A stretch of DNA of 64,000 nt from Albidovulum aestuarii (GTDB taxonomy: Bacteria > Pseudomonadota > Alphaproteobacteria > Rhodobacterales > Rhodobacteraceae). The stretch lies in NCBI RefSeq assembly GCF_029961185.1, contig NZ_JASBQQ010000002.1, positions 62,001 through 126,000 of the forward strand, read 5' to 3'. The position numbers were made by a program, and so were the translations under genes. Below are positions 1-64,000 of this stretch, piece after piece (within the stretch, counting starts at the first letter, position 1; each line of letters starts with the position of its first letter). The notes under the pieces were generated by a model. The model saw only the letters and a list, made by a program, of their open reading frames with translations, was not told the origin of the DNA and did no database searches.

Positions 1-2
1 TA

Positions 3-317
3 CATCCCGGCTGCGCCTTCAATCATCCGGTCGAAAGCAATTTCCTGCGCTGGAGCGGCGGCGCCTTCGGCAATCCGCGCATCCTGCATTTCCACACCTG
101 CGGTGCCTACGCGCCGGGTGAAATATCCTGGAACGTCCTCGATCCGACGATCCGCGTCGACGGTGTGTCGGTCTGGGAGGACGGGCGGCTCTACCCCGAC
201 CGCGTTCCGGGCGGGGCAGACATTCTGGCGCGCTATCCCTGTGCAGCGGCGGCATTCGAAAACCCCGCACGGGACGTCGGCATCAGTGAAGCGTTGCTGC
301 GGACCTGCCATGCCTGA
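3..317 (+). CDS. C-terminal part of an unrecognised protein, cut by window edge
   Basis: An open frame enters from the left edge and stops at a TGA at 315-317; about 104 residues are visible. The composition (few stops, many Gly/Trp/His/Asp, motif HFHTCGAYAPGE followed by a WNVLDPTIRVDG strand-like stretch) looks like real protein rather than a shadow. I do not recognise the family; a metal-dependent peptidase or dioxygenase-like fold is a guess. It converges with the amidohydrolase gene 19 bp downstream. The start and most of the protein lie outside the window. Confidence 0.55.
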   Translation, partial: HPGCAFNHPVESNFLRWSGGAFGNPRILHFHTCGAYAPGEISWNVLDPTIRVDGVSVWEDGRLYPDRVPGGADILARYPCAAAAFENPARDVGISEALLRTCHA

Positions 318-336
318 TCTTACGGCTCGGCATCGA

Positions 337-1332
337 TCACCCATCGGTCAGCGCCGCAAGAAGCGCGCGGGCATTGCCTCCCGCGATCTTTTCCTTGTCG
401 GCGTCGTCAAGGCGTGCCGGGGAAAGGGCGCGTTCATACGGGTTGTCGTAGAAGATCGGGTAGTCGGAGCCAAGGAAGATGCGGTCGGCCCCGTAAAGAC
501 CGGCTGCCGCTTCCACAGCGCGGGGGCCGAGCGACGCGCAATCGTACCAGAGATTGCGAAGCCGGGTCGTCGGGAAAGGCGCGTCGGGATTGCGGTGGCG
601 CGCGATCGCCTCCATCCGCTCATGGATGAATGGCAGGGTCCCGCCGAGATTGACAAGCTGGAAGCTGAGGCGGGGCCATATATCCTGAATATCGGACAGG
701 ATCAGCGTCAGGACGTTCTGCGACACCTGAGATTGCAATGCCACCGCCGACGTGCGGTACTGCACGAAGTCGTCCGGGGGCGCGGGCGGTTCCTCGCCCG
801 CCTTCAGGCCCGGGTGCAGCATGATGTGACAGCCTGTCTCGTTCGCGGCCGACAGGACGGGGGCGAGCGTCTTTGCCTCGGCGACCGAGTTGAAGTAGTT
901 CGACGGCAGGATGATGCCCGGCAGGCGCAACTCGCGGCGAATGCGGCGCACCTCCTGCCCCGCCAGTTCCAGATCTGCCAGAGGCAGGCCCGCAAGGCCG
1001 AAGATGCGGCCACCGGTCGAGCGGTGCAATTCAGAGAGATGGGTATTGAAACCGGCAATGGCCGGTGCGACCTCATCGGCAGGCAATACGTCAAGTCCGA
1101 GCGCCCCGGGAAAGGTCAGCAAACGGTGGGTAAGCCCCTGACCGTCCATCTGCGCAAGGCCCACGGCAATGTCGAAATAGTCCGGCTTGAACGGAAACTC
1201 ACCATTCATCGCAACCATGCCCTGCGACCCGTCCGGTCGGTGGCGCAGATAGGGGCGTGCGGTCCGGGCGTGCAGCATGTCCTGAAGGCCGCCGCCGTAG
1301 AAATGGGCATGCATGTCGATGCGGTCTTTCAC
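337..1332 (-). CDS. Amidohydrolase-2 family metal-dependent hydrolase/decarboxylase (ACMSD-like)
   Basis: 331 residues with the TIM-barrel amidohydrolase_2 pattern: HAH at residues 8-10, a further metal-ligand-like His173 (MLHPG), NLGG around 228-231, and GSDYP with Asp290 near the C-terminus. Members include aminocarboxymuconate-semialdehyde decarboxylase, gamma-resorcylate and 5-carboxyvanillate decarboxylases and various hydrolases; the substrate cannot be told here. The start is GTG at 1332. It is divergent from the Rieske oxygenase gene beginning 92 bp away, suggesting a joint aromatic-compound role, but this is inference. Confidence 0.8.
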   Translation of the reverse strand: MKDRIDMHAHFYGGGLQDMLHARTARPYLRHRPDGSQGMVAMNGEFPFKPDYFDIAVGLAQMDGQGLTHRLLTFPGALGLDVLPADEVAPAIAGFNTHLSELHRSTGGRIFGLAGLPLADLELAGQEVRRIRRELRLPGIILPSNYFNSVAEAKTLAPVLSAANETGCHIMLHPGLKAGEEPPAPPDDFVQYRTSAVALQSQVSQNVLTLILSDIQDIWPRLSFQLVNLGGTLPFIHERMEAIARHRNPDAPFPTTRLRNLWYDCASLGPRAVEAAAGLYGADRIFLGSDYPIFYDNPYERALSPARLDDADKEKIAGGNARALLAALTDG

Positions 1333-1423
1333 CAGAAGCTCCTTGCTTGTGGGGCAACAACTTCAGTACCGATAAACCAGTTGCCGTGACGCGGTTCAAA
1401 CAAATCCATAGCGGGAGGATGCG

Positions 1424-2458
1424 ATGTTCTCAGGCGAATATCCACGAAATTGCTGGTATGTGGCTGGCCGGAGCGAGGATTTCGACCAGTCGCTGAAGCC
1501 GCTTCGGCTGTTTGACGAAGAGATCGTCTTTTACCGCAAGGCCGATGGCACAGCTGTCGCGCTGGAAGATGCCTGCCCGCATAGAAAACTGCCGCTCTCC
1601 AAGGGCAAGATCGAAAACGACAGGGTGGTCTGCGGCTATCATGGGCTGACCTTCGACGGCACCGGCACCTGCGTCGCCGCACCGACACAGGAAGGCGCGA
1701 TCCCGAAAAGGGCGCGGGTGACCAGCTATCCGCTGATCGAGAAATACGGCTTCGTCTGGATCTGGCCTGGAGATCGCGAAAAGGCGGATGCTTCGGACCT
1801 GATCGACATCCCGAACTACGACAATCCCAGCTGGGGCCTGACCCGGCGCGGCGCGCTCGACATCGCCTGCAACTACCTCTGGATAACGGATAATCTGCTG
1901 GACCCCAGCCATGTCGCCTGGGTTCACCTGACGTCTTTCGCCGGTGGCGGAACCGACAATGTTGCCCTTGAGATCACCGAAGGCGAGGATCGAGTCGTTG
2001 TCTGGCGCTGGATCCCGGACCGCCCGGCCGCGCCCTATTATCAGCAGTTCATCGGATTCGAAGGGCATTGTGATCGCAAGCAGCACTACGAATGCCGCGT
2101 GCCGTCGATCGCGATCAACAAGTCGATCTATACACCCGCCGGAACCGGCGGCGACGATGATGCCCTGCCCGCGACGGCCTTTGTCAATTTCTCGTACAAC
2201 TTCATGACACCGGTGGATGCCGATCACACGCTCTACTTCTGGTTCCAGCACCGCAATGCGCTGGCCGATGACGAGGATGTTTCACGCCGCATGTTCGAAG
2301 GCGCAACGATGGCGTTCAATGAGGATAAGGAGGTGCTGGAAGAGGTCCATCGCGGCATGAAAGCCCCACGCTCCCCCCATCTCAATCTCGGTCTCGATGC
2401 GGGGGCGATGCGGTTCCGCAAACTGGTTGAAACCCGGATCGCCTCAGAAGCGAAATAA
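1424..2458 (+). CDS. Rieske [2Fe-2S] oxygenase, vanillate O-demethylase oxygenase (VanA)-like
   Basis: 344 residues. The N-terminal Rieske centre has C51-x-H53 and C70-x2-H73 (CPHR and CGYHG). The catalytic part has the non-heme iron motif NLLDPSHVAWVH (H163, H168, with Asp160 as the bridging aspartate). Size and motif order match VanA/LigX-type mononuclear-iron O-demethylases that remove methyl groups from methoxylated aromatics using electrons from a VanB-type reductase. No reductase gene is adjacent. The start ATG at 1424 follows a GGGAGGATGCG ribosome site. Exact substrate unknown. Confidence 0.85.
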   Translation: MFSGEYPRNCWYVAGRSEDFDQSLKPLRLFDEEIVFYRKADGTAVALEDACPHRKLPLSKGKIENDRVVCGYHGLTFDGTGTCVAAPTQEGAIPKRARVTSYPLIEKYGFVWIWPGDREKADASDLIDIPNYDNPSWGLTRRGALDIACNYLWITDNLLDPSHVAWVHLTSFAGGGTDNVALEITEGEDRVVVWRWIPDRPAAPYYQQFIGFEGHCDRKQHYECRVPSIAINKSIYTPAGTGGDDDALPATAFVNFSYNFMTPVDADHTLYFWFQHRNALADDEDVSRRMFEGATMAFNEDKEVLEEVHRGMKAPRSPHLNLGLDAGAMRFRKLVETRIASEAK

Positions 2459-2469
2459 GAGGGTGAGAT

Positions 2470-2502
2470 GGCGCATCAAATTGGCCGCCAAGTTAATGCG
2501 CC
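2470..2502. terminator. Candidate stem-loop between Rieske gene and tRNA-Arg
   Basis: Perfect 7-bp arms GGCGCAT (2470-2476) and ATGCGCC (2496-2502) with a partly pairing interior (TTGGC/GCCAA). It sits 11 bp after the Rieske stop and before the convergent tRNA. No T-run follows, so termination is only plausible. Confidence 0.35.
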
Positions 2503-2534
2503 GGACAAAGATCTGAAATTGCGATGTTAATGAG

Positions 2535-2611
2535 TGGCGCACCCGACAGGATTCGAACCTGTGACCTCTGCCTTCGGAGGGCAGCACTCTATCCAGCTGA
2601 GCTACGGGTGC
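2535..2611 (-). tRNA. tRNA-Arg (anticodon CCG)
   Basis: Read on the minus strand, a 7-bp acceptor stem (GCACCCG/CGGGTGC), D-arm with AGCTCAGCTGGATAGAGT, anticodon stem CTGCC/GGCAG enclosing the loop CTCCGAA, and TTCGAATC T-loop are all present, followed by an encoded CCA (2535-2537). Anticodon CCG reads CGG arginine codons. A TTATAC -10-like hexamer lies about 12 bp upstream of the 5' end (2625-2630). No integrase or att duplication is visible beside it. Confidence 0.97.
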
Positions 2612-2681
2612 CTGTGGGTGGGGTATAACGGCACGCTGCCCCGCCCGCAATCGCGAATTTTGCCTTCGAACACGTGCAGTG

Positions 2682-3902
2682 TCAGGCAAAAAGCTCGTGG
2701 CACAACTCCAGCGCCTCGATCAATTTATCGACCTCGGCCTTGGTATTGTAGAGACCGAACGAGGCGCGGCAGGTCGCGGTGACGCCGAAGAAATCGAGAA
2801 GCGGCATCGCGCAATGGGTGCCTGCGCGCACGGCAACGCCCTTCTTGTCGAGGACGGTCGAAATGTCATGGGCGTGGGCCGCGCCTTCGAGCGTCATCGA
2901 AAAAATCGCACCCTTACCGGGTGCACTACCCTGGATGTTGAGCCAGTTCAGTCCCTTGAACCGCTGGGTCGCATAGGCCGCAAGTTCCGCCTCATGCGCC
3001 GCGATATTTTCCATACCGAGGCCCATAAGGTATTCCAGCGCCACGCCCATGCCGATCTGCTGGACGATGCCGGGCGTCCCGGCTTCGAATTTCATCGGGG
3101 GATCGTTGTAGGTAACCGTGTCGCGATACACATCGCGGATCATGTCGCCACCGCCAAGGAAGGGGCGCATTTCCTTCATCCGCTCCTTCGCGATCCAGAT
3201 CGCGCCGGACCCGCTCGGCCCGTAGAGCTTGTGCCCGGTGATCGCATAGAAATCGCAGCCGATCTCGGGGATCGAGACAGGCCGATGAACCGAGCCCTGC
3301 GAACCGTCGACAAGAACCGGCACGCCCTTTTCCTTCGCCCCCCGGCAGATCGTGGCGACATCGACCAACGTGCCAGTGACATTCGACATCTGCGTCACCG
3401 CCACAAGCTTCGTCTTCGGCCCGATCGCGTCAATGACCTTCTGGGGATCGAGCGCGCCGTCTGATTCCGGCTCCACCCATTTCAGCACCACGCCCTGCCG
3501 TTCGCGCAGGAAATGCCAGGGCACGATATTGGCGTGGTGTTCCAGCACGCTCAACACGATCTCATCCCCCGCCTGCATCCGCGGCGCGGCCCAGGCATAG
3601 GACACAAGGTTGATGCCCTCGGTCGTACCGGTGGTAAAGACGATCTCTTCGGGGTCGGGCGCGTTCAGAAACCGGGCGACGATGCCGCGCACGGCTTCGT
3701 ACTTGTCCGTAGCCAGGTTGGAAAGGTAGTGTAGGCCCCTGTGAACATTAGCATATTCTTTCTCATAAGCATGGGTCATCGCGTCGATCACCACGCGCGG
3801 CTTCTGGGCCGAGGCGCCGTTGTCGAGATAGACGAGCGGCTTGCCGTTTACCTCGCGCGACAGGATGGGAAAGTCGGCCCGGATCGTTTCAACATCATAC
3901 AT
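2682..3902 (-). CDS. sufS: SufS cysteine desulfurase
   Basis: 406 residues, the normal length for class II (SufS/CsdA) desulfurases. This PLP enzyme takes sulfane sulfur from L-cysteine for Fe-S cluster assembly. The PLP lysine is K225 in [12 protein letters not shown]; the persulfide cysteine is C364 in [10 protein letters not shown], in the short class II active-site loop; EHHANIVPW is the conserved His region. It is the last gene of the suf operon on the minus strand, directly after two YIP1-like genes. No SufE or SufU sulfur acceptor is encoded in this window, so the acceptor must be elsewhere. Confidence 0.96.
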
Positions 3903-3906
3903 GGGC

Positions 3907-4503
3907 TCAGCCTTTCTCTACCGGCGGCGTGATGCCGAGAATTATCAGCACCATCGACAGGACCGTGATGATGACAAGGAAACTCACAACCATGCCGACC
4001 GCGACATAGATGAGGTTGGTGAAACCGTGCAGTGCCGCCGTGAATTGTATGAGAAGCCAGATCAAGAGGCCGATTGCCACAAAGGCTATGAGCAGGCCTA
4101 CGGGCGGCACGAGGATAAGCGCGGCAAGCTGTACGGCCTGCGCCAGAACCAGCATGAATTCGAGCCAGACAATCAGCAAGAGTGCATCCGCAAAGCCGCC
4201 GGTCCCACCGAAAATTCGGCCGATCCAGGCAATTGAGGCCGCGATTGCAAGCTGGGACATAACCTGAAAAGGCACCCCGAGCACGGGATCGGCGGCAAGC
4301 GCGAAGACCGGCGGCTGATCGTCAAGTGGCAGGATAAGACCGCCGATCCGGGTTTCCAGAAGCGCCAGCACCGAAACCAGCAAGAGTCCGATCCAGCGCG
4401 CTTCTATCGGCGGGTCGAGCGCGATAAGCCGACGGGCGGCATCGCGTGGCGACCGCAGGGTTTCCATCACTAGATCGGCTACAAAGGCTGGCAGGCCGGT
4501 CAT
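3907..4503 (-). CDS. YIP1-like multi-pass membrane protein (downstream copy)
   Basis: 198 residues from the ATG at 4503, whose first bases overlap the stop of the preceding gene (ATGA), which decides the start over a longer in-frame reading. A short N-terminal segment (VMETLRSPRDAARRLIALDPP) precedes about five hydrophobic segments, as in YIP1-domain proteins. It resembles its upstream neighbour in layout, so the pair probably arose by duplication. The position between sufD and sufS suggests a link to Fe-S or sulfur metabolism, but the function is not known. Confidence 0.75.
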   Translation of the reverse strand: MTGLPAFVADLVMETLRSPRDAARRLIALDPPIEARWIGLLLVSVLALLETRIGGLILPLDDQPPVFALAADPVLGVPFQVMSQLAIAASIAWIGRIFGGTGGFADALLLIVWLEFMLVLAQAVQLAALILVPPVGLLIAFVAIGLLIWLLIQFTAALHGFTNLIYVAVGMVVSFLVIITVLSMVLIILGITPPVEKG

Positions 4504-4988
4504 TCCCCGCCCCCGAATTCCGAGGCCCTTAGGCCTGAGAGCCAGAACCACAGGAAGACCGCAAAGACGATCACCCCGACCAGCGTCGCCTGCACTCCCG
4601 GCCCGATGAATCCCGCGACCATTCCGTGGAGCAGCATCAGCGGCGTGACTGCCAGGAGCGCCCAGAAAAGCGCGATGCGCGCGCCGAAAAAATCGCCCTG
4701 CCCGCCAAGCGCACGGGCGACGAGATGCCCGAATGCCGCAAACAGGTAAAAGGCCGGGATCATCGCCAGAACCGCAAGAAATGCCGCGACCATACGCTGG
4801 ACCAGCGGCACCTCAGGCGCGTAATGCGCGGCCCGGCTGAGGCCGGGCCATTGCGCAATATAGATGACCACCAGTGCGACAATCAGATAGGTCAGCGCCC
4901 GCGCCTCATGCCGCTCACCCTGCAACAGGCGGCGCATGACGGCGCGGGGGCTGCGATAGGTCGCAACGATATCGTCGGTGACGGCCAT
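4500..4988 (-). CDS. YIP1-like multi-pass membrane protein (upstream copy)
   Basis: 162 residues with an N-terminal cytoplasmic stretch (YRSPRAVMRRLLQGERHEARALTY) and about four to five transmembrane helices. The arrangement fits small bacterial YIP1-domain proteins. The ATG overlaps the sufD stop by one base, and its own stop overlaps the next start, so it is translationally coupled inside the suf operon. No catalytic motif is seen; function unknown. Confidence 0.75.
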   Translation of the reverse strand: MAVTDDIVATYRSPRAVMRRLLQGERHEARALTYLIVALVVIYIAQWPGLSRAAHYAPEVPLVQRMVAAFLAVLAMIPAFYLFAAFGHLVARALGGQGDFFGARIALFWALLAVTPLMLLHGMVAGFIGPGVQATLVGVIVFAVFLWFWLSGLRASEFGGGE

Positions 4989-6291
4989 TACTTCTTCCGG
5001 CGTGCCAGCCAGGCTTCCAGCCGCTCGACAATCTCCTCAGCCAGTCCTTCGTCTTCGATCTCCGCGATCGCGTCGGCGAGGAAAGAGAGCACCAGCAATG
5101 CCGTCGCATCCTCACGCGGCACCCCGCGCGAACGCAGATAAAAGAGCGCGGTCTCATCAATGGCGCCCGTGGTGGAGCCGTGCGAGCACTGAACATCGTC
5201 GGCATAGATTTCCAGCTCCGGCTTGGCGAGGAACTGGCTGTCCTCATCCAGAAGCAGGGACTGGCTGATCTGATAGCCGTCGGTCTTCTGCGCGCCGGGT
5301 TTCACCAGGATCTTGCCCTGAAAGACACCGGTCGCGCCGTTCTTCAGCACCTTCTTGAAGACCTGCCGACTTTCGCAGCGCTCCGCGTCATGGGTGACAA
5401 AGATCGTATCGTCGTGGTGGAACTTGCCATTGGCACCATCGCCAAGGGCGGCACCGGCGACATGGGCCACCGCATCATCGCCCACAATCTCGATAACGCA
5501 TTCATTGCGCGTCATCTGGCCGTTGGCGGTGAGCGTAAAGCTCTTGAAGCTCGCATCTTCGGCCACACGGGTGAAGATATGAGTGATCGCGCGGCGTTCA
5601 TGGTCGCGGCCCTGCGCGCGGACATGGTGGAACTTGCCGCCCCTGGCGATATCAACCTCCATCACCTTGTTGAACCGCGCCGCGGCCGGGCCGGTTTCGA
5701 GCACGGTGATCTCGGCCCCCGCCTCAACCTTCACGCAATGATGCAGCATCACGTCCGAGGTTTCGGAGGCGTGCCGGTAGATCAGATGCACCGGCTTTGC
5801 CGCCTGCCCCGTCACCCGGATCAGCACGCCGTCAGTTGCGGCGGCGGTGTTGAGTGCCGCCAGCGGCCGGGCGACCGGGTTTTGCCCCCGTGCCTCCAGA
5901 ACCCCGTAAAGCTCCTGCGCCCAGTGGATATCCGCGCGACCCGCCTCGGCCAGCCGCGAGATTTCAACACCCGCCATGGCTGGATCGTCCGAGTCACCGT
6001 CGGAAAAGATACCATCTACGAAGACCAGTTTGACGCTGGCCACGGTGCCAAAGAGCTGGGGCTCCTTGGCATCGAACAAGGCTGCCTTCGCTGCCTCGGT
6101 CGCGATCAACGCGGCCGGGTCCGTGAATTTCCAGTATTCGTCCCGCCGGGTCGGCAGGCCCATTTCACGCAGCCGCGACAGCGCGTTCGCACGCGCCCCG
6201 GCGGTGAAGCCACCCTTGGGCAGGTCGATCGCCGCGATCCGCGCCTCAGTCGCCTCAACCCGCGTCTGATCCTTTCGCATCGGCGCCGCCA

Positions 6292-6292
<1 letters not shown>
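4988..6292 (-). CDS. sufD: SufD, Fe-S assembly scaffold component
   Basis: 434 residues, usual SufD length. The C-terminal SufBD beta-helix domain carries the family pattern: GKILVKPGAQKTDGYQ, DVQCSHGSTTGAIDE and YLRSRGVPREDA. SufD binds SufB and SufC to form the SufBC2D complex that assembles [4Fe-4S] clusters in the cytoplasm and helps iron acquisition. Start and stop overlap the neighbours by a few bases (sufC upstream, a YIP1-like gene downstream), indicating one transcript. A second in-frame ATG four codons later is an alternative start. Confidence 0.95.
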
Positions 6293-7047
<755 letters not shown>

Positions 7048-7123
7048 GTTTTGTCCTTTCAAACGGCAAAGACGGCCCAGGGGCCAAAGGCCCGGGCCGC
7101 GCAGATTTCAGATGTTGGTAGGT

Positions 7124-7639
7124 CTAGCCGGCGGGCGTCAGACGGTAGTCCTTGCCTTCCTCGGCCAATGCGGCGGCATAGTCCGCCGAGAAGAGTTGCG
7201 CCCAGATACCCTGCGCATTCGAAGCCACAGCGGCCTCGCCGTAATGCATCATCAGACAGCCGACGATGAGCGCCGGGAAACGCTGACGGGTGAAGAGGTG
7301 GAAAGCCACCATCAGGACTCCGGCCAGAACCAGCGCGAACAGCACCATGCCGCGCTGCTCCAGATCGTAGAATCCCTTCGGCAGCCCTTCGAGCTTTGAC
7401 ATGTTGAAATAGATCAAACGACCGAGCAGAACCGCCGACACACCGGACACAAAGGCAAGCGCAACCATCATCTTGTCCGCGAATGTGCGCTTCTGATGCT
7501 TGGGTCGCTGCTTGAGCACCTTGTTGAACTTCTTCTGCGTCGAATGCCCCACCAGATCGGCATGTTCGAACTGTTTTCCAGCCTCGATCCGCTTCAGGCG
7601 TTCGGCAAATGCGGTTTTCTGTCGGTCCTGTAAGGACAT
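7124..7639 (-). CDS. Hypothetical membrane protein in the suf operon
   Basis: 171 residues if started at the ATG at 7639, preceded by GGTCACGGA; a longer frame upstream has no support. A basic, lysine-rich N-terminal half (QRPKHQKRTFADK) precedes two clear hydrophobic helices (MVALAFVSGVSAVLLGRLIYF and MVLFALVLAGVLMVAFHLF) and a soluble C-terminal tail. I do not recognise the family. It lies 76 bp before sufC in the same direction; a 174-bp gap separates it from the YbjQ-like gene, leaving room for an internal promoter. Confidence 0.7.
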   Translation of the reverse strand: MSLQDRQKTAFAERLKRIEAGKQFEHADLVGHSTQKKFNKVLKQRPKHQKRTFADKMMVALAFVSGVSAVLLGRLIYFNMSKLEGLPKGFYDLEQRGMVLFALVLAGVLMVAFHLFTRQRFPALIVGCLMMHYGEAAVASNAQGIWAQLFSADYAAALAEEGKDYRLTPAG

Positions 7640-7813
7640 TCCGTGACCCCGGTCTTCTTCCCTTTGCGCGGCAGGATCGTAAAGATTCGAGGCGGAAATC
7701 AGGCACGAAAGATGCGCTTTTCGAGGCACTTAAGGCTGCTGGCCGGGTCAATGGCGACCGAAAGGCGCTTCTGTCGCCAACGGACGAACAATGACAGACC
7801 TGCGGCTCTGCGC

Positions 7814-8125
7814 TCATGACAAGCTCACCGCCGTGCCCGATGCCGAGACCATCAGCATGTTGTTGATCACCTCATAATCGAGGTCGACACCAACTATTGC
7901 ATTGGCACCCAACAACGCCGCCCGCTCCTCCATCTCGCGCAAAGCGGTTTCGCGCGCCTTGCCCAGTTCCTGCTCATAGGCGGCCGAGCGGCCACCGACG
8001 ATATCGCGGACCTGCGCGAAGAGATCGCGGAAGATATTGGCCCCAAGGATCGCTTCGCCGGTAACGATGCCGTGGTACTGGCGGATGGCTTTGCCTTCGA
8101 TGGAGGGGGTTGTGGTAACGATCAT
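7814..8125 (-). CDS. YbjQ/UPF0145-family protein
   Basis: 103 residues from the ATG at 8125, with GGGAGAACTAGG just upstream; a longer in-frame reading lacks a ribosome site. Family features visible: [14 protein letters not shown] start, [14 protein letters not shown], the charged helix [19 protein letters not shown], and the ending [15 protein letters not shown]. These proteins form pentameric small beta-alpha rings of unsettled function, sometimes called heavy-metal-binding. Its place between sufB and sufC is inferred to be operonic. Confidence 0.85.
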
Positions 8126-8126
8126 C

Positions 8127-8389
8127 CTAGTTCTCCCTTCCCCAGCGCCATCGCCATTCGCCATCTGTCTTGGCCTTTGTCAGCCAAACGAAACCGACGG
8201 TCAGTGCGCCGCTGGAGAATGCCCAAATTACAAATTGCCCAAGTGTCGGTTCTCCGGTCTCCAGAATCGGCCTCAGTAGAAGTATCCAGACCAGAACCAG
8301 CTCGATCAGCAAAAACGCAAACGTCGCCGCCCACCCCTTCCAGTTGGCGGGCGACGCGCCGTAACCGTGGGATTTGGGCTTGAACCAAC

Positions 8390-8393
<4 letters not shown>
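8127..8393 (-). CDS. Small two-helix membrane protein in the suf operon
   Basis: 88 residues. A basic N-terminus with aromatic residues ([20 protein letters not shown]) precedes two transmembrane helices (about 22-42 and 52-72) and a short charged tail. Its start overlaps the sufB stop by 4 bp and its stop lies 1 bp before the YbjQ-like start, so it is coupled to both. No homologous function is known to me. Confidence 0.7.
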
Positions 8394-9916
<1,523 letters not shown>

Positions 9917-9957
9917 GATCTTTTCCCGTTCGTTTTCCATGTGTTCCGCGCCTTTCC

Positions 9958-11019
9958 TCATGCAGCCCGCGCGCGCTGCCGCGCCCGTGCCGCGATCCAG
10001 GCCTCCGCGAAACGGTCGACCTCTTCCATCGTCGTTGTCGGTCCCAGCGAGACGCGGATCGCCGAGGCGGCCTCAGTCTCGTCATAGCCCATCGCCGTCA
10101 GCACCCGGCTGGATTTCACCTTGCCCGACGAACAGGCCGACCCTGCCGAGATGGCAAAGCCCGCCAGATCCATCTGCATCACCTGCGTCTCACCCTTCCA
10201 GCCGGGCGTAAGGATGCAGGAGGTGTTTGGCAGCCGCGACATGTCCGCGCCAACGAACATCACCTCCGGTGCCGCCTCTGCAATACGCGCCTCAAGCCGG
10301 TCGCGCAACGCGGCTACCTCTGCCCAGACGCCCGCCTCCTGATCGGCAAGGGCGGCCTTCGCCGCCGCGCCGAACCCGGCGATACCCGCGACATTCTCGG
10401 TGCCCGACCGCCGTCCCGTTTCCTGTCCGCCACCTGCACGCAATGTTTCAATCTCCAGCCCATCGCGCACGATCAGCGCACCCACACCTTTCGGCCCGCC
10501 AATCTTATGGGCGGAGAGGATCGCAAAATCCGCGCCTGACCAGGAAAAGGCAAAGGGCGCCCGCCCCACCGCCTGCACCACGTCGAGCAGCAACCAATCG
10601 GCCCGCCGTTCGCCGTAAGGGTAGCCGTCCTCACCCTTCGCGGGTGGTTCGGTGATCACCCCGGTCTCGCTATTGGCCAGACCCATCGCCAGCGTATGGC
10701 CCGTCTCAGCCCCGCCATCCATCCGCCAATGCGCCATCAGGCAATCATGCGCTGTGGGCTCTACAAAGACGTCATGGCCACCGGCCAGCACCCCCGCCGC
10801 CTCGGTCGCGCCCGAAGTAAAAACCACTTCCTTCGCGCGACATCCAACCAGAGCCGCCACATCCTCGCGCGCGCGCTCGACAATCATCTTCGCCGCCCGC
10901 CCCTCGGCATGAACCGAAGACGGGTTGCCCACAGCTTCCAGCGCGGCGACAACGGCCTCCCGCGCCTCTGATCGCAACGGTGCCGTCGCGTTCCAGTCGA
11001 GATAAACCCGCCCCGTCAC
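9958..11019 (-). CDS. NifS/IscS-like cysteine desulfurase (class I)
   Basis: 353 residues from a GTG at 11019, seven bases after AAAAAGG; another GTG two codons earlier overlaps that site and is less likely. PLP lysine K172 in [10 protein letters not shown]; catalytic cysteine C296 in [11 protein letters not shown]. The long-loop region marks class I desulfurases, unlike the class II SufS at the other end of the operon. It supplies sulfur for clusters or thio-modified tRNA. It follows iscR and is nearly coupled to sufB. Confidence 0.92.
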
Positions 11020-11041
11020 GACCACACCTTTTTCAATTCGA

Positions 11042-11051
11042 AAATACTCCC
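11042..11051 (-). repeat. Short dispersed intergenic motif GGGAGTATTT
   Basis: On the minus strand the motif lies about 25 bp before the NifS-like start. The same 9-base core GGAGTATTT occurs at 16146-16154, 37175-37183 and (minus) 57284-57292, each time between genes and pointing at the next start. Confidence 0.5.
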
Positions 11052-11103
11052 GGCGAAGCCAGCCCGAGCCGAAGCCGTCAGGCGGAGGCGAGACAAAAGG
11101 CGT

Positions 11104-11118
11104 GGCGCGGAACGCGCC
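11104..11118 (-). terminator. Possible attenuator between iscR and the desulfurase gene
   Basis: On the minus strand a 6-bp GC stem (GGCGCG at 11104-11109, CGCGCC at 11113-11118, 3-base loop) is followed five bases later by TTTT (11098-11095). It would reduce read-through from iscR into the suf genes. Confidence 0.4.
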
Positions 11119-11137
11119 TCAATTTTGCAGCACCCAC

Positions 11138-11596
11138 TCATTCGTCGACCACCTGAAAGAGCGCGGGTACCGCCGGGCAAGGCTTCAGCGTATTGCCGAT
11201 CACATCCGAAAGCGTCGTCTGGTGAAGGAAGACATAGACATGGGCCGACAGCCCCTCCCACAGCCGGTTGGTCATTGACTGGGCCCGGCTGCCCGACACA
11301 CCTCCCGAAGCACCTGCACCAGTATGCAGCGCACTCACCGTCTCATCGACCGCTTCCAGCACCTCGCTCACCCGGATATCGGCCGGATCGCGCGCCAGCT
11401 TGTAGCCGCCCCCGGGGCCGCGCACCGATTCGACCAGACCCGACCGGCGCAGCTTGACAAAGAGCTGTTCCAAATAAGGCAGCGAGATATCCTGACGCTT
11501 GGAGATTTCAGCCAGCGAGGTCAGCTGATCCTCCCTGACCGTGGCCAGATCGGCCAAAGCCACCATCGCATAGCGCCCCTTGGTCGAGAGTTTCAT
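11138..11596 (-). CDS. iscR: IscR-like Rrf2-family regulator of Fe-S genes
   Basis: 152 residues from the ATG at 11596 (MKLSTKGRYAMVAL, the standard Rrf2 start); the in-frame sequence upstream is not coding. The winged helix spans about 1-65, with the wing RGPGGGYKLARDP. The usual cluster-binding region of IscR (three Cys plus His) is here ETVSALHTGAGASGGVSGSRAQS, with no cysteine; the only cysteine is C140 near the end. First gene of the suf operon, so probably autoregulatory. Known in the group: R. sphaeroides IscR also has an unusual cysteine pattern. Confidence 0.9.
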   Translation of the reverse strand: MKLSTKGRYAMVALADLATVREDQLTSLAEISKRQDISLPYLEQLFVKLRRSGLVESVRGPGGGYKLARDPADIRVSEVLEAVDETVSALHTGAGASGGVSGSRAQSMTNRLWEGLSAHVYVFLHQTTLSDVIGNTLKPCPAVPALFQVVDE

Positions 11597-11677
11597 CGAT
11601 AAAGCCCCGCAAAGACATTGACGACAGGCAGAAGGCCGCTTAACTCCTTTCCACCCGGTCACCGGCATCCGCCGGTA

Positions 11678-11715
11678 TTTAGAACAGTTCTAGGGTGCCT
11701 GAGCAAAATCGTCAA
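11678..11715 (-). promoter_or_regulatory. iscR-suf promoter with ICE-like (Irr) palindrome
   Basis: On the minus strand TTGACG (11715-11710), 17 bp, then TAGAAC (11692-11687) makes a fair sigma-70 promoter about 90 bp before iscR. The -10 lies inside a perfect 13-base palindrome, TAGAACAGTTCTA (11680-11692); the wider TTTAGAACAGTTCTAGG fits the iron-control-element consensus bound by Irr. This suggests iron-dependent control, with a repressor masking the -10. Binding is inferred. Confidence 0.6.
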
Positions 11716-11768
11716 GAATGGCCACGCCATTTTGACGCGCCGAGGGCCCCGCAGAGAGAAGACAGGCG

Positions 11769-12428
11769 ATGCCCGAAGTCATTTTCGCCGGCCCAGAGGG
11801 CCGTCTCGAAGGCCGCTACCATCCGCAGAAGCAACTCGACGCGCCCATCGCGATCATCCTGCATCCGCATCCCCAGTTCGGCGGCACGATGAACAACCGC
11901 GTGGTGCACCGGCTGCACTACGCGTTCCATGAACTGGGCTTCACCGTCCTGCGCTTCAACTTCCGTGGCGTCGGTCGCAGCCAGGGCGAATACGATCAGG
12001 GCATCGGCGAACTTTCCGACGCGGCCTCGGCGCTCGACTACCTGCAGGCGATGAACCCCAATTCAAAACATTGCTGGGTCGCGGGCTTCTCCTTCGGCGC
12101 CTGGATCGGGATGCAGCTTCTGATGCGCAGGCCTGAGATCACCGGCTTCATCTCGGTCGCCCCGCCCGCGAACATGTATGATTTCTCGTTCCTCGCCCCC
12201 TGCCCCTCGTCGGGCCTGATCATCAACGGCACCGCCGACCGCGTCGCCCCGCCAAAGGACACCCATTCACTGGTCGCAAAGCTGCGCGAGCAGAAGGGCA
12301 TCACCGTCACCCATGAAGAGGTCGAGGGGGCGGGGCATTTCTTCGAGAATGACGAGACCCAGATGAACCCGATGATCGAAACCGTACAGGCCTACGTCCA
12401 GCGCCGTCTTGGCGAACAGACGAGGTAA
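11769..12428 (+). CDS. Alpha/beta hydrolase (HPHPxxGG type)
   Basis: 219 residues. The family hallmark ILHPHPQFGGTMNN (about 30-43) and FRGVGRSQGE are present. The catalytic triad is readable: S108 in GFSFGA, D157 in NGTADRV, H190 in GAGHFF. Cytoplasmic, no signal peptide. These proteins are widespread and generally of unknown substrate. It is divergent from iscR and the first of a run of plus-strand genes. Start ATG follows GAGAGAAGACAGGCG. Confidence 0.85.
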   Translation: MPEVIFAGPEGRLEGRYHPQKQLDAPIAIILHPHPQFGGTMNNRVVHRLHYAFHELGFTVLRFNFRGVGRSQGEYDQGIGELSDAASALDYLQAMNPNSKHCWVAGFSFGAWIGMQLLMRRPEITGFISVAPPANMYDFSFLAPCPSSGLIINGTADRVAPPKDTHSLVAKLREQKGITVTHEEVEGAGHFFENDETQMNPMIETVQAYVQRRLGEQTR

Positions 12429-12432
12429 GACC

Positions 12433-12705
12433 ATGCCGTCGACCGAAGAACTGGGCATCGCACTGGCCGAAGACGTTCTGAAGGCGGTCGACGAACTGGG
12501 TGACGACGCGATCGTCAACGAGGTCAACAAGATCGTCGAAGCGTCGTCCTCGGGCTTGCAGGAATCCTATATGGCCGCAATCCGCGCGCAGCGCGCCGCG
12601 GCGCGGGCGCGCGAGCATCTTGAGGCGCGGCTGGAGAAAGCGCGCGTATCGAAGGCCGGGCCAAAGGCGGTAGCTGCCCCCGCAACCTCTCACCCGCAGG
12701 AATGA
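12433..12705 (+). CDS. Small helical protein of unknown function
   Basis: 90 residues from the ATG at 12433, four bases after the hydrolase stop. Acidic N-terminal half (TEELGIALAEDVLKAVDELGDDAIVNEVNKIV) and basic, alanine-arginine-rich C-terminal half (AIRAQRAAARAREHLEARLEKAR), probably forming a long helix or coiled coil. Its stop overlaps the ATG of the HD-domain gene (ATGA), implying coupling. I do not recognise a characterised family. Confidence 0.75.
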   Translation: MPSTEELGIALAEDVLKAVDELGDDAIVNEVNKIVEASSSGLQESYMAAIRAQRAAARAREHLEARLEKARVSKAGPKAVAAPATSHPQE

Positions 12706-13292
12706 CCGACCGTCTCGACGCCCAATTCGCCTTCCTGATGGAGGCGGACAAGCTCAAGCAGGTGATCCGCGCCACAACGCTCGCCGATGGGTCTCGACGC
12801 GAGAATTCCGGTGAACATAGCTGGCATCTGGCGCTTTACGCGCTCGTTCTTGCCGACCAGGCCGGGCCCGGCGTGAATATCGACCGCGTCATCAGAATGC
12901 TGATCCTGCACGATCTGGTGGAGATCGACGTGGGCGACGTGCCGATCCATTCAGCGAACGGCGCGGCCCATGGGTCCGCAGAGATCGCGGAAGCCGAGGC
13001 GCAAGCTGCAACCCGTATTTTCGGTCTGCTTCCCGCAGATGTAGGCACGGACCTTCGCGCCCTTTGGGAGGAGTTCGAGGCGGCCGAGACCCCTGACGCT
13101 ATTTTCGCCAAGTCGCTCGACCGCGTTCAGCCCGTCCTCCACAACATCGCCTCAGGCGGCGGGACCTGGACTGAATACAACGTCACCTTCGACCAACTTG
13201 AAGCCCGCGTCGGCCAGAAGGTTGCGCGCGGCGCGCCAACGCTCTGGACCTATATCCTGGGACGGCTTCGATCCTTTTTCCCTCATGCATGA
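12702..13292 (+). CDS. HD-domain nucleotidase (YfbR/HDDC2-like)
   Basis: 196 residues. The HD metal site is visible: EHSWH (38-42), LHDLVEID with H70-D71, and D140 in KSLDRVQP. This arrangement is that of HDDC2/YfbR-type 5'-deoxynucleotidases, which hydrolyse deoxynucleoside monophosphates using divalent metal. Coupled to the small gene upstream and overlapped by the next gene. The specific substrate is inferred from the family only. Confidence 0.85.
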   Translation: MTDRLDAQFAFLMEADKLKQVIRATTLADGSRRENSGEHSWHLALYALVLADQAGPGVNIDRVIRMLILHDLVEIDVGDVPIHSANGAAHGSAEIAEAEAQAATRIFGLLPADVGTDLRALWEEFEAAETPDAIFAKSLDRVQPVLHNIASGGGTWTEYNVTFDQLEARVGQKVARGAPTLWTYILGRLRSFFPHA

Positions 13293-13818
13293 GCGTACGC
13301 GCTTATCCTTCGGTTTCGCATTTGCTGGTCTTGTCGCGCTTTCTTTTTGCGTGATGGTCCTCGGGCTTCACGCGCTTGGGCATCTGGATTGGCAGGCCTG
13401 TATCGAAAATATTGGGCTCCGCGCCCCTACAGCACTCCGCGTTGCTCAGATGAACTTCTGGGAACGGATCACTACCGGCCTGCAAGGTGGTATTGCCGAT
13501 GGTATCCTCGAATGGCCCATCATCAGCCACCCGAAACTGGCAATTCTGGCCGCCACGGTCCTGTTTGCCCCACCGTTTCTACTCGCACTTCCGGTGGTGA
13601 CTTCTCGATCTTATCGCCGTCGCTACGCTTTTGCGCTCGCAGTGTTCGCGTTCTTCCTTGCGGCCTTCGTGATCATGCCAGAGGCGGCGGACCAACATGA
13701 CTGCGATCGCAAAGGCAATACGTCATTCTTTCTTTTCAGTCTTCTCCCACTTCTCGCAGGTCTTCTGGGCACAGCGGCCACCATCGCAAACAGACACCGA
13801 TCTTCGGTAAATTTTTAG
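13285..13818 (+). CDS. Hypothetical membrane protein, four helices
   Basis: 177 residues from the ATG at 13285, overlapping the HD gene by 8 bp; upstream in-frame codons belong to the HD gene in another frame. About four hydrophobic segments (SFGFAFAGLVALSFCVMVLGL, LAILAATVLFAPPFLLALPVV, YAFALAVFAFFLAAFVIMP, FFLFSLLPLLAGLLGTAATI). No motif recognised. Codon use is somewhat less GC-biased than the neighbours. Moderately likely to be real. Confidence 0.6.
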   Translation: MHERTRLSFGFAFAGLVALSFCVMVLGLHALGHLDWQACIENIGLRAPTALRVAQMNFWERITTGLQGGIADGILEWPIISHPKLAILAATVLFAPPFLLALPVVTSRSYRRRYAFALAVFAFFLAAFVIMPEAADQHDCDRKGNTSFFLFSLLPLLAGLLGTAATIANRHRSSVNF

Positions 13819-13902
13819 TATACCATCGCATACCATCTTTCCCCTGCCCTTGTTTTCAGCTATGTGGACGCCAACGAGTCAGGCAAGCGAGAGGGCAAGC
13901 CC

Positions 13903-16107
13903 ATGGGTAACACCGCCAATCCCGACATCATCTACACCAAGGTCGACGAAGCGCCGGAACTGGCCAGCGCCTCGCTTCTGCCGATCATTCGCAAGTTCGC
14001 CTCCGCCGCCGGGATCACGGTCGGAACCAAGGATATTTCGCTTGCAGGCCGCATCCTGTCGGCCTTCCCCGATGCCCTGACCGCAGACCAGCGCATCCCT
14101 GATGATCTGGCCGAACTTGGCGAACTGGTGAAGACGCCGGAGGCCAACGTGATCAAGCTGCCGAACATCTCGGCCTCGGTCCCCCAGCTCGTCGCCGCGA
14201 TCAAGGAGCTGCAGACACAGGGCTACGCGCTGCCCGACTATCCGGAAGACCCTGCAACGGACGCGGAAAAGGCCGTCCGCGCCAAATATGACGCGATCAA
14301 GGGTTCGGCGGTGAACCCGGTCTTGCGCGAGGGAAACTCCGACCGCCGGGCGGCGACGGCGGTGAAGAATTATGCGCAGGCCAACCCGCACCGGATGGGC
14401 GACTGGAGCGCCAGTAGCAAGACCCGTGTGGCTGCGATGGCGGGCGACGACTTCTTCTCCAACGAGAAATCCGCGACGCTGGCCAAAGCGGCAACCGCGA
14501 AGATCGTGCTTGAGACTGCTGGCGGCGAGACCGTCCTGAAGGACGGTATCAAATATCCCGCCGGGACGGTCGTCGATGCAACCTTCATGTCGGCCAATGC
14601 GCTCGACACGTTCCTCGCTGCCGAGATCGAGAAGACCAAGGCGGAGGGTGTCCTCTTCTCGCTCCATATGAAAGCGACGATGATGAAGGTCTCGGACCCG
14701 ATCATCTTCGGCCATGCGGTCAAGGCCTGGCTCGCCCCGGTCTTCGAGAAATTCGGCGACCGGATGGAGGCGCTTGGCGTCAACCCGAATTCCGGCCTCG
14801 GCGATCTTCTGGACCGGGTGAAAGACGACACTGAGGTCATGGCAGCCATCGACGCCGTGAACGCCGAACGCCCTCTGATGTACATGGTGAACTCGGACAA
14901 GGGCATCACCAACCTGCATGTGCCCTCGGACGTGATCATCGACGCCTCGATGCCCGCGCTCATACGCGCTGGCGGCAAGGGCTGGGGCCCGGACGGGAAA
15001 GAGGCCGACTGTGTCTGCGTCATCCCCGACAATTCCTATGCGCCGGTCTATGACGCGGCGATCGAGTTCTTCAAGGCGAACGGCAAGCTGAACCCGGCCA
15101 CCGCCGGCACGGTGCAGAATATCGGCCTGATGGCGCAGAAGGCCGAGGAATACGGTTCGCACCCGACGACCTTCGAAATCCCGACCGACGGCACCGTGAA
15201 AATGGTGCTGGAGGACGGCACAGTCCTGCATTCCCATCAGGTGGAAAAGGGCGACATCTGGCGCTCCGCCTCGGCCCGCAAGGCGCCGATCGAGGACTGG
15301 GTGAACCTTGCCATCGACCGCCAGCGGCTGACGGGCTTCCGCGCAATCTTCTGGCTGGACGCAAACCGCGCCCATGACGCGGAACTCATCAAGATGGTCA
15401 AGCCGATCCTTGAAGCCAAGGGCGTTGCGGGCAAGTTCGAGATCATGGCCCCGCGCGAGGCGACCATTGCGAGCCTCGAGACCATCACCAAAGGCGAGAA
15501 CACCATCGCCATCACCGGCAACGTATTGCGCGATTACCTGACCGACCTCTTCCCGATCCTGGAACTCGCGACCTCCGCCAAGATGCTCTCCATCGTCAAG
15601 CTGATGCAGGGTGGCGGCCTCTTTGAGACCGGCGCCGGGGGCTCTGCCCCGAAACATGTCCAGCAGTTGCAGGAGGAAAACCACCTGCGCTGGGACTCGC
15701 TTGGCGAATTCTGCGCGCTCGGCGAAAGCTTCCGCTTCCTCGCCGAGAGCAAGGGCAACGCCAAAGCAAAGGTGCTGGGCGACGCGGTCGATGCCGCAAC
15801 ACAGGGCATCCTGGACCATGACCGTTCGCCGGGCCGCAAGGTCGGCCAGCCCGACAACCGCGACAGCCATTACTGGTTCGCCCGCTATTGGGCCGAGGCT
15901 TTGGCCGCGCAATCGGACGATGCCGGGTTAGCCGCTGAATTCGCCCCGGTGGCGAAAGCGCTGGCCGAGGATGAGGCGAAGATCGTCGCTGAATTCGCCG
16001 CCGTACAGGGCAAACCGGCCGATATCGGCGGCTACTACCACGCCGACCCGGCCAAGCTTGCCGCTGTGATGCGGCCAAGTGGCACGCTGAACGCCATCAT
16101 CGACTGA
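13903..16107 (+). CDS. icd: NADP-dependent isocitrate dehydrogenase, monomeric type
   Basis: 734 residues from the ATG at 13903, eight bases after GAGAGGG; an upstream GTG (13864) is in frame but unsupported. It is the large monomeric IDH (IDH-II), not the 400-residue dimer: [21 protein letters not shown] start, [14 protein letters not shown] (substrate-phosphate loop), [10 protein letters not shown], and [12 protein letters not shown]. It oxidises isocitrate to 2-oxoglutarate and CO2 in the TCA cycle, making NADPH. Monocistronic, followed by a terminator at 16228. Confidence 0.96.
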
Positions 16108-16140
16108 GCAAACCGTGAGCGGGGGGCCAGCCCACCGCAC

Positions 16141-16169
16141 CCCCCGGAGTATTTTGGGACAGAAAGTGA
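16141..16169 (+). repeat. 29-bp intergenic repeat, copy 1
   Basis: Identical over 29 bases to 57269-57297 read on the minus strand (core CGGAGTATTTTGGGACAGA); both copies follow a GC-rich inverted stretch containing GGGGGCCAGCCC. Here it lies between icd and typA. Confidence 0.75.
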
Positions 16170-16188
16170 CAATAGCACACTTTCTGTC
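16158..16188. promoter_or_regulatory. 11-bp perfect inverted repeat between icd and typA
   Basis: GACAGAAAGTG (16158-16168) and CACTTTCTGTC (16178-16188) with a 9-base spacer. The left arm is the end of the dispersed 29-bp repeat; the right arm may be an inverted fragment of a second copy. Could be an operator, a hairpin or a repeat remnant. Confidence 0.5.
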
Positions 16189-16227
16189 GGTAAATACCGT
16201 CGGAGGTGAATTGCCTGAATGGGCAGG

Positions 16228-16253
16228 AGGGGGCAGAAGGCCCCCTTTCTTTT
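16228..16253 (+). terminator. Rho-independent terminator after icd
   Basis: A stem of AGGGGG(C) and (G)CCCCCT (16228-16234/16240-16246) is followed at once by TTTCTTTT. It lies 120 bp after the icd stop and 67 bp before typA. Confidence 0.8.
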
Positions 16254-16319
16254 GCCCGGCCCCTAGCCATTGGGCGCGATTTCCTCTATCGGGGCGCAAC
16301 TTCAGAAAATGGCGGACCC

Positions 16320-18137
16320 ATGGACCTTCGCAATATCGCGATCATCGCGCACGTTGACCACGGCAAGACGACGCTAGTCGACGAGCTTCTCAAGCAATCC
16401 GGAACGTTCCGGGAAAACCAGGCCACGACCGAACGGGCGATGGATTCGAACGATATCGAGCGTGAGCGCGGCATCACCATCCTTGCGAAATGCACGAGCG
16501 TGGAACACGGATCGACCCGGATCAACATCGTCGATACGCCCGGCCACGCCGATTTCGGCGGTGAGGTGGAGCGTATCCTCAATATGGTCGATGGCGTTGT
16601 CCTGCTGGTGGACGCCGCCGAAGGGCCGATGCCGCAGACGAAATTCGTGACCTCCAAGGCGCTTGCCCTGGGTCTGCGGCCCATCGTCGTGCTGAACAAG
16701 GTCGACAAGCCCGATGCCGAGCCGGACCGCGCGCTGAACGAAGTTTTCGACCTTTTCGCCAACCTCGGCGCCGATGACGACCAGCTTGACTTCCCACATC
16801 TTTACGCTTCCGGCCGCTCCGGCTGGGCCGACGCGGAACTGGACGGGCCGCGTGAGAACCTTGACGCACTCTTTGACCTGATCGTGCGGCATGTTCCCGC
16901 GCCGCGCCAGATCGCCGATGCGGGCAAACCTTTCCGCATGCTGGCCACGACCCTTTCCGCCGACCCTTTCATCGGCCGCATCCTGACGGGCCGTGTTGAA
17001 TCCGGCACGCTGAAAGTGGGCGAGACGATCAAGGCGCTCAGCCGCAAGGGCGAACGGATCGAACAGTTCCGCGTGACCAAGATCCTCGCCTTCCGCGGCC
17101 TCGGCCAGCAGCCCATCGAAGAAGCGCAGGCGGGCGATATCGTGACCCTTGCGGGCATGGCCAAGGCCACCGTCGCCGACACGCTGTGCGATCTTTCCAT
17201 CGACGTGCCCCTGCCCGCCCAGCCGATCGATCCGCCGACAATCTCGGTTACCTTCGGCATCAACGATTCACCGCTCGCGGGCAAGGACGGCAACAAGGTC
17301 CAGTCCCGCGTCATCCGCGAACGGCTGATGAAAGAAGCGGAAAGCAATGTCGCGATCAAGATCGAGGACACGCCGGGCGGCGAGGCCTTCGTCGTCTCAG
17401 GCCGCGGTGAACTTCAGATGGGCGTGCTGATCGAAAACATGCGCCGCGAGGGGTTCGAGCTTTCAATCTCCCGCCCCCGCGTGATCTTCCGCGAAGAGAA
17501 CGGCCAGCGATTGGAGCCCGTGGAAGAGGTCATCGTCGATGTTGATGACGAGTATTCCGGCGTGGTGATCGAAAAGCTGACCGGCCAGCGCAAGGGTGAT
17601 CTGGTCGAGATGAAGCCTGCCGGTGTCGGCAAAACCCGCATCGTCGCCCATGTGCCCTCGCGCGGCCTCATCGGCTATCACGGCCAGTTCCTGACCGATA
17701 CGCGCGGCACCGGCGTTCTGAACCGCATCTTCCATGGCTGGACCCCGCATAAAGGCCCCATCGAAGGGCGTCATGTCGGCGTCCTGATCTCGATGGAGAA
17801 CGGCGTGTCGGTAGCCTATGCGCTCTGGAACCTCGAAGACCGGGGCAAGCTTTTCATCGGCGCGCAGGAACAGGTCTATGAGGGGATGATCATCGGCGAA
17901 CATTCCCGCGACAACGATCTTGAGGTGAACCCGCTGAAGGGCAAGAAGCTGACCAACGTCCGCGCCTCCGGGACGGATGAGGCTGTCCGCCTGACGCCCC
18001 CGGTGCGGATGAGCCTGGAAGAGGCCATCGCCTATGTGCAGGACGACGAACTGGTCGAAGTCACGCCGAAGATCGTGCGGCTGCGCAAGCGCTTCCTTGA
18101 CCCGCACGAGCGCAAGCGCCAGGCACGGGCGGGATAA
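16320..18137 (+). CDS. typA: TypA/BipA ribosome-associated translational GTPase
   Basis: 605 residues from the ATG at 16320 ([18 protein letters not shown]), the canonical start; the longer open frame upstream runs through the terminator. G1 AHVDHGKT, G2 with RERGIT, G3 [14 protein letters not shown]4 NKVDKP. Then beta-barrel, EF-G-like domain and the BipA C-terminal domain ([18 protein letters not shown]). It binds 70S ribosomes and aids 50S assembly and stress or cold adaptation. Confidence 0.97.
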
Positions 18138-18359
18138 GGCGTCAGCCTGAAGACCGTCCAGTTTGAATTCGAGGGACGGGTAAGGCACGCGCGACCGCAA
18201 TCTGAGCGCCCGAGCGGGTTTTCACCCGGATAAGCCGGATTGGTCCCTGGAAATCAGGACCGATCCGGCCTTTCAGGCATATTGCGGTATCTTTCCGCAC
18301 CCCGCGCGCCCATATAGGGGGCAGGCGCGACTGACCGCGCCGGGAAAGGCTGACAGTCG

Positions 18360-18530
18360 ATGACGATGTTCTCCATGAAGCCGAAGTTCAATCTTGCCGA
18401 GTTTCTTGCCGAAAGTGATCCACGCAATTCAACCAGATCGAAACCTGCCACTGCAAAAGCCCTGAAAGGGTCTGGACCAAAGGCCAAGGGCAAGAACGAG
18501 GTGCAGGAGACCGCCAAGAACGAAAAATAG
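18360..18530 (+). CDS. Small lysine-rich ORF, 56 residues (tentative)
   Basis: ATG at 18360 with GGAAAGG ten bases upstream, TAG at 18528-18530. The predicted peptide has a hydrophobic-acidic start (FNLAEFLAESDP) and a Lys/Ala-rich, disordered tail (KALKGSGPKAKGKNE). ATGs at 18366 and 18375 are alternatives. It fills an otherwise empty gap between typA and the GlsB-like gene. A longer minus-strand frame overlaps but looks less protein-like. Unproven. Confidence 0.35.
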   Translation: MTMFSMKPKFNLAEFLAESDPRNSTRSKPATAKALKGSGPKAKGKNEVQETAKNEK

Positions 18531-18730
18531 ACGCGCTTGCCACGACGCATGACCGGACTATCCGGTTTGCCGTCTCGGTACTTTCGACACCATCGGGATG
18601 TGCGGAACAACTCCAGCTTTGCCTTGAAGCAGAATTTGAACGTTTTTCGTTCGAATTCTGACGTTTGCCATGTCACCATGCTCCCGAAACATGCTGACCT
18701 GATCACCACATCACAGGAAAGGAACGTCCT

Positions 18731-18976
18731 ATGGGTATCGTCGTCATGCTGCTGATCGGCGCGATTGCCGGCTGGCTCGCCGGGCAGATCGTCAAGGGTT
18801 ACGGCTTCGGGCTGGTCGGGAATATCGTTGTCGGTATCGTCGGCGCCTTCATCGCCGGTCTGATTCTGCCCCGGATCGGGTTAGGCATGGGTGGCGGCGT
18901 GATCGCCGCAATCATCCATGCGACGATTGGCGCGGTGATCCTGCTGGTGCTTCTGCGGCTGGTGAAGTCGGCCTGA
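18731..18976 (+). CDS. GlsB/YeaQ/YmgE-family stress membrane protein
   Basis: 81 residues, almost all hydrophobic, three helices with glycine motifs GAIAGWLAGQIVKG, VGNIVVGIVGAFIAGLILP and a C-terminal VILLVLLRLVKSA. This matches transglycosylase-associated/GlsB proteins induced by envelope or osmotic stress. A strong ribosome site AGGAAAGGA precedes the ATG. Stand-alone gene. Confidence 0.9.
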   Translation: MGIVVMLLIGAIAGWLAGQIVKGYGFGLVGNIVVGIVGAFIAGLILPRIGLGMGGGVIAAIIHATIGAVILLVLLRLVKSA

Positions 18977-19023
18977 ACGTCGACCGATGGTCTCGCGCCG
19001 GCAAGTGCGGATCGTCTGATTTC

Positions 19024-19443
19024 TCAATTTGACGTATCCACCACCACGACCCCATGCGTCACCTCGGCCGTCTTGGCCATCATCGCCGAGGCAGAGCAGT
19101 ATTTTTCGGCCGAAAGCTGCACCGCGCGTTCGACCTTGGCGGGGTTGAGCCCCCTGCCCTTCACCGTGAACTGCATATGGATCTTGATAAAGACCTTCGG
19201 CTCCGTCGCCGCCCGCTCGGCGGTCAGATCGCAGGTGCAGTCCTCGACCGGTTCGCGGCCCTTTTCTAGGATGTGGATCACGTCATAGGCCGCACAGCCA
19301 CCCGTGCCGATCAGCACCAGTTCCATCGGGCTCGGCCCCGGTTTCGCACTCTCACCATGGGCATTGCCGAGAACGATCTGGTGGCCTGCCTCCACCGCCC
19401 CGGTAAAGGTGCGATCCTCGACCCATTTCACGCGTGCTTTCAT
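19024..19443 (-). CDS. OsmC-family protein (YhfA-like)
   Basis: 139 residues from the ATG at 19443 (MKARVKWVEDRTFTG); extra upstream codons lack a ribosome site. The two OsmC redox cysteines are present: C50 in GTGGCAAYDV and C116 in EKYCSASAM. PGPSPMELVL is the family motif. OsmC/Ohr-type proteins reduce organic hydroperoxides; the YhfA branch is of less certain substrate. Confidence 0.88.
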   Translation of the reverse strand: MKARVKWVEDRTFTGAVEAGHQIVLGNAHGESAKPGPSPMELVLIGTGGCAAYDVIHILEKGREPVEDCTCDLTAERAATEPKVFIKIHMQFTVKGRGLNPAKVERAVQLSAEKYCSASAMMAKTAEVTHGVVVVDTSN

Positions 19444-19503
19444 GATCTTCCTCTGTCCGACCGGCGGGCAATATGGCGACAAGGCCCGGTGGCCGCAAGG
19501 GTG

Positions 19504-21477
19504 CTAGTCAGACTTTCGCAGGTAGAGGAAATAGACCGGGTTGATGCCAGTTTCAACGAGAGTGAAACCAAGCGCGCGGGCGGTCCGGGAGATGATCGCA
19601 GTCCGGGGATTGTCGGCGGCGAAAAGGATCGCGGACAGGCCGAACGCTTCGACGCCGCGGCGCAGGGTACCTTCGGCGTCCGGCACGTCGGATTTGCCGT
19701 TCACAACGTCGAACAGCGCCTGACGCAGGGCGAGCGCCCCGGGCACCATCGTATGGCGATAATGGACGAGATAGAGCTCGCGCACCGCGATCTGGCGGTG
19801 AAGCGGCTCCATCGTCGCAATCCAGATCGCGACCGATTCCGGCGCCAGTACGATATCGGCAGATGTCGTCGCGGCGGCAACCTCGCGAGCGATCCGGTAG
19901 TCGCCCTGAACTATCTTCAATCCGAATGGATCAATATGGCTGCCATTTCGCGGGGCAAGGATCGACAGAGGCAACAGAAGCCCAGCCACCAGCGTGACTC
20001 CGGCGATGGTCGCGCGGTTCCGAAGTGACAGCCCTCCTGCCAGCGCGGCAAGACCGATGCCGGTCAGCGCCGGGATCGGGATCGTGTAGAACAACCGGTA
20101 GTTGAGATTGCCGGTAACGTGATCGGCGAACGCGCCGAACGTAAGCGGGTTAAAGGGCAGTACGAGAAAAACCAGAAGCACCGCTGCCGAAAAGCGCCGC
20201 AGGAATCCCGGCGGCAGCAGCGACCATACTGCGAGGCCGATCCAGAGGGTCACGAGACCGGGCACGTTGGCGCCAAAGATGCGCAAGGTTTCGCGCAAAG
20301 GCGGGATCGCATCGGTGTATTCCGAGGCGTAGGCCCCGGTCGTAGCCAGCACTACCCCCCCCATCAGCACCGGCCAGAGGCTTGTCAGACCACCCAGGAC
20401 ATAGCGGGCCGTGCGCACAGGCCCCGTCATCATCAGGGCTGAGAAGACGAGGATCGCTGCAACGGGTGCAAGGTAGATGCCGTTGGCGGTCATGCCGACC
20501 ATCGCAGCCTGCGTCGCGGCTAGCAGTGTCCAGTCGCGCAGGCCGCCAGAGGACCAGAACCTGAGTGCGAAGAGATAGATCAGCGGCACGAGGATGGTAA
20601 AGGCAGCCCCCTTCCCCTGCTGAAAGCGGACAAAGCTGAAATTGCCGTAACTGGCATTAGCGCCGGAATTCAGAAGCAGAAAGGCCAGGGTGAGCGCGAC
20701 GGCCAGAAGCCAGTGTCCGGGCAACAGGCGGCGGGCCAAGGCGGCGATGGCAACGACGCTGAGGGCCGCCATCAAGGGCGGCCAGATCAGATGCGCGACG
20801 GTGATCACAGGCCAGCCGGTCAGTCCCGACAGCGCGGCAAAAAGGGCGGGCAGCGCCTCCACGCGGTAGGTGGGCAGATGGATCGGCTGAGTGGGATCGC
20901 CGATCATCGTATCCCATTGCAGGATCGGGCGCGGGTCGTCGAGCATGCCAACCGCAAGATTGAGGAAGTTCGCATCGTCCTGATCCGGGCGCTGGATCAG
21001 CAGCGTGACGGCCATAGCGCCGCCGATCAGGATCATCAGCCCAAGCACATCGCGGCGCAGGACCGGAGGCACCGAAGAGACCGGGCGCCCCAAAACAGGC
21101 GCGGAATCGCGCCGCAGAACCCCGTAGACGAGTGTCACCGTAGCGATGAGCCAAAAGGCCGGATAGCTCTTGCCACCGTAAAGCGCGGCAACGGCGACAA
21201 ACATCGCCGCTGCCGCGCCATATCGTTGCAGAACAGACATGGCCGCGGCCCGTGCCGTACCGACCGCCTCTGTTTCAACGGCGTCCGTCGCCATGCGGGC
21301 GAACAAGACGCCCCCAAGCAGGGCGACGGCCAAGGACGGGGTGAGATGCGCCGCGGTCATCCCCGCCTGCACACCGACATTGCAAATCACCGTCCAGACA
21401 GCGAAGAAGCCAACCGGGCCAGCGATCGCGCGCACTAGCACCCGGTCGAACCGCGTTCCCTCAATTCTTCGCTGCAT
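19504..21477 (-). CDS. Large polytopic membrane protein, GT-C glycosyltransferase-like
   Basis: 657 residues from the ATG at 21477, overlapping the GtrA gene by 17 bp. About 13-15 transmembrane helices are followed by a roughly 140-residue soluble C-terminal domain. A periplasmic-loop DQDDAN (about 165-170) after an early helix resembles the acidic motif of GT-C enzymes that use lipid-linked sugars. With the GtrA and GT2 genes directly upstream, the three would form a Gtr-like set: make polyprenyl-phosphate sugar, flip it, transfer it outside. Family assignment is inferred from topology. Confidence 0.65.
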   Translation of the reverse strand: MQRRIEGTRFDRVLVRAIAGPVGFFAVWTVICNVGVQAGMTAAHLTPSLAVALLGGVLFARMATDAVETEAVGTARAAAMSVLQRYGAAAAMFVAVAALYGGKSYPAFWLIATVTLVYGVLRRDSAPVLGRPVSSVPPVLRRDVLGLMILIGGAMAVTLLIQRPDQDDANFLNLAVGMLDDPRPILQWDTMIGDPTQPIHLPTYRVEALPALFAALSGLTGWPVITVAHLIWPPLMAALSVVAIAALARRLLPGHWLLAVALTLAFLLLNSGANASYGNFSFVRFQQGKGAAFTILVPLIYLFALRFWSSGGLRDWTLLAATQAAMVGMTANGIYLAPVAAILVFSALMMTGPVRTARYVLGGLTSLWPVLMGGVVLATTGAYASEYTDAIPPLRETLRIFGANVPGLVTLWIGLAVWSLLPPGFLRRFSAAVLLVFLVLPFNPLTFGAFADHVTGNLNYRLFYTIPIPALTGIGLAALAGGLSLRNRATIAGVTLVAGLLLPLSILAPRNGSHIDPFGLKIVQGDYRIAREVAAATTSADIVLAPESVAIWIATMEPLHRQIAVRELYLVHYRHTMVPGALALRQALFDVVNGKSDVPDAEGTLRRGVEAFGLSAILFAADNPRTAIISRTARALGFTLVETGINPVYFLYLRKSD

Positions 21478-21877
21478 TCCCGTCCCCGGCGACAAACACG
21501 AATCTGGCGGACAGGAAATAGGTGAGGAACATCGCCACAACCGAGGCGATGGCCTGCGGCAGCGCCGGATAGTCCCGCGCCCAACCATAAAGCGCGATCA
21601 GGATCGTATAGACGACGAGGTTCACCGAAACACCGGCTACCTGGGAACCGAAATACTTCGAGAAGACCCGCGTCTGTTTGCCATCGCCCTTACGGTCGCC
21701 GAAGGTCCAGGCCCGGTTCAGGAAATAGGTAGCCGCCACAGCAAGCCCAAAGGAGGGCACGCGGCTGAGCAGCGGATCGACGCCAAAACCATTGGCAAGG
21801 ATCGTAAGCACGCCTGCATCGACGAGAAAGCCAATGCTGCCAACCCCCACAAACCGCGATTTCCGCCTCAATGTCAC
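21461..21877 (-). CDS. GtrA-family membrane protein
   Basis: 138 residues, four helices: start RKSRFVGVGSIGFLVDAGVLTIL, then FGLAVAATYFLNRAWTFGD, the standard GtrA signature (helix 2 ending in NRxWTF), and two C-terminal helices. GtrA proteins are thought to flip undecaprenyl-phosphate-linked sugars across the inner membrane. Its ATG overlaps the GT2 stop (ATGA). Confidence 0.9.
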   Translation of the reverse strand: MTLRRKSRFVGVGSIGFLVDAGVLTILANGFGVDPLLSRVPSFGLAVAATYFLNRAWTFGDRKGDGKQTRVFSKYFGSQVAGVSVNLVVYTILIALYGWARDYPALPQAIASVVAMFLTYFLSARFVFVAGDGNAAKN

Positions 21878-22881
21878 CGGGCCACGCCCTTGCGTTCAGC
21901 CGCCACGACCGTCCGAGGTCCGTCCTTGGCCCTCCGCATCAGTTCGGCATGGATTGACGGGAACGACAGATAATGCAGTCGCTTCATCTCGCGCCGCCCG
22001 CGCGTTGTGGTGTCAAGGATCAGACCGGCGACAAGGCTCAGCATTGAAATCATCATCAGTGACGCAGCAAGGATCGCGGTCGGGAATTTCAGCACCAATC
22101 CGGTCTTCATGAAGGCGTAGACGACCGGCAGGCCGAAGGCGAGTGAAACAATCGCCGCGAGGGCGGACATCACCGAAAAGAAGGCCAGTGGCCGTTCGTC
22201 GCGGATCAGCCGGGCGACCGTGCGCAGAATGCGCCACCCGTCACGGAAGGTCGAAAGCTTGCTTTCCGATCCGTCGGGCCGGTCGAAATAGCTGGTCCTG
22301 AGTTCGCCGATGGGCATGCGCAGTTCCAGCGCGTGAACCGCCAGTTCGGTCTCGGTCTCGAATCCCTGCGACAACGCTGGGAACGACTTTACGAACCGCT
22401 TTGACAGGCCCTTGTAGCCCGACAGCATGTCGTTGATCTCGGTCCCGAAGATCGACCGGACCATGCCGGTGAACATCAGGTTGCCGAACTTGTGTCCGGG
22501 CCTGTAGGCCGCCTCCAATTCCGTAACGCGCACGCAGTTGAGGAAATCGAGCCCCTCGTCCAGCATGCGGCGCACGATCTCGGGCGCGGCGCTGGCGTCA
22601 TAGGTCGCGTCGCCATCGACAATGATATAGATATCGGCGTCAATGTCGCTGAACATGCGGCGCACGACATTGCCTTTGCCCTGCCGCTTCTCGCTGCGGA
22701 CGATGGCGCCGGCGGTCTGGGCGCATTCTACCGTTGCATCGGTCGAGTTGTTGTCGAAGACGAAAACAGTCGCCGAGGGCAATGCATCGCGGAAGTCCGA
22801 CACCACTTTAGCGACGGTTTTTTCCTCGTTATAACAAGGTATTAAAACAGATATTCTGGGAAATTGATCCATCGCCGTCAC
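21874..22881 (-). CDS. Family 2 glycosyltransferase, GtrB/polyprenyl-phosphate sugar synthase-like
   Basis: 335 residues from a GTG at 22881 with GGAG eight bases upstream; ATG at 22872 is the alternative. GT2 core: ISVLIPCYNEEKTVAKVV, FVFDNNSTDAT, and DGDATYDA (the DxD-like metal site). Two C-terminal hydrophobic helices anchor it to the membrane, as in GtrB. It would load a nucleotide sugar onto a lipid carrier for the neighbouring GtrA and GT-C-like proteins. Confidence 0.87.
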   Translation of the reverse strand: MTAMDQFPRISVLIPCYNEEKTVAKVVSDFRDALPSATVFVFDNNSTDATVECAQTAGAIVRSEKRQGKGNVVRRMFSDIDADIYIIVDGDATYDASAAPEIVRRMLDEGLDFLNCVRVTELEAAYRPGHKFGNLMFTGMVRSIFGTEINDMLSGYKGLSKRFVKSFPALSQGFETETELAVHALELRMPIGELRTSYFDRPDGSESKLSTFRDGWRILRTVARLIRDERPLAFFSVMSALAAIVSLAFGLPVVYAFMKTGLVLKFPTAILAASLMMISMLSLVAGLILDTTTRGRREMKRLHYLSFPSIHAELMRRAKDGPRTVVAAERKGVAR

Positions 22882-23015
22882 AAAGCGATCTCCTGCTGAT
22901 ACTGTAGTCAGGGCATCACCGCCCTGCCCGCTCACCCGGCCACCTGTGTCGGCCCCGCGCGAGTCTGCCGCAACCGGACCCCAATCGCAATGAAAGACCG
23001 GCGCTGTCCTCCCGG

Positions 23016-24422
23016 TCAGGTGCGCCCGAATTCGTCCTCGATCCGCTCGATATCATCTTCCTCAAGGTAACTGCCGGTCTGAACCTCGATGATCTCGACC
23101 GGGATCTTGCCGGGATTGGCCAGCCGGTGGACCGAGCCAATAGGGATATAGACACTTTCATTCTCGTGCAGGATCGACACTTTGGCATCGACCGTCACCT
23201 CAGCCGTACCCCGCACGACGACCCAGTGTTCGGCGCGGTGGTGGTGCTTTTGCAAGGAAAGCTTCGCGCCGGGCTTCACGACGATCCGCTTGACCCGGAA
23301 GCGTTCGCCAAGGTCCATCGTCTGATACCAGCCCCAGGGCCGGTGGTTGCGGATATGTTCGACCGCCTCGGCCCGGTCCGCCCCCTTCAGCGCGCCAACA
23401 AGGCCCTTCACGTCCTGTGCCTTTTCACGCGGCGCGACCATGATCGCATCCGGCGTTTCGATTATGGCGAGCCCTTCGACACCAACAGCGCAGACGAGGC
23501 GCCCCTCGGAATGGATCAGGTTGTCCTTCGCCTCGAACGCGAACCCGTCACCGCGGATCGCGTTGCCCCCGGCATCCTTGTCGGATTCCGTCCAGACTGC
23601 GTCCCAGTCACCAACATCGGACCAGCGGAACTGTCCCGGCGCCACGCGGGCCTCGGTCGTCTTTTCCATGAAACCGTGATCGAAGGAGATCGCACGGGCC
23701 TTGCCAAAACTCTTGCCCGGCACCCACATGCCGAGATCCTCGATCATATCGGCGACGGCCTGCGTCACTTGCTCGACCGTCTCGGGTTCGACGACGCGCA
23801 CCGCCTCGATCAACCAGCCCGCACGGAAGCAGAACATGCCGGCATTCCACAGGCAGCCTTCCGCGATCAACCTTTCCGCCCGTGTCTCGTCAGGCTTTTC
23901 GACAAAGCGTTCGACGACCGAAGTGCCGTCCTTCGCCGTCGCACCGGGTTTGATGTAGCCAAGCCCGGTTGACGGGCCGGTCGGTGTGACGCCGACAAGG
24001 GCGATACCCGATTTGCGCACCGATCCGGCGGCGGTATGGACCGCCTCGCTCAGCGCCGATGCATCGCGGATGAGGTGGTCGGACGGCATAACCGCCAAGA
24101 CCTGATCGGGGTCGTCCACGGCTGCAATCGCTGCGGCAAGCAGAACCGCCGCCAGCGTGTCGCGTCGCTCTGGCTCAATCACCACACGCGCCTCTGGCGC
24201 CACCGCCTCCACCTGATCGCGGATCGTGAAGCGCACGGCATGGGCCCCGATCACCATCGGCGCACCAAAGCCGTTTCCGGCAACACGCGCCAAGGTCATC
24301 TGCAGAAGCGTCTGATCGCCGAGGATCGGCAAAAGCTGCTTGGCCATCCCCTCGCGAGAAACCGGCCAGAGGCGCGTTCCGGTCCCGCCACACAGGATCA
24401 CCGGCAGGATCTTGTCACTCAT
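23016..24422 (-). CDS. manC: Mannose-1-phosphate guanylyltransferase / mannose-6-phosphate isomerase
   Basis: 468 residues, bifunctional ManC/CpsB/AlgA type. N-terminal nucleotidyltransferase with PVILCGGTGTRLWPVSRE (pyrophosphorylase loop) and VEKPDE; C-terminal cupin isomerase with RPWGWYQTMDLGERFRVKRI and the metal-binding QKHHHRAEHWVVV. It makes GDP-mannose from mannose-6-phosphate together with the divergent phosphomannomutase gene. It feeds the adjacent surface-sugar genes. Confidence 0.94.
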   Translation of the reverse strand: MSDKILPVILCGGTGTRLWPVSREGMAKQLLPILGDQTLLQMTLARVAGNGFGAPMVIGAHAVRFTIRDQVEAVAPEARVVIEPERRDTLAAVLLAAAIAAVDDPDQVLAVMPSDHLIRDASALSEAVHTAAGSVRKSGIALVGVTPTGPSTGLGYIKPGATAKDGTSVVERFVEKPDETRAERLIAEGCLWNAGMFCFRAGWLIEAVRVVEPETVEQVTQAVADMIEDLGMWVPGKSFGKARAISFDHGFMEKTTEARVAPGQFRWSDVGDWDAVWTESDKDAGGNAIRGDGFAFEAKDNLIHSEGRLVCAVGVEGLAIIETPDAIMVAPREKAQDVKGLVGALKGADRAEAVEHIRNHRPWGWYQTMDLGERFRVKRIVVKPGAKLSLQKHHHRAEHWVVVRGTAEVTVDAKVSILHENESVYIPIGSVHRLANPGKIPVEIIEVQTGSYLEEDDIERIEDEFGRT

Positions 24423-24710
24423 ATTTCATCACTCCGCAGTCAGCGCCTGAAAAGGATAACCGGAGCGCCATCGCGGCGCGACCTTGCATGTCGGGATTGC
24501 TGCGATTGGTAGGCATATGGAAACAATCGACTTGGCTCAACATTATTTCCGACAATGTCTTTGTCCAAAGGGCAACAGGATTCGCGGGGGCGTGGTGAAA
24601 GGTCATCCGATAGGTAGCTTCAACAGTGCAGACTATACATCGCGGCCCGATCTGTCACAATGATCCGCGCTAAACCACTGAAAGTAAACCACGGAAAGTC
24701 ATCGCTATCC
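24423..24710. other. Divergent intergenic region, manC / phosphomannomutase
   Basis: 288 bp separate the two divergent genes of GDP-mannose synthesis. A TATACA at about 24636-24641 could be a -10 for the rightward gene, without a clear -35. No convincing operator or RNA was seen. Confidence 0.4.
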
Positions 24711-26093
24711 ATGCCCCCAAAATTCGGCACGAGCGGCCTGCGTGGCCTTGTAAGCGAGCTGACCGACGGGCTGTGCGCAGGTTATGTGCGCGCTTTCCTG
24801 AAGGTCACGCCCCATTCCGGGCACCTGATGATCGGCCGCGACCTGCGCCCCTCCTCGGAACGGATCGCGGCGGCAGTCGCGGCGGCGGCGGTGGCAGAGG
24901 GTTTGACGCCGGTCGATTGCGGCGCCCTGCCGACACCGGCGCTGGCGCTTGCGGCAATGGAGGCAGGGGCGCCGTCAGTCATGGTCACCGGCAGCCATAT
25001 TCCCGCCGACCGCAACGGACTGAAGTTCTACACCGCCAATGGTGAGATCACGAAGGCGGACGAGGCAGCGATCCTGCGTGTCTATGCAGGCGAAACCACC
25101 TGTCCGCCGGTGGAGGCGGTGCAAGACCCCGAGGCCGTGCCCAGCTATCGCCGCCGCTATCTGAGCTATTTGGGACGCAGCGCGCTGGCAGGGCTCAGGG
25201 TCGGCGTCTACGAACACAGTTCGGTCGCCCGCGATCTGCTGTCCGAGACGTTGCGATTTCTCGGGGCCGAAACGGTGTCTCTTGGCCGGTCCGAGACGTT
25301 CATTCCGGTCGATACCGAGGCCGTCGATGCCGCAACGCGAGACATGCTCGCAGGATGGGCTGCGGAACACCGCCTGACCGCCATCGTCTCGACCGACGGC
25401 GATGCCGACCGCCCCCTGATGACGGATGCGAAGGGCCGTGTAATCCCGGGCGACGTTCTGGGTGTGCTGACGGCAAGCCTCATCGGGGCCGATACCGTGG
25501 TGACGCCAGTTTCCTCCAATACCATGATTGAGCTTTCGGGCCGGTTTACCCGGGTTGTCCGCACGAAGATCGGGTCCCCCTATGTGATCGCCGCGATGCA
25601 GGCGGCCCCCAAAAGCGCCCGCGTTGCCGGGTTCGAGGCCAATGGCGGCTTTCTTCTGGGCTTTGCCGCCGAAGGGCGCGGCGGGCTGATCGCGCCCCTG
25701 GCCACGCGCGACGCCTTCCTGCCGATCCTCCTGCCTTTGGCCGAATGCGTGCAGCGACGTGTGGGGCTTGGCGATCTTATTGCCGCCCTGCCGGCCCGTG
25801 CGACAGCCAGCGACCGGCTGACCGAAGTCGAAACTGAAAAGTCGCTTGCGCTGGTGGAACTGTTGTCGACCGAACCAGAGGCGCGGCAGGTGTTTTTTGA
25901 CGGCAACGGCCCGGAAACCGCGCTTGATCAGACTGACGGGCTGCGTGTGACCTTCCAGTCGGGCAATATCCTGCATCTGCGCCCCTCAGGCAACGCGCCG
26001 GAACTGCGCTGTTACGCCGAGGCTGAAGATACCGAAACCGCCACCGAACTGGTGCAAACAACTCTGAAAATTGCGCGTGAGGCCATCGGCTGA
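24711..26093 (+). CDS. Phosphomannomutase / phosphoglucomutase
   Basis: 460 residues from the ATG at 24711; an ATG at 24660 is in frame and cannot be excluded. Alpha-D-phosphohexomutase domains: KFGTSGLRG start, active serine S95 in VTGSHIPADRNG (the more common form is TASHNP), metal loop STDGDADRPL, sugar loop GFEANGGFLLG, phosphate loop RPSGNAPELR. It converts mannose-6-P to mannose-1-P, supplying ManC. The SHIP variant is known in O-antigen-type enzymes. Confidence 0.9.
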   Translation: MPPKFGTSGLRGLVSELTDGLCAGYVRAFLKVTPHSGHLMIGRDLRPSSERIAAAVAAAAVAEGLTPVDCGALPTPALALAAMEAGAPSVMVTGSHIPADRNGLKFYTANGEITKADEAAILRVYAGETTCPPVEAVQDPEAVPSYRRRYLSYLGRSALAGLRVGVYEHSSVARDLLSETLRFLGAETVSLGRSETFIPVDTEAVDAATRDMLAGWAAEHRLTAIVSTDGDADRPLMTDAKGRVIPGDVLGVLTASLIGADTVVTPVSSNTMIELSGRFTRVVRTKIGSPYVIAAMQAAPKSARVAGFEANGGFLLGFAAEGRGGLIAPLATRDAFLPILLPLAECVQRRVGLGDLIAALPARATASDRLTEVETEKSLALVELLSTEPEARQVFFDGNGPETALDQTDGLRVTFQSGNILHLRPSGNAPELRCYAEAEDTETATELVQTTLKIAREAIG

Positions 26094-26108
26094 GCGTGCT
26101 GCCCCGGA

Positions 26109-27110
26109 TCAGGTCTGGGACGGAGTTTTTGCCATGACCCTGTCGGGCGTGTGGATCAGCTTTTCACCGGCGACGAAATCATCGAGCGAGAAGGCCCAGG
26201 TCCCGCGCGGCCAGCGCAGGTCCATATGGCGCAGGCGGGGCCGGTAGACGGCCGTGTAAAGCGTGCCGAAACCACGTGAAAACGCTGTCGAATAAAGGGG
26301 CGGGCGCAGGAACGCGCCGATGAACTTCTCTTCCGGTTCGACGTGCAGGGTCAGCCGTTGTAGCAGGAACCGTTCCCGCTCTACCGTCGCGGTCATGCGA
26401 GCATGATCAGTCCATTCGACCGATTTCTGGTGGTTCGTCGCCACCGCCGCATGGGTGATCTGGGCGGGCCGGTCGGGCGCCATCAACGCAGTCAGAAAGC
26501 GCCGCTTGGCGTCGAGCACAGTGACGTTGTAGCTCATATGCGTCGGGATGCGCGCCAGCGCCTTGCCCGCCTCTTCCGCCGTTGTACAGGTTTCCAGCAC
26601 GTAGCGCAGGATCAGGGGCACGCCGAACCCCTCGCCCACGACCTGCCGCCCGCCGAAGGTCAGCGACACAGCTAACCCGGCGTCGTTCATCCCGTCGACA
26701 AGACCCCAGAGCCCGTCGCTGGTGCCGAGAACCCGGCGGCCCAACCAGTTGGTGCGCATGATCAGCCTGTCAAACGCGGCCGGGCTGTAATCGTAGTTCC
26801 GCACCATGACCGGCTCACGCCCCGGCCAGATCGCCTGTGAGCAACCCGAAAGGTAAGGGGGTGGGCGCCAGAAGCTCAGAAAACGTGCCGAGTGATCGCC
26901 GCCGCCTGCAAGGTCGCAGAGCCGGTCATACAGCCCCAAAAGTTCGGGCATATGCGCCTCAAGCGCCTTGCGGCTTTGCCAATAGGGCGGGCGTGGTCCC
27001 TCACCCTCCCGCAACCACCAACGATGGTAGTCCGGCCAATATTCGTGGAAAAGCGCGGCCCAAACCGGGCCGGGTTCCTCGATATCGACGGCGCGCCAAA
27101 GATAGTCCAT
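26109..27110 (-). CDS. C45-family Ntn-hydrolase / acyltransferase-like protein
   Basis: 333 residues. C90 in LSGCSQAIW, followed by VMVRNYDYSP, is the pattern of the autocatalytic N-terminal nucleophile cysteine of isopenicillin-N acyltransferase and related C45 proteins; GLVDGMNDAGLAVSL is the matching second motif. Such enzymes cleave or form amide bonds. No signal peptide is visible. It is the last gene of a tight minus-strand operon with an ATP-grasp ligase, an amino-acid decarboxylase and a nitrilase-family amidase. The substrate is unknown; an N-acyl or peptide-like polyamine amide is a guess. Confidence 0.82.
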   Translation of the reverse strand: MDYLWRAVDIEEPGPVWAALFHEYWPDYHRWWLREGEGPRPPYWQSRKALEAHMPELLGLYDRLCDLAGGGDHSARFLSFWRPPPYLSGCSQAIWPGREPVMVRNYDYSPAAFDRLIMRTNWLGRRVLGTSDGLWGLVDGMNDAGLAVSLTFGGRQVVGEGFGVPLILRYVLETCTTAEEAGKALARIPTHMSYNVTVLDAKRRFLTALMAPDRPAQITHAAVATNHQKSVEWTDHARMTATVERERFLLQRLTLHVEPEEKFIGAFLRPPLYSTAFSRGFGTLYTAVYRPRLRHMDLRWPRGTWAFSLDDFVAGEKLIHTPDRVMAKTPSQT

Positions 27111-27142
27111 TGATGCTATGTGCCGGGGCTGACCCGCGAAGT

Positions 27143-28603
27143 CTACATGATCTTGAAGGCAGGATCCGCCAGGGCCGGACCCGCCTCGGCTGTCGGCAGA
27201 GGCCGGGCGGCGAAGCCCTGCTTAATGCCGTGGATCCATTTCTTGGCCCGTTCGTTCAGCTGGAACCCGTTGGTCATCGATCGGCCACGGGTTACGAGAA
27301 TGCCAAGATCGGCACCTTCGTAGCGGTAGTCACCGGGCTTCAGGATCCGAAGGAAGAAGGCCTCGTTTTCGGATTCAACCGCGCGGCGGTGATAATCGAA
27401 GCGATCATAGACGACGCGACCATCCTCCAGCATCCGGTAGATGCCGGATTGCGGGGCGTGGGTAACGATGTCGACCGAGTCGTCGGTATGCTTTATCACC
27501 ATCTGCGACCAGCTATCGATCATCGATTGATCGGCCCATCGGGCGTTCAGTTCCTCCACATCCAGATGGAACTTTTTCTTTGAGAATTCAAGGAGATGGA
27601 AGAGGAACAAGGGCGCATCGGCATGGGCGAAGGCCGCGTGGTTGGTCATCGACGACGCCCCGGTGATGCGGGGGTTCAACTCGCCCAGCCAAATCTCGCC
27701 GGTCTTCTTGTCGATCAGAAAGTCGAGTTCGAAATAGCCGCGATAGCCTTCCTTGCGAAGCTGTTCGCCGAACTGGAACGTGAGTTCCCGCGCGCGTTGT
27801 CGGGTCTTCGGCGGGAAGGCGGTGGAGAAGATTTCGTTGCCGCACCAGCCGCCGCGATAGGGGGTGAGTTCCTTGAACCCCACTAGCTCGGTCATCAGCG
27901 GACCGACGATGGTGCCCTCTTTCGTGGCACACGCCTCGATCGCGGACCCCCGGCAGTCGATCCGCTTCATGATCTTGATCTCGCCCTCTCCGACGATCTC
28001 ATGCTCATGGCGGCGGAAATCGGCCTCGGACTTGATGAAGAATGTGGTGTGACCAGAATCGCCGAAGGCCGATTGCAGCACCAGATCGTGGCCCAGCCCG
28101 GCCTTGTCACAGATCTTCTTCAGGTGGTCATAGCTTTTGACCTCGGACAGCGTGTTCGGCACCGAGGGCACACCGGCTTTGTTGCCGATCCGGACCGTCT
28201 CGATCTTGTTGTCGCATTTCGTGCGCAGCTTGGCTTTCGGGAACCAGACATCGCCACCCAGTTCCTTGGCCAGCCGCTCCGTCTCCTCATCGAACATCAG
28301 GAAGACGAATTTCGGCTTGCCGCCGCGCCGCTTGATCAGGTCAATCACCTCCTTGTGCTGGAGGAGATAGTTGTTGATCTCTTCGATCGACTGGAATTCG
28401 GCATGCGGCTGCTCGGAGGGGCAGAAGACGTTCGGATGTCGGCCGTCATAACAATCAATGTAACATATATATTTGAAGTTCTTGCACCATTCGTCGATGC
28501 CCAAGAGGTTGAAGTTCGTGGCTGACACGAAATAGATCGGGTCCTCGTTGCGGTGAAAATGCCGGCGGATTTCCGAGATGTTCTTCAACTCACCTGTGGC
28601 CAT
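27143..28603 (-). CDS. ATP-grasp ligase, biotin-carboxylase-like fold, unknown substrate
   Basis: 486 residues. ATP-grasp elements: glycine loop SAFGDSGHTTFF, central MKRIDCRGSAIE, and C-terminal metal motif YFELDFLIDKKTGEIWLGELNPRITG. It lacks the biotin-dependent partner domains, so annotations as biotin carboxylase are likely misleading; a carboxylate-amine ligase is more probable. An N-terminal Rossmann-like half (residues 1-120) carries YIDCYDGRHPNVF. It lies 13 bp after the decarboxylase gene and 32 bp before the C45 gene. Base use matches its neighbours. Confidence 0.85.
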   Translation of the reverse strand: MATGELKNISEIRRHFHRNEDPIYFVSATNFNLLGIDEWCKNFKYICYIDCYDGRHPNVFCPSEQPHAEFQSIEEINNYLLQHKEVIDLIKRRGGKPKFVFLMFDEETERLAKELGGDVWFPKAKLRTKCDNKIETVRIGNKAGVPSVPNTLSEVKSYDHLKKICDKAGLGHDLVLQSAFGDSGHTTFFIKSEADFRRHEHEIVGEGEIKIMKRIDCRGSAIEACATKEGTIVGPLMTELVGFKELTPYRGGWCGNEIFSTAFPPKTRQRARELTFQFGEQLRKEGYRGYFELDFLIDKKTGEIWLGELNPRITGASSMTNHAAFAHADAPLFLFHLLEFSKKKFHLDVEELNARWADQSMIDSWSQMVIKHTDDSVDIVTHAPQSGIYRMLEDGRVVYDRFDYHRRAVESENEAFFLRILKPGDYRYEGADLGILVTRGRSMTNGFQLNERAKKWIHGIKQGFAARPLPTAEAGPALADPAFKIM

Positions 28604-28616
28604 TTGATACTCCCTG

Positions 28617-31355
28617 TTATTCCGCCGCTTTCGGCAGTTTCTGTCCCATGCGCTTTGTCAGCGCCTCTTCCGTAAAGACCCTGAGGCCCAAGTCAGCGCG
28701 ATAGCCATGGATTTCATTGACGTCGAGCGCGCGCATGAAGGCGAGGATTTCCGAGCTTACCACCTGCCCCGGCACGAGGATCGGGAAGCCTGGCGGATAG
28801 GGGATGATAAACGAGGCCGAAACCACCTCGCGCCCCGAAGCCATCGCGTCATTGATCGACCCGTGCAGGTCGAGATAATCGCAGTTCTGTTCATCATAGC
28901 TGAGGAAGAACGCGGTGCGGATATCACCCTCGGTCGTCACGTTGTCGCTTCGGAATGCGTCGTGGAAGCGCGAAAAATCCGGCAGGGGCGGCAGATCTTC
29001 CATCAGCGCCTTCACCCGGTGTTCGAAGGCCCGGCGTTCCATGTTCGATGCATCGTCAAGCCGGTCATCCAGTTCCTTCGCGATTTCGACCAGTACTTCG
29101 ATGAGATAGGCGACAGAAGACCGCGTAGTTCCGATATTCGTCATGAACAGCACGGTGTTGCGCGAGGTCTTGTTGATCTGGATTCCGTATTTGTCCATCA
29201 GGATCTGGGTCTTGAACGTGTCGCCGTCCCAGCCGGTGCCGCCGACGGCCAGTGTCACGCGCGTCGCGTCCAGAACAAATTCGTCCTTTTCCCAGCACTC
29301 CCAGATATCGGTCCAACCCTGATGTGGGTCGTAGTAGCTTTCAACCCCGCTTTCCCGGTATTCGTCGGGAATCATGTCCCCGGCCGTCAACACCTTGAAA
29401 TATTTCTGCAAAAGCGGATGGGTAGAGATCGCCTTGCGCATCGACATGGCGGCCTCGACCTGGCGCTGAACAAACTCGAACCCCTCCAGTTCCACCTGCC
29501 TGCGGCCCACGTCGAGGGATGCGATGATCTGGTAGTTGGGCGAAGTTGACGTGTGGGTCATGTAGGCTTCGTGGAACGACTGCTCCACCTCACCCTTGAA
29601 GTCCTGATCGTTGACATGGATCATTGAACCTTGTCGCAACGAGGTCAGCGTCTTGTGCGTCGATTGCGTCGTATAGACCCTGACGCGGGCGTGTGGCGGT
29701 GGGATGAGGCGCGTGTTCAGCAAAGCCTCATCGTCCGCATTCTTCAGCTTTTCCGCCTGTTTTTCATAGGCCTTGGCATGCTCGGGCGACTTCAGCCATT
29801 CACGCAAAACATTGGCCGCGTTCATGCCGGTGCGCTGGCGATAGGTCGGGCCGAAGCGGGCGAAGGCGAACCAGGCCTCATCCCAGAGGAAGATGAGGTC
29901 AGGCTTGATCGCGAGGCATTCCTCCATCACCCGTTCGACATTATAGACGACGCCGTCGAACGTGCAGTTGGTCAGCAGCAGCATCCGCACCTGATCGAGC
30001 TTGCCAGCCGCCTTCAACTGCAGAAGCTGATGCTTGATCTCACGCAGCGGCACCGCGCCGTACATCGAGTATTCGTTCAGAGGATAGCTGTCGAGATAGA
30101 CGACCTGCGCGCCCGCCAGCACCATGCCGTAGTGGTGCGACTTGTGGCAATCGCGGTCGACTAGGACAATATCTCCTGGTCGAACAAGGGCTTGTACGAC
30201 GATCTTGTTACAGGTTGAGGTACCGTTCGTAGCAAAGAAGGTCTGTTTTGACCCGAAGGCCCGCGCGGCCAGTTCCTGCGCTTTCTTGATCGGCCCGTGA
30301 GGCTCCAGGAGGCTGTCGAGCCCGCCCGAAGTGGCCGAGGTTTCCGCCAGGAAGATGTTCGGCCCATAGAAGGCGCCCATGTCCTGAATCCAGTGCGACC
30401 GCGATATCGACTTGCCGCGCGAGATCGGCATGGCATGAAAAACACCGGTGGGCTGCTTGGAATAGTTCACGAGCGCGGTAAAGAACGGCGTGTTGTAGCG
30501 CGACTGCACGCCGCGCAGGATGTTCAGGTGCAGTTCCTGAAAATCCTCCTGATTGTAGAAGACCCGGCGGCAAATGCCGAGATCAAGACCGGCGATTTCC
30601 TCGACCGAGCGATCAGTGACAAGGTAGGCATCCAACTCCGGCCGTACTGACGCAATCAGCCGACACAGTTCCGGTCCATAATTCTCGGGCTTCAACCCTT
30701 CCAGCCCCTCGGCCCCGCCAACACGGTTGAGGTATCGCTTGAGGATCGGCAAATCGACACCCGATTTCAGCCGCAGGCCCGGCCGCACAACGACGGCCTG
30801 AACATTGTGGTTGAAGAGAATACCGATCAGCGCATCCTCAAGGCTGGGCACCACGACGGTCTCATACATGAACGGGTCTTCGAAGCGACGCATCCGGCTG
30901 ACATTGCTCTTCAGCCAGCGTTCCTGATGCTCGTTCAGGTCATCGACGATCATCACCTCGAAATAGGGTTTGGTCAGGGCGCGAGCCTCGGGCGAGAGCA
31001 TCGCTTCGTCGTCGTGATCATCGACATCGGCGCTTTCACGGTCGAGCGGGATATGACGGCGGCGATAGGCGCCCGTGGTCAGCGCCCGCGTGACCCGGTG
31101 CACGCCGAAGGCCACATCGTCGAGATTGCCGTGTTCGAACTGTCGCCGCAAATGGTCAAAGGCCTGTACACCGGGAAACGCCCAATACCGCTCGATCAAG
31201 GCGAGCGAGGAGAACAACTCTTCAATCTGCTTGCGCAGGGCGGCGGATTTCTTGCCTTGCGGATCGCGGCTAAGCGCCCCGGTCGCCTCACGCAGGGTGC
31301 TCCAGCGGTCCGAACGGAGTTGGATCGCTGAGTAATAATCATTGACTGATTGCAT
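28617..31355 (-). CDS. Long Orn/Lys/Arg decarboxylase, PLP fold type I
   Basis: 912 residues, far longer than the usual 710-760. The PLP lysine is K568 in YTTQSTHKTLTSLRQGSM; D492 in FLWDEAWFAF pairs with the cofactor; ATNGTSTCNKIV binds phosphate. The C-terminal domain (YPPGFPILVPGQVV) is typical. The first 130 or so residues form a charged helical extension before the wing-like domain (YFEVMIVDDLNEH). It would give agmatine, cadaverine or putrescine; specificity cannot be read. It is the second gene of the four-gene operon. Confidence 0.9.
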   Translation of the reverse strand: MQSVNDYYSAIQLRSDRWSTLREATGALSRDPQGKKSAALRKQIEELFSSLALIERYWAFPGVQAFDHLRRQFEHGNLDDVAFGVHRVTRALTTGAYRRRHIPLDRESADVDDHDDEAMLSPEARALTKPYFEVMIVDDLNEHQERWLKSNVSRMRRFEDPFMYETVVVPSLEDALIGILFNHNVQAVVVRPGLRLKSGVDLPILKRYLNRVGGAEGLEGLKPENYGPELCRLIASVRPELDAYLVTDRSVEEIAGLDLGICRRVFYNQEDFQELHLNILRGVQSRYNTPFFTALVNYSKQPTGVFHAMPISRGKSISRSHWIQDMGAFYGPNIFLAETSATSGGLDSLLEPHGPIKKAQELAARAFGSKQTFFATNGTSTCNKIVVQALVRPGDIVLVDRDCHKSHHYGMVLAGAQVVYLDSYPLNEYSMYGAVPLREIKHQLLQLKAAGKLDQVRMLLLTNCTFDGVVYNVERVMEECLAIKPDLIFLWDEAWFAFARFGPTYRQRTGMNAANVLREWLKSPEHAKAYEKQAEKLKNADDEALLNTRLIPPPHARVRVYTTQSTHKTLTSLRQGSMIHVNDQDFKGEVEQSFHEAYMTHTSTSPNYQIIASLDVGRRQVELEGFEFVQRQVEAAMSMRKAISTHPLLQKYFKVLTAGDMIPDEYRESGVESYYDPHQGWTDIWECWEKDEFVLDATRVTLAVGGTGWDGDTFKTQILMDKYGIQINKTSRNTVLFMTNIGTTRSSVAYLIEVLVEIAKELDDRLDDASNMERRAFEHRVKALMEDLPPLPDFSRFHDAFRSDNVTTEGDIRTAFFLSYDEQNCDYLDLHGSINDAMASGREVVSASFIIPYPPGFPILVPGQVVSSEILAFMRALDVNEIHGYRADLGLRVFTEEALTKRMGQKLPKAAE

Positions 31356-31431
31356 GCATCATCCCCGTCGGTGACGGCAGCCGATGCCTTTTGCGGTCCT
31401 TCCGCAAGCCTTGCGGCGTTCCGCGAGGGGC

Positions 31432-32424
31432 TCAGCCGCTCGCTGTTTTGTCCGCCAGTGGCGGAATGTGACCCAGATCCGGCCCAACCGGACCGCGACC
31501 CATGTTACCGCCAGCATGCGACATCCGGTCGCTGGCCACAAGGCGATTTTCCAGTCCGGCGCGCGAGCCCTGACGCGGCATTTCCAGCGGCCCGAGGGAA
31601 TTCAGGTACTCATCCGCCCCGCTTTTTCTGTCGTAAACAGAAAACTCGGCGTCACGGTCGCGGAAGCTTTTCAAAACCTGACCAAGCCCCTTGATCCCGG
31701 TTTCCCGCTGACGACGGACAAGAGACAGGTCGACCTCAATCGGGAACATATCCTCCTGACCCGCGGATTGATGCAATACGGTGGACGAGGGATCGACGAT
31801 CAGCGACCGGCCCACGCCCCCTGCCCCAAGCCCGTTCACGTCGATGACGTAGCACTGGAACTGCGCCGCCGTGGCGCGTGCGATGGCGAGTTCCGCGTCA
31901 CGGTCGGTCGTGCCGGTCAGAACAGGGTGCAGCAGCACCTCGACACCGGCGCTTGTCAGTTGCCGCGTGGTTTCAGGGAACCAGATGTCATAACAGATCG
32001 AGAGGCCAAAGCGCCCGACATTCGGAACGTCGAAGATGCAAAACTCTGTCCCCGCCTCGACCTCAATCTCGTAGGGCCGGAAAGGGAACATCTTCCGATA
32101 TTTGGTGACGATCTGCCCGTCCGGGTCGATCACCGCCGATGTGTTGTAGATCCGACCATCCGGGGTCTTTTCGAACATGGACCCCGGAATCAGCCAGATC
32201 TTGTGCTTCTTCGCCGCCGCGCGGAACTGGTCCAGCGCCTCATTCTCGAAAGGCTGGGCAAAGCGGTGCAGCGGTCCATACGGCGCAAGCTCGGAAAAGA
32301 GCACCATCTCCGTCCAGGGAAAGCGCGCCATCAGCACATCAATCCGGTGGATCATGCCTTCGACATTGGATTGCAGCGCGTTCACGTACATCTGCACGCC
32401 GGCGATCGCGAATGGGGTCATCAT
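31432..32424 (-). CDS. Carbon-nitrogen hydrolase (nitrilase superfamily)
   Basis: 330 residues. The Glu-Lys-Cys triad is clear: E45 in LFSELAPYG, K111 in KYRKMFPF, C144 in SICYDIWFPE. The superfamily includes N-carbamoylputrescine amidase and other amidases cutting linear amides. A roughly 60-residue C-terminal tail (after DAEFSVYDRKSG) is rich in Gly/Pro and outside the core fold. First gene of the operon with the decarboxylase, 76 bp away. Acting on a polyamine amide is inferred from context. Confidence 0.87.
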   Translation of the reverse strand: MMTPFAIAGVQMYVNALQSNVEGMIHRIDVLMARFPWTEMVLFSELAPYGPLHRFAQPFENEALDQFRAAAKKHKIWLIPGSMFEKTPDGRIYNTSAVIDPDGQIVTKYRKMFPFRPYEIEVEAGTEFCIFDVPNVGRFGLSICYDIWFPETTRQLTSAGVEVLLHPVLTGTTDRDAELAIARATAAQFQCYVIDVNGLGAGGVGRSLIVDPSSTVLHQSAGQEDMFPIEVDLSLVRRQRETGIKGLGQVLKSFRDRDAEFSVYDRKSGADEYLNSLGPLEMPRQGSRAGLENRLVASDRMSHAGGNMGRGPVGPDLGHIPPLADKTASG

Positions 32425-33935
<1,511 letters not shown>

Positions 33936-33940
33936 GCGCC

Positions 33941-35014
33941 ATGATCCCGATGCCGCGCGAGGATACGCCGCTATGGTCCGACAGCGAACCGCTGGAATGC
34001 GTGATGGTCGTGCCCGAGGCGCCGAATGTGAAGACCTTCGTCTTCCGTCCGCCGTCGGGGGCTACCTTCCTCTTCCGCGCTGGTCAGTTCATCACCTTGG
34101 AACTGCCGCTGCCAGGTGGACCGCTCTACCGGACCTACACGATCTCGTCGAGCCCGACCTCAAACGTCTACCTCTCGGTCACCGTGAAGGCACAGCAGGA
34201 CAGTCAGGGCTCGCGCTGGCTGGTCGAAAACCTCGTGCCGGGGATGCGGCTGAACGCCAAGGGGCCGGGCGGCGTCTTCCACCTGCCGCGCCAGCCCAAT
34301 GGCAAATACCTTTTCATCTCGGCGGGCTCCGGCGTCACCCCGATGATGTCGATGGCGACTTTCCTTTGGGAACGCGGTGAAGAGCCGGATATCAGCTTCA
34401 TCCAATGCGCCAACAGGCCTTCGGAACTGATCTTCCGCAAACGGCTCGAATACATGGCGGGACGGGTGCGTGGCCTTCGGTTGAACTTCGTTGTCGCCGA
34501 GGAAGACCCCTACGAGGTCTGGACCGGCTATCGCGGCCATTTCAACCAACTCATGCTGGGCCTGATGACGCCCGACTATCTTGACCGCGATGTCTATTGC
34601 TGCGGGCCTGAGGGCTTCATGACGGGGGTGCGTGAAACGCTTCTGTCGCTTGGCTACGACATGGAACGCTATCATCAGGAGACGTTCCAGGCCCCGGTCA
34701 TGCGGGTCGAGGATATCGAGGTCCACGAGGATGTGGTGCCGCAGGAAACCGCGAAGGCCGAAATCGCCTTCGTCAATTCCGGCGTCACAACGGAATGCAC
34801 CGAAACCGATACGGTTCTGGCGATCGCCAAGGCCTCGGGCCTCAACATGCCATCGGGGTGCAATTTCGGCGTCTGCGGCACCTGCAAGGTCAAGACCCGT
34901 TCGGGTCAGGTTCACATGGTGCATAACGGCGGCATCAGCGAAGAGGACATCGAGGCCGGTTACATCCTCGCCTGCTGCTCGCGCCCGCTGGGCCGGGTCG
35001 AGGTCGAACTCTGA
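33941..35014 (+). CDS. gbcB: Glycine betaine monooxygenase, ferredoxin reductase subunit
   Basis: 357 residues, hybrid reductase: flavin-binding barrel with YRTYTISSSP (about 63-72), NAD-binding domain with ISAGSGVTPMMSM and YCCGPEGFM, and a C-terminal plant-type [2Fe-2S] domain with SGCNFGVCGTCKVKT and a final Cys pair. It passes electrons from NADH to the Rieske centre of GbcA. Directly downstream of gbcA in the same operon. Confidence 0.88.
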   Translation: MIPMPREDTPLWSDSEPLECVMVVPEAPNVKTFVFRPPSGATFLFRAGQFITLELPLPGGPLYRTYTISSSPTSNVYLSVTVKAQQDSQGSRWLVENLVPGMRLNAKGPGGVFHLPRQPNGKYLFISAGSGVTPMMSMATFLWERGEEPDISFIQCANRPSELIFRKRLEYMAGRVRGLRLNFVVAEEDPYEVWTGYRGHFNQLMLGLMTPDYLDRDVYCCGPEGFMTGVRETLLSLGYDMERYHQETFQAPVMRVEDIEVHEDVVPQETAKAEIAFVNSGVTTECTETDTVLAIAKASGLNMPSGCNFGVCGTCKVKTRSGQVHMVHNGGISEEDIEAGYILACCSRPLGRVEVEL

Positions 35015-35089
35015 GCAACCGCAGGGCGCGGCTTGACCGCGCCCGGGCGCTTTGCGACGGTGCGGCAAGCACGACCTGAAAGGACCACA

Positions 35090-35650
35090 ATGAGCTGCCT
35101 TGCCACGACCCTCGCCGCTATCGACGCCGCCAATTCCGCCGATCCTGATATCAGCGAAGGGGCGCCCGCCGCGCGGCTTTACGGTGAGCGGATGACGGCG
35201 GAGCTGGAACGGCTCTTTCCCGGCGCGTCCGAGGAGTTGCGCATCGCTGTGCGCGGCCAGCATATCGAACGCTGGACTTCGCCCCGTGCCGACTATCCAG
35301 AGGGCCGCGAAGGCTATCTGACCTGGCGCCGGGAACTGGCGGCCTATCACGCCCGGCGGGTCGGAGAGATCATGGCCGAAGCGGGTTATGACGCAGACAG
35401 CACGGCACGGGTCGGCACAATGCTGCGCAAGGAGGGCATCAAGCGGGACCCGGAGGTGCAGGCGCTGGAAGACGTGATCTGCTTCACCTTCCTGCGGTGG
35501 TATTTCCAACCCTTCGCCGAAGGCCGCGATGCCGCCTCGCTGGAGAAGATCGTCGCCAAGACCGCCCGCAAGATGTCGGCAGAGGCGCGGGCAAAGGCAT
35601 TGAAAGAATTCAATCTTCCCGAACCCTTCGCCGCGTCCTTCCGCAACTGA
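35090..35650 (+). CDS. DUF4202-family protein
   Basis: 186 residues from the ATG at 35090, with GAAAGGACCACA just upstream; a longer frame exists but lacks a site. Features: AARLYGERMTAELERLFP, RGQHIERWTSPRADYPEGREGYLTW and QALEDVICFTFLRWYF, the pattern of DUF4202. The conserved His/Asp residues look like an HD-type metal enzyme, but no function is established to me. Probably co-transcribed with gbcAB (75 bp gap). Confidence 0.82.
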   Translation: MSCLATTLAAIDAANSADPDISEGAPAARLYGERMTAELERLFPGASEELRIAVRGQHIERWTSPRADYPEGREGYLTWRRELAAYHARRVGEIMAEAGYDADSTARVGTMLRKEGIKRDPEVQALEDVICFTFLRWYFQPFAEGRDAASLEKIVAKTARKMSAEARAKALKEFNLPEPFAASFRN

Positions 35651-35970
35651 GTCGTGCACAATTGTGTACCGCCAATTGAGTGCGCGCCGCTCCCCTTTTG
35701 GTTGTGCGAAATAAAATTTCGTCGCGTAATATTGTTTCAAAAGCGCGTCCTGTCTGGCGCTAACAGACCAAAACTGTTGCGAAATTGCCCCGAAAGCAGG
35801 CGGATTGCCGCGCTGCGGCTTGGCGAAATCAACATCCCGTAGGAGACTCACTTGACGGTGGGGAAAAGCGGCCATATCTGCGCCGCGCGATTGCCACCGA
35901 CATGTGTGAGTAATGGCCAGAGAGGCTTGGTAAATGTGATCTGTAGGGTCACGCGGGAAGGAAGAGACGA
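35651..35970. other. Intergenic region with AT-rich palindromes
   Basis: 320 bp without a convincing gene. CACAATTGTG (35657-35666) and CGAAAT-AAA-ATTTCG (35707-35721) are perfect palindromes in an AT-rich pocket, possibly operators. A TTGACG at 35852-35857 could be a -35 for the small ORF downstream; the -10 is weak. Confidence 0.4.
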
Positions 35971-36135
35971 ATGGATATGCCCAAGCAGATGGATGCGAGC
36001 GGACACGCCCCGCGCCAGCAGCAGCAGGGTGAGGCCGACCGCGCCGAAAAGCGCCGGACGACCGCTTCCGAGCTTGCTGAAACGCCGGCCGAGCAGATGC
36101 GCGCAATGCATTTTAGCGACTGGGCCTCGATCTGA
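35971..36135 (+). CDS. Small charged ORF, 54 residues (tentative)
   Basis: ATG at 35971 is preceded by a strong ribosome site (GGAAGGAAGAG), and the frame ends with TGA at 36133-36135. The predicted peptide is hydrophilic with a QQQQ run and ends MRAMHFSDWASI. No transmembrane helix. No family known to me; the ribosome site is the main support. Confidence 0.35.
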   Translation: MDMPKQMDASGHAPRQQQQGEADRAEKRRTTASELAETPAEQMRAMHFSDWASI

Positions 36136-36190
36136 GGCTTTCGCCGGGTCGCGGCAGGAATTAACCTCGGGGCTCCGATGGAGGGGCCTC

Positions 36191-36541
36191 ATGCCGACAC
36201 CCGTATCGACCATACCCAATCTCGGCCCCGGATCCGAGGCAGCCTTTGCCCGGGCGGGCATTCATTCGGCCGAGGACATCCGTGCGATGGGCGCGGACGC
36301 AGCCTATCTCCGGCTTTTGCAATCCGGCACTAGGCCCCACTTCATCGGATACTATGTCCTCGTCATGGGTCTGCAGGGCCGTCCCTGGAACGATTGTCAG
36401 GGCGCGGAAAAAGCCGCTCTGCGGACGCGCTTCGATGAATTGAAGGCTGAGGCAAAACAGACCCCGTCAAAAGACAAGGACCGCCTCCGGATGGAAGCGG
36501 CCCTTGATGAGATTGGCATCATAGAACGACGCCGGGGGTGA
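36191..36541 (+). CDS. TfoX C-terminal-domain protein
   Basis: 116 residues from the ATG at 36191. STIPNLGPGSEAAFARAGIHSAEDIRAMGADAAYLRLL is the helix-hairpin-helix-like TfoX_C motif, followed by FIGYYVLVMGLQGRPWNDC. The N-terminal TfoX domain of competence activators is absent, as in many stand-alone members. Function unknown. The gene ends just before a pair of strong hairpins. Confidence 0.82.
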   Translation: MPTPVSTIPNLGPGSEAAFARAGIHSAEDIRAMGADAAYLRLLQSGTRPHFIGYYVLVMGLQGRPWNDCQGAEKAALRTRFDELKAEAKQTPSKDKDRLRMEAALDEIGIIERRRG

Positions 36542-36545
36542 GCCG

Positions 36546-36572
36546 GGAAGAATTTTGAAACAAAATTCTTCC
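36546..36572. terminator. 12-bp perfect hairpin after the TfoX_C gene
   Basis: Arms GGAAGAATTTTG (36546-36557) and CAAAATTCTTCC (36561-36572) around AAA. It lies 5 bp after the TfoX_C stop and before the convergent ndk end; AT-rich arms supply a T-run in either direction. Confidence 0.65.
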
Positions 36573-36583
36573 GCTACGCGCAG

Positions 36584-36609
36584 GGAAAATCCTTGGACAA
36601 GGATTTTCC
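36584..36609. terminator. 11-bp perfect hairpin after ndk
   Basis: Arms GGAAAATCCTT (36584-36594) and AAGGATTTTCC (36599-36609) around GGAC. It lies 17 bp after the ndk stop on the minus strand. Together with 36546-36572 it separates two convergent genes. Confidence 0.65.
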
Positions 36610-36625
36610 ACCGGTTGCGCCGGGT

Positions 36626-37048
36626 TCAGCCGACGAGTTCGAGACCCGAGAAGAAGAAGGCGATTTCCTGCGCGGCAGTTTCCGGCGCGTCGGAGCCATG
36701 AACCGAGTTCTCGCCGACCGAGAGCGCGAATTCCTTGCGGATCGTGCCCGGCTCGGCATTGGCGGGGTTGGTCGCGCCCATCACTTCGCGGTTCTTGGCA
36801 ATGGCGTTGTCGCCTTCCAGAACCTGCACGACGACGGGGGCCGAGGCCATAAATTCACAGAGTTCGCCGTAGAAGGGGCGTTCCTTGTGAACCTCGTAGA
36901 ACTTGCCAGCCTGTTCCATCGAGAGCTTGATGCGCTTTTGTGCGACGATGCGCAGGCCCGCATCTTCGAACTTGGCGTTGATCTTGCCGGTCAGGTTGCG
37001 GTTCGTCGCGTCGGGTTTGATGATGGAAAGCGTGCGTTCGGTCGCCAT
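36626..37048 (-). CDS. ndk: Nucleoside diphosphate kinase
   Basis: 140 residues, standard length. Start [11 protein letters not shown], phosphohistidine H117 in GENSVHGSD, and [17 protein letters not shown] are all conserved. It transfers gamma phosphate between nucleoside triphosphates and diphosphates via the phosphohistidine. Monocistronic on the minus strand. Confidence 0.97.
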
Positions 37049-37173
37049 GGGTCAGCCTTCTTGCATTGGGGGCACGGGGCACCCTGCCCCGGCCGGATTT
37101 GGATTGCGCGCCTGCTATCATGCTGCGCCCGGCTTGAAAAGGTGCGGCGGCGGGCATGGCGGGCGCCTCCGGT

Positions 37174-37183
37174 GGGAGTATTT
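37174..37183 (+). repeat. Dispersed motif GGGAGTATTT, hairpin-embedded copy
   Basis: The motif forms the loop of a short hairpin (GGTGG 37171-37175 / CCACC 37184-37188) about 90 bp before the exonuclease III gene. Confidence 0.45.
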
Positions 37184-37265
37184 CCACCAGGATGAAGGTG
37201 AGGCGGTTGTGGCTCCGGCCGTTCTGGCAGATGATCGCGGCCGGAACGATCCCCGGGGGCAGGCA

Positions 37266-38045
37266 ATGAAGATCGCGACATTCAATATCAACGGCATCAA
37301 GGCGCGGGTCGACGCCCTGCCGCAATGGCTGGATGAGGCCGCGCCGGATGTTGTGCTGTTGCAGGAGATCAAGTCGGTTGACGAGGCCTTTCCACGCGAT
37401 CTCTTTGAGGATCGCGGCTATTTCGTCGAGACCCATGGGCAAAAAAGCTTCAACGGCGTCGCGATCCTGTCCAAGCTGCCGCTGGAGGATGTAGAACGCG
37501 GATTGCCGGGCGATGAGGCCGACGATCAGGCGCGCTGGATCGAAGCAACGGTTGTAGGGAAAACCGCCGTCCGGCTGTGCGGGCTCTACCTGCCGAATGG
37601 CAACCCCGCACCGGGGCCGAAATACGATTACAAGCTTTCATGGATGGCGCGGATGAGGGATCGGGCCACGGCCCTTCTCGCGGAGGAAATGCCGGTCGTC
37701 ATGGCGGGCGACTACAACATCATCCCGCAGGCCGAGGATGCGGCGAAGCCGGAGGCATGGGTCGAGGACGCGCTTTTCCGCCCCGAAAGCCGCGCCGCGT
37801 TCCGGCGCATCCTGAACCTTGGCTATACCGAGGCGTTCCGGTCCCGAGAACCGCGCCCCGGCCATTATTCCTTCTGGGACTATCAGGCTGGCGCATGGCA
37901 GCGGAACAACGGCATCCGCATCGACCATCTGCTTCTGTCGCCACAGGCCGCCGATCTGCTCAACGGCACCGGGATCGACAAAGGAATCCGGGGACGTGAC
38001 AAGCCCTCGGACCATGTGCCGGTATGGATCGAGCTTGACGCCTGA
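37266..38045 (+). CDS. xth: Exodeoxyribonuclease III (AP endonuclease)
   Basis: 259 residues from the ATG at 37266 (MKIATFNINGIKAR). Exonuclease III motifs: LLQEIKS (catalytic Glu34), LYLPNGN, AGDYNIIP, and the final RIDHLLLS and SDHVPVW (Asp-His). It removes 3' blocking groups and cuts at abasic sites in base-excision repair. Followed by a flavoenzyme gene after 3 bp. Confidence 0.95.
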   Translation: MKIATFNINGIKARVDALPQWLDEAAPDVVLLQEIKSVDEAFPRDLFEDRGYFVETHGQKSFNGVAILSKLPLEDVERGLPGDEADDQARWIEATVVGKTAVRLCGLYLPNGNPAPGPKYDYKLSWMARMRDRATALLAEEMPVVMAGDYNIIPQAEDAAKPEAWVEDALFRPESRAAFRRILNLGYTEAFRSREPRPGHYSFWDYQAGAWQRNNGIRIDHLLLSPQAADLLNGTGIDKGIRGRDKPSDHVPVWIELDA

Positions 38046-38048
38046 CCC

Positions 38049-39326
38049 ATGCGCTATCCCGATACCTTTTACAGCCGCACCCTGCGCGATGCCCGCGCGC
38101 GCCCCGTCCTGACGGGCGTTGAAGAGGCGGATGTTGTGATCGTCGGCGGCGGTTTTGCCGGGTTGACGACGGCGCTGGAACTGACCCGCGCGGGCAAGCT
38201 TGTGATCGTGCTGGAAGCTGAATCCGTGGGATTCGGTGCCTCGGGCCGCAATGGCGGCATCGTCAGCCCGGCCTTTTCCGGTGGCGATGAAGCGATCCGG
38301 GCCCGGGTCGGGTCAAAAGCTGCCCGCGAGTTGCACCGGCTGTCCATCGAAGGGGTCGAACGGTTGCGGGCGACCATTGCGGATCTGAAGATCGACGGCG
38401 CGGTAACCGGCGAGGGTCTTCTCAGCCTTCGACGCTTCGACCGCGCCGATGATCTGAAACGCCATGCCGAGGAGTTTGACCGCGATTTCGGTTACGAGAT
38501 GCGCTATCTCGACCGGACGGCCCTGTCGGAACAACTGGTGAGCGGGCGCTATCATCATGCACTCTATGACCCCCGCTCGTTCCACATCCATCCCCTGAAC
38601 ACGTTGCGCGGCATCGCCGCCGAAGTGGAACGCCTAGGCGGGCGGATCTTCGAGGCCTCGGCCGCAACCGGGCACGATCTGACGGGGTCCGTGAAGCAAG
38701 TTACCACCGCCACCGGGCGCGCCGAGGCCCCTGCGCTTATCCTTGCCACAGGCGGCTATACGGGCCCCTTGGTGCCGCGCCTGAAGCGCGCGATCCTGCC
38801 GATCGCGACCTATCTGACGATGAGCGAGGCCGCGCCCGACCTGCTGGCCAGCGCCATCCGCACGCGCGCCTCTATGTATGACGACCGGCGCGCAGGCGAC
38901 TATTACCGGCTGGTCGAGGGCGGCAGCAGGCTTCTCTGGGGCGGAAGGATCACGACCCGGGCGGCATCGCCCGAAGGGATCGTGCGCGAGCTTCGCCGCG
39001 AGATGGTGGGGGCCTTCCCGCAGCTTGAGGGATTGAAGATCGAACTCGCCTGGTCCGGCCTCATGGGCTATGCCCGCCACCTGATGCCGCAGGTCGGAGA
39101 GATGGGCCCCGGCGTCTGGCACATCACGGCCTTTGGGGGCCACGGGTTGAACACGACTGCCATTGCCGGAAAGGTGCTGGCCGAGGCGATGCTCGGCGAA
39201 AGCGACCGCATCAGCATGTTCGCGCCTTTCGGGCTGGACTGGGCGGGCGGTGCAGCGGGGCTTGTTGCAGCCCAGCTGACCTATTGGAAGCTGCAGATGC
39301 AGGACCGGTGGCGCGAGCGTGGCTGA
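38049..39326 (+). CDS. DAO-family FAD oxidoreductase (PuuB-like)
   Basis: 425 residues. N-terminal dinucleotide-binding motif VVIVGGGFAGLTTALEL (about 29-45), then GFGASGRNGGIVSPAF, and a C-terminal FAD motif ITAFGGHGLNTTAIAGK. Resembles gamma-glutamylputrescine oxidase and related amine/amino-acid oxidases that release NH3 and H2O2. Substrate unresolved; a polyamine link would fit the decarboxylase operon 6 kb away, but they are not linked in one operon. Confidence 0.85.
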   Translation: MRYPDTFYSRTLRDARARPVLTGVEEADVVIVGGGFAGLTTALELTRAGKLVIVLEAESVGFGASGRNGGIVSPAFSGGDEAIRARVGSKAARELHRLSIEGVERLRATIADLKIDGAVTGEGLLSLRRFDRADDLKRHAEEFDRDFGYEMRYLDRTALSEQLVSGRYHHALYDPRSFHIHPLNTLRGIAAEVERLGGRIFEASAATGHDLTGSVKQVTTATGRAEAPALILATGGYTGPLVPRLKRAILPIATYLTMSEAAPDLLASAIRTRASMYDDRRAGDYYRLVEGGSRLLWGGRITTRAASPEGIVRELRREMVGAFPQLEGLKIELAWSGLMGYARHLMPQVGEMGPGVWHITAFGGHGLNTTAIAGKVLAEAMLGESDRISMFAPFGLDWAGGAAGLVAAQLTYWKLQMQDRWRERG

Positions 39327-39332
39327 GCCGGA

Positions 39333-40502
39333 TCAGCGCCCGCCCGTCACGTCATGGTCGTAAAGCCAGGCGAACCGATCCATCACGCTGCCCGGAGCAA
39401 AACGGTTCAGCGTCTTCAGCCCGAAATGGGCGATGTCGCGGCGGATACCGGAAAGGTGGTAGTTCCGGGCATTGGCATTGGCCGCCTCGACAATCCGGCT
39501 GACCCGAGCCTGACGGCGTTGCTGATAGGCCGCGAATGCGGCTTCGGGTTCAGCAGCCGATAGGGCTTCGGCCAGAACCCAGGCATCCTCCAGCGCCATA
39601 TTGGCCCCCTGCGCCAGAAACGGCAGCGTCGGATGGGCGGCATCGCCAAGGATCGCCGCGCCGTGACCGTGCCAGCGTTTCGCAACCGGATGGCGGAAGA
39701 GCCCCCAGAGGTTCGGCCGCTCGATCTGGTCGAGCCAGCGCCGCACCTGAGGAACAAAATCCTCAAACGCGATGCGCAGGGCCAAGGGATCGTCGGTCAG
39801 CGACCAGCTTTCCTCGGCCCATTTGTGGCGCTCCTCAATCGCGACGATGTTCCTCAGCCGCCCTCCACGCAGGGGATAGGTCACGATATGACGGCCCGGC
39901 CCCATGAAAAGCTGCGCGACGGGGCGGATATCGGGTTCCGCAGGCAGGGTTGCGCGCCACGCAACCTGATGGGTGAAGAAAGGCGCGACCGTTCCGTTCA
40001 GAGTTTGCCGAACCTTCGAATGCAGCCCGTCGGCGCCGATCAGAATGTCCGCCTCGATCTCCGCCCCCTGCGTGGTTTTCAGCCGAGGTGCATGGTCGCC
40101 GAGCGTCACCTCGGTGATCTGCTGCAAAAAGCGGATTTCGACGCCAGCCGCCCGCGCGGCTTCGGCCAGAACGGTGATGAGGTCGGCACGGTGGACAAGG
40201 CGGAACATGCCCGCTGTTCGCTGGCGCGTCAGGTCGAGGCGCAGGACCTGCCCGCCCGTCTCGCCGTCGATCAGTTCCACGGCTTCCGATCCCATGCTTT
40301 GCGCCTCAAGCTCGGCCCCAAGGCCAAGCGCGCCCATGACACGCGCGCCATTTGGCGTGATCTGCAACCCGGCGCCGACTTCGCGAATCTCGGGCGCCTG
40401 TTCAAGAACGGTGACCTTCGCGCCATTCAGCGCCAGCGCCCGCGCCAGCGCGAGCCCCGCGACCCCGGCGCCCAGCACCGTCACCGCCCGACCGTTCATC
40501 AT
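39333..40502 (-). CDS. FAD-dependent aromatic monooxygenase (salicylate hydroxylase-like)
   Basis: 389 residues, group A flavin monooxygenase: VTVLGAGVAGLALARALA (GxGxxG), middle ADILIGADGLHSKVR (DG motif), and ILGDAAHPTLPFLAQGANMALEDA (GD motif). Relatives hydroxylate salicylate, 6-hydroxynicotinate or ubiquinone precursors; the substrate here is not identified. Tandem ATGs at 40502 and 40499 are both possible starts. Confidence 0.85.
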   Translation of the reverse strand: MMNGRAVTVLGAGVAGLALARALALNGAKVTVLEQAPEIREVGAGLQITPNGARVMGALGLGAELEAQSMGSEAVELIDGETGGQVLRLDLTRQRTAGMFRLVHRADLITVLAEAARAAGVEIRFLQQITEVTLGDHAPRLKTTQGAEIEADILIGADGLHSKVRQTLNGTVAPFFTHQVAWRATLPAEPDIRPVAQLFMGPGRHIVTYPLRGGRLRNIVAIEERHKWAEESWSLTDDPLALRIAFEDFVPQVRRWLDQIERPNLWGLFRHPVAKRWHGHGAAILGDAAHPTLPFLAQGANMALEDAWVLAEALSAAEPEAAFAAYQQRRQARVSRIVEAANANARNYHLSGIRRDIAHFGLKTLNRFAPGSVMDRFAWLYDHDVTGGR

Positions 40503-40578
40503 ATTTGCCCCCGTCCAAATGAAAGCGCCGGAGCCTTACGACCCCGGCGCCGAAATTTACTCCGACCCGATACCGGGA

Positions 40579-41001
40579 TCAGTCGTCGCGATGCACCCGC
40601 TCGCGGCGTTCATGCTTTTCCTGCGCTTCCAGCGTCATCGTCGCGATCGGCCGCGCATCGAGGCGCTTGAGCGAAATGGGTTCGCCCGTCACTTCGCAAT
40701 AGCCGTATTCACCGTTCTCGATTCGCCGCAGCGCCGAGTCGATCTTCGACACGAGCTTGCGCTGCCGGTCGCGCGTCCTCAGTTCCAGCGCACGGTCGGT
40801 TTCCTCACTCGCACGGTCGGCGATGTCGGGAACATTGCGGGCGCTGTCCTGGAGACCTTCAAGCGTCTCGGCCGACTGTTCCAGAAGTTCTTCCTTCCAG
40901 GTGGTCAGCTTGCGCCGGAAATACTCGAGCTGACGCTCGTTCATGAACGGTTCGTCTTCGGCCGGACGATAATCGTCGGGAAGAAAGACCTCAGGCTTCA
41001 T
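40579..41001 (-). CDS. dksA: DksA, RNA polymerase-binding transcription factor
   Basis: 140 residues from the ATG at 41001 with AAGGGAGCGAAG upstream; the longer in-frame reading is not typical. Coiled coil spans about 20-95 with the conserved DLA-like tip DIADRAS. The zinc-finger region reads GYCEVTGEPISLKRLDARPIATMTLEAQ: one cysteine where E. coli DksA has four. One-cysteine DksA is known to be functional in Rhodobacter. It works with ppGpp on rRNA and amino-acid promoters. Confidence 0.94.
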   Translation of the reverse strand: MKPEVFLPDDYRPAEDEPFMNERQLEYFRRKLTTWKEELLEQSAETLEGLQDSARNVPDIADRASEETDRALELRTRDRQRKLVSKIDSALRRIENGEYGYCEVTGEPISLKRLDARPIATMTLEAQEKHERRERVHRDD

Positions 41002-41182
41002 CTTCGCTCCCTTCTGCCCCCCGGACTCTGAATTCACTGTATCAATCTTCATCCGGAACTCCTCGGGCGCTCCCATAGCCGATGAACCGGAGGATGTCAC
41101 TAGCCCTAGCGGCGTCTTGCGGCAAATTGATGGCCCCGATAAGAGTCACGTGATCAAAACGGGCCATTGTTGCGGAAATAAT

Positions 41183-42022
41183 ATGAAATTCGAGAGCACA
41201 GACCGCTATGTCGCCACAACGGACCTGACTGTTGCCGTCAATGCATCAGTGACGCTCGAGCGACCGTTATTGGTGAAAGGCGAACCCGGAACCGGCAAGA
41301 CCGAACTGGCCCGCCAGGTTGCTGAGTCGCTTGGTCTCAGGCTCGTTGAATGGCATGTGAAATCAACGACAAAGGCGGCGCAGGGGCTTTACGAATACGA
41401 TGCCGTCAGTCGGCTGCGTGACAGCCAGCTGGGCGACGAGCGCGTCCATGACGTGAAAAACTATATCCGTAAGGGCAAGCTCTGGCAGGCTTTCGAGGCG
41501 GATGAAAAGGTCGTGCTGCTGATCGACGAAATCGACAAGGCCGATATCGAGTTTCCAAACGACCTGTTGCAGGAACTCGACCGGATGGAGTTCCATGTTT
41601 ACGAGACAGGTGAGACGATCCGGGCAAAGAACCGCCCGGTGATCATCATCACGTCGAACAACGAAAAGGAACTGCCCGACGCCTTCCTGCGGCGGTGTTT
41701 CTTTCACTATATCCGCTTCCCCGAGACCGAGACGCTGGCGCAGATCGTCAATGTCCATTTTCCCGGCATCAAGGAGCAGATTCTCGCGACCGCGCTGACA
41801 CAGTTTTATGAGATCCGCGAAACGCCGGGGCTGAAGAAGAAGCCCTCCACCTCGGAAGTGCTTGATTGGCTGAAGCTGATCCTTGCCGAGGATCTTTCGC
41901 CCGAAGACCTGAAACGCGATCCGAAGAGCCTCTTGCCGAAGCTGCATGGTGCGCTTCTCAAGAATGAGCAGGATGTGCAGCTTTTCGAACGTCTGGCATT
42001 CCTAGCCCGCAGCCGCAGTTAG
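41183..42022 (+). CDS. MoxR-family AAA+ ATPase
   Basis: 279 residues from the ATG at 41183 (GCGGAAATAAT upstream). Walker A GEPGTGKT (33-40), Walker B VVLLIDEIDKAD, sensor 1 TSNNEKELPDAFLRRC with the arginine finger region. MoxR ATPases act as chaperones with VWA-domain partners; a CoxE-like VWA gene lies 1.7 kb downstream in the same direction. Probably the first gene of a five-gene module. Confidence 0.9.
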   Translation: MKFESTDRYVATTDLTVAVNASVTLERPLLVKGEPGTGKTELARQVAESLGLRLVEWHVKSTTKAAQGLYEYDAVSRLRDSQLGDERVHDVKNYIRKGKLWQAFEADEKVVLLIDEIDKADIEFPNDLLQELDRMEFHVYETGETIRAKNRPVIIITSNNEKELPDAFLRRCFFHYIRFPETETLAQIVNVHFPGIKEQILATALTQFYEIRETPGLKKKPSTSEVLDWLKLILAEDLSPEDLKRDPKSLLPKLHGALLKNEQDVQLFERLAFLARSRS

Positions 42023-42148
42023 GTCAGTTTCCGGAAAGCCTGATCCCGCCCTTACGGCTGGCGGAATGACCACAGACCGGCTAGCTTCACGGCAATAACG
42101 GGAGGCAGGCATGATCAGCGGTTTGGAGATTCAGCCGGAGAGAGTCCG

Positions 42149-43525
42149 TTGCGAGTAGTTCTTCCGGGCTGTTTCTTAGTTCTCGCCCTCTTTCTGGGTG
42201 CCTGCGCCGCCCCAACGGCCCGCCCGGTCACAACGCGCGCGGTCGCGAGCGACATCCCCCTGCCCCCGATGCGGCGGTTCGGGACCACGGTGGTCGCGCC
42301 ACCCGCCAGATCGAATGCCGAAATGATGCAGGATTTCCTCGATCTTGCTTTCCAACTGGAAAGCGGCCGCAGCCTGCCGGTCCTCACGCGCTTTGAGGGG
42401 CCGATCAATGTCCGGATGACCGGCCCGGTGCCGCCCAGCGCACAAGCCGATCTGACCCGCGTCCTCGGACGCTTAAGGGCAGAGGCCGGAATACCGATCC
42501 GGCAGGCAAAGGGCGAAGCGGCGGAAATCACCATCGAGTTCCTGCCCCGCCGCACCATGCAACGGCTGGTCCCGCGCGCCGCGTGTTTCGTGGCGCCCCG
42601 CGTTAGTTCCTGGACCGAATACCGCCGGGCGGGGCGCAATGCGCTCGACTGGACGACGCTTACCGTGCGGCGGCAGAGTGCGATCTTCATCCCGAACGAC
42701 ACCGCGCCGCAGGAAATCCGCGATTGCCTGCACGAGGAACTGGCACAGGCGCTGGGGCCGTTGAACGATCTCTACCGGTTGCCGGATTCGGTTTTTAACG
42801 ACGACAATGTGCATACGATCTTGACCGGCTTCGACATGCTGATGCTGCGCGTCTACTACGCGCCGGAACTGGCAAACGGCATGAGCCGGAGCGAAGTCGC
42901 GGCCCGCCTGCCCCGCATTTTCGCGCGGCTCAATCCGCGCGGCGAGGGCCGCCCGGGCCGCATCGCTGACCCCGCTCCGCCCGCCTTTGGCAGGGCTATC
43001 GAAACCGCCCTCGGTCCCGGCACCTCGCCCGGCCGCCGCCGGGGCGCGATCCGCGAGGCGCTGGCCATCGCACAATCGCGAAGCTGGACCGATGCGCGCG
43101 CGGGGTTCGTGTGGCTGGCGCTTGGACGCCTGTCGCTGGGCCATGACGCGGAAGAGGCGCGCGATGCCTTCCTTCAGGCTTCGACCATCTATCACAACAA
43201 CCCGGGCCTCGCCCTTCAGGCCGCCCATGCCGATATGCAACTGGCCGCTTTCGCCCTGTCGAACGGACAGCCCGACGTCGCGATTGGCCTGGTCGACCGG
43301 TCGACGCGGGTCGTGGCCGCAGCCGAAAACGCGGCCCTCCTCGCCAACCTTTTGATGGTCAAGGCTGAGGCGCTCGACCTCCTTGGCCGTCACACCGAGG
43401 CGCGGATCGTGCGGCTCGACAGTCTCGGCTGGGCACGCTATGGCTTCGCCTCCGATGCCGAGGTGGAGGAGCGTCTGCTGAACGTCGCCTCCCTGTCCCC
43501 GGCGCAGCCAAGGAGGCGTCAATGA
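42149..43525 (+). CDS. DUF2927-family lipoprotein
   Basis: 458 residues starting from a TTG at 42149, five bases after GGAGAGAG; no in-frame ATG fits. A lipoprotein signal (VVLPGCFLVLALFLGAC, lipobox LGAC) puts it on the periplasmic side. DUF2927 domain has ALDWTTLTVRRQSAIFIPND and DCLHEELAQALGPLNDLYRLPDSVFNDDN; the HEE(L)AQ helix resembles a zinc-metalloprotease signature and deserves testing. TPR-like repeats fill the C-terminal third. Coupled to the next small gene by ATGA. Confidence 0.82.
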   Translation: MRVVLPGCFLVLALFLGACAAPTARPVTTRAVASDIPLPPMRRFGTTVVAPPARSNAEMMQDFLDLAFQLESGRSLPVLTRFEGPINVRMTGPVPPSAQADLTRVLGRLRAEAGIPIRQAKGEAAEITIEFLPRRTMQRLVPRAACFVAPRVSSWTEYRRAGRNALDWTTLTVRRQSAIFIPNDTAPQEIRDCLHEELAQALGPLNDLYRLPDSVFNDDNVHTILTGFDMLMLRVYYAPELANGMSRSEVAARLPRIFARLNPRGEGRPGRIADPAPPAFGRAIETALGPGTSPGRRRGAIREALAIAQSRSWTDARAGFVWLALGRLSLGHDAEEARDAFLQASTIYHNNPGLALQAAHADMQLAAFALSNGQPDVAIGLVDRSTRVVAAAENAALLANLLMVKAEALDLLGRHTEARIVRLDSLGWARYGFASDAEVEERLLNVASLSPAQPRRRQ

Positions 43526-43686
43526 TCTTCTTTCCTGCCATCGTCATAGGCGCGGCGATTGGCTGGTACCGGGCCACGAAACGCGGCGGCAACCGGCTGG
43601 ACAAACTGCAATATGCCGGCAGCCACGCGATCCTTTTCGCGATCCTCGGCCTTTTCGCCACGATCATCTACCACCGCATGACCTGA
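43522..43686 (+). CDS. 54-residue membrane protein
   Basis: ATG at 43522 overlaps the lipoprotein stop (ATGA), and AAGGAGGCGTCA is a strong ribosome site. The peptide has an N-terminal hydrophobic helix (FFPAIVIGAAIGWY), a basic loop (RATKRGGNRLDK) and a second helix (HAILFAILGLFATIIY). The VWA gene starts 5 bp after its stop. Clearly part of the module although too short for many gene callers. Function unknown. Confidence 0.72.
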   Translation: MIFFPAIVIGAAIGWYRATKRGGNRLDKLQYAGSHAILFAILGLFATIIYHRMT

Positions 43687-43690
43687 GCCG

Positions 43691-44872
43691 ATGTTCCTGC
43701 GCTTCTTTGAGACCCTGAGGAAGACCGGAGTCCCGGTCACCTTGCGCGAATATCTCGGCTTTCTCGAAGGCATGGCGGCGGGGCTCGTCACCTACGACAT
43801 CGAGGGATTCTACTACCTCGCGCGCACCGCCATGGTGAAGGATGAACGCCATCTTGACCGGTTCGACCGCGCCTTTTCCGAGGCGTTCAAGGGGCTGGAG
43901 GCGATCACCGCCGACCAGGTGCTGGAGGCGATCGATCTGCCCACCGAATGGCTCGAACGACTGGCAGAGAAGACGCTGAGCGAGGAGGAGAAGGCGCAGA
44001 TCAAGGCGCTCGGAGGGTTTGAAAAGCTGATGGAGACGCTGAAGAAGCGTCTGGAAGAACAGAAGGGCCGGCATCAGGGCGGATCAAAATGGATCGGCAC
44101 GGCGGGCACCTCACCCTTCGGGGCCTATGGCTACAATCCCGAAGGCGTCCGGATTGGCCAGAAGGAAAGCCGCCATCAGCGGGCGGTCAAGGTCTGGGAC
44201 CGGCGGGATTTCAGGAATCTCGACGACAGCGTCGAACTGGGCACCCGCAACATCAAGGTGGCATTGAAGCGCCTGCGCCGCTGGGCGCGGGAAGGCGCGG
44301 CGGAGGAACTGGATCTGCCGGAAACCATACGCGCCACGGCCGAACACGGCTATCTCGACGTCAAGACCCGGCCCGAGCGGCACAATGCGGTGAAGGTTCT
44401 GCTCTTTCTCGATGTCGGGGGCTCGATGGACCCCTTCATCAAGGTGGTTGAAGAGCTTTTCAGCGCCGCGCGGGCCGAATTCAAACATCTGGAATACTAC
44501 TACTTCCACAATTGCCTCTACGAAGGTCTCTGGCGCGACAACCGCCGCCGCTGGGACGCGCAGACCCCGACCTGGGAGGTCCTCAGGACCTATGGCGGCG
44601 ACTACAAGGCGATCTTTGTCGGCGACGCCTCCATGTCGCCCTATGAGATCGCCTATCCCGGCGGCGCGAATGAACACTGGAACCCCGAGGCCGGGCAGGT
44701 CTGGCTGACCCGCGCCCGCGAACACTGGCCCGCCAATGTCTGGCTGAACCCCCTGCCCGAGCGGCACTGGCAATATACCCAGTCGGTCGGCATGATCCGG
44801 CAGATCTTCGACGGTGCCATGTTTCCGCTGACCCTCGAAGGGATCGGTCGCGCGATGAAGTCGCTGACGTGA
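43691..44872 (+). CDS. VWA-domain protein, CoxE-like
   Basis: 393 residues. The MIDAS motif is D241-x-G-x-S245 in LFLDVGGSMD, with a later FVGDASMSPYE. N-terminal helical region (1-200) is typical of CoxE-type proteins. These form partners of MoxR ATPases and are thought to help insert metal cofactors or remodel protein complexes. No carbon monoxide dehydrogenase genes are near, so a CO-related role is not supported. Confidence 0.88.
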   Translation: MFLRFFETLRKTGVPVTLREYLGFLEGMAAGLVTYDIEGFYYLARTAMVKDERHLDRFDRAFSEAFKGLEAITADQVLEAIDLPTEWLERLAEKTLSEEEKAQIKALGGFEKLMETLKKRLEEQKGRHQGGSKWIGTAGTSPFGAYGYNPEGVRIGQKESRHQRAVKVWDRRDFRNLDDSVELGTRNIKVALKRLRRWAREGAAEELDLPETIRATAEHGYLDVKTRPERHNAVKVLLFLDVGGSMDPFIKVVEELFSAARAEFKHLEYYYFHNCLYEGLWRDNRRRWDAQTPTWEVLRTYGGDYKAIFVGDASMSPYEIAYPGGANEHWNPEAGQVWLTRAREHWPANVWLNPLPERHWQYTQSVGMIRQIFDGAMFPLTLEGIGRAMKSLT

Positions 44873-44917
44873 CCAACGGGCCTTTGCTCTGTTCCGCCAA
44901 GCCCCCATATTGATCCC

Positions 44918-45610
44918 ATGCTGAAGCTGACCCCGATCCTGATTGCCGTCCTATATGGCCTCGCCATGTACCGCTTTTCCGTCTGGCGGACGAAACGGGT
45001 GCTGGACGAGCGGTCGACCGAACTTGCCGATCCCCGGCTCACGGCGCTGACCCGGCGGCTGGCCGAGGCTTTGGGGGTCGCGCGGGTGCCAGTGCATATC
45101 TATGAGATTGCCCCGGTGAATGGATTGGCCGCGCCGGACGGGCGAATCTTTATCACAAGGGGGTTTTTCCAGAAATACACCGAGGGCGCGGTGACGGCGG
45201 AAGAAATGGCCAGCGTCATCGCCCATGAGTTGGGGCACGTGGCCCTTGGTCATTCGCGACGGCGAATGATCGACTTTTCCGGCCAGAACGCGATCCGTGT
45301 GGTCCTGGCCACCGTCCTTGGACGCTTCCTGCCGGGCATCGGTGTCTATCTGGCCGGGCTTCTGACTACGATGCTTGCCGCACGGCTTTCGCGCCAGGAT
45401 GAGTATGAAGCGGACGAATATGCCTCGGCCCTGCTGGTAAAAGCGGGAATCGGGACGGGACCGCAGAAATCGCTCTTTGAGAAACTAGAAGGCCTGACCG
45501 GCATAGCAGGTGCAGCGCCCGCCTGGCTCATGAGCCATCCGAAGACGTCGGACCGCATTGCTGCCATCGCCCGAAATGAAAAACGCTGGGGCGTTCCTGC
45601 ACCTTTGTAA
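44918..45610 (+). CDS. M48-family zinc metalloprotease, membrane-anchored
   Basis: 230 residues. One N-terminal helix (about 4-20), zinc site HELGH (103-107), third-ligand region EYEADEYAS (about 162-170), and a hydrophobic hairpin between them. Ends SHPKTSDRIAAIAR, the M48 C-terminal motif. Resembles small HtpX/Oma1-like proteases for membrane protein quality control. Follows the VWA gene by 46 bp. Confidence 0.9.
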   Translation: MLKLTPILIAVLYGLAMYRFSVWRTKRVLDERSTELADPRLTALTRRLAEALGVARVPVHIYEIAPVNGLAAPDGRIFITRGFFQKYTEGAVTAEEMASVIAHELGHVALGHSRRRMIDFSGQNAIRVVLATVLGRFLPGIGVYLAGLLTTMLAARLSRQDEYEADEYASALLVKAGIGTGPQKSLFEKLEGLTGIAGAAPAWLMSHPKTSDRIAAIARNEKRWGVPAPL

Positions 45611-45688
45611 GGGACGGCGTTTCAAGAACCCCAAGAAACGGCTTTGCATCGTGACAGTGCCGAGGAACTGCAGACGCATTGACCGCGA

Positions 45689-46270
45689 CTACTGATCCTT
45701 CCGGTCCAGTTCCAGCCAAAGCTTGCCTTCCTTGTAGCCGCCGCGGATGAGATAGCCCGGCTGCTTCAGTTCGGGATAGTTCGCCGCCCAATCGCGGTAA
45801 CGGTCGTTTGTCACGATCCGCGCGTTCAGGAAGCGTGCGGCTTCAAGAATCGTGGGGTCCGCCGGGGTGCCCTTGTCCACGACTATGACGCGGTCACTTG
45901 GCAATCCCAGAAGTTTACCCATCGCCGAGTTGTGTTTGTACTTCCCGGTCAGAATATGACCTGCATTCGCATCGAAGATAACACCGGCCTTGTAACCGAG
46001 CGCCGATATCCGGTCGACAATCTCACGCACCGTCGCAAGTTGCGGCGTGCCCTCTTTCCAGTGCATCGCGTTCGAGCCGTCGATGACAATCAGTTTTCCC
46101 GCCGCCTTCTCGCGCGCCTCGCGAAGGCGTAGTTCGGCCCGGATCAGAACAACCAGGCTGAAGAAAAGGCTCGGCCACGCCACCAGCAGCATGTCCGAAA
46201 AATCAGGCAGAAAATATCCTGCGGCGAGGCCGGCAAGGGAAAATATCAGAACAATAATCGGACCAATCAT
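45689..46270 (-). CDS. Membrane-anchored NYN (Zc3h12a-like) nuclease
   Basis: 193 residues. Two N-terminal hydrophobic helices (IGPIIVLIFSLAGLAAGYFL and LLVAWPSLFFSLVVLI) then an NYN/PIN-like domain: VIDGSNAMHW (first catalytic Asp), VIVVDKGTPADPTILEAA and IVTNDRYRDWAANYP. Such domains cut RNA with acidic residues and Mg. Membrane anchoring of an NYN nuclease is unusual. Convergent with the M48 gene. Confidence 0.82.
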   Translation of the reverse strand: MIGPIIVLIFSLAGLAAGYFLPDFSDMLLVAWPSLFFSLVVLIRAELRLREAREKAAGKLIVIDGSNAMHWKEGTPQLATVREIVDRISALGYKAGVIFDANAGHILTGKYKHNSAMGKLLGLPSDRVIVVDKGTPADPTILEAARFLNARIVTNDRYRDWAANYPELKQPGYLIRGGYKEGKLWLELDRKDQ

Positions 46271-46395
46271 GGTCCAAGCCTACGCTGTCGCGGACAACTT
46301 TCAATACCGACGTAGGCGAAACCTGCCCCGAAACACGGAAAGAGGAAAATACGCAATCGTTCTGACGATTGTGTCAATGGCGTCGGCAATCCGGA

Positions 46396-47928
46396 TCAGT
46401 CAGGCGGCGGCGCCCCACCGGTGGCGCTGCGGTCGGCGATGAAGCGCGCGATACGATGGCCCCGGCCGATGGCCCCGTCGGGCGGTTCGAACTCTGCCAG
46501 CACGTTTTGCCAGATCGCCGTCGCGCGTTCGGTCGATGTCCGTTCGCCCGCCGCCGCCCAGCTGCCATGGTTTGACAGATCCGCAACCAGCGGCGCATAG
46601 AATGCGGTGGAGAAGCGGTCCATCGTATGACTTGTCGCGAAGAAATGCCCGCCGGGTTGAACATCGGCCAACGCCTGCCAGCCGAGATCGTCCGGCGCGG
46701 AGGCAAGCGGGGTGCAAAGCTCGGCGATGATCTGCAACGCCTCGATATCATTGATGAACTTCTCGTATCCGAAGGTCAGCCCGCCCTCCAGCCAACCAGC
46801 GGAATGCACCGTCAGCGTCGCATTGGCCGCAAGGTTGGCCCAGAGGCCCATATGGTTTTCCCCGGCCGCCTGCATGTCGGCCACGTTGGAGGCTGACCCG
46901 GCCGCCGAGCGCCACGGCATTCCGACGTGACGGGCAAGTTGCCCGGTGCCGATGGCCAGCCGGATATGGGTCGGCGTGCCGAAGGCCGGGGCGCCAGATT
47001 TCATGTCGACGTTGGACGAAAACCCGCCATAGCTGACCGGTGCGCCGGACTTTACAAGCTGCGCCAGCGTGATCCCGGCGAGACATTCCGCATGTTGCAG
47101 CACCAGCGCCCCTTCGACCGTCACCGGCGCCATGGCCCCGGCAAGGCAGAACGGCGTGATGATCGACAATTGCCCGGCGCGGGCGAAGTCGATGATCCCC
47201 TCGGCCATCGGTTTGTCGAGCTGACGCGGCGAGTTGGTATTGATCACCGTCGTCGCCCATGCTCCATCGGTGAAATCGTCCTCTGACAGCCCCATCGCAA
47301 GGCGGATCATCTCGAAGCTGTCCTCGATCTGCCCCCGCCCCCGCGCATAGACGAAAAGCGGCTTGTCCGAGAGCGTGAGCTGGCCCCGCATCATCGCGTA
47401 GTGCCGAAGATGCGCGGGCACATCCTGCGGTTCGGCCGAGGGGCCCAGCTTGTGGATCACGTCAAAGCTCTGGTGCAACTTCAGCGTCTCTTCGAACGTC
47501 GCCAGATTGCCGGGACGCCGACCGCGGATTCGGTCGGTCGCGTTGGGACAACCGCCCGCGGGCGAGAAGATCAACGCCCCTTCCTCGTAGACCAGTTCAC
47601 GTTCGGGGTTCGGCGCGCGCATCCGGATCGACTTCGGCGCAGTGGCGAGCGATGCCGCCACCATGTCGCGGCCAATGCGGACCATCTCGGTCCCCTCATC
47701 GACGATCGCCCCGCCGGATGCATAGATCGCGCGGGCCTCGGGCAGAAGAACGCGAAGGCCGAGGTCCTCAAGCAGCCGCAGCGCCATGTCGTGAATGGCG
47801 GCGACGGCGTCCTCTGACAGCACTTTCTGCGCCGTGAATGGATGCCGCAGACGCTGGTAGTCCACGTTGCGAACGGGTGGATCGCCGCGTCGTACAGCGC
47901 GGCCCTTGCGGCGGGATGTCTTGTCCAT
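46396..47928 (-). CDS. MttB-family trimethylamine/betaine methyltransferase-like (non-pyrrolysine)
   Basis: 510 residues from the ATG at 47928, six bases after AAAGGAG; longer in-frame starts lack a site. MttB-superfamily features: PNPERELVYEEGALIFSPAGGCPNATD, KPLFVYARGRGQ, GGFSSNVDMKSGAPAFGTP and FGYEKFINDIEAL. No internal amber codon, so it lacks the pyrrolysine of archaeal MttB. Such proteins demethylate quaternary amines (glycine betaine, carnitine, proline betaine) onto a corrinoid protein; no corrinoid-protein gene is adjacent. Confidence 0.85.
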   Translation of the reverse strand: MDKTSRRKGRAVRRGDPPVRNVDYQRLRHPFTAQKVLSEDAVAAIHDMALRLLEDLGLRVLLPEARAIYASGGAIVDEGTEMVRIGRDMVAASLATAPKSIRMRAPNPERELVYEEGALIFSPAGGCPNATDRIRGRRPGNLATFEETLKLHQSFDVIHKLGPSAEPQDVPAHLRHYAMMRGQLTLSDKPLFVYARGRGQIEDSFEMIRLAMGLSEDDFTDGAWATTVINTNSPRQLDKPMAEGIIDFARAGQLSIITPFCLAGAMAPVTVEGALVLQHAECLAGITLAQLVKSGAPVSYGGFSSNVDMKSGAPAFGTPTHIRLAIGTGQLARHVGMPWRSAAGSASNVADMQAAGENHMGLWANLAANATLTVHSAGWLEGGLTFGYEKFINDIEALQIIAELCTPLASAPDDLGWQALADVQPGGHFFATSHTMDRFSTAFYAPLVADLSNHGSWAAAGERTSTERATAIWQNVLAEFEPPDGAIGRGHRIARFIADRSATGGAPPPD

Positions 47929-48114
47929 CGGAACTCCTTTCGCAGCGAGCCTTTCAGCATGCCGCCACGCAATCTCGTCCGATTGCGACATGCAAACACC
48001 CGCATTCTGGACAAAGAACCGGGGCACAGATTTTATTTTTTCCACCCCCTTGCGGATACTGGTACCGCATCAGCATTTCAGGCCGGTCGGGTTCAACGAA
48101 ACAACAGGGACATC

Positions 48115-49101
48115 ATGCTCACGATTTGGGTGCCGCTACTCAGCGGTCTCGTTCTTCTTGTCGTTGGTGGCGAGTTTCTGGTCCGTGGCGCCGTGCGCGT
48201 CGCCGAACGGCTGGGCGTGTCGCCGCTGGTAATCGGCCTGACCCTCGTCGGGTTCGGCACCTCCACACCAGAACTGGTGACCTCCGTGCGCGCGGCACTG
48301 GCCGATGCCCCCGGGATCGCCTACGGCAACATCGTCGGTTCAAACATCGCCAACGTTCTGCTTATTGGTGGTTTGGCCGCGCTTCTGGCCCCGATTTCGG
48401 TCGGCTCGGCTGCACTGAAACGAGACGGCGGTGTCATGATACTGGCTGCGGTCGCATTCGTCGCGCTCGCGGCAAGCGTTTCCATGTCCCGCGTCGTCGG
48501 ATTTGCATTCGTGATCGCACTGGCGCTTTACATCTACGCTTCGTTCCGAATGGAACGAAACACGACGGGAAGGGAACACGGTGCTGCCTATGAAAAGGCA
48601 GCGGCGCTCGAAGCCATTGACCCGGCGGTCGTCCCGGATGGACCGGACGGACCCGGGCTCTGGCCGTCGGTCGCGACGGCTCTCGGCGGGCTCGTGCTTG
48701 TCGTGCTGGGCGGTGGACTGCTCGTCGACGGGGCTGTCGCGCTGGCACGGTCCATGGCGATCTCCGAGACCGTTATCGGCCTGACAATCGTCGCCGTAGG
48801 TACCTCGATGCCGGAACTGGTCACTTCGGTCGTCGCGGCGATCCGCCGCCAGTCTGATGTGGCCTTTGGCAACATCGTTGGGTCGAACATCTATAACCTT
48901 CTGGGCATTGGGGGGATCACGGCGCTGATCGCCCCGACCGAGGTCCCCTCCCAGATCGTCGCGTTCGACAATCCGGTGATGCTGGGTGTTTCCTGCATTC
49001 TGATCGGCTTCGCCTTTACCGGCCTCAGTATCACTCGGCGCGAGGGGGCCGCGCTGCTGGCGGGGTACGGGGTCTATCTGTGGTGGATTTGGCCGGCCTG
49101 A
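48115..49101 (+). CDS. Calcium/sodium antiporter (CaCA family, YrbG-like)
   Basis: 328 residues from the ATG at 48115 (AACAGGGACATC upstream); the long upstream frame is not coding. Two alpha-repeats show the family: LVGFGTSTPELVTS...GNIVGSNIANVLL and IVAVGTSMPELVTS...GNIVGSNIYNLLG. About ten helices with an acidic central loop (AAYEKAAALEAID). It exchanges Ca for Na or H across the inner membrane. Confidence 0.93.
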   Translation: MLTIWVPLLSGLVLLVVGGEFLVRGAVRVAERLGVSPLVIGLTLVGFGTSTPELVTSVRAALADAPGIAYGNIVGSNIANVLLIGGLAALLAPISVGSAALKRDGGVMILAAVAFVALAASVSMSRVVGFAFVIALALYIYASFRMERNTTGREHGAAYEKAAALEAIDPAVVPDGPDGPGLWPSVATALGGLVLVVLGGGLLVDGAVALARSMAISETVIGLTIVAVGTSMPELVTSVVAAIRRQSDVAFGNIVGSNIYNLLGIGGITALIAPTEVPSQIVAFDNPVMLGVSCILIGFAFTGLSITRREGAALLAGYGVYLWWIWPA

Positions 49102-49111
49102 TCTTGGCCCG

Positions 49112-49801
49112 TCAGACACCGAGATGCCGGTTCACCACGTCCTCACCCAGCCCGGACATTGGCCCCTGCCACACTGCCTGCCCGCGTTCGAGGATCACCG
49201 CCCGGTCGGCGACACTGCCGAGTTCCTTCAGCGACTTGTCGATGACGAGGATCGAAACCCCCTGCCCCTTCAGGGCCCGGATCGCCGTCCAGATTTCCGC
49301 GCGCACCACGGGGGCCAATCCCTCGGTCGCCTCGTCGAGGATCAGAAGGCGCGGATTGGTCAGCAGCGCGCGGCCGATGGCCAGCATCTGCTGTTCGCCC
49401 CCCGACAGCGTCCGCGCCGCCTGCCCCATCCGCTCCCCCAGACGCGGAAAAAGCTCAAGAACGCGCGGAAGCGTCCAATCGCCCGGCCGGGCGGCAACGG
49501 AAAGGTTTTCCGCCACCGTAAGCGGCGCGAAACAGCGGCGCCCCTCGGGCACCAGACCCAGCCCGGCTTGCGCGGCGCGGTGCGAGGGTAGCCGCGCGAT
49601 ATCGCGGCCCGCGAAGGAAAGCGTTCCGCCGGTCAAGGGCAGCATCCGCATGATCACCCGAACCGTGGTCGTCTTGCCCATGCCGTTCCGGCCCATCAAC
49701 GCCAGAACCTGACCTTCGTCGAGCGACAGCGTAACGCCAAAGAGCGCCTGCACGGCACCGTAGCCCGCCGTGACATCCCTCAGGTCAAGAAGCGCGGTCA
49801 T
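49112..49801 (-). CDS. Branched-chain-type ABC transporter ATPase LivF
   Basis: 229 residues. Walker A GRNGMGKT, signature LSGGEQQMLAIGRAL, Walker B LLILDEATEGLAP, the LivF hallmark. ATG overlaps the LivG stop (ATGA). Last gene of the anthranilate operon; inferred to energise uptake of the aromatic substrate rather than amino acids. Confidence 0.93.
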   Translation of the reverse strand: MTALLDLRDVTAGYGAVQALFGVTLSLDEGQVLALMGRNGMGKTTTVRVIMRMLPLTGGTLSFAGRDIARLPSHRAAQAGLGLVPEGRRCFAPLTVAENLSVAARPGDWTLPRVLELFPRLGERMGQAARTLSGGEQQMLAIGRALLTNPRLLILDEATEGLAPVVRAEIWTAIRALKGQGVSILVIDKSLKELGSVADRAVILERGQAVWQGPMSGLGEDVVNRHLGV

Positions 49802-50547
49802 GCCTCTTCCCCCAGATAGGACCGACGCACCTCGGGATTGGCACGGATCTCGTCCACCGTTCCCGTGGCAATAACGCGGCCATAGACCAGAACCGAGATC
49901 CGGTCGGCCAGCGCAAAGACCGCGTCCATGTCGTGTTCGACAAGCAGGATCGGCGCCTCGACCTTCAGCTCCTCGAGGATAGCCGTCAGGTCTCGCGCCC
50001 CTTCGGTGCCCATCCCCGCCATCGGTTCATCGAGAAGGAACGCGCGGGGACGCATGGCGAGCGCCATGGCGATCTCCAGTCGCCGCCGTTCGCCATGGGC
50101 CAGGTCGGCGGCCTTCACCGCCGCGCGTCCTTCAAGCCCGGACTGCTGGATATGGAACAGCGCCGGGGCGGTGAGGTTGCGATCGGAAAGCGCCGGTCGG
50201 AAAAAGCGGAACGACGCACCCGAGGCCCCCTGCACGGCCAGCATCACGTTTTGCAGGACGGTGAAGCCGGGGACCACGGAGGAGACCTGAAAGCTGCGCG
50301 CCAGACCGAGCCGGGCGCGATCGGCGGGACCGAGATCGTCAATCGCCTGACCCTCAAACGTCACGCTGCCGCTGTCGGGCCGGATCTCCCCCGCGATCTG
50401 CTTGATCAGTGTCGATTTACCGGCCCCGTTCGGACCGATCAGCGCGTGAATTTCCCCGGGGCGCAGGTCCAGCGATACATCGTCAGTCGCCTGCAGCGCA
50501 CCGAAGCTTTTCGACAGGTGGCTGAGGACCAGGATCGGCTCAGACAT
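49798..50547 (-). CDS. Branched-chain-type ABC transporter ATPase LivG
   Basis: 249 residues. Walker A GPNGAGKST, signature LAHGERRRLEIAMAL and FLLDEPMAGMG (LivG-type). Overlaps LivM by 8 bp and LivF by 4 bp, so the five transporter genes form one transcriptional block. Confidence 0.93.
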   Translation of the reverse strand: MSEPILVLSHLSKSFGALQATDDVSLDLRPGEIHALIGPNGAGKSTLIKQIAGEIRPDSGSVTFEGQAIDDLGPADRARLGLARSFQVSSVVPGFTVLQNVMLAVQGASGASFRFFRPALSDRNLTAPALFHIQQSGLEGRAAVKAADLAHGERRRLEIAMALAMRPRAFLLDEPMAGMGTEGARDLTAILEELKVEAPILLVEHDMDAVFALADRISVLVYGRVIATGTVDEIRANPEVRRSYLGEEA

Positions 50548-51523
50548 GGCCGCGCCTTCCCAGTGCCAGCCCCATCAGCCCCTTGGGTGCAAAGAGGACA
50601 ATGAGGATCAGCATAAGGCCCAAGAGCGCCTGCCAGTGATCGCTGACAGGACCAAGCAGGTATTCGAGCGCGATGAAAACGGCAGCCCCGGCAACCGGTC
50701 CGGCCAGCCGCCCGACACCGCCGAGGATAACGAAGATCATGATCTCGCCCGACATGTGCCAGCTGAGCATGGCCGGGCTGACAAACCGGTTGAGATCGGC
50801 GAAGAGCGCACCGGCCAGACCCGCGACCATGCCGGACAGGACGAAGGCGGTCAGGCGGATGGCGAAGGGCTTGATGCCCGAGGCGATCACCCGCGTTTCG
50901 TTCTCCTTCGCCGCGCGCAGCGCGAGACCAAAGCGGGACTGCGTGAGAAGCGCCACGAGGATCATCGTGATGCCGAGGACTGCGGCGCAGATGCCGAAGA
51001 ACTGCAGAGGCGCAAAGGTGTTCGCGCCGGAAAAGGTGTTCCTTACATAGAAGGAAAGCCCGTCCTCGCCGCCATAAGTCGGCCACGAAATGGCGAAGTA
51101 ATAGAGCATCTGCGCGAAGGCCAGCGTGACCATGATGAAGTATACGCCGGTCGTGCGCAGGGAAAGCGCACCAATGACCAAAGCCGCGAAGCCAGCGACA
51201 AGAATGGCGAAAGGCCAGATCGCCAGCATCTCGTTCGTGCCCATCATGGTAAAGGGAAAGGTCACCACAGGGGCGCCGCTGGCCGCGTGGCTTGCCAGGA
51301 TTGCGGCGACATAGCCGCCTAGCCCGAAGAAAGCGGCATGGCCGAAAGACACGAGGCCGCCATAGCCGAGCGCCAAGTTCAGCCCAACGCCCGCAAGGCC
51401 GAAGATCGCAACCTTGGTGGCGAGCGTGACGATGTAGGGGTTGCCCGTCAGGTCGGCGATCACCGCAACGGCAATCAGCGCGGCAAAAACCAGAAAGTTG
51501 GGAACGGCACCGGTCAGCCTCAT
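50540..51523 (-). CDS. Branched-chain-type ABC transporter permease LivM
   Basis: 327 residues, about nine to ten helices, with GVGLNLALGYGGLVSFGHAAFFGLGGY and GVYFIMVTLAFAQMLYY, both LivM signatures. ATG overlaps the LivH stop (ATGA). Confidence 0.93.
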   Translation of the reverse strand: MRLTGAVPNFLVFAALIAVAVIADLTGNPYIVTLATKVAIFGLAGVGLNLALGYGGLVSFGHAAFFGLGGYVAAILASHAASGAPVVTFPFTMMGTNEMLAIWPFAILVAGFAALVIGALSLRTTGVYFIMVTLAFAQMLYYFAISWPTYGGEDGLSFYVRNTFSGANTFAPLQFFGICAAVLGITMILVALLTQSRFGLALRAAKENETRVIASGIKPFAIRLTAFVLSGMVAGLAGALFADLNRFVSPAMLSWHMSGEIMIFVILGGVGRLAGPVAGAAVFIALEYLLGPVSDHWQALLGLMLILIVLFAPKGLMGLALGRRGHV

Positions 51524-52434
51524 GCCCGCGCCCCGTAAAGACCCGTGGGCCGCCAGATCAGCACCAGCGCCATCAGCACGTAGATCAGCATCGAGGCCAA
51601 AGCCGACCCTACCGATGTCGCGGCCGATGCCTCCATGAAGCGGGCGAACAGCCCCGGCAGCAATGCCTTGCCCAGCGTATCGGTCATGCCGACGAGAAGC
51701 GCACCAATGAGTGCCCCCCTGATCGAGCCAATGCCGCCAATGACGATCACCACGAAGGCGAGGATGAGAACAGGTTCCCCCATCCCGACCTGCACGGATT
51801 GGACCGAGCCGACCAGCGCCCCGGCCAGCCCTGCCAGTGCAGCACCAAGGGCAAAGACCATCGTATAAAGCTTCGCGATATCGACGCCGAGGGCGGCGAT
51901 CATCTCACGATCTGCCTCGCCCGCCCGGATGCGGATGCCGAGACGCGTCCGGCCGATCAGCCAGAAGAGGCCAACCGCGACCATTGCCCCGATGAAAATG
52001 ATCGCGAGCCGGAAAGCCGGATAGACCAGCCCCCCGGGCAGCGTCATGGCGCCGGACAGGACCGGAGGCAGGGAGAGGTAAAGGGGAAACGACCCGAAAA
52101 GCCAGCGCGTGCCTTCGGAAAAGACAAGGATCAGTGCGAAGGTCGCCAGAACCTGATCGAGATGATCGCGGGAATAGAGACGTCGGATCACCACGATCTC
52201 CACCATCGCTCCCAAAGCCGCTGCAGCCGCAAGGCTCGCCGCAAGGCCCAGCCAGAACGACCCCGTGGCCGCCGCCACCGCCGCACAGGCAAAGGCGCCC
52301 ACCATGTAAAGCGAACCATGGGCAAGGTTGATCAGCCCCATGACGCCGAAGACCAGGGTCAGCCCGGCGGCCATGAGAAACAGCATCATCCCGTATTGCA
52401 GGCCGTTCAGGACCTGCTCGGCCAGAAGCAGCAT
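51520..52434 (-). CDS. Branched-chain-type ABC transporter permease LivH
   Basis: 304 residues, about eight helices. LVFGVMGLINLAHGSLYMVGAF and RAGEADREMIAALGVD are LivH features; the EAA-like loop sits before GVDIAKLY. It follows the binding-protein gene by 51 bp. Confidence 0.93.
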   Translation of the reverse strand: MLLLAEQVLNGLQYGMMLFLMAAGLTLVFGVMGLINLAHGSLYMVGAFACAAVAAATGSFWLGLAASLAAAAALGAMVEIVVIRRLYSRDHLDQVLATFALILVFSEGTRWLFGSFPLYLSLPPVLSGAMTLPGGLVYPAFRLAIIFIGAMVAVGLFWLIGRTRLGIRIRAGEADREMIAALGVDIAKLYTMVFALGAALAGLAGALVGSVQSVQVGMGEPVLILAFVVIVIGGIGSIRGALIGALLVGMTDTLGKALLPGLFARFMEASAATSVGSALASMLIYVLMALVLIWRPTGLYGARA

Positions 52435-52485
52435 GTCAGGAAATCCCCGAAAGGCGGGCCGGGGTCAGCCCCCGGCCCGAACCCG

Positions 52486-53631
52486 TCACATCTTGCAATC
52501 AGCGGCGTAGGCGTCGCCGCGATCCTCAAGGGCGGTCCCGATGATCTTGTTGGTATAGACTTCGCCCTCTTTCACCACCTCGCGGACATAGATGTCCTGG
52601 ATCGGGTGATGGTTCGGCCCGAAAGCGAAATCGCCGCGCACAGAGGCAAAATCGGCCGCCTCCAGTGCCGCACGGAACGCATCGGCATCCTTCACATCGG
52701 CCTTGGCAATAGCCGACAGAAGCAGGTTCGCGGTGTCATAGCCCTGGCTGGAATAGAGCGAGGGCAGACGGCCATATTCCGCCTGATAAGCCTCGACAAA
52801 GGCGGCGTTGGCCGGATTGTCGATATCCTTGTTCCATTGCGACGTGTTCTTGACGCCAAGTGCCGCGTCGCCAACCGCCTGAAGGATGTTCTGGTCAAAC
52901 GAGAAGGCCGGGCCGACAAGCGGGATATCGACCCCGGATTCGGCATATTGCTTCATGAAGGCGATGCCCATGCCGCCGGGCAGGAAGAAGAAGACCGAAT
53001 CCGCGCCCGAGTTGCGGATCTGCGCGATCTCGGCGGCATAATCGGTCTGGCCAAGCTGGGTATAGACCTCACCCGCGGCGGCACCTTCATAGAACCGCTT
53101 GTAGCCCGCGATCGCGTCGGTGCCCGCCGGATAGTTTGGCGCAAGCATGAAGGAATTCGCATAACCCGCTGAATTCGCGTAAGCTCCGGCGGCTTCATGC
53201 AGGTTGTCGTTCTGCCATGCGACGTTGAAATAGTTCTTGTCGCAGCCTGCACCCGCCAAGGCGGACGGCCCGGCATTGGGCGAGAGGTAGAACTTTCCCT
53301 GCGCCACAGCGGCGGGGACAACGGCCATCGCGAGGTTCGACCAGATGATACCAGTCAGCACATCGACCTGATCGGACTGGATCATCTTGTCGGCGATCTG
53401 CACCGCGATATCGGGCTTCTGCTGATCATCCTCGACGATCAGTTCCACATCACTCGTCCCGGCCATTTTCAGCGCCAGCTGGAACCCGTCGCGCACGTCG
53501 ATGCCAAGACCCGCGCCGCCGCCGGAAAGCGTGGTGATCATGCCGACCTTGACGCCCTCGGCATGGGCCATGCCAGCCGTCAATGCCAAAGTGGCAAGCC
53601 CCGCGATCAGTTTTCCCTTCAGTGTCATCAT
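52486..53631 (-). CDS. ABC transporter substrate-binding protein (LivJ-type)
   Basis: 381 residues with a signal peptide (KLIAGLATLALTAGMAHA, cleaved about residue 24). Peripla_BP_6 fold: KVGMITTLSGGGAGLGIDVRDGFQLAL and later YDTANLLLSAIAKADVKDADAFR. Members bind branched amino acids or aromatic acids. Lying between the ligase and permease genes, it is most likely an anthranilate or other aromatic-acid binder; this is inferred. Confidence 0.9.
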   Translation of the reverse strand: MMTLKGKLIAGLATLALTAGMAHAEGVKVGMITTLSGGGAGLGIDVRDGFQLALKMAGTSDVELIVEDDQQKPDIAVQIADKMIQSDQVDVLTGIIWSNLAMAVVPAAVAQGKFYLSPNAGPSALAGAGCDKNYFNVAWQNDNLHEAAGAYANSAGYANSFMLAPNYPAGTDAIAGYKRFYEGAAAGEVYTQLGQTDYAAEIAQIRNSGADSVFFFLPGGMGIAFMKQYAESGVDIPLVGPAFSFDQNILQAVGDAALGVKNTSQWNKDIDNPANAAFVEAYQAEYGRLPSLYSSQGYDTANLLLSAIAKADVKDADAFRAALEAADFASVRGDFAFGPNHHPIQDIYVREVVKEGEVYTNKIIGTALEDRGDAYAADCKM

Positions 53632-53693
53632 TTTCTCCCTGTTTTCATCTTTTGCCGCATTTCTGCGCGTTTAGCGGGCCACGTCCAGCCCCT

Positions 53694-55313
53694 TCAGTGT
53701 TTTTCCCTAAGCCGGAACCTCTGGATCTTGCCGGTCGCGGTCTTCGGCAGCGCGCCGGTAAAGACGATGCGGCGCGGATATTTGTAGGGCGCGATGGTCT
53801 GCTTGACGTGCTCCTGCAAGCGCAGAACCGTTGCCTCGTCCGGCCGAACGCCCTCGACCAGAACCACATGCGCTTCGACAATCTGGCCCCGCGCCTCGTC
53901 AGCAGCACCGATCACCGCGCATTCCAGGACATCGTCATGGGCCAGCAGCGCCGCCTCCACCTCGGGTCCCGCGATGTTGTAGCCTGACGACACGATCATG
54001 TCGTCGTTGCGCGCTGCGAAGTGGAAATAACCGTCCTCGGTCTGCACGAATGTATCGCCCGTGATGTTCCAGCCGTTCCGGACGTAGTTCCTCTGTCGGT
54101 CATCGGCGAGGTAACGACACCCGGTCGGCCCCTTCACCGCCAGCCGGCCGGGCGTTCCGCGCGGGCATTCGTCACCATTCTCATCAACCACCCGCGCCTC
54201 GTATCCCGCGACCGGCTTGCCGGTTGAGGCGGGGCGATGATCGTCGAAACGGTTGGTCAGGAAAATATGCAGCATCTCGGTCGCGCCGATCCCGTCGAGC
54301 ATCGGCTTGCCGGTCTTTGCGATCCATTCATCATAGACCGGCGCAGGCAGCGTCTCGCCCGCACTGACGGCTGCGCGCAAGCTGGAGAGGTCCGCTCCCT
54401 CCTCCATTGCCTTCAGCATCACCCGATAAGCCGTTGGCGCCGTAAAACAAACCGTCGCTTTGTACTGCTGGATGATGGAGATCAGGTTGGGCGGCGTCGC
54501 CTGTTCCAACAGCGCCGCCGCCGCGCCGAAGCGCAGGGGAAAGACGGCCAGCCCTCCAAGCCCGAAGGTGAAGGCCAAGGGCGGAGAGCCGACAAACACA
54601 TCCTCCGGCACGACTTTCAGCACTTCTCTGGCGTATCCATCCGCAATGATCATCAAGTCGCGGTGAAAATGCATCGTGGCCTTCGGCTCCCCCGTCGTGC
54701 CCGATGTGAAGCCCAGAAGCGCCACATCGTCCCGCCCGGTCTGCACCGCCTCAAACCGCACCGGCTTGCCTAGGGCTGCACGATCCAATTCGGCGTCATG
54801 GTTGGCGGTGCCGTCAAATCCGATCACCTTCCTGAGGAAACGTGACCCCTTGGCGCAGGCCACCATCTCATCCATCAGGCGCGTATCGCAAAGAGCGAGC
54901 GCCACCTCAGCCTTGTCGACAATCTTCGCCAATTCGCCCGCACGCAGCATGGGCATCGTGTTGACCACAACCGCACCCGCCTTGGTCGCGGCCAGCCAAC
55001 AGGCCACCATCGCAGGGTTATTGGCAGAGCGGATAAGAACGCGATTTCCTGGCTTTATCCCGTGATCCTCAACCAAAACATGGGCAATACGGTTCGACCA
55101 GTCGGTAAGTTCCTTGTAGGTGCGGATGCGGCCATTGCCGATGAGCGCGGTGTGGTCGCCAAAGCCTTTCGCAACCATCGCATCGGTCAGTTCGACAGCG
55201 GCGTTCAGATGGTCGGGATAATCGAACCCCTCCAGCCGCATCTCGGGCCACTGATCCGCCGGTGGCAGGTTGTCACGGGCGAAGCTGTCGGTATGGGCGC
55301 TTGGTCCCAGCAT
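53694..55313 (-). CDS. 2-Aminobenzoate-CoA ligase-like (benzoate-CoA ligase family)
   Basis: 539 residues. Adenylate-forming motifs: LLGFTSGTTGEPKA (about 200-212), GIGATEMLHIFLTNR and GWNITGDTFVQTEDGYFHF; the catalytic lysine is in LPKTATGKIQRF. It activates an aryl acid to its CoA thioester with ATP. Its operon partners (aminobenzoyl-CoA monooxygenase) favour anthranilate; benzoate or salicylate ligase would be the alternatives. Confidence 0.87.
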   Translation of the reverse strand: MLGPSAHTDSFARDNLPPADQWPEMRLEGFDYPDHLNAAVELTDAMVAKGFGDHTALIGNGRIRTYKELTDWSNRIAHVLVEDHGIKPGNRVLIRSANNPAMVACWLAATKAGAVVVNTMPMLRAGELAKIVDKAEVALALCDTRLMDEMVACAKGSRFLRKVIGFDGTANHDAELDRAALGKPVRFEAVQTGRDDVALLGFTSGTTGEPKATMHFHRDLMIIADGYAREVLKVVPEDVFVGSPPLAFTFGLGGLAVFPLRFGAAAALLEQATPPNLISIIQQYKATVCFTAPTAYRVMLKAMEEGADLSSLRAAVSAGETLPAPVYDEWIAKTGKPMLDGIGATEMLHIFLTNRFDDHRPASTGKPVAGYEARVVDENGDECPRGTPGRLAVKGPTGCRYLADDRQRNYVRNGWNITGDTFVQTEDGYFHFAARNDDMIVSSGYNIAGPEVEAALLAHDDVLECAVIGAADEARGQIVEAHVVLVEGVRPDEATVLRLQEHVKQTIAPYKYPRRIVFTGALPKTATGKIQRFRLREKH

Positions 55314-55325
55314 TCTCTCCTCCCC

Positions 55326-55727
55326 TCACTCCGGCACGACGGCCGTTGCCTCGATCTCCACCCTGGCGCGGTCCTCGACCAGGGCCACGACCTGCACCAG
55401 GGCCATCGCCGGGTAGTGCCGACCGATGATCTCACGATAGGCCGCGCCGATCTCGGGCAGGCTGGCCAGATAGTCGCGCTTCTCTGTGACATACCAGGTC
55501 AGCCGCACCAGATGCTCCGGTCCCGCGCCCCCTTCGGCCAGCACAGCAACAACGTTCTTCAAAGCCTGCGCCACCTGTCCTGCGAAGTCGTCAGTCTCAA
55601 AGGCGCAATCCGCGTTCCAGCCGATAAGCCCGCCGGTAAAGATCATCCGGCCCGTGGCGGCGACGCCATTGGCATAGCCCTTCGCTGGCTTCCAATGCGC
55701 CGGATGCAGAATCTCGTGCGGGCTCAT
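55326..55727 (-). CDS. RidA-family enamine/imine deaminase
   Basis: 133 residues from the ATG at 55727, overlapping the thioesterase stop (ATGA). RidA pattern: KGYANGVAATGRMIFTGGLIG, ALKNVVAVLAEGGAGPEHLVRLTWYVTEKRDY, and the C-terminal ALVEDRARVEIEATAV. Arg105-equivalent lies in the last motif. The family hydrolyses reactive enamines and imines; in this operon its substrate could be an amino-cyclohexene-CoA intermediate. Confidence 0.88.
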   Translation of the reverse strand: MSPHEILHPAHWKPAKGYANGVAATGRMIFTGGLIGWNADCAFETDDFAGQVAQALKNVVAVLAEGGAGPEHLVRLTWYVTEKRDYLASLPEIGAAYREIIGRHYPAMALVQVVALVEDRARVEIEATAVVPE

Positions 55728-56137
55728 GGCGCCTCCTCCAGATGTGCCGCCAGCGCGTCGGCCAGCGACTTGGGCCACCGCGCAGGTTTCAGGCCCGGCC
55801 CTGTCCAGACGATGACCTGCCGGACGGTCAGCCGCTTTTCTGCGCCACAGGTGACAAGGGTTTCAAATGTCGCGCTCGATCCGCCGATCCGGCGAACCGT
55901 CAGCGTGAATGTCAGCACCTCACCCAGACGCGAGGGCGCGTGGAAGTCGACATCCAGATGCGCCGTCGGCACCCCGCAGCCTTCCTCGATATGGATACGT
56001 GCAAAGGAATAGCCCAAAGCTTCGGCAAAGAACGCCTCGACCATCGCATTCAGCATCTCGAAATAGCGCGGGTAAAAGACGATCCCGGCAGGGTCGCATT
56101 GCCCGAACTGGACGGTGAAATCGCGGCGATAGCTCAT
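55724..56137 (-). CDS. Hotdog acyl-CoA thioesterase (4-hydroxybenzoyl-CoA type)
   Basis: 137 residues, one hotdog domain. Catalytic Asp15 in [20 protein letters not shown] is the YbgC/4-hydroxybenzoyl-CoA thioesterase signature. It would hydrolyse stalled or final CoA thioesters in the ring-degradation path. Overlaps neighbours on both sides by 4 bp. Confidence 0.9.
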
Positions 56138-57267
56138 GTCAGCAGGCTCCGCGCGATAACCAGCCGTTGCACATCGCTGGCGCCTTCATAAATGCGCAGC
56201 GCCCTGATTTCGCGGTAAAGGCTTTCGACCGCCATGCCGGTCCTGACACCGTCGCCGCCGTGCAGCTGCACCGCCATATCAATGACCTCCTGCGCCGCCT
56301 CGGTGGCATAGAGCTTGGCCATCGCCGCCTCGCGGCTGATCCTTGAAGCACCCATATCCTTGGCCCAGGCGGCGCGGTAGACGAGCAGCGCGGCCGCATC
56401 GATCTTCAGCGCCATGTCGGCCAGATGCCCCTGCACCATCTGGTAATCGGCGAGGATGCCGGAAGGCCGCGCCCGTCCGGCGCGGGCCAAGGCCTCGTCA
56501 AGCGCCCGGCGGGCAAAGCCCAAAGCCGCCGCCCCGACCGTCGGGCGGAAATGGTCAAGAACCGTCATGGCGATCTTGAACCCCTCACCCGCCTTACCGA
56601 TCAGTGCGGCTTCGGGCAGGACAACCCGATCCATTCTGAGATGTGCCAAGGGGTGCGGCGCCATGACTTGGATGCGATCCACCACCGACAGGCCCGGCGC
56701 ATCCGCTGGCATCAGAAAAGCGGAAAGTCCCTTCGCGCCCTGAGCCTCGCCTGAACGGGCAATTACGACATAGACATCGGCAATTCCACCATTGGAGATA
56801 TAGGTCTTCTCGCCTGACAAACGCCAGCCACCGGAAACCCGCTCCGCCACAGTCGTCGTCGCCGCCACATCCGATCCCGCACCCGGTTCGGTCAGCATGA
56901 ACCCTGCGATGGCCTTGCCGGCCCGCGTTCGCTCTAGCCAGCCCCGCTGCTCCGCCGTCCCGAAAAGGCTCACCGCCCCCATGCCCAGCCCCTGCATTGC
57001 AAAGGCAAAATCGGCCAACCCCTCATGCCGCGCCAAAGTCTCGCGGATCAGGCAGAGCGTTCTTATGTCCAGCCGTTCGCCCTCACCCGCGCCAGTGTGG
57101 TTCAGCCAGCCTCCTGCACCCAGCGCGCCGACCAGCGCGCGGCAGGCCCCATCCACATCGGAGTGATCCACCGGCAGATGCGCCGCACACCAGTCCTCCA
57201 GCCCCACCGACAGTTCACGATGGAAGGGCTCAAAAAATGGCCAGTCAAGATAGCTCGTGTCGCTCAT
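56134..57267 (-). CDS. Acyl-CoA dehydrogenase
   Basis: 377 residues, typical length. [15 protein letters not shown] and [14 protein letters not shown] are FAD and substrate motifs; LQGIGGDGV-like region reads [11 protein letters not shown]; catalytic Glu in [12 protein letters not shown]. It would oxidise a cyclic or opened acyl-CoA in the beta-oxidation-like part. The ribosome site (AAAGTGAG) is supplied by the dispersed 29-bp repeat just upstream. Confidence 0.9.
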
Positions 57268-57268
57268 C

Positions 57269-57297
57269 TCACTTTCTGTCCCAAAATACTCCGGGGG
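57269..57297 (-). repeat. 29-bp intergenic repeat, copy 2
   Basis: Same 29 bases as 16141-16169, here on the minus strand, ending two bases before the acyl-CoA dehydrogenase ATG. Confidence 0.75.
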
Positions 57298-57298
57298 T

Positions 57299-57316
57299 CC
57301 GGGGGCTGGCCCCCGG
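57299..57316 (-). terminator. GC hairpin between enoyl-CoA hydratase and acyl-CoA dehydrogenase genes
   Basis: CCGGGGG (57299-57305) and CCCCCGG (57310-57316) with a 4-base loop, in a 57-bp gap. No T-run follows, so it may be an mRNA stability or processing hairpin rather than a terminator. Confidence 0.45.
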
Positions 57317-57324
57317 TCCTCCCC

Positions 57325-58137
57325 TCAATCCCCCTGAAACTCGGGTTTCTTCTTCCCGACAAAGGCCCGGTAGGCCCGCTCGAAATCCCGCGTCGCCATG
57401 CAGATCGCCTGTGCCTGCGCCTCGGCCTCGATGGCCTCGTCCAGCCCCATTTCCCATTCCTGAAGAAGCTGCGTCTTGGTCACGCTATGGGCAAAGACCG
57501 GCCCGTCCGCCAGCGACCGCGCGAGCCGCATGGCTTCTTCCTCCAGCGCGTCGGCCGCGTGAAGAGTGTTCCAGAAACCCCAACGCTCTCCCTCCGCGGC
57601 CGTCATCGCCCGGCCGGTATAGAGAAGCTCTGCCGCCCGCCCCTGTCCAATAATGCGCGGCAGCATCGCGCAGGCGCCCATATCGCAGCCCGCCAGGCCG
57701 ACTTGGGTGAAGAGGAATGCGCATTTCGCCGAAGGCGTCGCCAACCGCAGATCCGCGGCCATGGCAAGGATCGCCCCGGCACCGACACAGATACCGTCCA
57801 CCGCCGCGATGACCGGCTTGCCACAATGCAGCATCGCCTTGACCAGATCGCCGGTCATCCGGGTGAAAGCAAGCCGGTCCTTCATGTCCATTCCGACCAG
57901 AGGGCCAATGATGTCATGCACATCCCCGCCCGAACAGAAATTGCCGCCATTCGATGCCAGCACGACCACATCGACATCCGTCGCATGGGCCAAAGCCCGG
58001 AACGTATCGCGCAGCTCGGCATAGCTCTCGAAGGTCAGCGGATTCTTCCGCTCCGGCCGGTTCAGCCGGATCGTCGCGACCCGGTCCGTCACGCTCCAGA
58101 GAAAATGGGCGGGCCTGAGCCCGGCAAGTTCGGTCAT
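57325..58137 (-). CDS. Enoyl-CoA hydratase/isomerase-family protein
   Basis: 270 residues, crotonase fold. Oxyanion-hole segments [13 protein letters not shown] and [20 protein letters not shown]. One of the two acidic residues of classical hydratases (in the CELA-type motif) is replaced by Ala, and the second position reads [11 protein letters not shown] with Asp. The reaction may therefore be a hydration variant or ring hydrolysis of a cyclic CoA ester, as in benzoyl-CoA paths. Overlaps the MarR gene by 4 bp. Confidence 0.87.
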
Positions 58138-58568
58138 GCCTGCCCCCTCGCGCGTTTCATGATATCGGCCAATGTGTCGAGGTCGTTTTCATCGAGTGCG
58201 GCAAACAGCGTATCGACCTCGGCCTCGTGGTCCGCCGCCAGACCTTCGAACTGTGTCGCACCTGTGGGTGTCAGTGCTACATGCACCGTGCGCCGGTCGG
58301 CTTCGGACGGCGTGCGGCGCACCAGCCCCTCACCCTCCAGCCGGTCCACCACAGCGGTCGCATTGCCGTTCGAAACCAGCAGCATGCGGCTGAGTTCAGA
58401 CATCGTGACCCCTTCGCGCCGCCGGTAAAGCGCGGCCATTACGTCAAAGCGTGGCAGGGTCGTGGCGTGATTCACCCGAAGGTATTCACGCAGATGGTTC
58501 TCCGCCGCGCGGGTCACACCGAGAAGCCTGATCCATGCCTTGAGCCGACGCTTCGACAGATCGCTCAT
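58134..58568 (-). CDS. MarR-family transcriptional regulator
   Basis: 144 residues from the ATG at 58568, overlapping the SDR stop (TGATG); the longer in-frame reading is a shadow of the SDR gene. Winged helix: [55 protein letters not shown] fits MarR (split: recognition helix [12 protein letters not shown], wing [10 protein letters not shown]). Third gene of the operon, probably an aromatic-CoA-responsive autorepressor. Confidence 0.9.
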
Positions 58569-59305
58569 GTCTCGCCCCCGGAGATTGCGATGGCCTGACC
58601 GTTCACGCCCTCCGATCCCGGACCGCAAAGCCACAGCGCGGCGGCGGTCACCTCGGCGGGCTGGATCAGCCGACCCTGCGGGTTCATCCCTTCCAGCGCC
58701 GTCCGCGCCTCTTTCTCGGTTCGGCCGGTCTTTTCGCGGATTACCGCAATGGTCTGCTCTGTCATCGGCGTATCGAGGAATCCCGGGCAGATCGAATTGA
58801 CGGTCACCTCGCTGCGCGCGACCTCGAGCGCGAGTGAGCGCGTCAGCCCGATGACGCCATGCTTGGCCGCCGCATAGGGAGCAATCTTGGCATACCCCTT
58901 CAGCCCCGCAGTCGAGGCGACCGAAATCAACCGCCCCCAACCTGTCATCTGCAAAAGCCCGGCCCGGAGCGTCAGAAACACGCCCGTCAGGTTGACTGCG
59001 ATCATCGCGTTCCACTGGTCGAACGTCGTCTTACGGAACGGCGCGGAATCTGCCGCCCCCGCATTGGCGATCACGATGTCGCAGGGTCCGGCAGCATCAA
59101 ACATTGCGGCGACGGAGGCTTCGTCGGTGACATCGGCTGTCACGCAGCGGACATTTGCGAGTTCCGTGGCAACGTGCTCCAGCGGTTCCCGCCTACGGCC
59201 CGAGATAACCACTTCGGCTCCAGCCTCTGCAAAGCCGCGAGCGAGGTCAGCCCCAGCCCCGGTGCCTCCACCGGTGATCAGAACCCGCTTTCCGGTCATG
59301 CTCAT
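58565..59305 (-). CDS. SDR-family oxidoreductase, 3-hydroxyacyl-CoA dehydrogenase-like
   Basis: 246 residues from the ATG at 59305, overlapping the previous stop (ATGA). Rossmann motif [27 protein letters not shown], catalytic Ser (VAST) and Tyr-x3-Lys (YAAAKHG), [11 protein letters not shown](P)-dependent oxidation of a hydroxy intermediate is expected, forming a beta-oxidation-like sequence with the hydratase and dehydrogenase. Confidence 0.9.
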
Positions 59306-61587
59306 GCCCGTATCGCCTCCTGCGCGCGTTCGGCAAGCCTGTAGGCCTGATCGCGGCCCGGCAGATAGGGCAGCGGCCAGTCCGTTCCCCTGTCGCCAAG
59401 CGCCACGGCGGCGTGCAGCGTCCAATAGGGATCGGCCAGATGCGGCCGGGCGAGGCAGACGAGGTCGGCCCGCCCCGCCATCAGGATCGAATTGACATGG
59501 TCCGGTTCATAGATATTGCCGACCGCCATCGTGGCGATGCCCGCCTTATTACGGATGCGGTCGGAAAACGGGGTTTGGAACATGCGGCCATAGACCGGCT
59601 GGGCGTCGGTCGAGGTCTGGCCGGCGGAGACGTCAATGATGTCGGCGCCCGCGGTGTGAAAGGCCTGTGCAATCTCCACCGCCTCTTCGGGTGTAACGCC
59701 GGCATCGCCGACCCAGTCACTGGCGGAGATACGGACCGACATGGGCTTGTCGTCGGGCCAGTTGGCGCGAAGGGCGGCAAACACCTCGAGCGGAAAGCGC
59801 ATCCTGTTCTCAAGACCGCCGCCATACTCGTCACCGCGCTTATTGGACATGGGAGAGATGAACGAAGAGATAAGGTAGCCGTGCGCCGCGTGCAGTTCGA
59901 TCATGTCGAAGCCCGCCCGGTTGGCCATCCGGGCGGCAGCGGCGAATTCATCCCGCACCCGGTCCATATCCCGGCGCGTCATCTCCACCGGCACCTGATT
60001 GGCTGCCGACCACGGGATGGCAGAGGCCGACATGACCGGCCAGTTACCCTCCTTCAGCGGCGCATCGCCCTCCTCCCAACCCACCTGAGTGGAGCCCTTT
60101 CGGCCGGAATGGCCGATCTGGCAGCACATTTTCGCGCCGCTTTCGGCATGGACGAAATCGACGATCCGCTCCCATGCCGCCTCATGTTGAGGCGCATAAA
60201 GGCCGGGGCAACCCGGGGTGATGCGGCCCTCGGCGCTGACGCAGGTCATTTCGGTATAGACCAGCCCTGCACCGCCCTTGGCACGTTCGCCGTAATGCAC
60301 CAGATGCCAGTCGGTCGGACAGCCATCGACGGCGCGGTACTGCGCCATGGGCGAGACGACGACGCGGTTCTGCAACTCCATGCCCCGCAGGCGATAGGGC
60401 GCGAACATGGGCGCGCGGCCGGGCGCTCCGCCTGCCTCAGCCTGAAACCAATCCTCCGCCTGCCGCAGCCAGCCCGGATCGCGCAGGCGCAGGTTTTCAT
60501 GGCTGATCCGCTGGGACCGGGTCAGCAGCGAATAGGCAAATTGCAAGGGCGGCATGTCGAGGTAACGCTCGACCTCCTCGAACCATTCTAGAGAGTTGCG
60601 CGCCGCCGATTGCAGGCGCAAAACCTCCAACCGCCGCTCCTCCTGATAGCGTTCGAACGCCGCTTCCATCGTCGGCTCCGAATGCAGGTAATCGGCCAGC
60701 GCGATGGCGCTGTCGAAGGCGAGGCGCGAGCCCGACCCGATGGAGAAATGCCCCGTCGCCGCCGCATCGCCCATCAGCACGACATTGCCGTTGTACCAGC
60801 GTTCGCAGATCACGCGCGGGAACTGCATCCAGACCGCCGATCCGCGCAGATGGGCCGCGTTCGACATGAGCGCATGGCCGCCAAGATGACGTTCGAAGAT
60901 CCTACGGCAGGTCTCTACCGTCTCTTCCTTCGTCATCGCCTCAAAGCCCCAGCGATCCCAGGTCTCGGGCAGGCATTCGACGATGAACGTCGCGGTATTA
61001 TCGTCGAATTGGTAGATATGCGCCCAGACCCAGCCATGTTCGGTCTTTTCAAAGATGAAGGTGAAGGCGTCGTCGAACTTCTGATGCGTGCCGAGCCAGA
61101 CGAACTTGCAGCGGCGAATGTCGATATCGGGGCGAAAAACCCGTTCATATTCCGTGCGGACGCGGGAATTGATCCCGTCGCAGGCAACGACAATATCGTA
61201 GTCCTTGCGATAGGCCTCGGCACTCTCGAACTCCGTTTCAAACCGCAGATCTACGCCCAGTTCGCGGGCTCGCTCCTGCAGGATGATCAGCATCTGCCTG
61301 CGACCGATCCCGGCAAATCCGTGCCCACCGGACACCGTGCGATGACCGTCGTGGACAACGGCGATATCGTCCCAATAGGCGAAATGACTGCGGATCGCCT
61401 CGGTCGATTTCGGATCATTGCCCTCCATCCGCTCCAGCGCGTCATCCGACAGGACAACACCCCAGCCGAAGGTGTCGTTGGCGCGATTGCGTTCGAGGAC
61501 GGTGACCTGATGCGCCGGGTGCCGCAGCTTCATCGAGATCGCGAAGTAGAGCCCAGCCGGGCCACCTCCGAGACACAGGACCTTCAT
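59302..61587 (-). CDS. 2-Aminobenzoyl-CoA monooxygenase/reductase-like fusion
   Basis: 761 residues from the ATG at 61587. Two fused flavoproteins: a group A monooxygenase ([10 protein letters not shown] at 7-16; [16 protein letters not shown] at about 271-286) and, from about residue 393, an Old Yellow Enzyme domain ([40 protein letters not shown]). This architecture is that of the Azoarcus aminobenzoyl-CoA enzyme, which hydroxylates and reduces 2-aminobenzoyl-CoA to an amino-oxo-cyclohexene-carboxyl-CoA. Salicylyl-CoA 5-hydroxylases share the first domain. First gene of the operon. Confidence 0.9.
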
Positions 61588-61634
61588 TCCACTCTCCCTG
61601 ACATCCAAGGAAAGATTTGCACTCGGCCACATTT

Positions 61635-61662
61635 ATTTCAAGTTTAAAATTTCAGCATTAAA
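61635..61662. promoter_or_regulatory. Tandem direct repeat upstream of the anthranilate operon
   Basis: Two abutting 14-bp units ATTTCA-N4-TAAA (61635-61648 and 61649-61662) lie 48-75 bp upstream of the first gene in an AT-rich pocket. A candidate operator, perhaps for the MarR regulator, although MarR sites are usually palindromic. Confidence 0.45.
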
Positions 61663-61816
61663 ATGACCAGCGGCCCTACGGAATGCGCGACCTTGTGTGG
61701 CTGAAACGGAAATGCGGTCATGGTGCGATGGTGGGACGAAGCGGATTGTAGCGACACGTCATGTGCTGGTCACCGCCGGTGGCCGACCAGATGGCGGCCC
61801 CCGGCTGACATTGTGA

Positions 61817-62098
61817 CTAGACGGCCTCCTTGGCCGTCTCGGGCCCAAAGATGTTCTTGATCTCGACGACGAGGTCGGCCGGAAAGCCACCATTTTCGGC
61901 ATGACGGTAAATTGCCTCGGCGCTGTCCGCCTCGTGAATGCAATAGAGTTTGTCACCGGCCGCGTAAGTCCGGTGCCAGACATAGGGCACTCCGAGCCCC
62001 GCCACCACACCGTTCGACTTGGCCGAGATGTCCTTCAGTTCGGCACGGGTCAACGTGTCGGCGCCGGGGATATTCCTTTCGACGAGATACATGGTCAT
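61817..62098 (-). CDS. DUF4242-family small protein
   Basis: 93 residues. Start MTMYLVERNIPGADTLTRAEL and YVWHRTYAAGDKLYCIHEADSAEAIYRHAENGGFP match DUF4242, dimeric ferredoxin-like proteins, one of which (Streptomyces) binds nickel. GGAAAGGACATCAGC precedes the ATG. Divergent from the BTAD regulator, which probably controls it. Confidence 0.88.
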   Translation of the reverse strand: MTMYLVERNIPGADTLTRAELKDISAKSNGVVAGLGVPYVWHRTYAAGDKLYCIHEADSAEAIYRHAENGGFPADLVVEIKNIFGPETAKEAV

Positions 62099-62191
62099 GC
62101 TGATGTCCTTTCCAATTTATCACAGGACCCTGACGGTAGTGGGCCAGGATTGATGTTCACGTGTGAGCCATCGAGAAATTCACTGGCGACA

Positions 62192-62212
62192 TTCACACGG
62201 TTTTTCACACGG
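62192..62212 (+). promoter_or_regulatory. Spaced direct repeats in the DUF4242/BTAD divergent promoter
   Basis: TTCACACGG occurs at 62192-62200 and 62204-62212 (12-bp period), with related TTCACTGG at 62179 and TTCACGTG at 62156. SARP-type regulators bind direct repeats spaced about one helical turn, so this is a likely self-operator. Confidence 0.55.
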
Positions 62213-62259
62213 AAGCTGTGTTACCGTTCAACGCGACGCCCGCTGACGGAGTTTGCTGT

Positions 62260-63984
62260 GTGAAGATCTGTCTTGTCGGCAAGCCGAAGATCGTAGGACC
62301 AGACGGGAAACCCCGCCCGGTACCCGGTCAGCAGTCGTGGGCCGTTCTCGCCCGTTTGCTGCAAGCCAAGCGCCCGCTCAGCCGCCGCGAGCTTGCCTCT
62401 GATGTCTTCCCCAACACAGAGGACCCGCTGGGCGCGTTGCGCTGGTGTCTCGCGTCCCTCAGGCGGGCGACGGGCGCAGAGACTCTTCAGGGTGATCCGA
62501 TTCAACTCAATTTACCCGAGGGGACGAGTGTCGATGTCTGGAACCTGAGCGACGCCGGCTGCGATGCGCCAGATTGCGGGAGTTTTCTGGAGGGTGTGGA
62601 ACCCGTGGCAAGCGCCGAATTCTCGACTTGGCTGATGATCGAGCGCGAACACATTGCGGGCAAGATTTACGAACGCTTGCGTCGCGATTCCATAAAGTCG
62701 CTGTCCGTCGGCGATATTGACCGCGCTCTTGATCTAGCGATGCAAGCGGTGAAATGCCGCCCCCTGGATGAATCCGCACATATCATTCTGGTCAAATGCC
62801 TGGCCGCCTCCGGCAGCATCGCTTCGGCTGTCGCCCACGTGGACGCGACCGAAAAGGAGTTTTTGCGGGAAACTGGTGAAAGGCCGTCGAATGCACTCCG
62901 GGCCGCCGCACGAAAGACAATCGCAGATGCACCGGAGGGCGTTCCCAAAGGCGCGGTCGTGGATTCGCTAATCAAATCCGGCGTGGCCGCGGTTTCCGCC
63001 GGAGCGGTGGATGCCGGGCTCGACTGCCTGCGGCGCGCTGCTGCAGATGCCGAGGCGCTGGGGGACGAACATCTGGCCGCAAGCGCCCTTCAGGAACTTG
63101 GTTCCGCACTGGTTCACGCCGTTCGTGGCTTTGACGACGAAGGGGCAATCGTGCTGCGGCGGGCCGCCGACATCGCCGCACGAATCGGATCTTCGAAAAT
63201 CGCGGCGAACGCGCTTTGCGAGATGGGATATATCGAGACGATGGCCGGTCGGCGCCCCTCAGCCGCCGCCTATCTCGGCGAGGCGATGACCTTTATCGAC
63301 GACGACGCCGAAAGCCAGGCGAGAGTCCACGCGTTCACGGGGTTCAATCTGGTCGACTGGGGCCAGGTTGAACTCGGCTTGTTGCACTTCGAGCAGTCGC
63401 TCGAATTCGCCCGCAGCGCTGGCAACCGGCGCCGGGAGATTTGGTCTTTGGGAATAGGCGCATGGGGCAATATTTGTGCGGGCAGGCCCCAGGTCGCCCG
63501 CGACTGGTTGACGAATTGCCTTTCACTTTGCGACGATACGCGGTGGCTTGCGTTCCGTCCCTGGCCGGTTGCGCTGCTGGCCGAGACCCGGCTCATGCTG
63601 CACGAACCCGGAAACGCGGTGCAGGGCGACCTCGAGGAGGCGCTGGCTCTGTCCAACCAGCTTGGCGATCCATGCTGGCAGGCCGCCACCGCCCGGGCGC
63701 TCGGGTTGGTGCACATCGATACCAGCGGGCTCGATCAAGCTGACAAGTGGATGCGATATGCAAGAGAACGCTGCTGTTCGGTCACCGATCTCTATGCCGG
63801 GCTTCTGGTCGCAATCCTGTCAAGCCACGTCGACCTGCTTCAGAACGCCGGCCGGCACAGAGACGCGGCCGATGTCGCACGCGACCTTCTGTCGATCGCT
63901 GCGAAAACCCATGCGGACGCGCATCTGGAACTTGCCGCCGCGGCTATGAAATCCGGCGCGCCAACGGTGACTGACATCGATTAG
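62260..63984 (+). CDS. BTAD/TPR transcriptional regulator (SARP-like)
   Basis: 574 residues from a GTG at 62260, eight bases after GGAG; a GTG at 62218 is an alternative adding 14 residues. An N-terminal OmpR-like winged helix (about 1-95: KICLVGKPKIVGPDGKPRP, SRRELASDVF, ALRWCLASLRRATG), then a BTAD helical repeat domain (about 110-225), then TPR-like repeats to the end. SARP-like activators are common in actinobacteria and rarer here. Complete, stop TAG at 63982. Confidence 0.85.
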   Translation: MKICLVGKPKIVGPDGKPRPVPGQQSWAVLARLLQAKRPLSRRELASDVFPNTEDPLGALRWCLASLRRATGAETLQGDPIQLNLPEGTSVDVWNLSDAGCDAPDCGSFLEGVEPVASAEFSTWLMIEREHIAGKIYERLRRDSIKSLSVGDIDRALDLAMQAVKCRPLDESAHIILVKCLAASGSIASAVAHVDATEKEFLRETGERPSNALRAAARKTIADAPEGVPKGAVVDSLIKSGVAAVSAGAVDAGLDCLRRAAADAEALGDEHLAASALQELGSALVHAVRGFDDEGAIVLRRAADIAARIGSSKIAANALCEMGYIETMAGRRPSAAAYLGEAMTFIDDDAESQARVHAFTGFNLVDWGQVELGLLHFEQSLEFARSAGNRRREIWSLGIGAWGNICAGRPQVARDWLTNCLSLCDDTRWLAFRPWPVALLAETRLMLHEPGNAVQGDLEEALALSNQLGDPCWQAATARALGLVHIDTSGLDQADKWMRYARERCCSVTDLYAGLLVAILSSHVDLLQNAGRHRDAADVARDLLSIAAKTHADAHLELAAAAMKSGAPTVTDID

Positions 63985-64000
63985 ACAGGCGTGGAAAATT

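What the first reader, a model, noticed from the sequence alone, without database searches (positions are those of the whole stretch)
26109..32424. Four-gene decarboxylase / ATP-grasp / C45 / amidase operon of unknown product
Sequence shows four tightly packed minus-strand genes (gaps 76, 13, 32 bp): nitrilase-type amidase, 912-residue Orn/Lys/Arg decarboxylase, ATP-grasp ligase and C45 Ntn-hydrolase. Family knowledge says these four chemistries are making an amine, joining it to a carboxylate, and forming or cutting amide bonds. Inference: a dedicated pathway for a polyamine or amino-acid amide, which I cannot match to any described pathway.
Basis: partly seen in the sequence, partly recalled or inferred. 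Interest (0 to 1): 0.78.

Follow-up and report, generated by a model that had tools for sequence, protein, structure and literature searches.

The report
Conserved decarboxylase, ligase and amidase module
A block of four enzyme genes that travels together through marine and soil bacteria, with some relatives beside the nitrogen-fixation genes of legume symbionts, looks like an undescribed pathway tied to glutamate and GABA rather than the polyamine pathway first guessed.

Summary
In detail: four intact minus-strand genes (nitrilase-type amidase, 912-aa OKR-fold PLP decarboxylase, ATP-grasp enzyme, C45 Ntn-hydrolase), gaps 76/13/32 bp. All four stand in the same order and strand in 75 of 80 named relatives; four of the five exceptions end at a contig edge. 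They stay linked, reordered, at 40-61% identity outside the window's class. It is a real unit.

The polyamine reading is weakened. The decarboxylase clusters with M. tuberculosis Rv2531c; the glutamate proposed to bind the distal cation in Lys/Arg decarboxylases is asparagine in every member checked. In 35 of 80 loci a TAXI receptor lies upstream; it resembles the glutamate-specific VcGluP and keeps its two critical residues in 37 of 37 copies checked. GABA-type transaminases recur nearby. On three plasmids no such decarboxylase lies near, and arginine-to-GABA genes stand there instead. On two R. leguminosarum plasmids OKR-ATP-grasp-C45 lies beside nifHDKE.

Best reading: a GABA-centred amide pathway, product unknown, confidence about 0.35. 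No biochemistry was done.

The parts
31432..32424 (-). Gene 1: nitrilase-superfamily amide hydrolase (CNH), 330 aa; catalytic-triad-like E45, K111, C144
   Evidence: triad positions invariant in 13 of 13 aligned and in 7 of 7 plasmid relatives.
28617..31355 (-). Gene 2: OKR-fold PLP decarboxylase, Rv2531c-type clade, 912 aa; PLP lysine K568, clade-specific N728 and R313
   Evidence: (836 bits to 9n0o over residues 14-902); AlphaFold2 model pLDDT 80.0, with residues 302-350 below 50.
27143..28603 (-). Gene 3: ATP-grasp enzyme (NF005096, named 'biotin carboxylase'), 486 aa; D294, E308, N310, R312
   Evidence: model pLDDT 83.8; fold ties with biotin carboxylase, PurK and PylC.
26109..27110 (-). 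Gene 4: C45 autoproteolytic Ntn acyltransferase/hydrolase, 333 aa; nucleophile C90 after a small residue in most
   Evidence: C90 invariant in 15 of 15 aligned and in the 11 of 12 plasmid relatives that cover it.

Best explanation
A self-contained, patchily distributed metabolic module centred on GABA. Inferred route: the OKR-fold PLP enzyme decarboxylates glutamate, or a glutamate-type acidic or neutral amino acid, to GABA or a GABA-like omega-amino acid; the ATP-grasp enzyme uses ATP to join that omega-amino acid to a partner through an amide bond; the C45 Ntn-hydrolase and the nitrilase-type amidase transfer or cleave such amides; class-III transaminases and semialdehyde dehydrogenases next door take surplus omega-amino acid towards succinate. 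Shown: four intact genes with conserved catalytic residues, linkage, persistence of the linkage at distance, the clade-wide Glu-to-Asn change, the glutamate-type receptor upstream in many relatives, and arginine-to-GABA genes in place of the decarboxylase on some plasmids. Inferred: the substrate, every chemical step, the partner and the product.
For: Linkage: 75 of 80 named loci, 18 of 18 longer loci from an overlapping set, and reordered clusters L172 and L173 (CNH-ATPG-C45-OKR) and L174 at 40-61% identity. Protein distances correlate (OKR-ATPG Spearman 0.72 in the named set, 0 of 500 permutations as high; species history alone could give much of this). Decarboxylase: Asn at the column where the printed AdiA-type, LDC and LdcI chains have Glu, in 20 of 20 aligned, in 8 of 8 plasmid relatives and in Rv2531c; Glu526 was proposed as a lysine site in LDC (PMC5607190, passages). 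Glutamate: TAXI receptor on the same strand upstream in 35 of 80 loci; the one compared (L084) gives 394 bits to 8S4J, VcGluP, described as glutamate-specific (PMC11574862, passages); the critical Y45 and Q93 are kept in 37 of 37 (35 named loci plus L181 and L197). GABA: TIGR00700 GABA transaminase near the module in L094 (547.6, cut-off 506.65), annotated gabT in L191. Glutamate dehydrogenase-like genes a few kb away in L186, L187, L188 and L196; a DctA/GltP-like symporter just after C45 in L190. Two supply routes, OKR or arginine-to-GABA genes (L189, L192, L194), accompany the same ATPG, C45 and CNH.
Against: No assay. The window's own locus has no TAXI, TRAP, UspA or transaminase of these kinds beside it; the nearest TAXI in its genome is 54% identical on another contig. 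A TAXI from the same genome that is not next to the module (L184) also keeps Y45, S75, Q93 and E125, so these residues mark the receptor type, not the module. The L190 symporter is below both the DctA and GltP cut-offs and the two rhizobial dehydrogenases scanned are below their equivalog cut-offs. The arginine plasmids fit an arginine/agmatine substrate at least as well. Why GABA formation should need an ATP-grasp enzyme and two amide hydrolases is unexplained. A GABA transaminase nearby could be serving something else.
Confidence: 0.35

Rival explanations
1. Arginine or agmatine catabolism: OKR makes agmatine, a class-III transaminase makes 4-guanidinobutyraldehyde, and the other enzymes work on guanidinobutyrate or agmatine amides on the way to GABA. 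OKR plus transaminase would be equivalent to racemase plus D-amino acid dehydrogenase plus AruI, which give the same aldehyde.
For: L189 and L192 carry ATPG and C45 in a run with annotated agmatinase-family SpeB, AruI, ALDH, D-amino acid dehydrogenase, racemase and RidA, with CNH divergent at one end; L194 shows the same except that SpeB and UspA were not visible in my ORF picking. Models run on L189 only: AruI PRK07524 737 (cut-off 500), SpeB TIGR01230 212.3 (174.3), D-amino acid dehydrogenase 473.5 (383), racemase 393 (480, not passed). A CNH homologue (48%) lies within 5 kb of an annotated AruI in L201. 25 of 80 loci have a class-III transaminase on the same strand -45 to 315 bp after C45. 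Arginine-to-succinate networks matter in bacteroids (PMC7268258, passages).
Against: Asn in place of the Glu seen in arginine and lysine decarboxylases; glutamate-type receptor; no ureohydrolase recognised by eye in the type A loci printed (the output was cut and no ureohydrolase search was run).
Confidence: 0.25
2. Acyl-protected route: the ATP-grasp enzyme first makes a gamma-glutamyl (or similar) amide of an amine, OKR decarboxylates the glutamyl part, and CNH/C45 free GABA and the amine; a functional parallel of the Puu pathway or of butirosin side-chain assembly (both recalled).
For: XRE-cupin regulator near the module in 20 of 80 loci (the one scanned has PuuR as best model at 134.6, below its cut-off 211); GABA transaminase neighbours; Asn would suit a neutral amide side chain; glutamate-type receptor.
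Against: The plasmid operons that would supply free GABA do not need this order of steps; no direct evidence for a glutamyl amide.
Confidence: 0.17
3. One reading: biosynthesis of a polyamine or amino-acid amide from Arg, Lys or Orn.
For: Family membership of the OKR protein; plausible order amine, ligation, amide processing.
Against: Subfamily cut-offs missed widely (e.g. LdcC 219 of 968); Glu-to-Asn change; many neighbourhoods look like uptake and catabolism.
Confidence: 0.1
4. A route tied to osmolytes (ectoine family), with the four genes acting on diaminobutyrate or acetyl-diaminobutyrate.
For: In L173 the four genes sit inside an ectoine operon: EhuR 596 (cut-off 480), DoeA 653.7 (613), DoeB 491.3 (402.7), EutB 453.5 (413). 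DoeA above cut-off in 26 of 52 module-bearing against 38 of 192 other genomes of the order (Fisher p 3e-5, not corrected for kinship).
Against: Half of the module-bearing genomes lack DoeA above cut-off; one such insertion seen; the L173 DoeA probe hits none of the 80 named loci.
Confidence: 0.07

Closest known systems
M. tuberculosis Rv2531c 'probable amino acid decarboxylase' (PDB 9N0N/9N0O/9N0P)
   Same: Same full-length clade (836 bits over residues 14-902); same PLP motif and the same Asn in place of Glu. Activity not clarified according to PMC12910592 (passages).
   Different: Position 732 is Ile there; its gene neighbourhood was not examined here.
OKR decarboxylases LdcI, AdiA and relatives
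   Same: Pfam family and PLP motif (SxHK).
   Different: 912 aa with a long N-terminal part; Asn for the distal-site Glu; the TPGH-x-GG segment reads MPISRGKS-like; far under the subfamily cut-offs.
CATCH-N arginine network and arginine transaminase/AruI route
   Same: AruI, ALDH and D-amino acid dehydrogenase (and SpeB in L189 and L192) stand with ATPG and C45, CNH nearby; that route ends at GABA.
   Different: 'Biotin carboxylase' occurs nowhere in the main text of the CATCH-N paper (find; other words for the ATP-grasp and C45 enzymes were not searched); the window has an OKR gene and no AruI beside it.
Puu gamma-glutamyl-putrescine pathway
   Same: Logic of ligation and later amide cleavage, a PuuR-like regulator and a GABA transaminase in some relatives.
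   Different: ATP-grasp instead of a glutamine-synthetase-type ligase; extra PLP decarboxylase; regulator below the PuuR cut-off. Pathway logic is recalled.
VcGluP-type TAXI TRAP transporters
   Same: Receptor upstream in relatives keeps Y45, S75, Q93, E125 in 37 of 37.
   Different: M201 is Thr in 33 of 37; not present beside the window's own module.

Membership tests
OKR (group III, fold I) decarboxylase, broad family | Pfam OKR_DC_1 match and PLP lysine in S-x-H-K | tested here: met
   PF01276 261.3 bits, cut-off 27; STHK with K568 invariant in 20 of 20.
Lys/Arg/Orn decarboxylase subfamilies | NCBIfam subfamily cut-off | tested here: not met
   Best LdcC 219.1 against 968; arginine decarboxylase 179.8 against 1167; ODC 171.6 against 794.
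Lys/Arg/Orn decarboxylase subfamilies | Glu at the proposed distal-cation site (Glu526 of LdcI) | tested here: not met
   Asn728 in 20 of 20 plus 8 of 8 plasmid relatives; Glu in the three canonical Lys/Arg chains printed, no Orn decarboxylase printed. Role of Glu526 from PMC5607190 (docking and a cited proposal, passages).
Rv2531c-type clade | Full-length similarity including the N-terminal region | tested here: met
   836 bits, residues 14-902; 1123 bits with the profile.
Biotin carboxylase (NF005096) | Equivalog cut-off of the NCBI model | tested here: met
   771.1 against 684. The model name is an annotation; function not shown.
True biotin-dependent carboxylase | Biotin carrier and carboxyltransferase partner genes | not tested
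   No search was run for them; none is part of the recurring block. Fold ties with BC, PurK and PylC at Z 22-23.
C45 Ntn acyltransferase/hydrolase | Model cut-off and nucleophile Cys | tested here: met
   NF040521 173.3 against 85; C90 invariant. Self-cleavage not testable here.
Nitrilase superfamily | Glu-Lys-Cys triad | tested here: met
   E45, K111, C144 invariant in 13 of 13.
N-carbamoylputrescine amidase AguB | TIGR03381 cut-off | tested here: not met
   70 against 410.25.
Glutamate TAXI receptor (neighbour in relatives) | Residues Y45 and Q93 critical for glutamate binding | tested here: met
   37 of 37, residues from PMC11574862 (passages). Not part of the window's locus.
Described polyamine pathway | A published pathway with these four genes | tested here: inconclusive
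   None found in PMC open-access text; subscription papers not held.

The most novel reading that the evidence does not exclude
The Rv2531c-type clade is an OKR-fold decarboxylase family that has left basic amino acids and acts on glutamate or glutamyl amides. With an ATP-grasp enzyme and C45/nitrilase hydrolases it forms an undescribed GABA-amide pathway, used by marine roseobacters for imported glutamate and, in a related form, by legume symbionts beside their nitrogenase genes.
Probability: 0.28. Interest if true: 0.78.

Novelty: new variant of a known kind. Interest (0 to 1): 0.6.

Why it matters
It turns four loosely annotated genes into one testable pathway that recurs in about a fifth of the sampled genomes of the window's order (its decarboxylase in 52 of 244) and, without the nitrilase, on rhizobial plasmids, in two beside nifHDKE. 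It gives a sequence-based hint on what the orphan Rv2531c clade may not do (act on basic amino acids), and it warns that 'ornithine decarboxylase' and 'biotin carboxylase' labels in these operons may be misleading.

Tried and rejected
AguB/N-carbamoylputrescine route: rejected, 70 bits against a cut-off of 410. GbcA/GbcB, PGM and ManC as pathway members: rejected, seen together only in L062/L082 (one and the same contig), and PGM and ManC also in L083. Fold of the ATP-grasp enzyme as a guide to its reaction: biotin carboxylase, PurK and PylC rows tie, so it does not decide between bicarbonate and amino-acid activation; TMq of the listed rows is 0.52-0.63. C45 profile against solved structures: only weak choloylglycine-hydrolase hits, E 0.013 at best. 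R732 as an acid-binding residue: dropped, it is Pro, Val or Ile in some members. Ectoine link as a rule: dropped, half of the module-bearing genomes lack DoeA above cut-off. P. phymatum Bphy_7724 'ATP-grasp' (PMC8305402, passages): not shown to be a homologue; no Paraburkholderia in the genus tally of the 32 plasmid records with a match at 1e-40. C45 homologues on a Sulfitobacter plasmid and a pSymB have no annotated module neighbours. The ~50% OKR paralogues in L080 and L081 have none of the other three genes in 20 kb at 1e-8.

L003-L031, L062-L079 and L082-L161 overlap (same contigs appear twice), so their counts are not independent. Loci that miss a gene are L097, L118, L129, L141 (no CNH) and L148 (no C45); all but L129 end at a contig edge by their coordinates. 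The Asn count (159 of 159 loci) includes repeats of the same genomes and a regex that already selects the clade, so I do not use it. In one search I first measured the wrong serine for S75 and repeated it (37 of 37). Neighbour distances rest on BLAST hit ends, not on gene starts; of the 19 loci whose best class-III transaminase hit is under 50% identity, only the L094 protein was tested by model. Absences of OKR in L189, L192, L193, L194 and of CNH in L175, L176, L186-L188, L195, L196 hold for the fetched stretches at 1e-6, not for whole genomes.
Full report
1. Observation. Domain assignments hold. The ATP-grasp protein has no Pfam match at E<=0.001 and is known to NCBIfam NF005096 ('biotin carboxylase', 771.1 bits, cut-off 684).

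2. It is a unit. In 244 genomes of the window's order, 52 carry the full-length decarboxylase at 74% identity or more, and three genomes carry a paralogue at 48-51% (list recounted). In 29 of 29 loci returned besides the window's own, CNH, OKR and ATPG are contiguous. I fetched 18 of those 29 at 20 kb, and all 18 have the four genes in order. These sets share contigs and are not independent. Among the flanks, GbcA/GbcB, PGM and ManC do not recur. Class-wide, 7 of 289 genomes exceed the NF005096 cut-off; phylum-wide 10 of 378 match the ATP-grasp alignment at 1e-30: a patchy accessory block. Outside the window's class it persists: CNH-ATPG-C45-OKR in L172 and L173, C45-CNH divergent from OKR-ATPG in L174, OKR-ATPG-C45 with no CNH in the 20 kb held for L175 and L176. 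Pairwise distances of the four proteins correlate over 82 loci (Spearman 0.71 to 0.83), which shared species history could partly explain.

3. Enzymes look active. OKR: PLP lysine K568. C45: C90. CNH: E45, K111, C144. ATP-grasp: D294, E308, N310, R312. All are invariant in alignments A2-A5 (20, 17, 15 and 13 sequences) and in the plasmid relatives that cover them, except for a second ATP-grasp copy in L188, where all four positions are changed. The ATP-grasp model (pLDDT 83.8) ties with biotin carboxylase, PurK and PylC at Z about 22-23 with 320-400 aligned residues and rmsd mostly 3.8-5, so the fold does not tell bicarbonate from amino-acid chemistry.

4. The decarboxylase is not an ordinary OKR enzyme. 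Its closest solved relative is M. tuberculosis Rv2531c over nearly its full length (836 bits), a protein whose activity was not clarified according to a 2026 review (PMC12910592, passages). Where the AdiA-type chain 6q6i, LDC 6y3x and LdcI 9e0m read 'VEKT' or 'VEKS', this clade reads 'INKT' and the like: Asn728 in 20 of 20 aligned, in 8 of 8 plasmid relatives, and in Rv2531c. For LDC, docking and an older proposal place Glu526 at the lysine side chain (PMC5607190, passages). The TPGH-x-GG segment of LdcI is replaced by a segment with R313, invariant in the 20 aligned and the 8 plasmid relatives; the model is poor there. I infer, without assay, that the substrate lacks a distal cation. Two paralogues at about 50% (L080, L081) stand beside aspartate-alanine-type antiporters (TIGR03802 597 to 615 bits, cut-off 547), in L081 also AspD (709.7, cut-off 435), which again points away from basic amino acids.

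5. Neighbours of relatives. In the 80 named loci: TAXI receptor on the same strand 35, fused TRAP permease 36, UspA 24, XRE-cupin regulator 20, FMN glutamate-synthase-like protein 20, class-III transaminase at 50% or more to the L084 copy (PRK07483 model) 27, of which 25 lie on the same strand -45 to 315 bp after C45. In 19 further loci the best class-III transaminase hit is more distant; the L094 copy passes the GABA transaminase model (547.6, cut-off 506.65), and the gene in that place is annotated gabT in L191. The TAXI receptor of L084 gives 394 bits to 8S4J, VcGluP, described as glutamate-specific with Y45 and Q93 critical (PMC11574862, passages). Y45, S75, Q93 and E125 are kept in 37 of 37 receptors beside the module (35 named loci plus L181 and L197), Y200 in 36; M201 is Thr in 33, Gln in 3, Ile in 1. 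Control: of the two TAXI homologues in the window's own genome, neither next to the module, L184 (54%) keeps Y45, S75, Q93 and E125, while L185 (34%) has lost Q93 and E125. The residues thus mark a receptor type and not the module itself.

6. Plasmid relatives give two further layouts. ATP-grasp homologues occur on 32 of 72,556 plasmid records at 1e-40. (B) In L189 and L192 ATPG and C45 stand in a run with annotated permease, UspA, agmatinase-family SpeB, AruI, ALDH, D-amino acid dehydrogenase, racemase and RidA, with CNH and an Lrp gene divergent at one end, and no OKR in the stretch; L194, unannotated, shows the same from its ORFs except that UspA and SpeB were not visible in my ORF picking (models run on L189 only). 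That set would take arginine to 4-guanidinobutyrate and GABA (recalled biochemistry). C. necator L193 has CNH-ATPG-C45 and no OKR behind an oligopeptide-type ABC system (by eye). (C) In S. meliloti SM11 and R. leguminosarum (L186, L188, L195, L196, L200) OKR-ATPG-C45 occurs; no CNH was found in the stretches searched (L186, L188, L195, L196; L200 by annotation only). nifH-D-K-E lies divergent, with one small annotated ORF between, in L195 and L200; fix-type genes lie about 9 kb off in L188; in L196 no nif or fix gene is annotated in the 25 kb shown and L186 is unannotated. An ABC transporter, amidase-family protein, MurR/RpiR regulator and serine hydrolase follow in L195, L196 and L200, and glutamate dehydrogenase-like genes lie near in L186, L187, L188 and L196. 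The plasmid of L187/L200 also holds a second copy with the decarboxylase in two pieces and C45 cut short beside insertion-sequence genes. C. oxalaticus L190 has CNH-OKR-ATPG-C45 followed by a symporter that resembles DctA and GltP but passes neither cut-off. So ATPG plus C45 is present in each of these layouts, while OKR or CNH can be missing, in some cases where another decarboxylating route or another amidase stands.

7. Reading. Two supply routes (an OKR enzyme unlike the basic ones, often behind a glutamate-type receptor, or arginine-to-GABA genes) accompany the same ATP-grasp, C45 and amidase set, and GABA-type transaminases recur. The simplest common node is GABA. I therefore prefer a GABA-centred amide pathway (0.35) over arginine/agmatine catabolism (0.25), a gamma-glutamyl-protected route (0.17), the polyamine reading (0.10) and an ectoine link (0.07). 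The ectoine case rests on L173, where the four genes sit inside a complete-looking doe/eut operon, and on an uncorrected association (26 of 52 against 38 of 192).

8. Literature. Nothing describing this gene set was found in PMC open-access text with the terms; subscription papers and preprints are not held, so this is not proof of novelty. A table row 'LdcC, arginine/lysine/ornithine decarboxylase' in PMC6969944 (one passage), a paper on R. leguminosarum from Vavilovia, may or may not be this gene. The Rv2531c structure paper (PMC12329521) is not held and was not seen.

9. Verdict. Interest 0.6.

Noticed in passing
L173:3-15921: A complete-looking ectoine/hydroxyectoine catabolic operon (EhuR, DoeA, DoeB and EutB by model; Lrp, DoeC-like, DoeD-like, EutC-like by eye or lower score) with the four genes inserted between the Lrp gene and the dehydrogenase.
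   Followed up: partly
L188:12001-14644: Two tandem ATP-grasp genes on a R. leguminosarum plasmid; the second has changes at D294, E308, N310 and R312 and may be catalytically dead.
   Followed up: partly
L196:2611-6445: On a R. leguminosarum plasmid, a Nif11-like leader peptide with radical SAM epimerase and C-methyltransferase genes (RiPP-type cluster) a few kb from the module, as annotated.
   Followed up: no
L080:6662-11204 and L081:1736-11322: Stand-alone ~50% paralogues of the decarboxylase beside aspartate-alanine-type antiporters (and AspD plus a Ca/H exchanger in L081): a possible separate decarboxylation/antiport system.
   Followed up: partly
window 32700-35014: Divergent Rieske oxygenase and reductase pair resembling glycine betaine monooxygenase GbcA/GbcB (497 and 338 bits, below the cut-offs 670 and 500).
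   Followed up: no
L202 (own genome C21:232000-249000): A second TAXI-TRAP pair in the window's genome next to a MurR/RpiR-type regulator, an FAD oxidoreductase, a BKACE-like protein and a class-III transaminase (by eye).
   Followed up: no
L086:13964-15631 and 19 further named loci: An FMN-binding glutamate-synthase-like protein (555 aa in L086, 538 in L094) recurs near the module, mostly on the opposite strand; the L086 copy matches only part of the GltB model.
   Followed up: no
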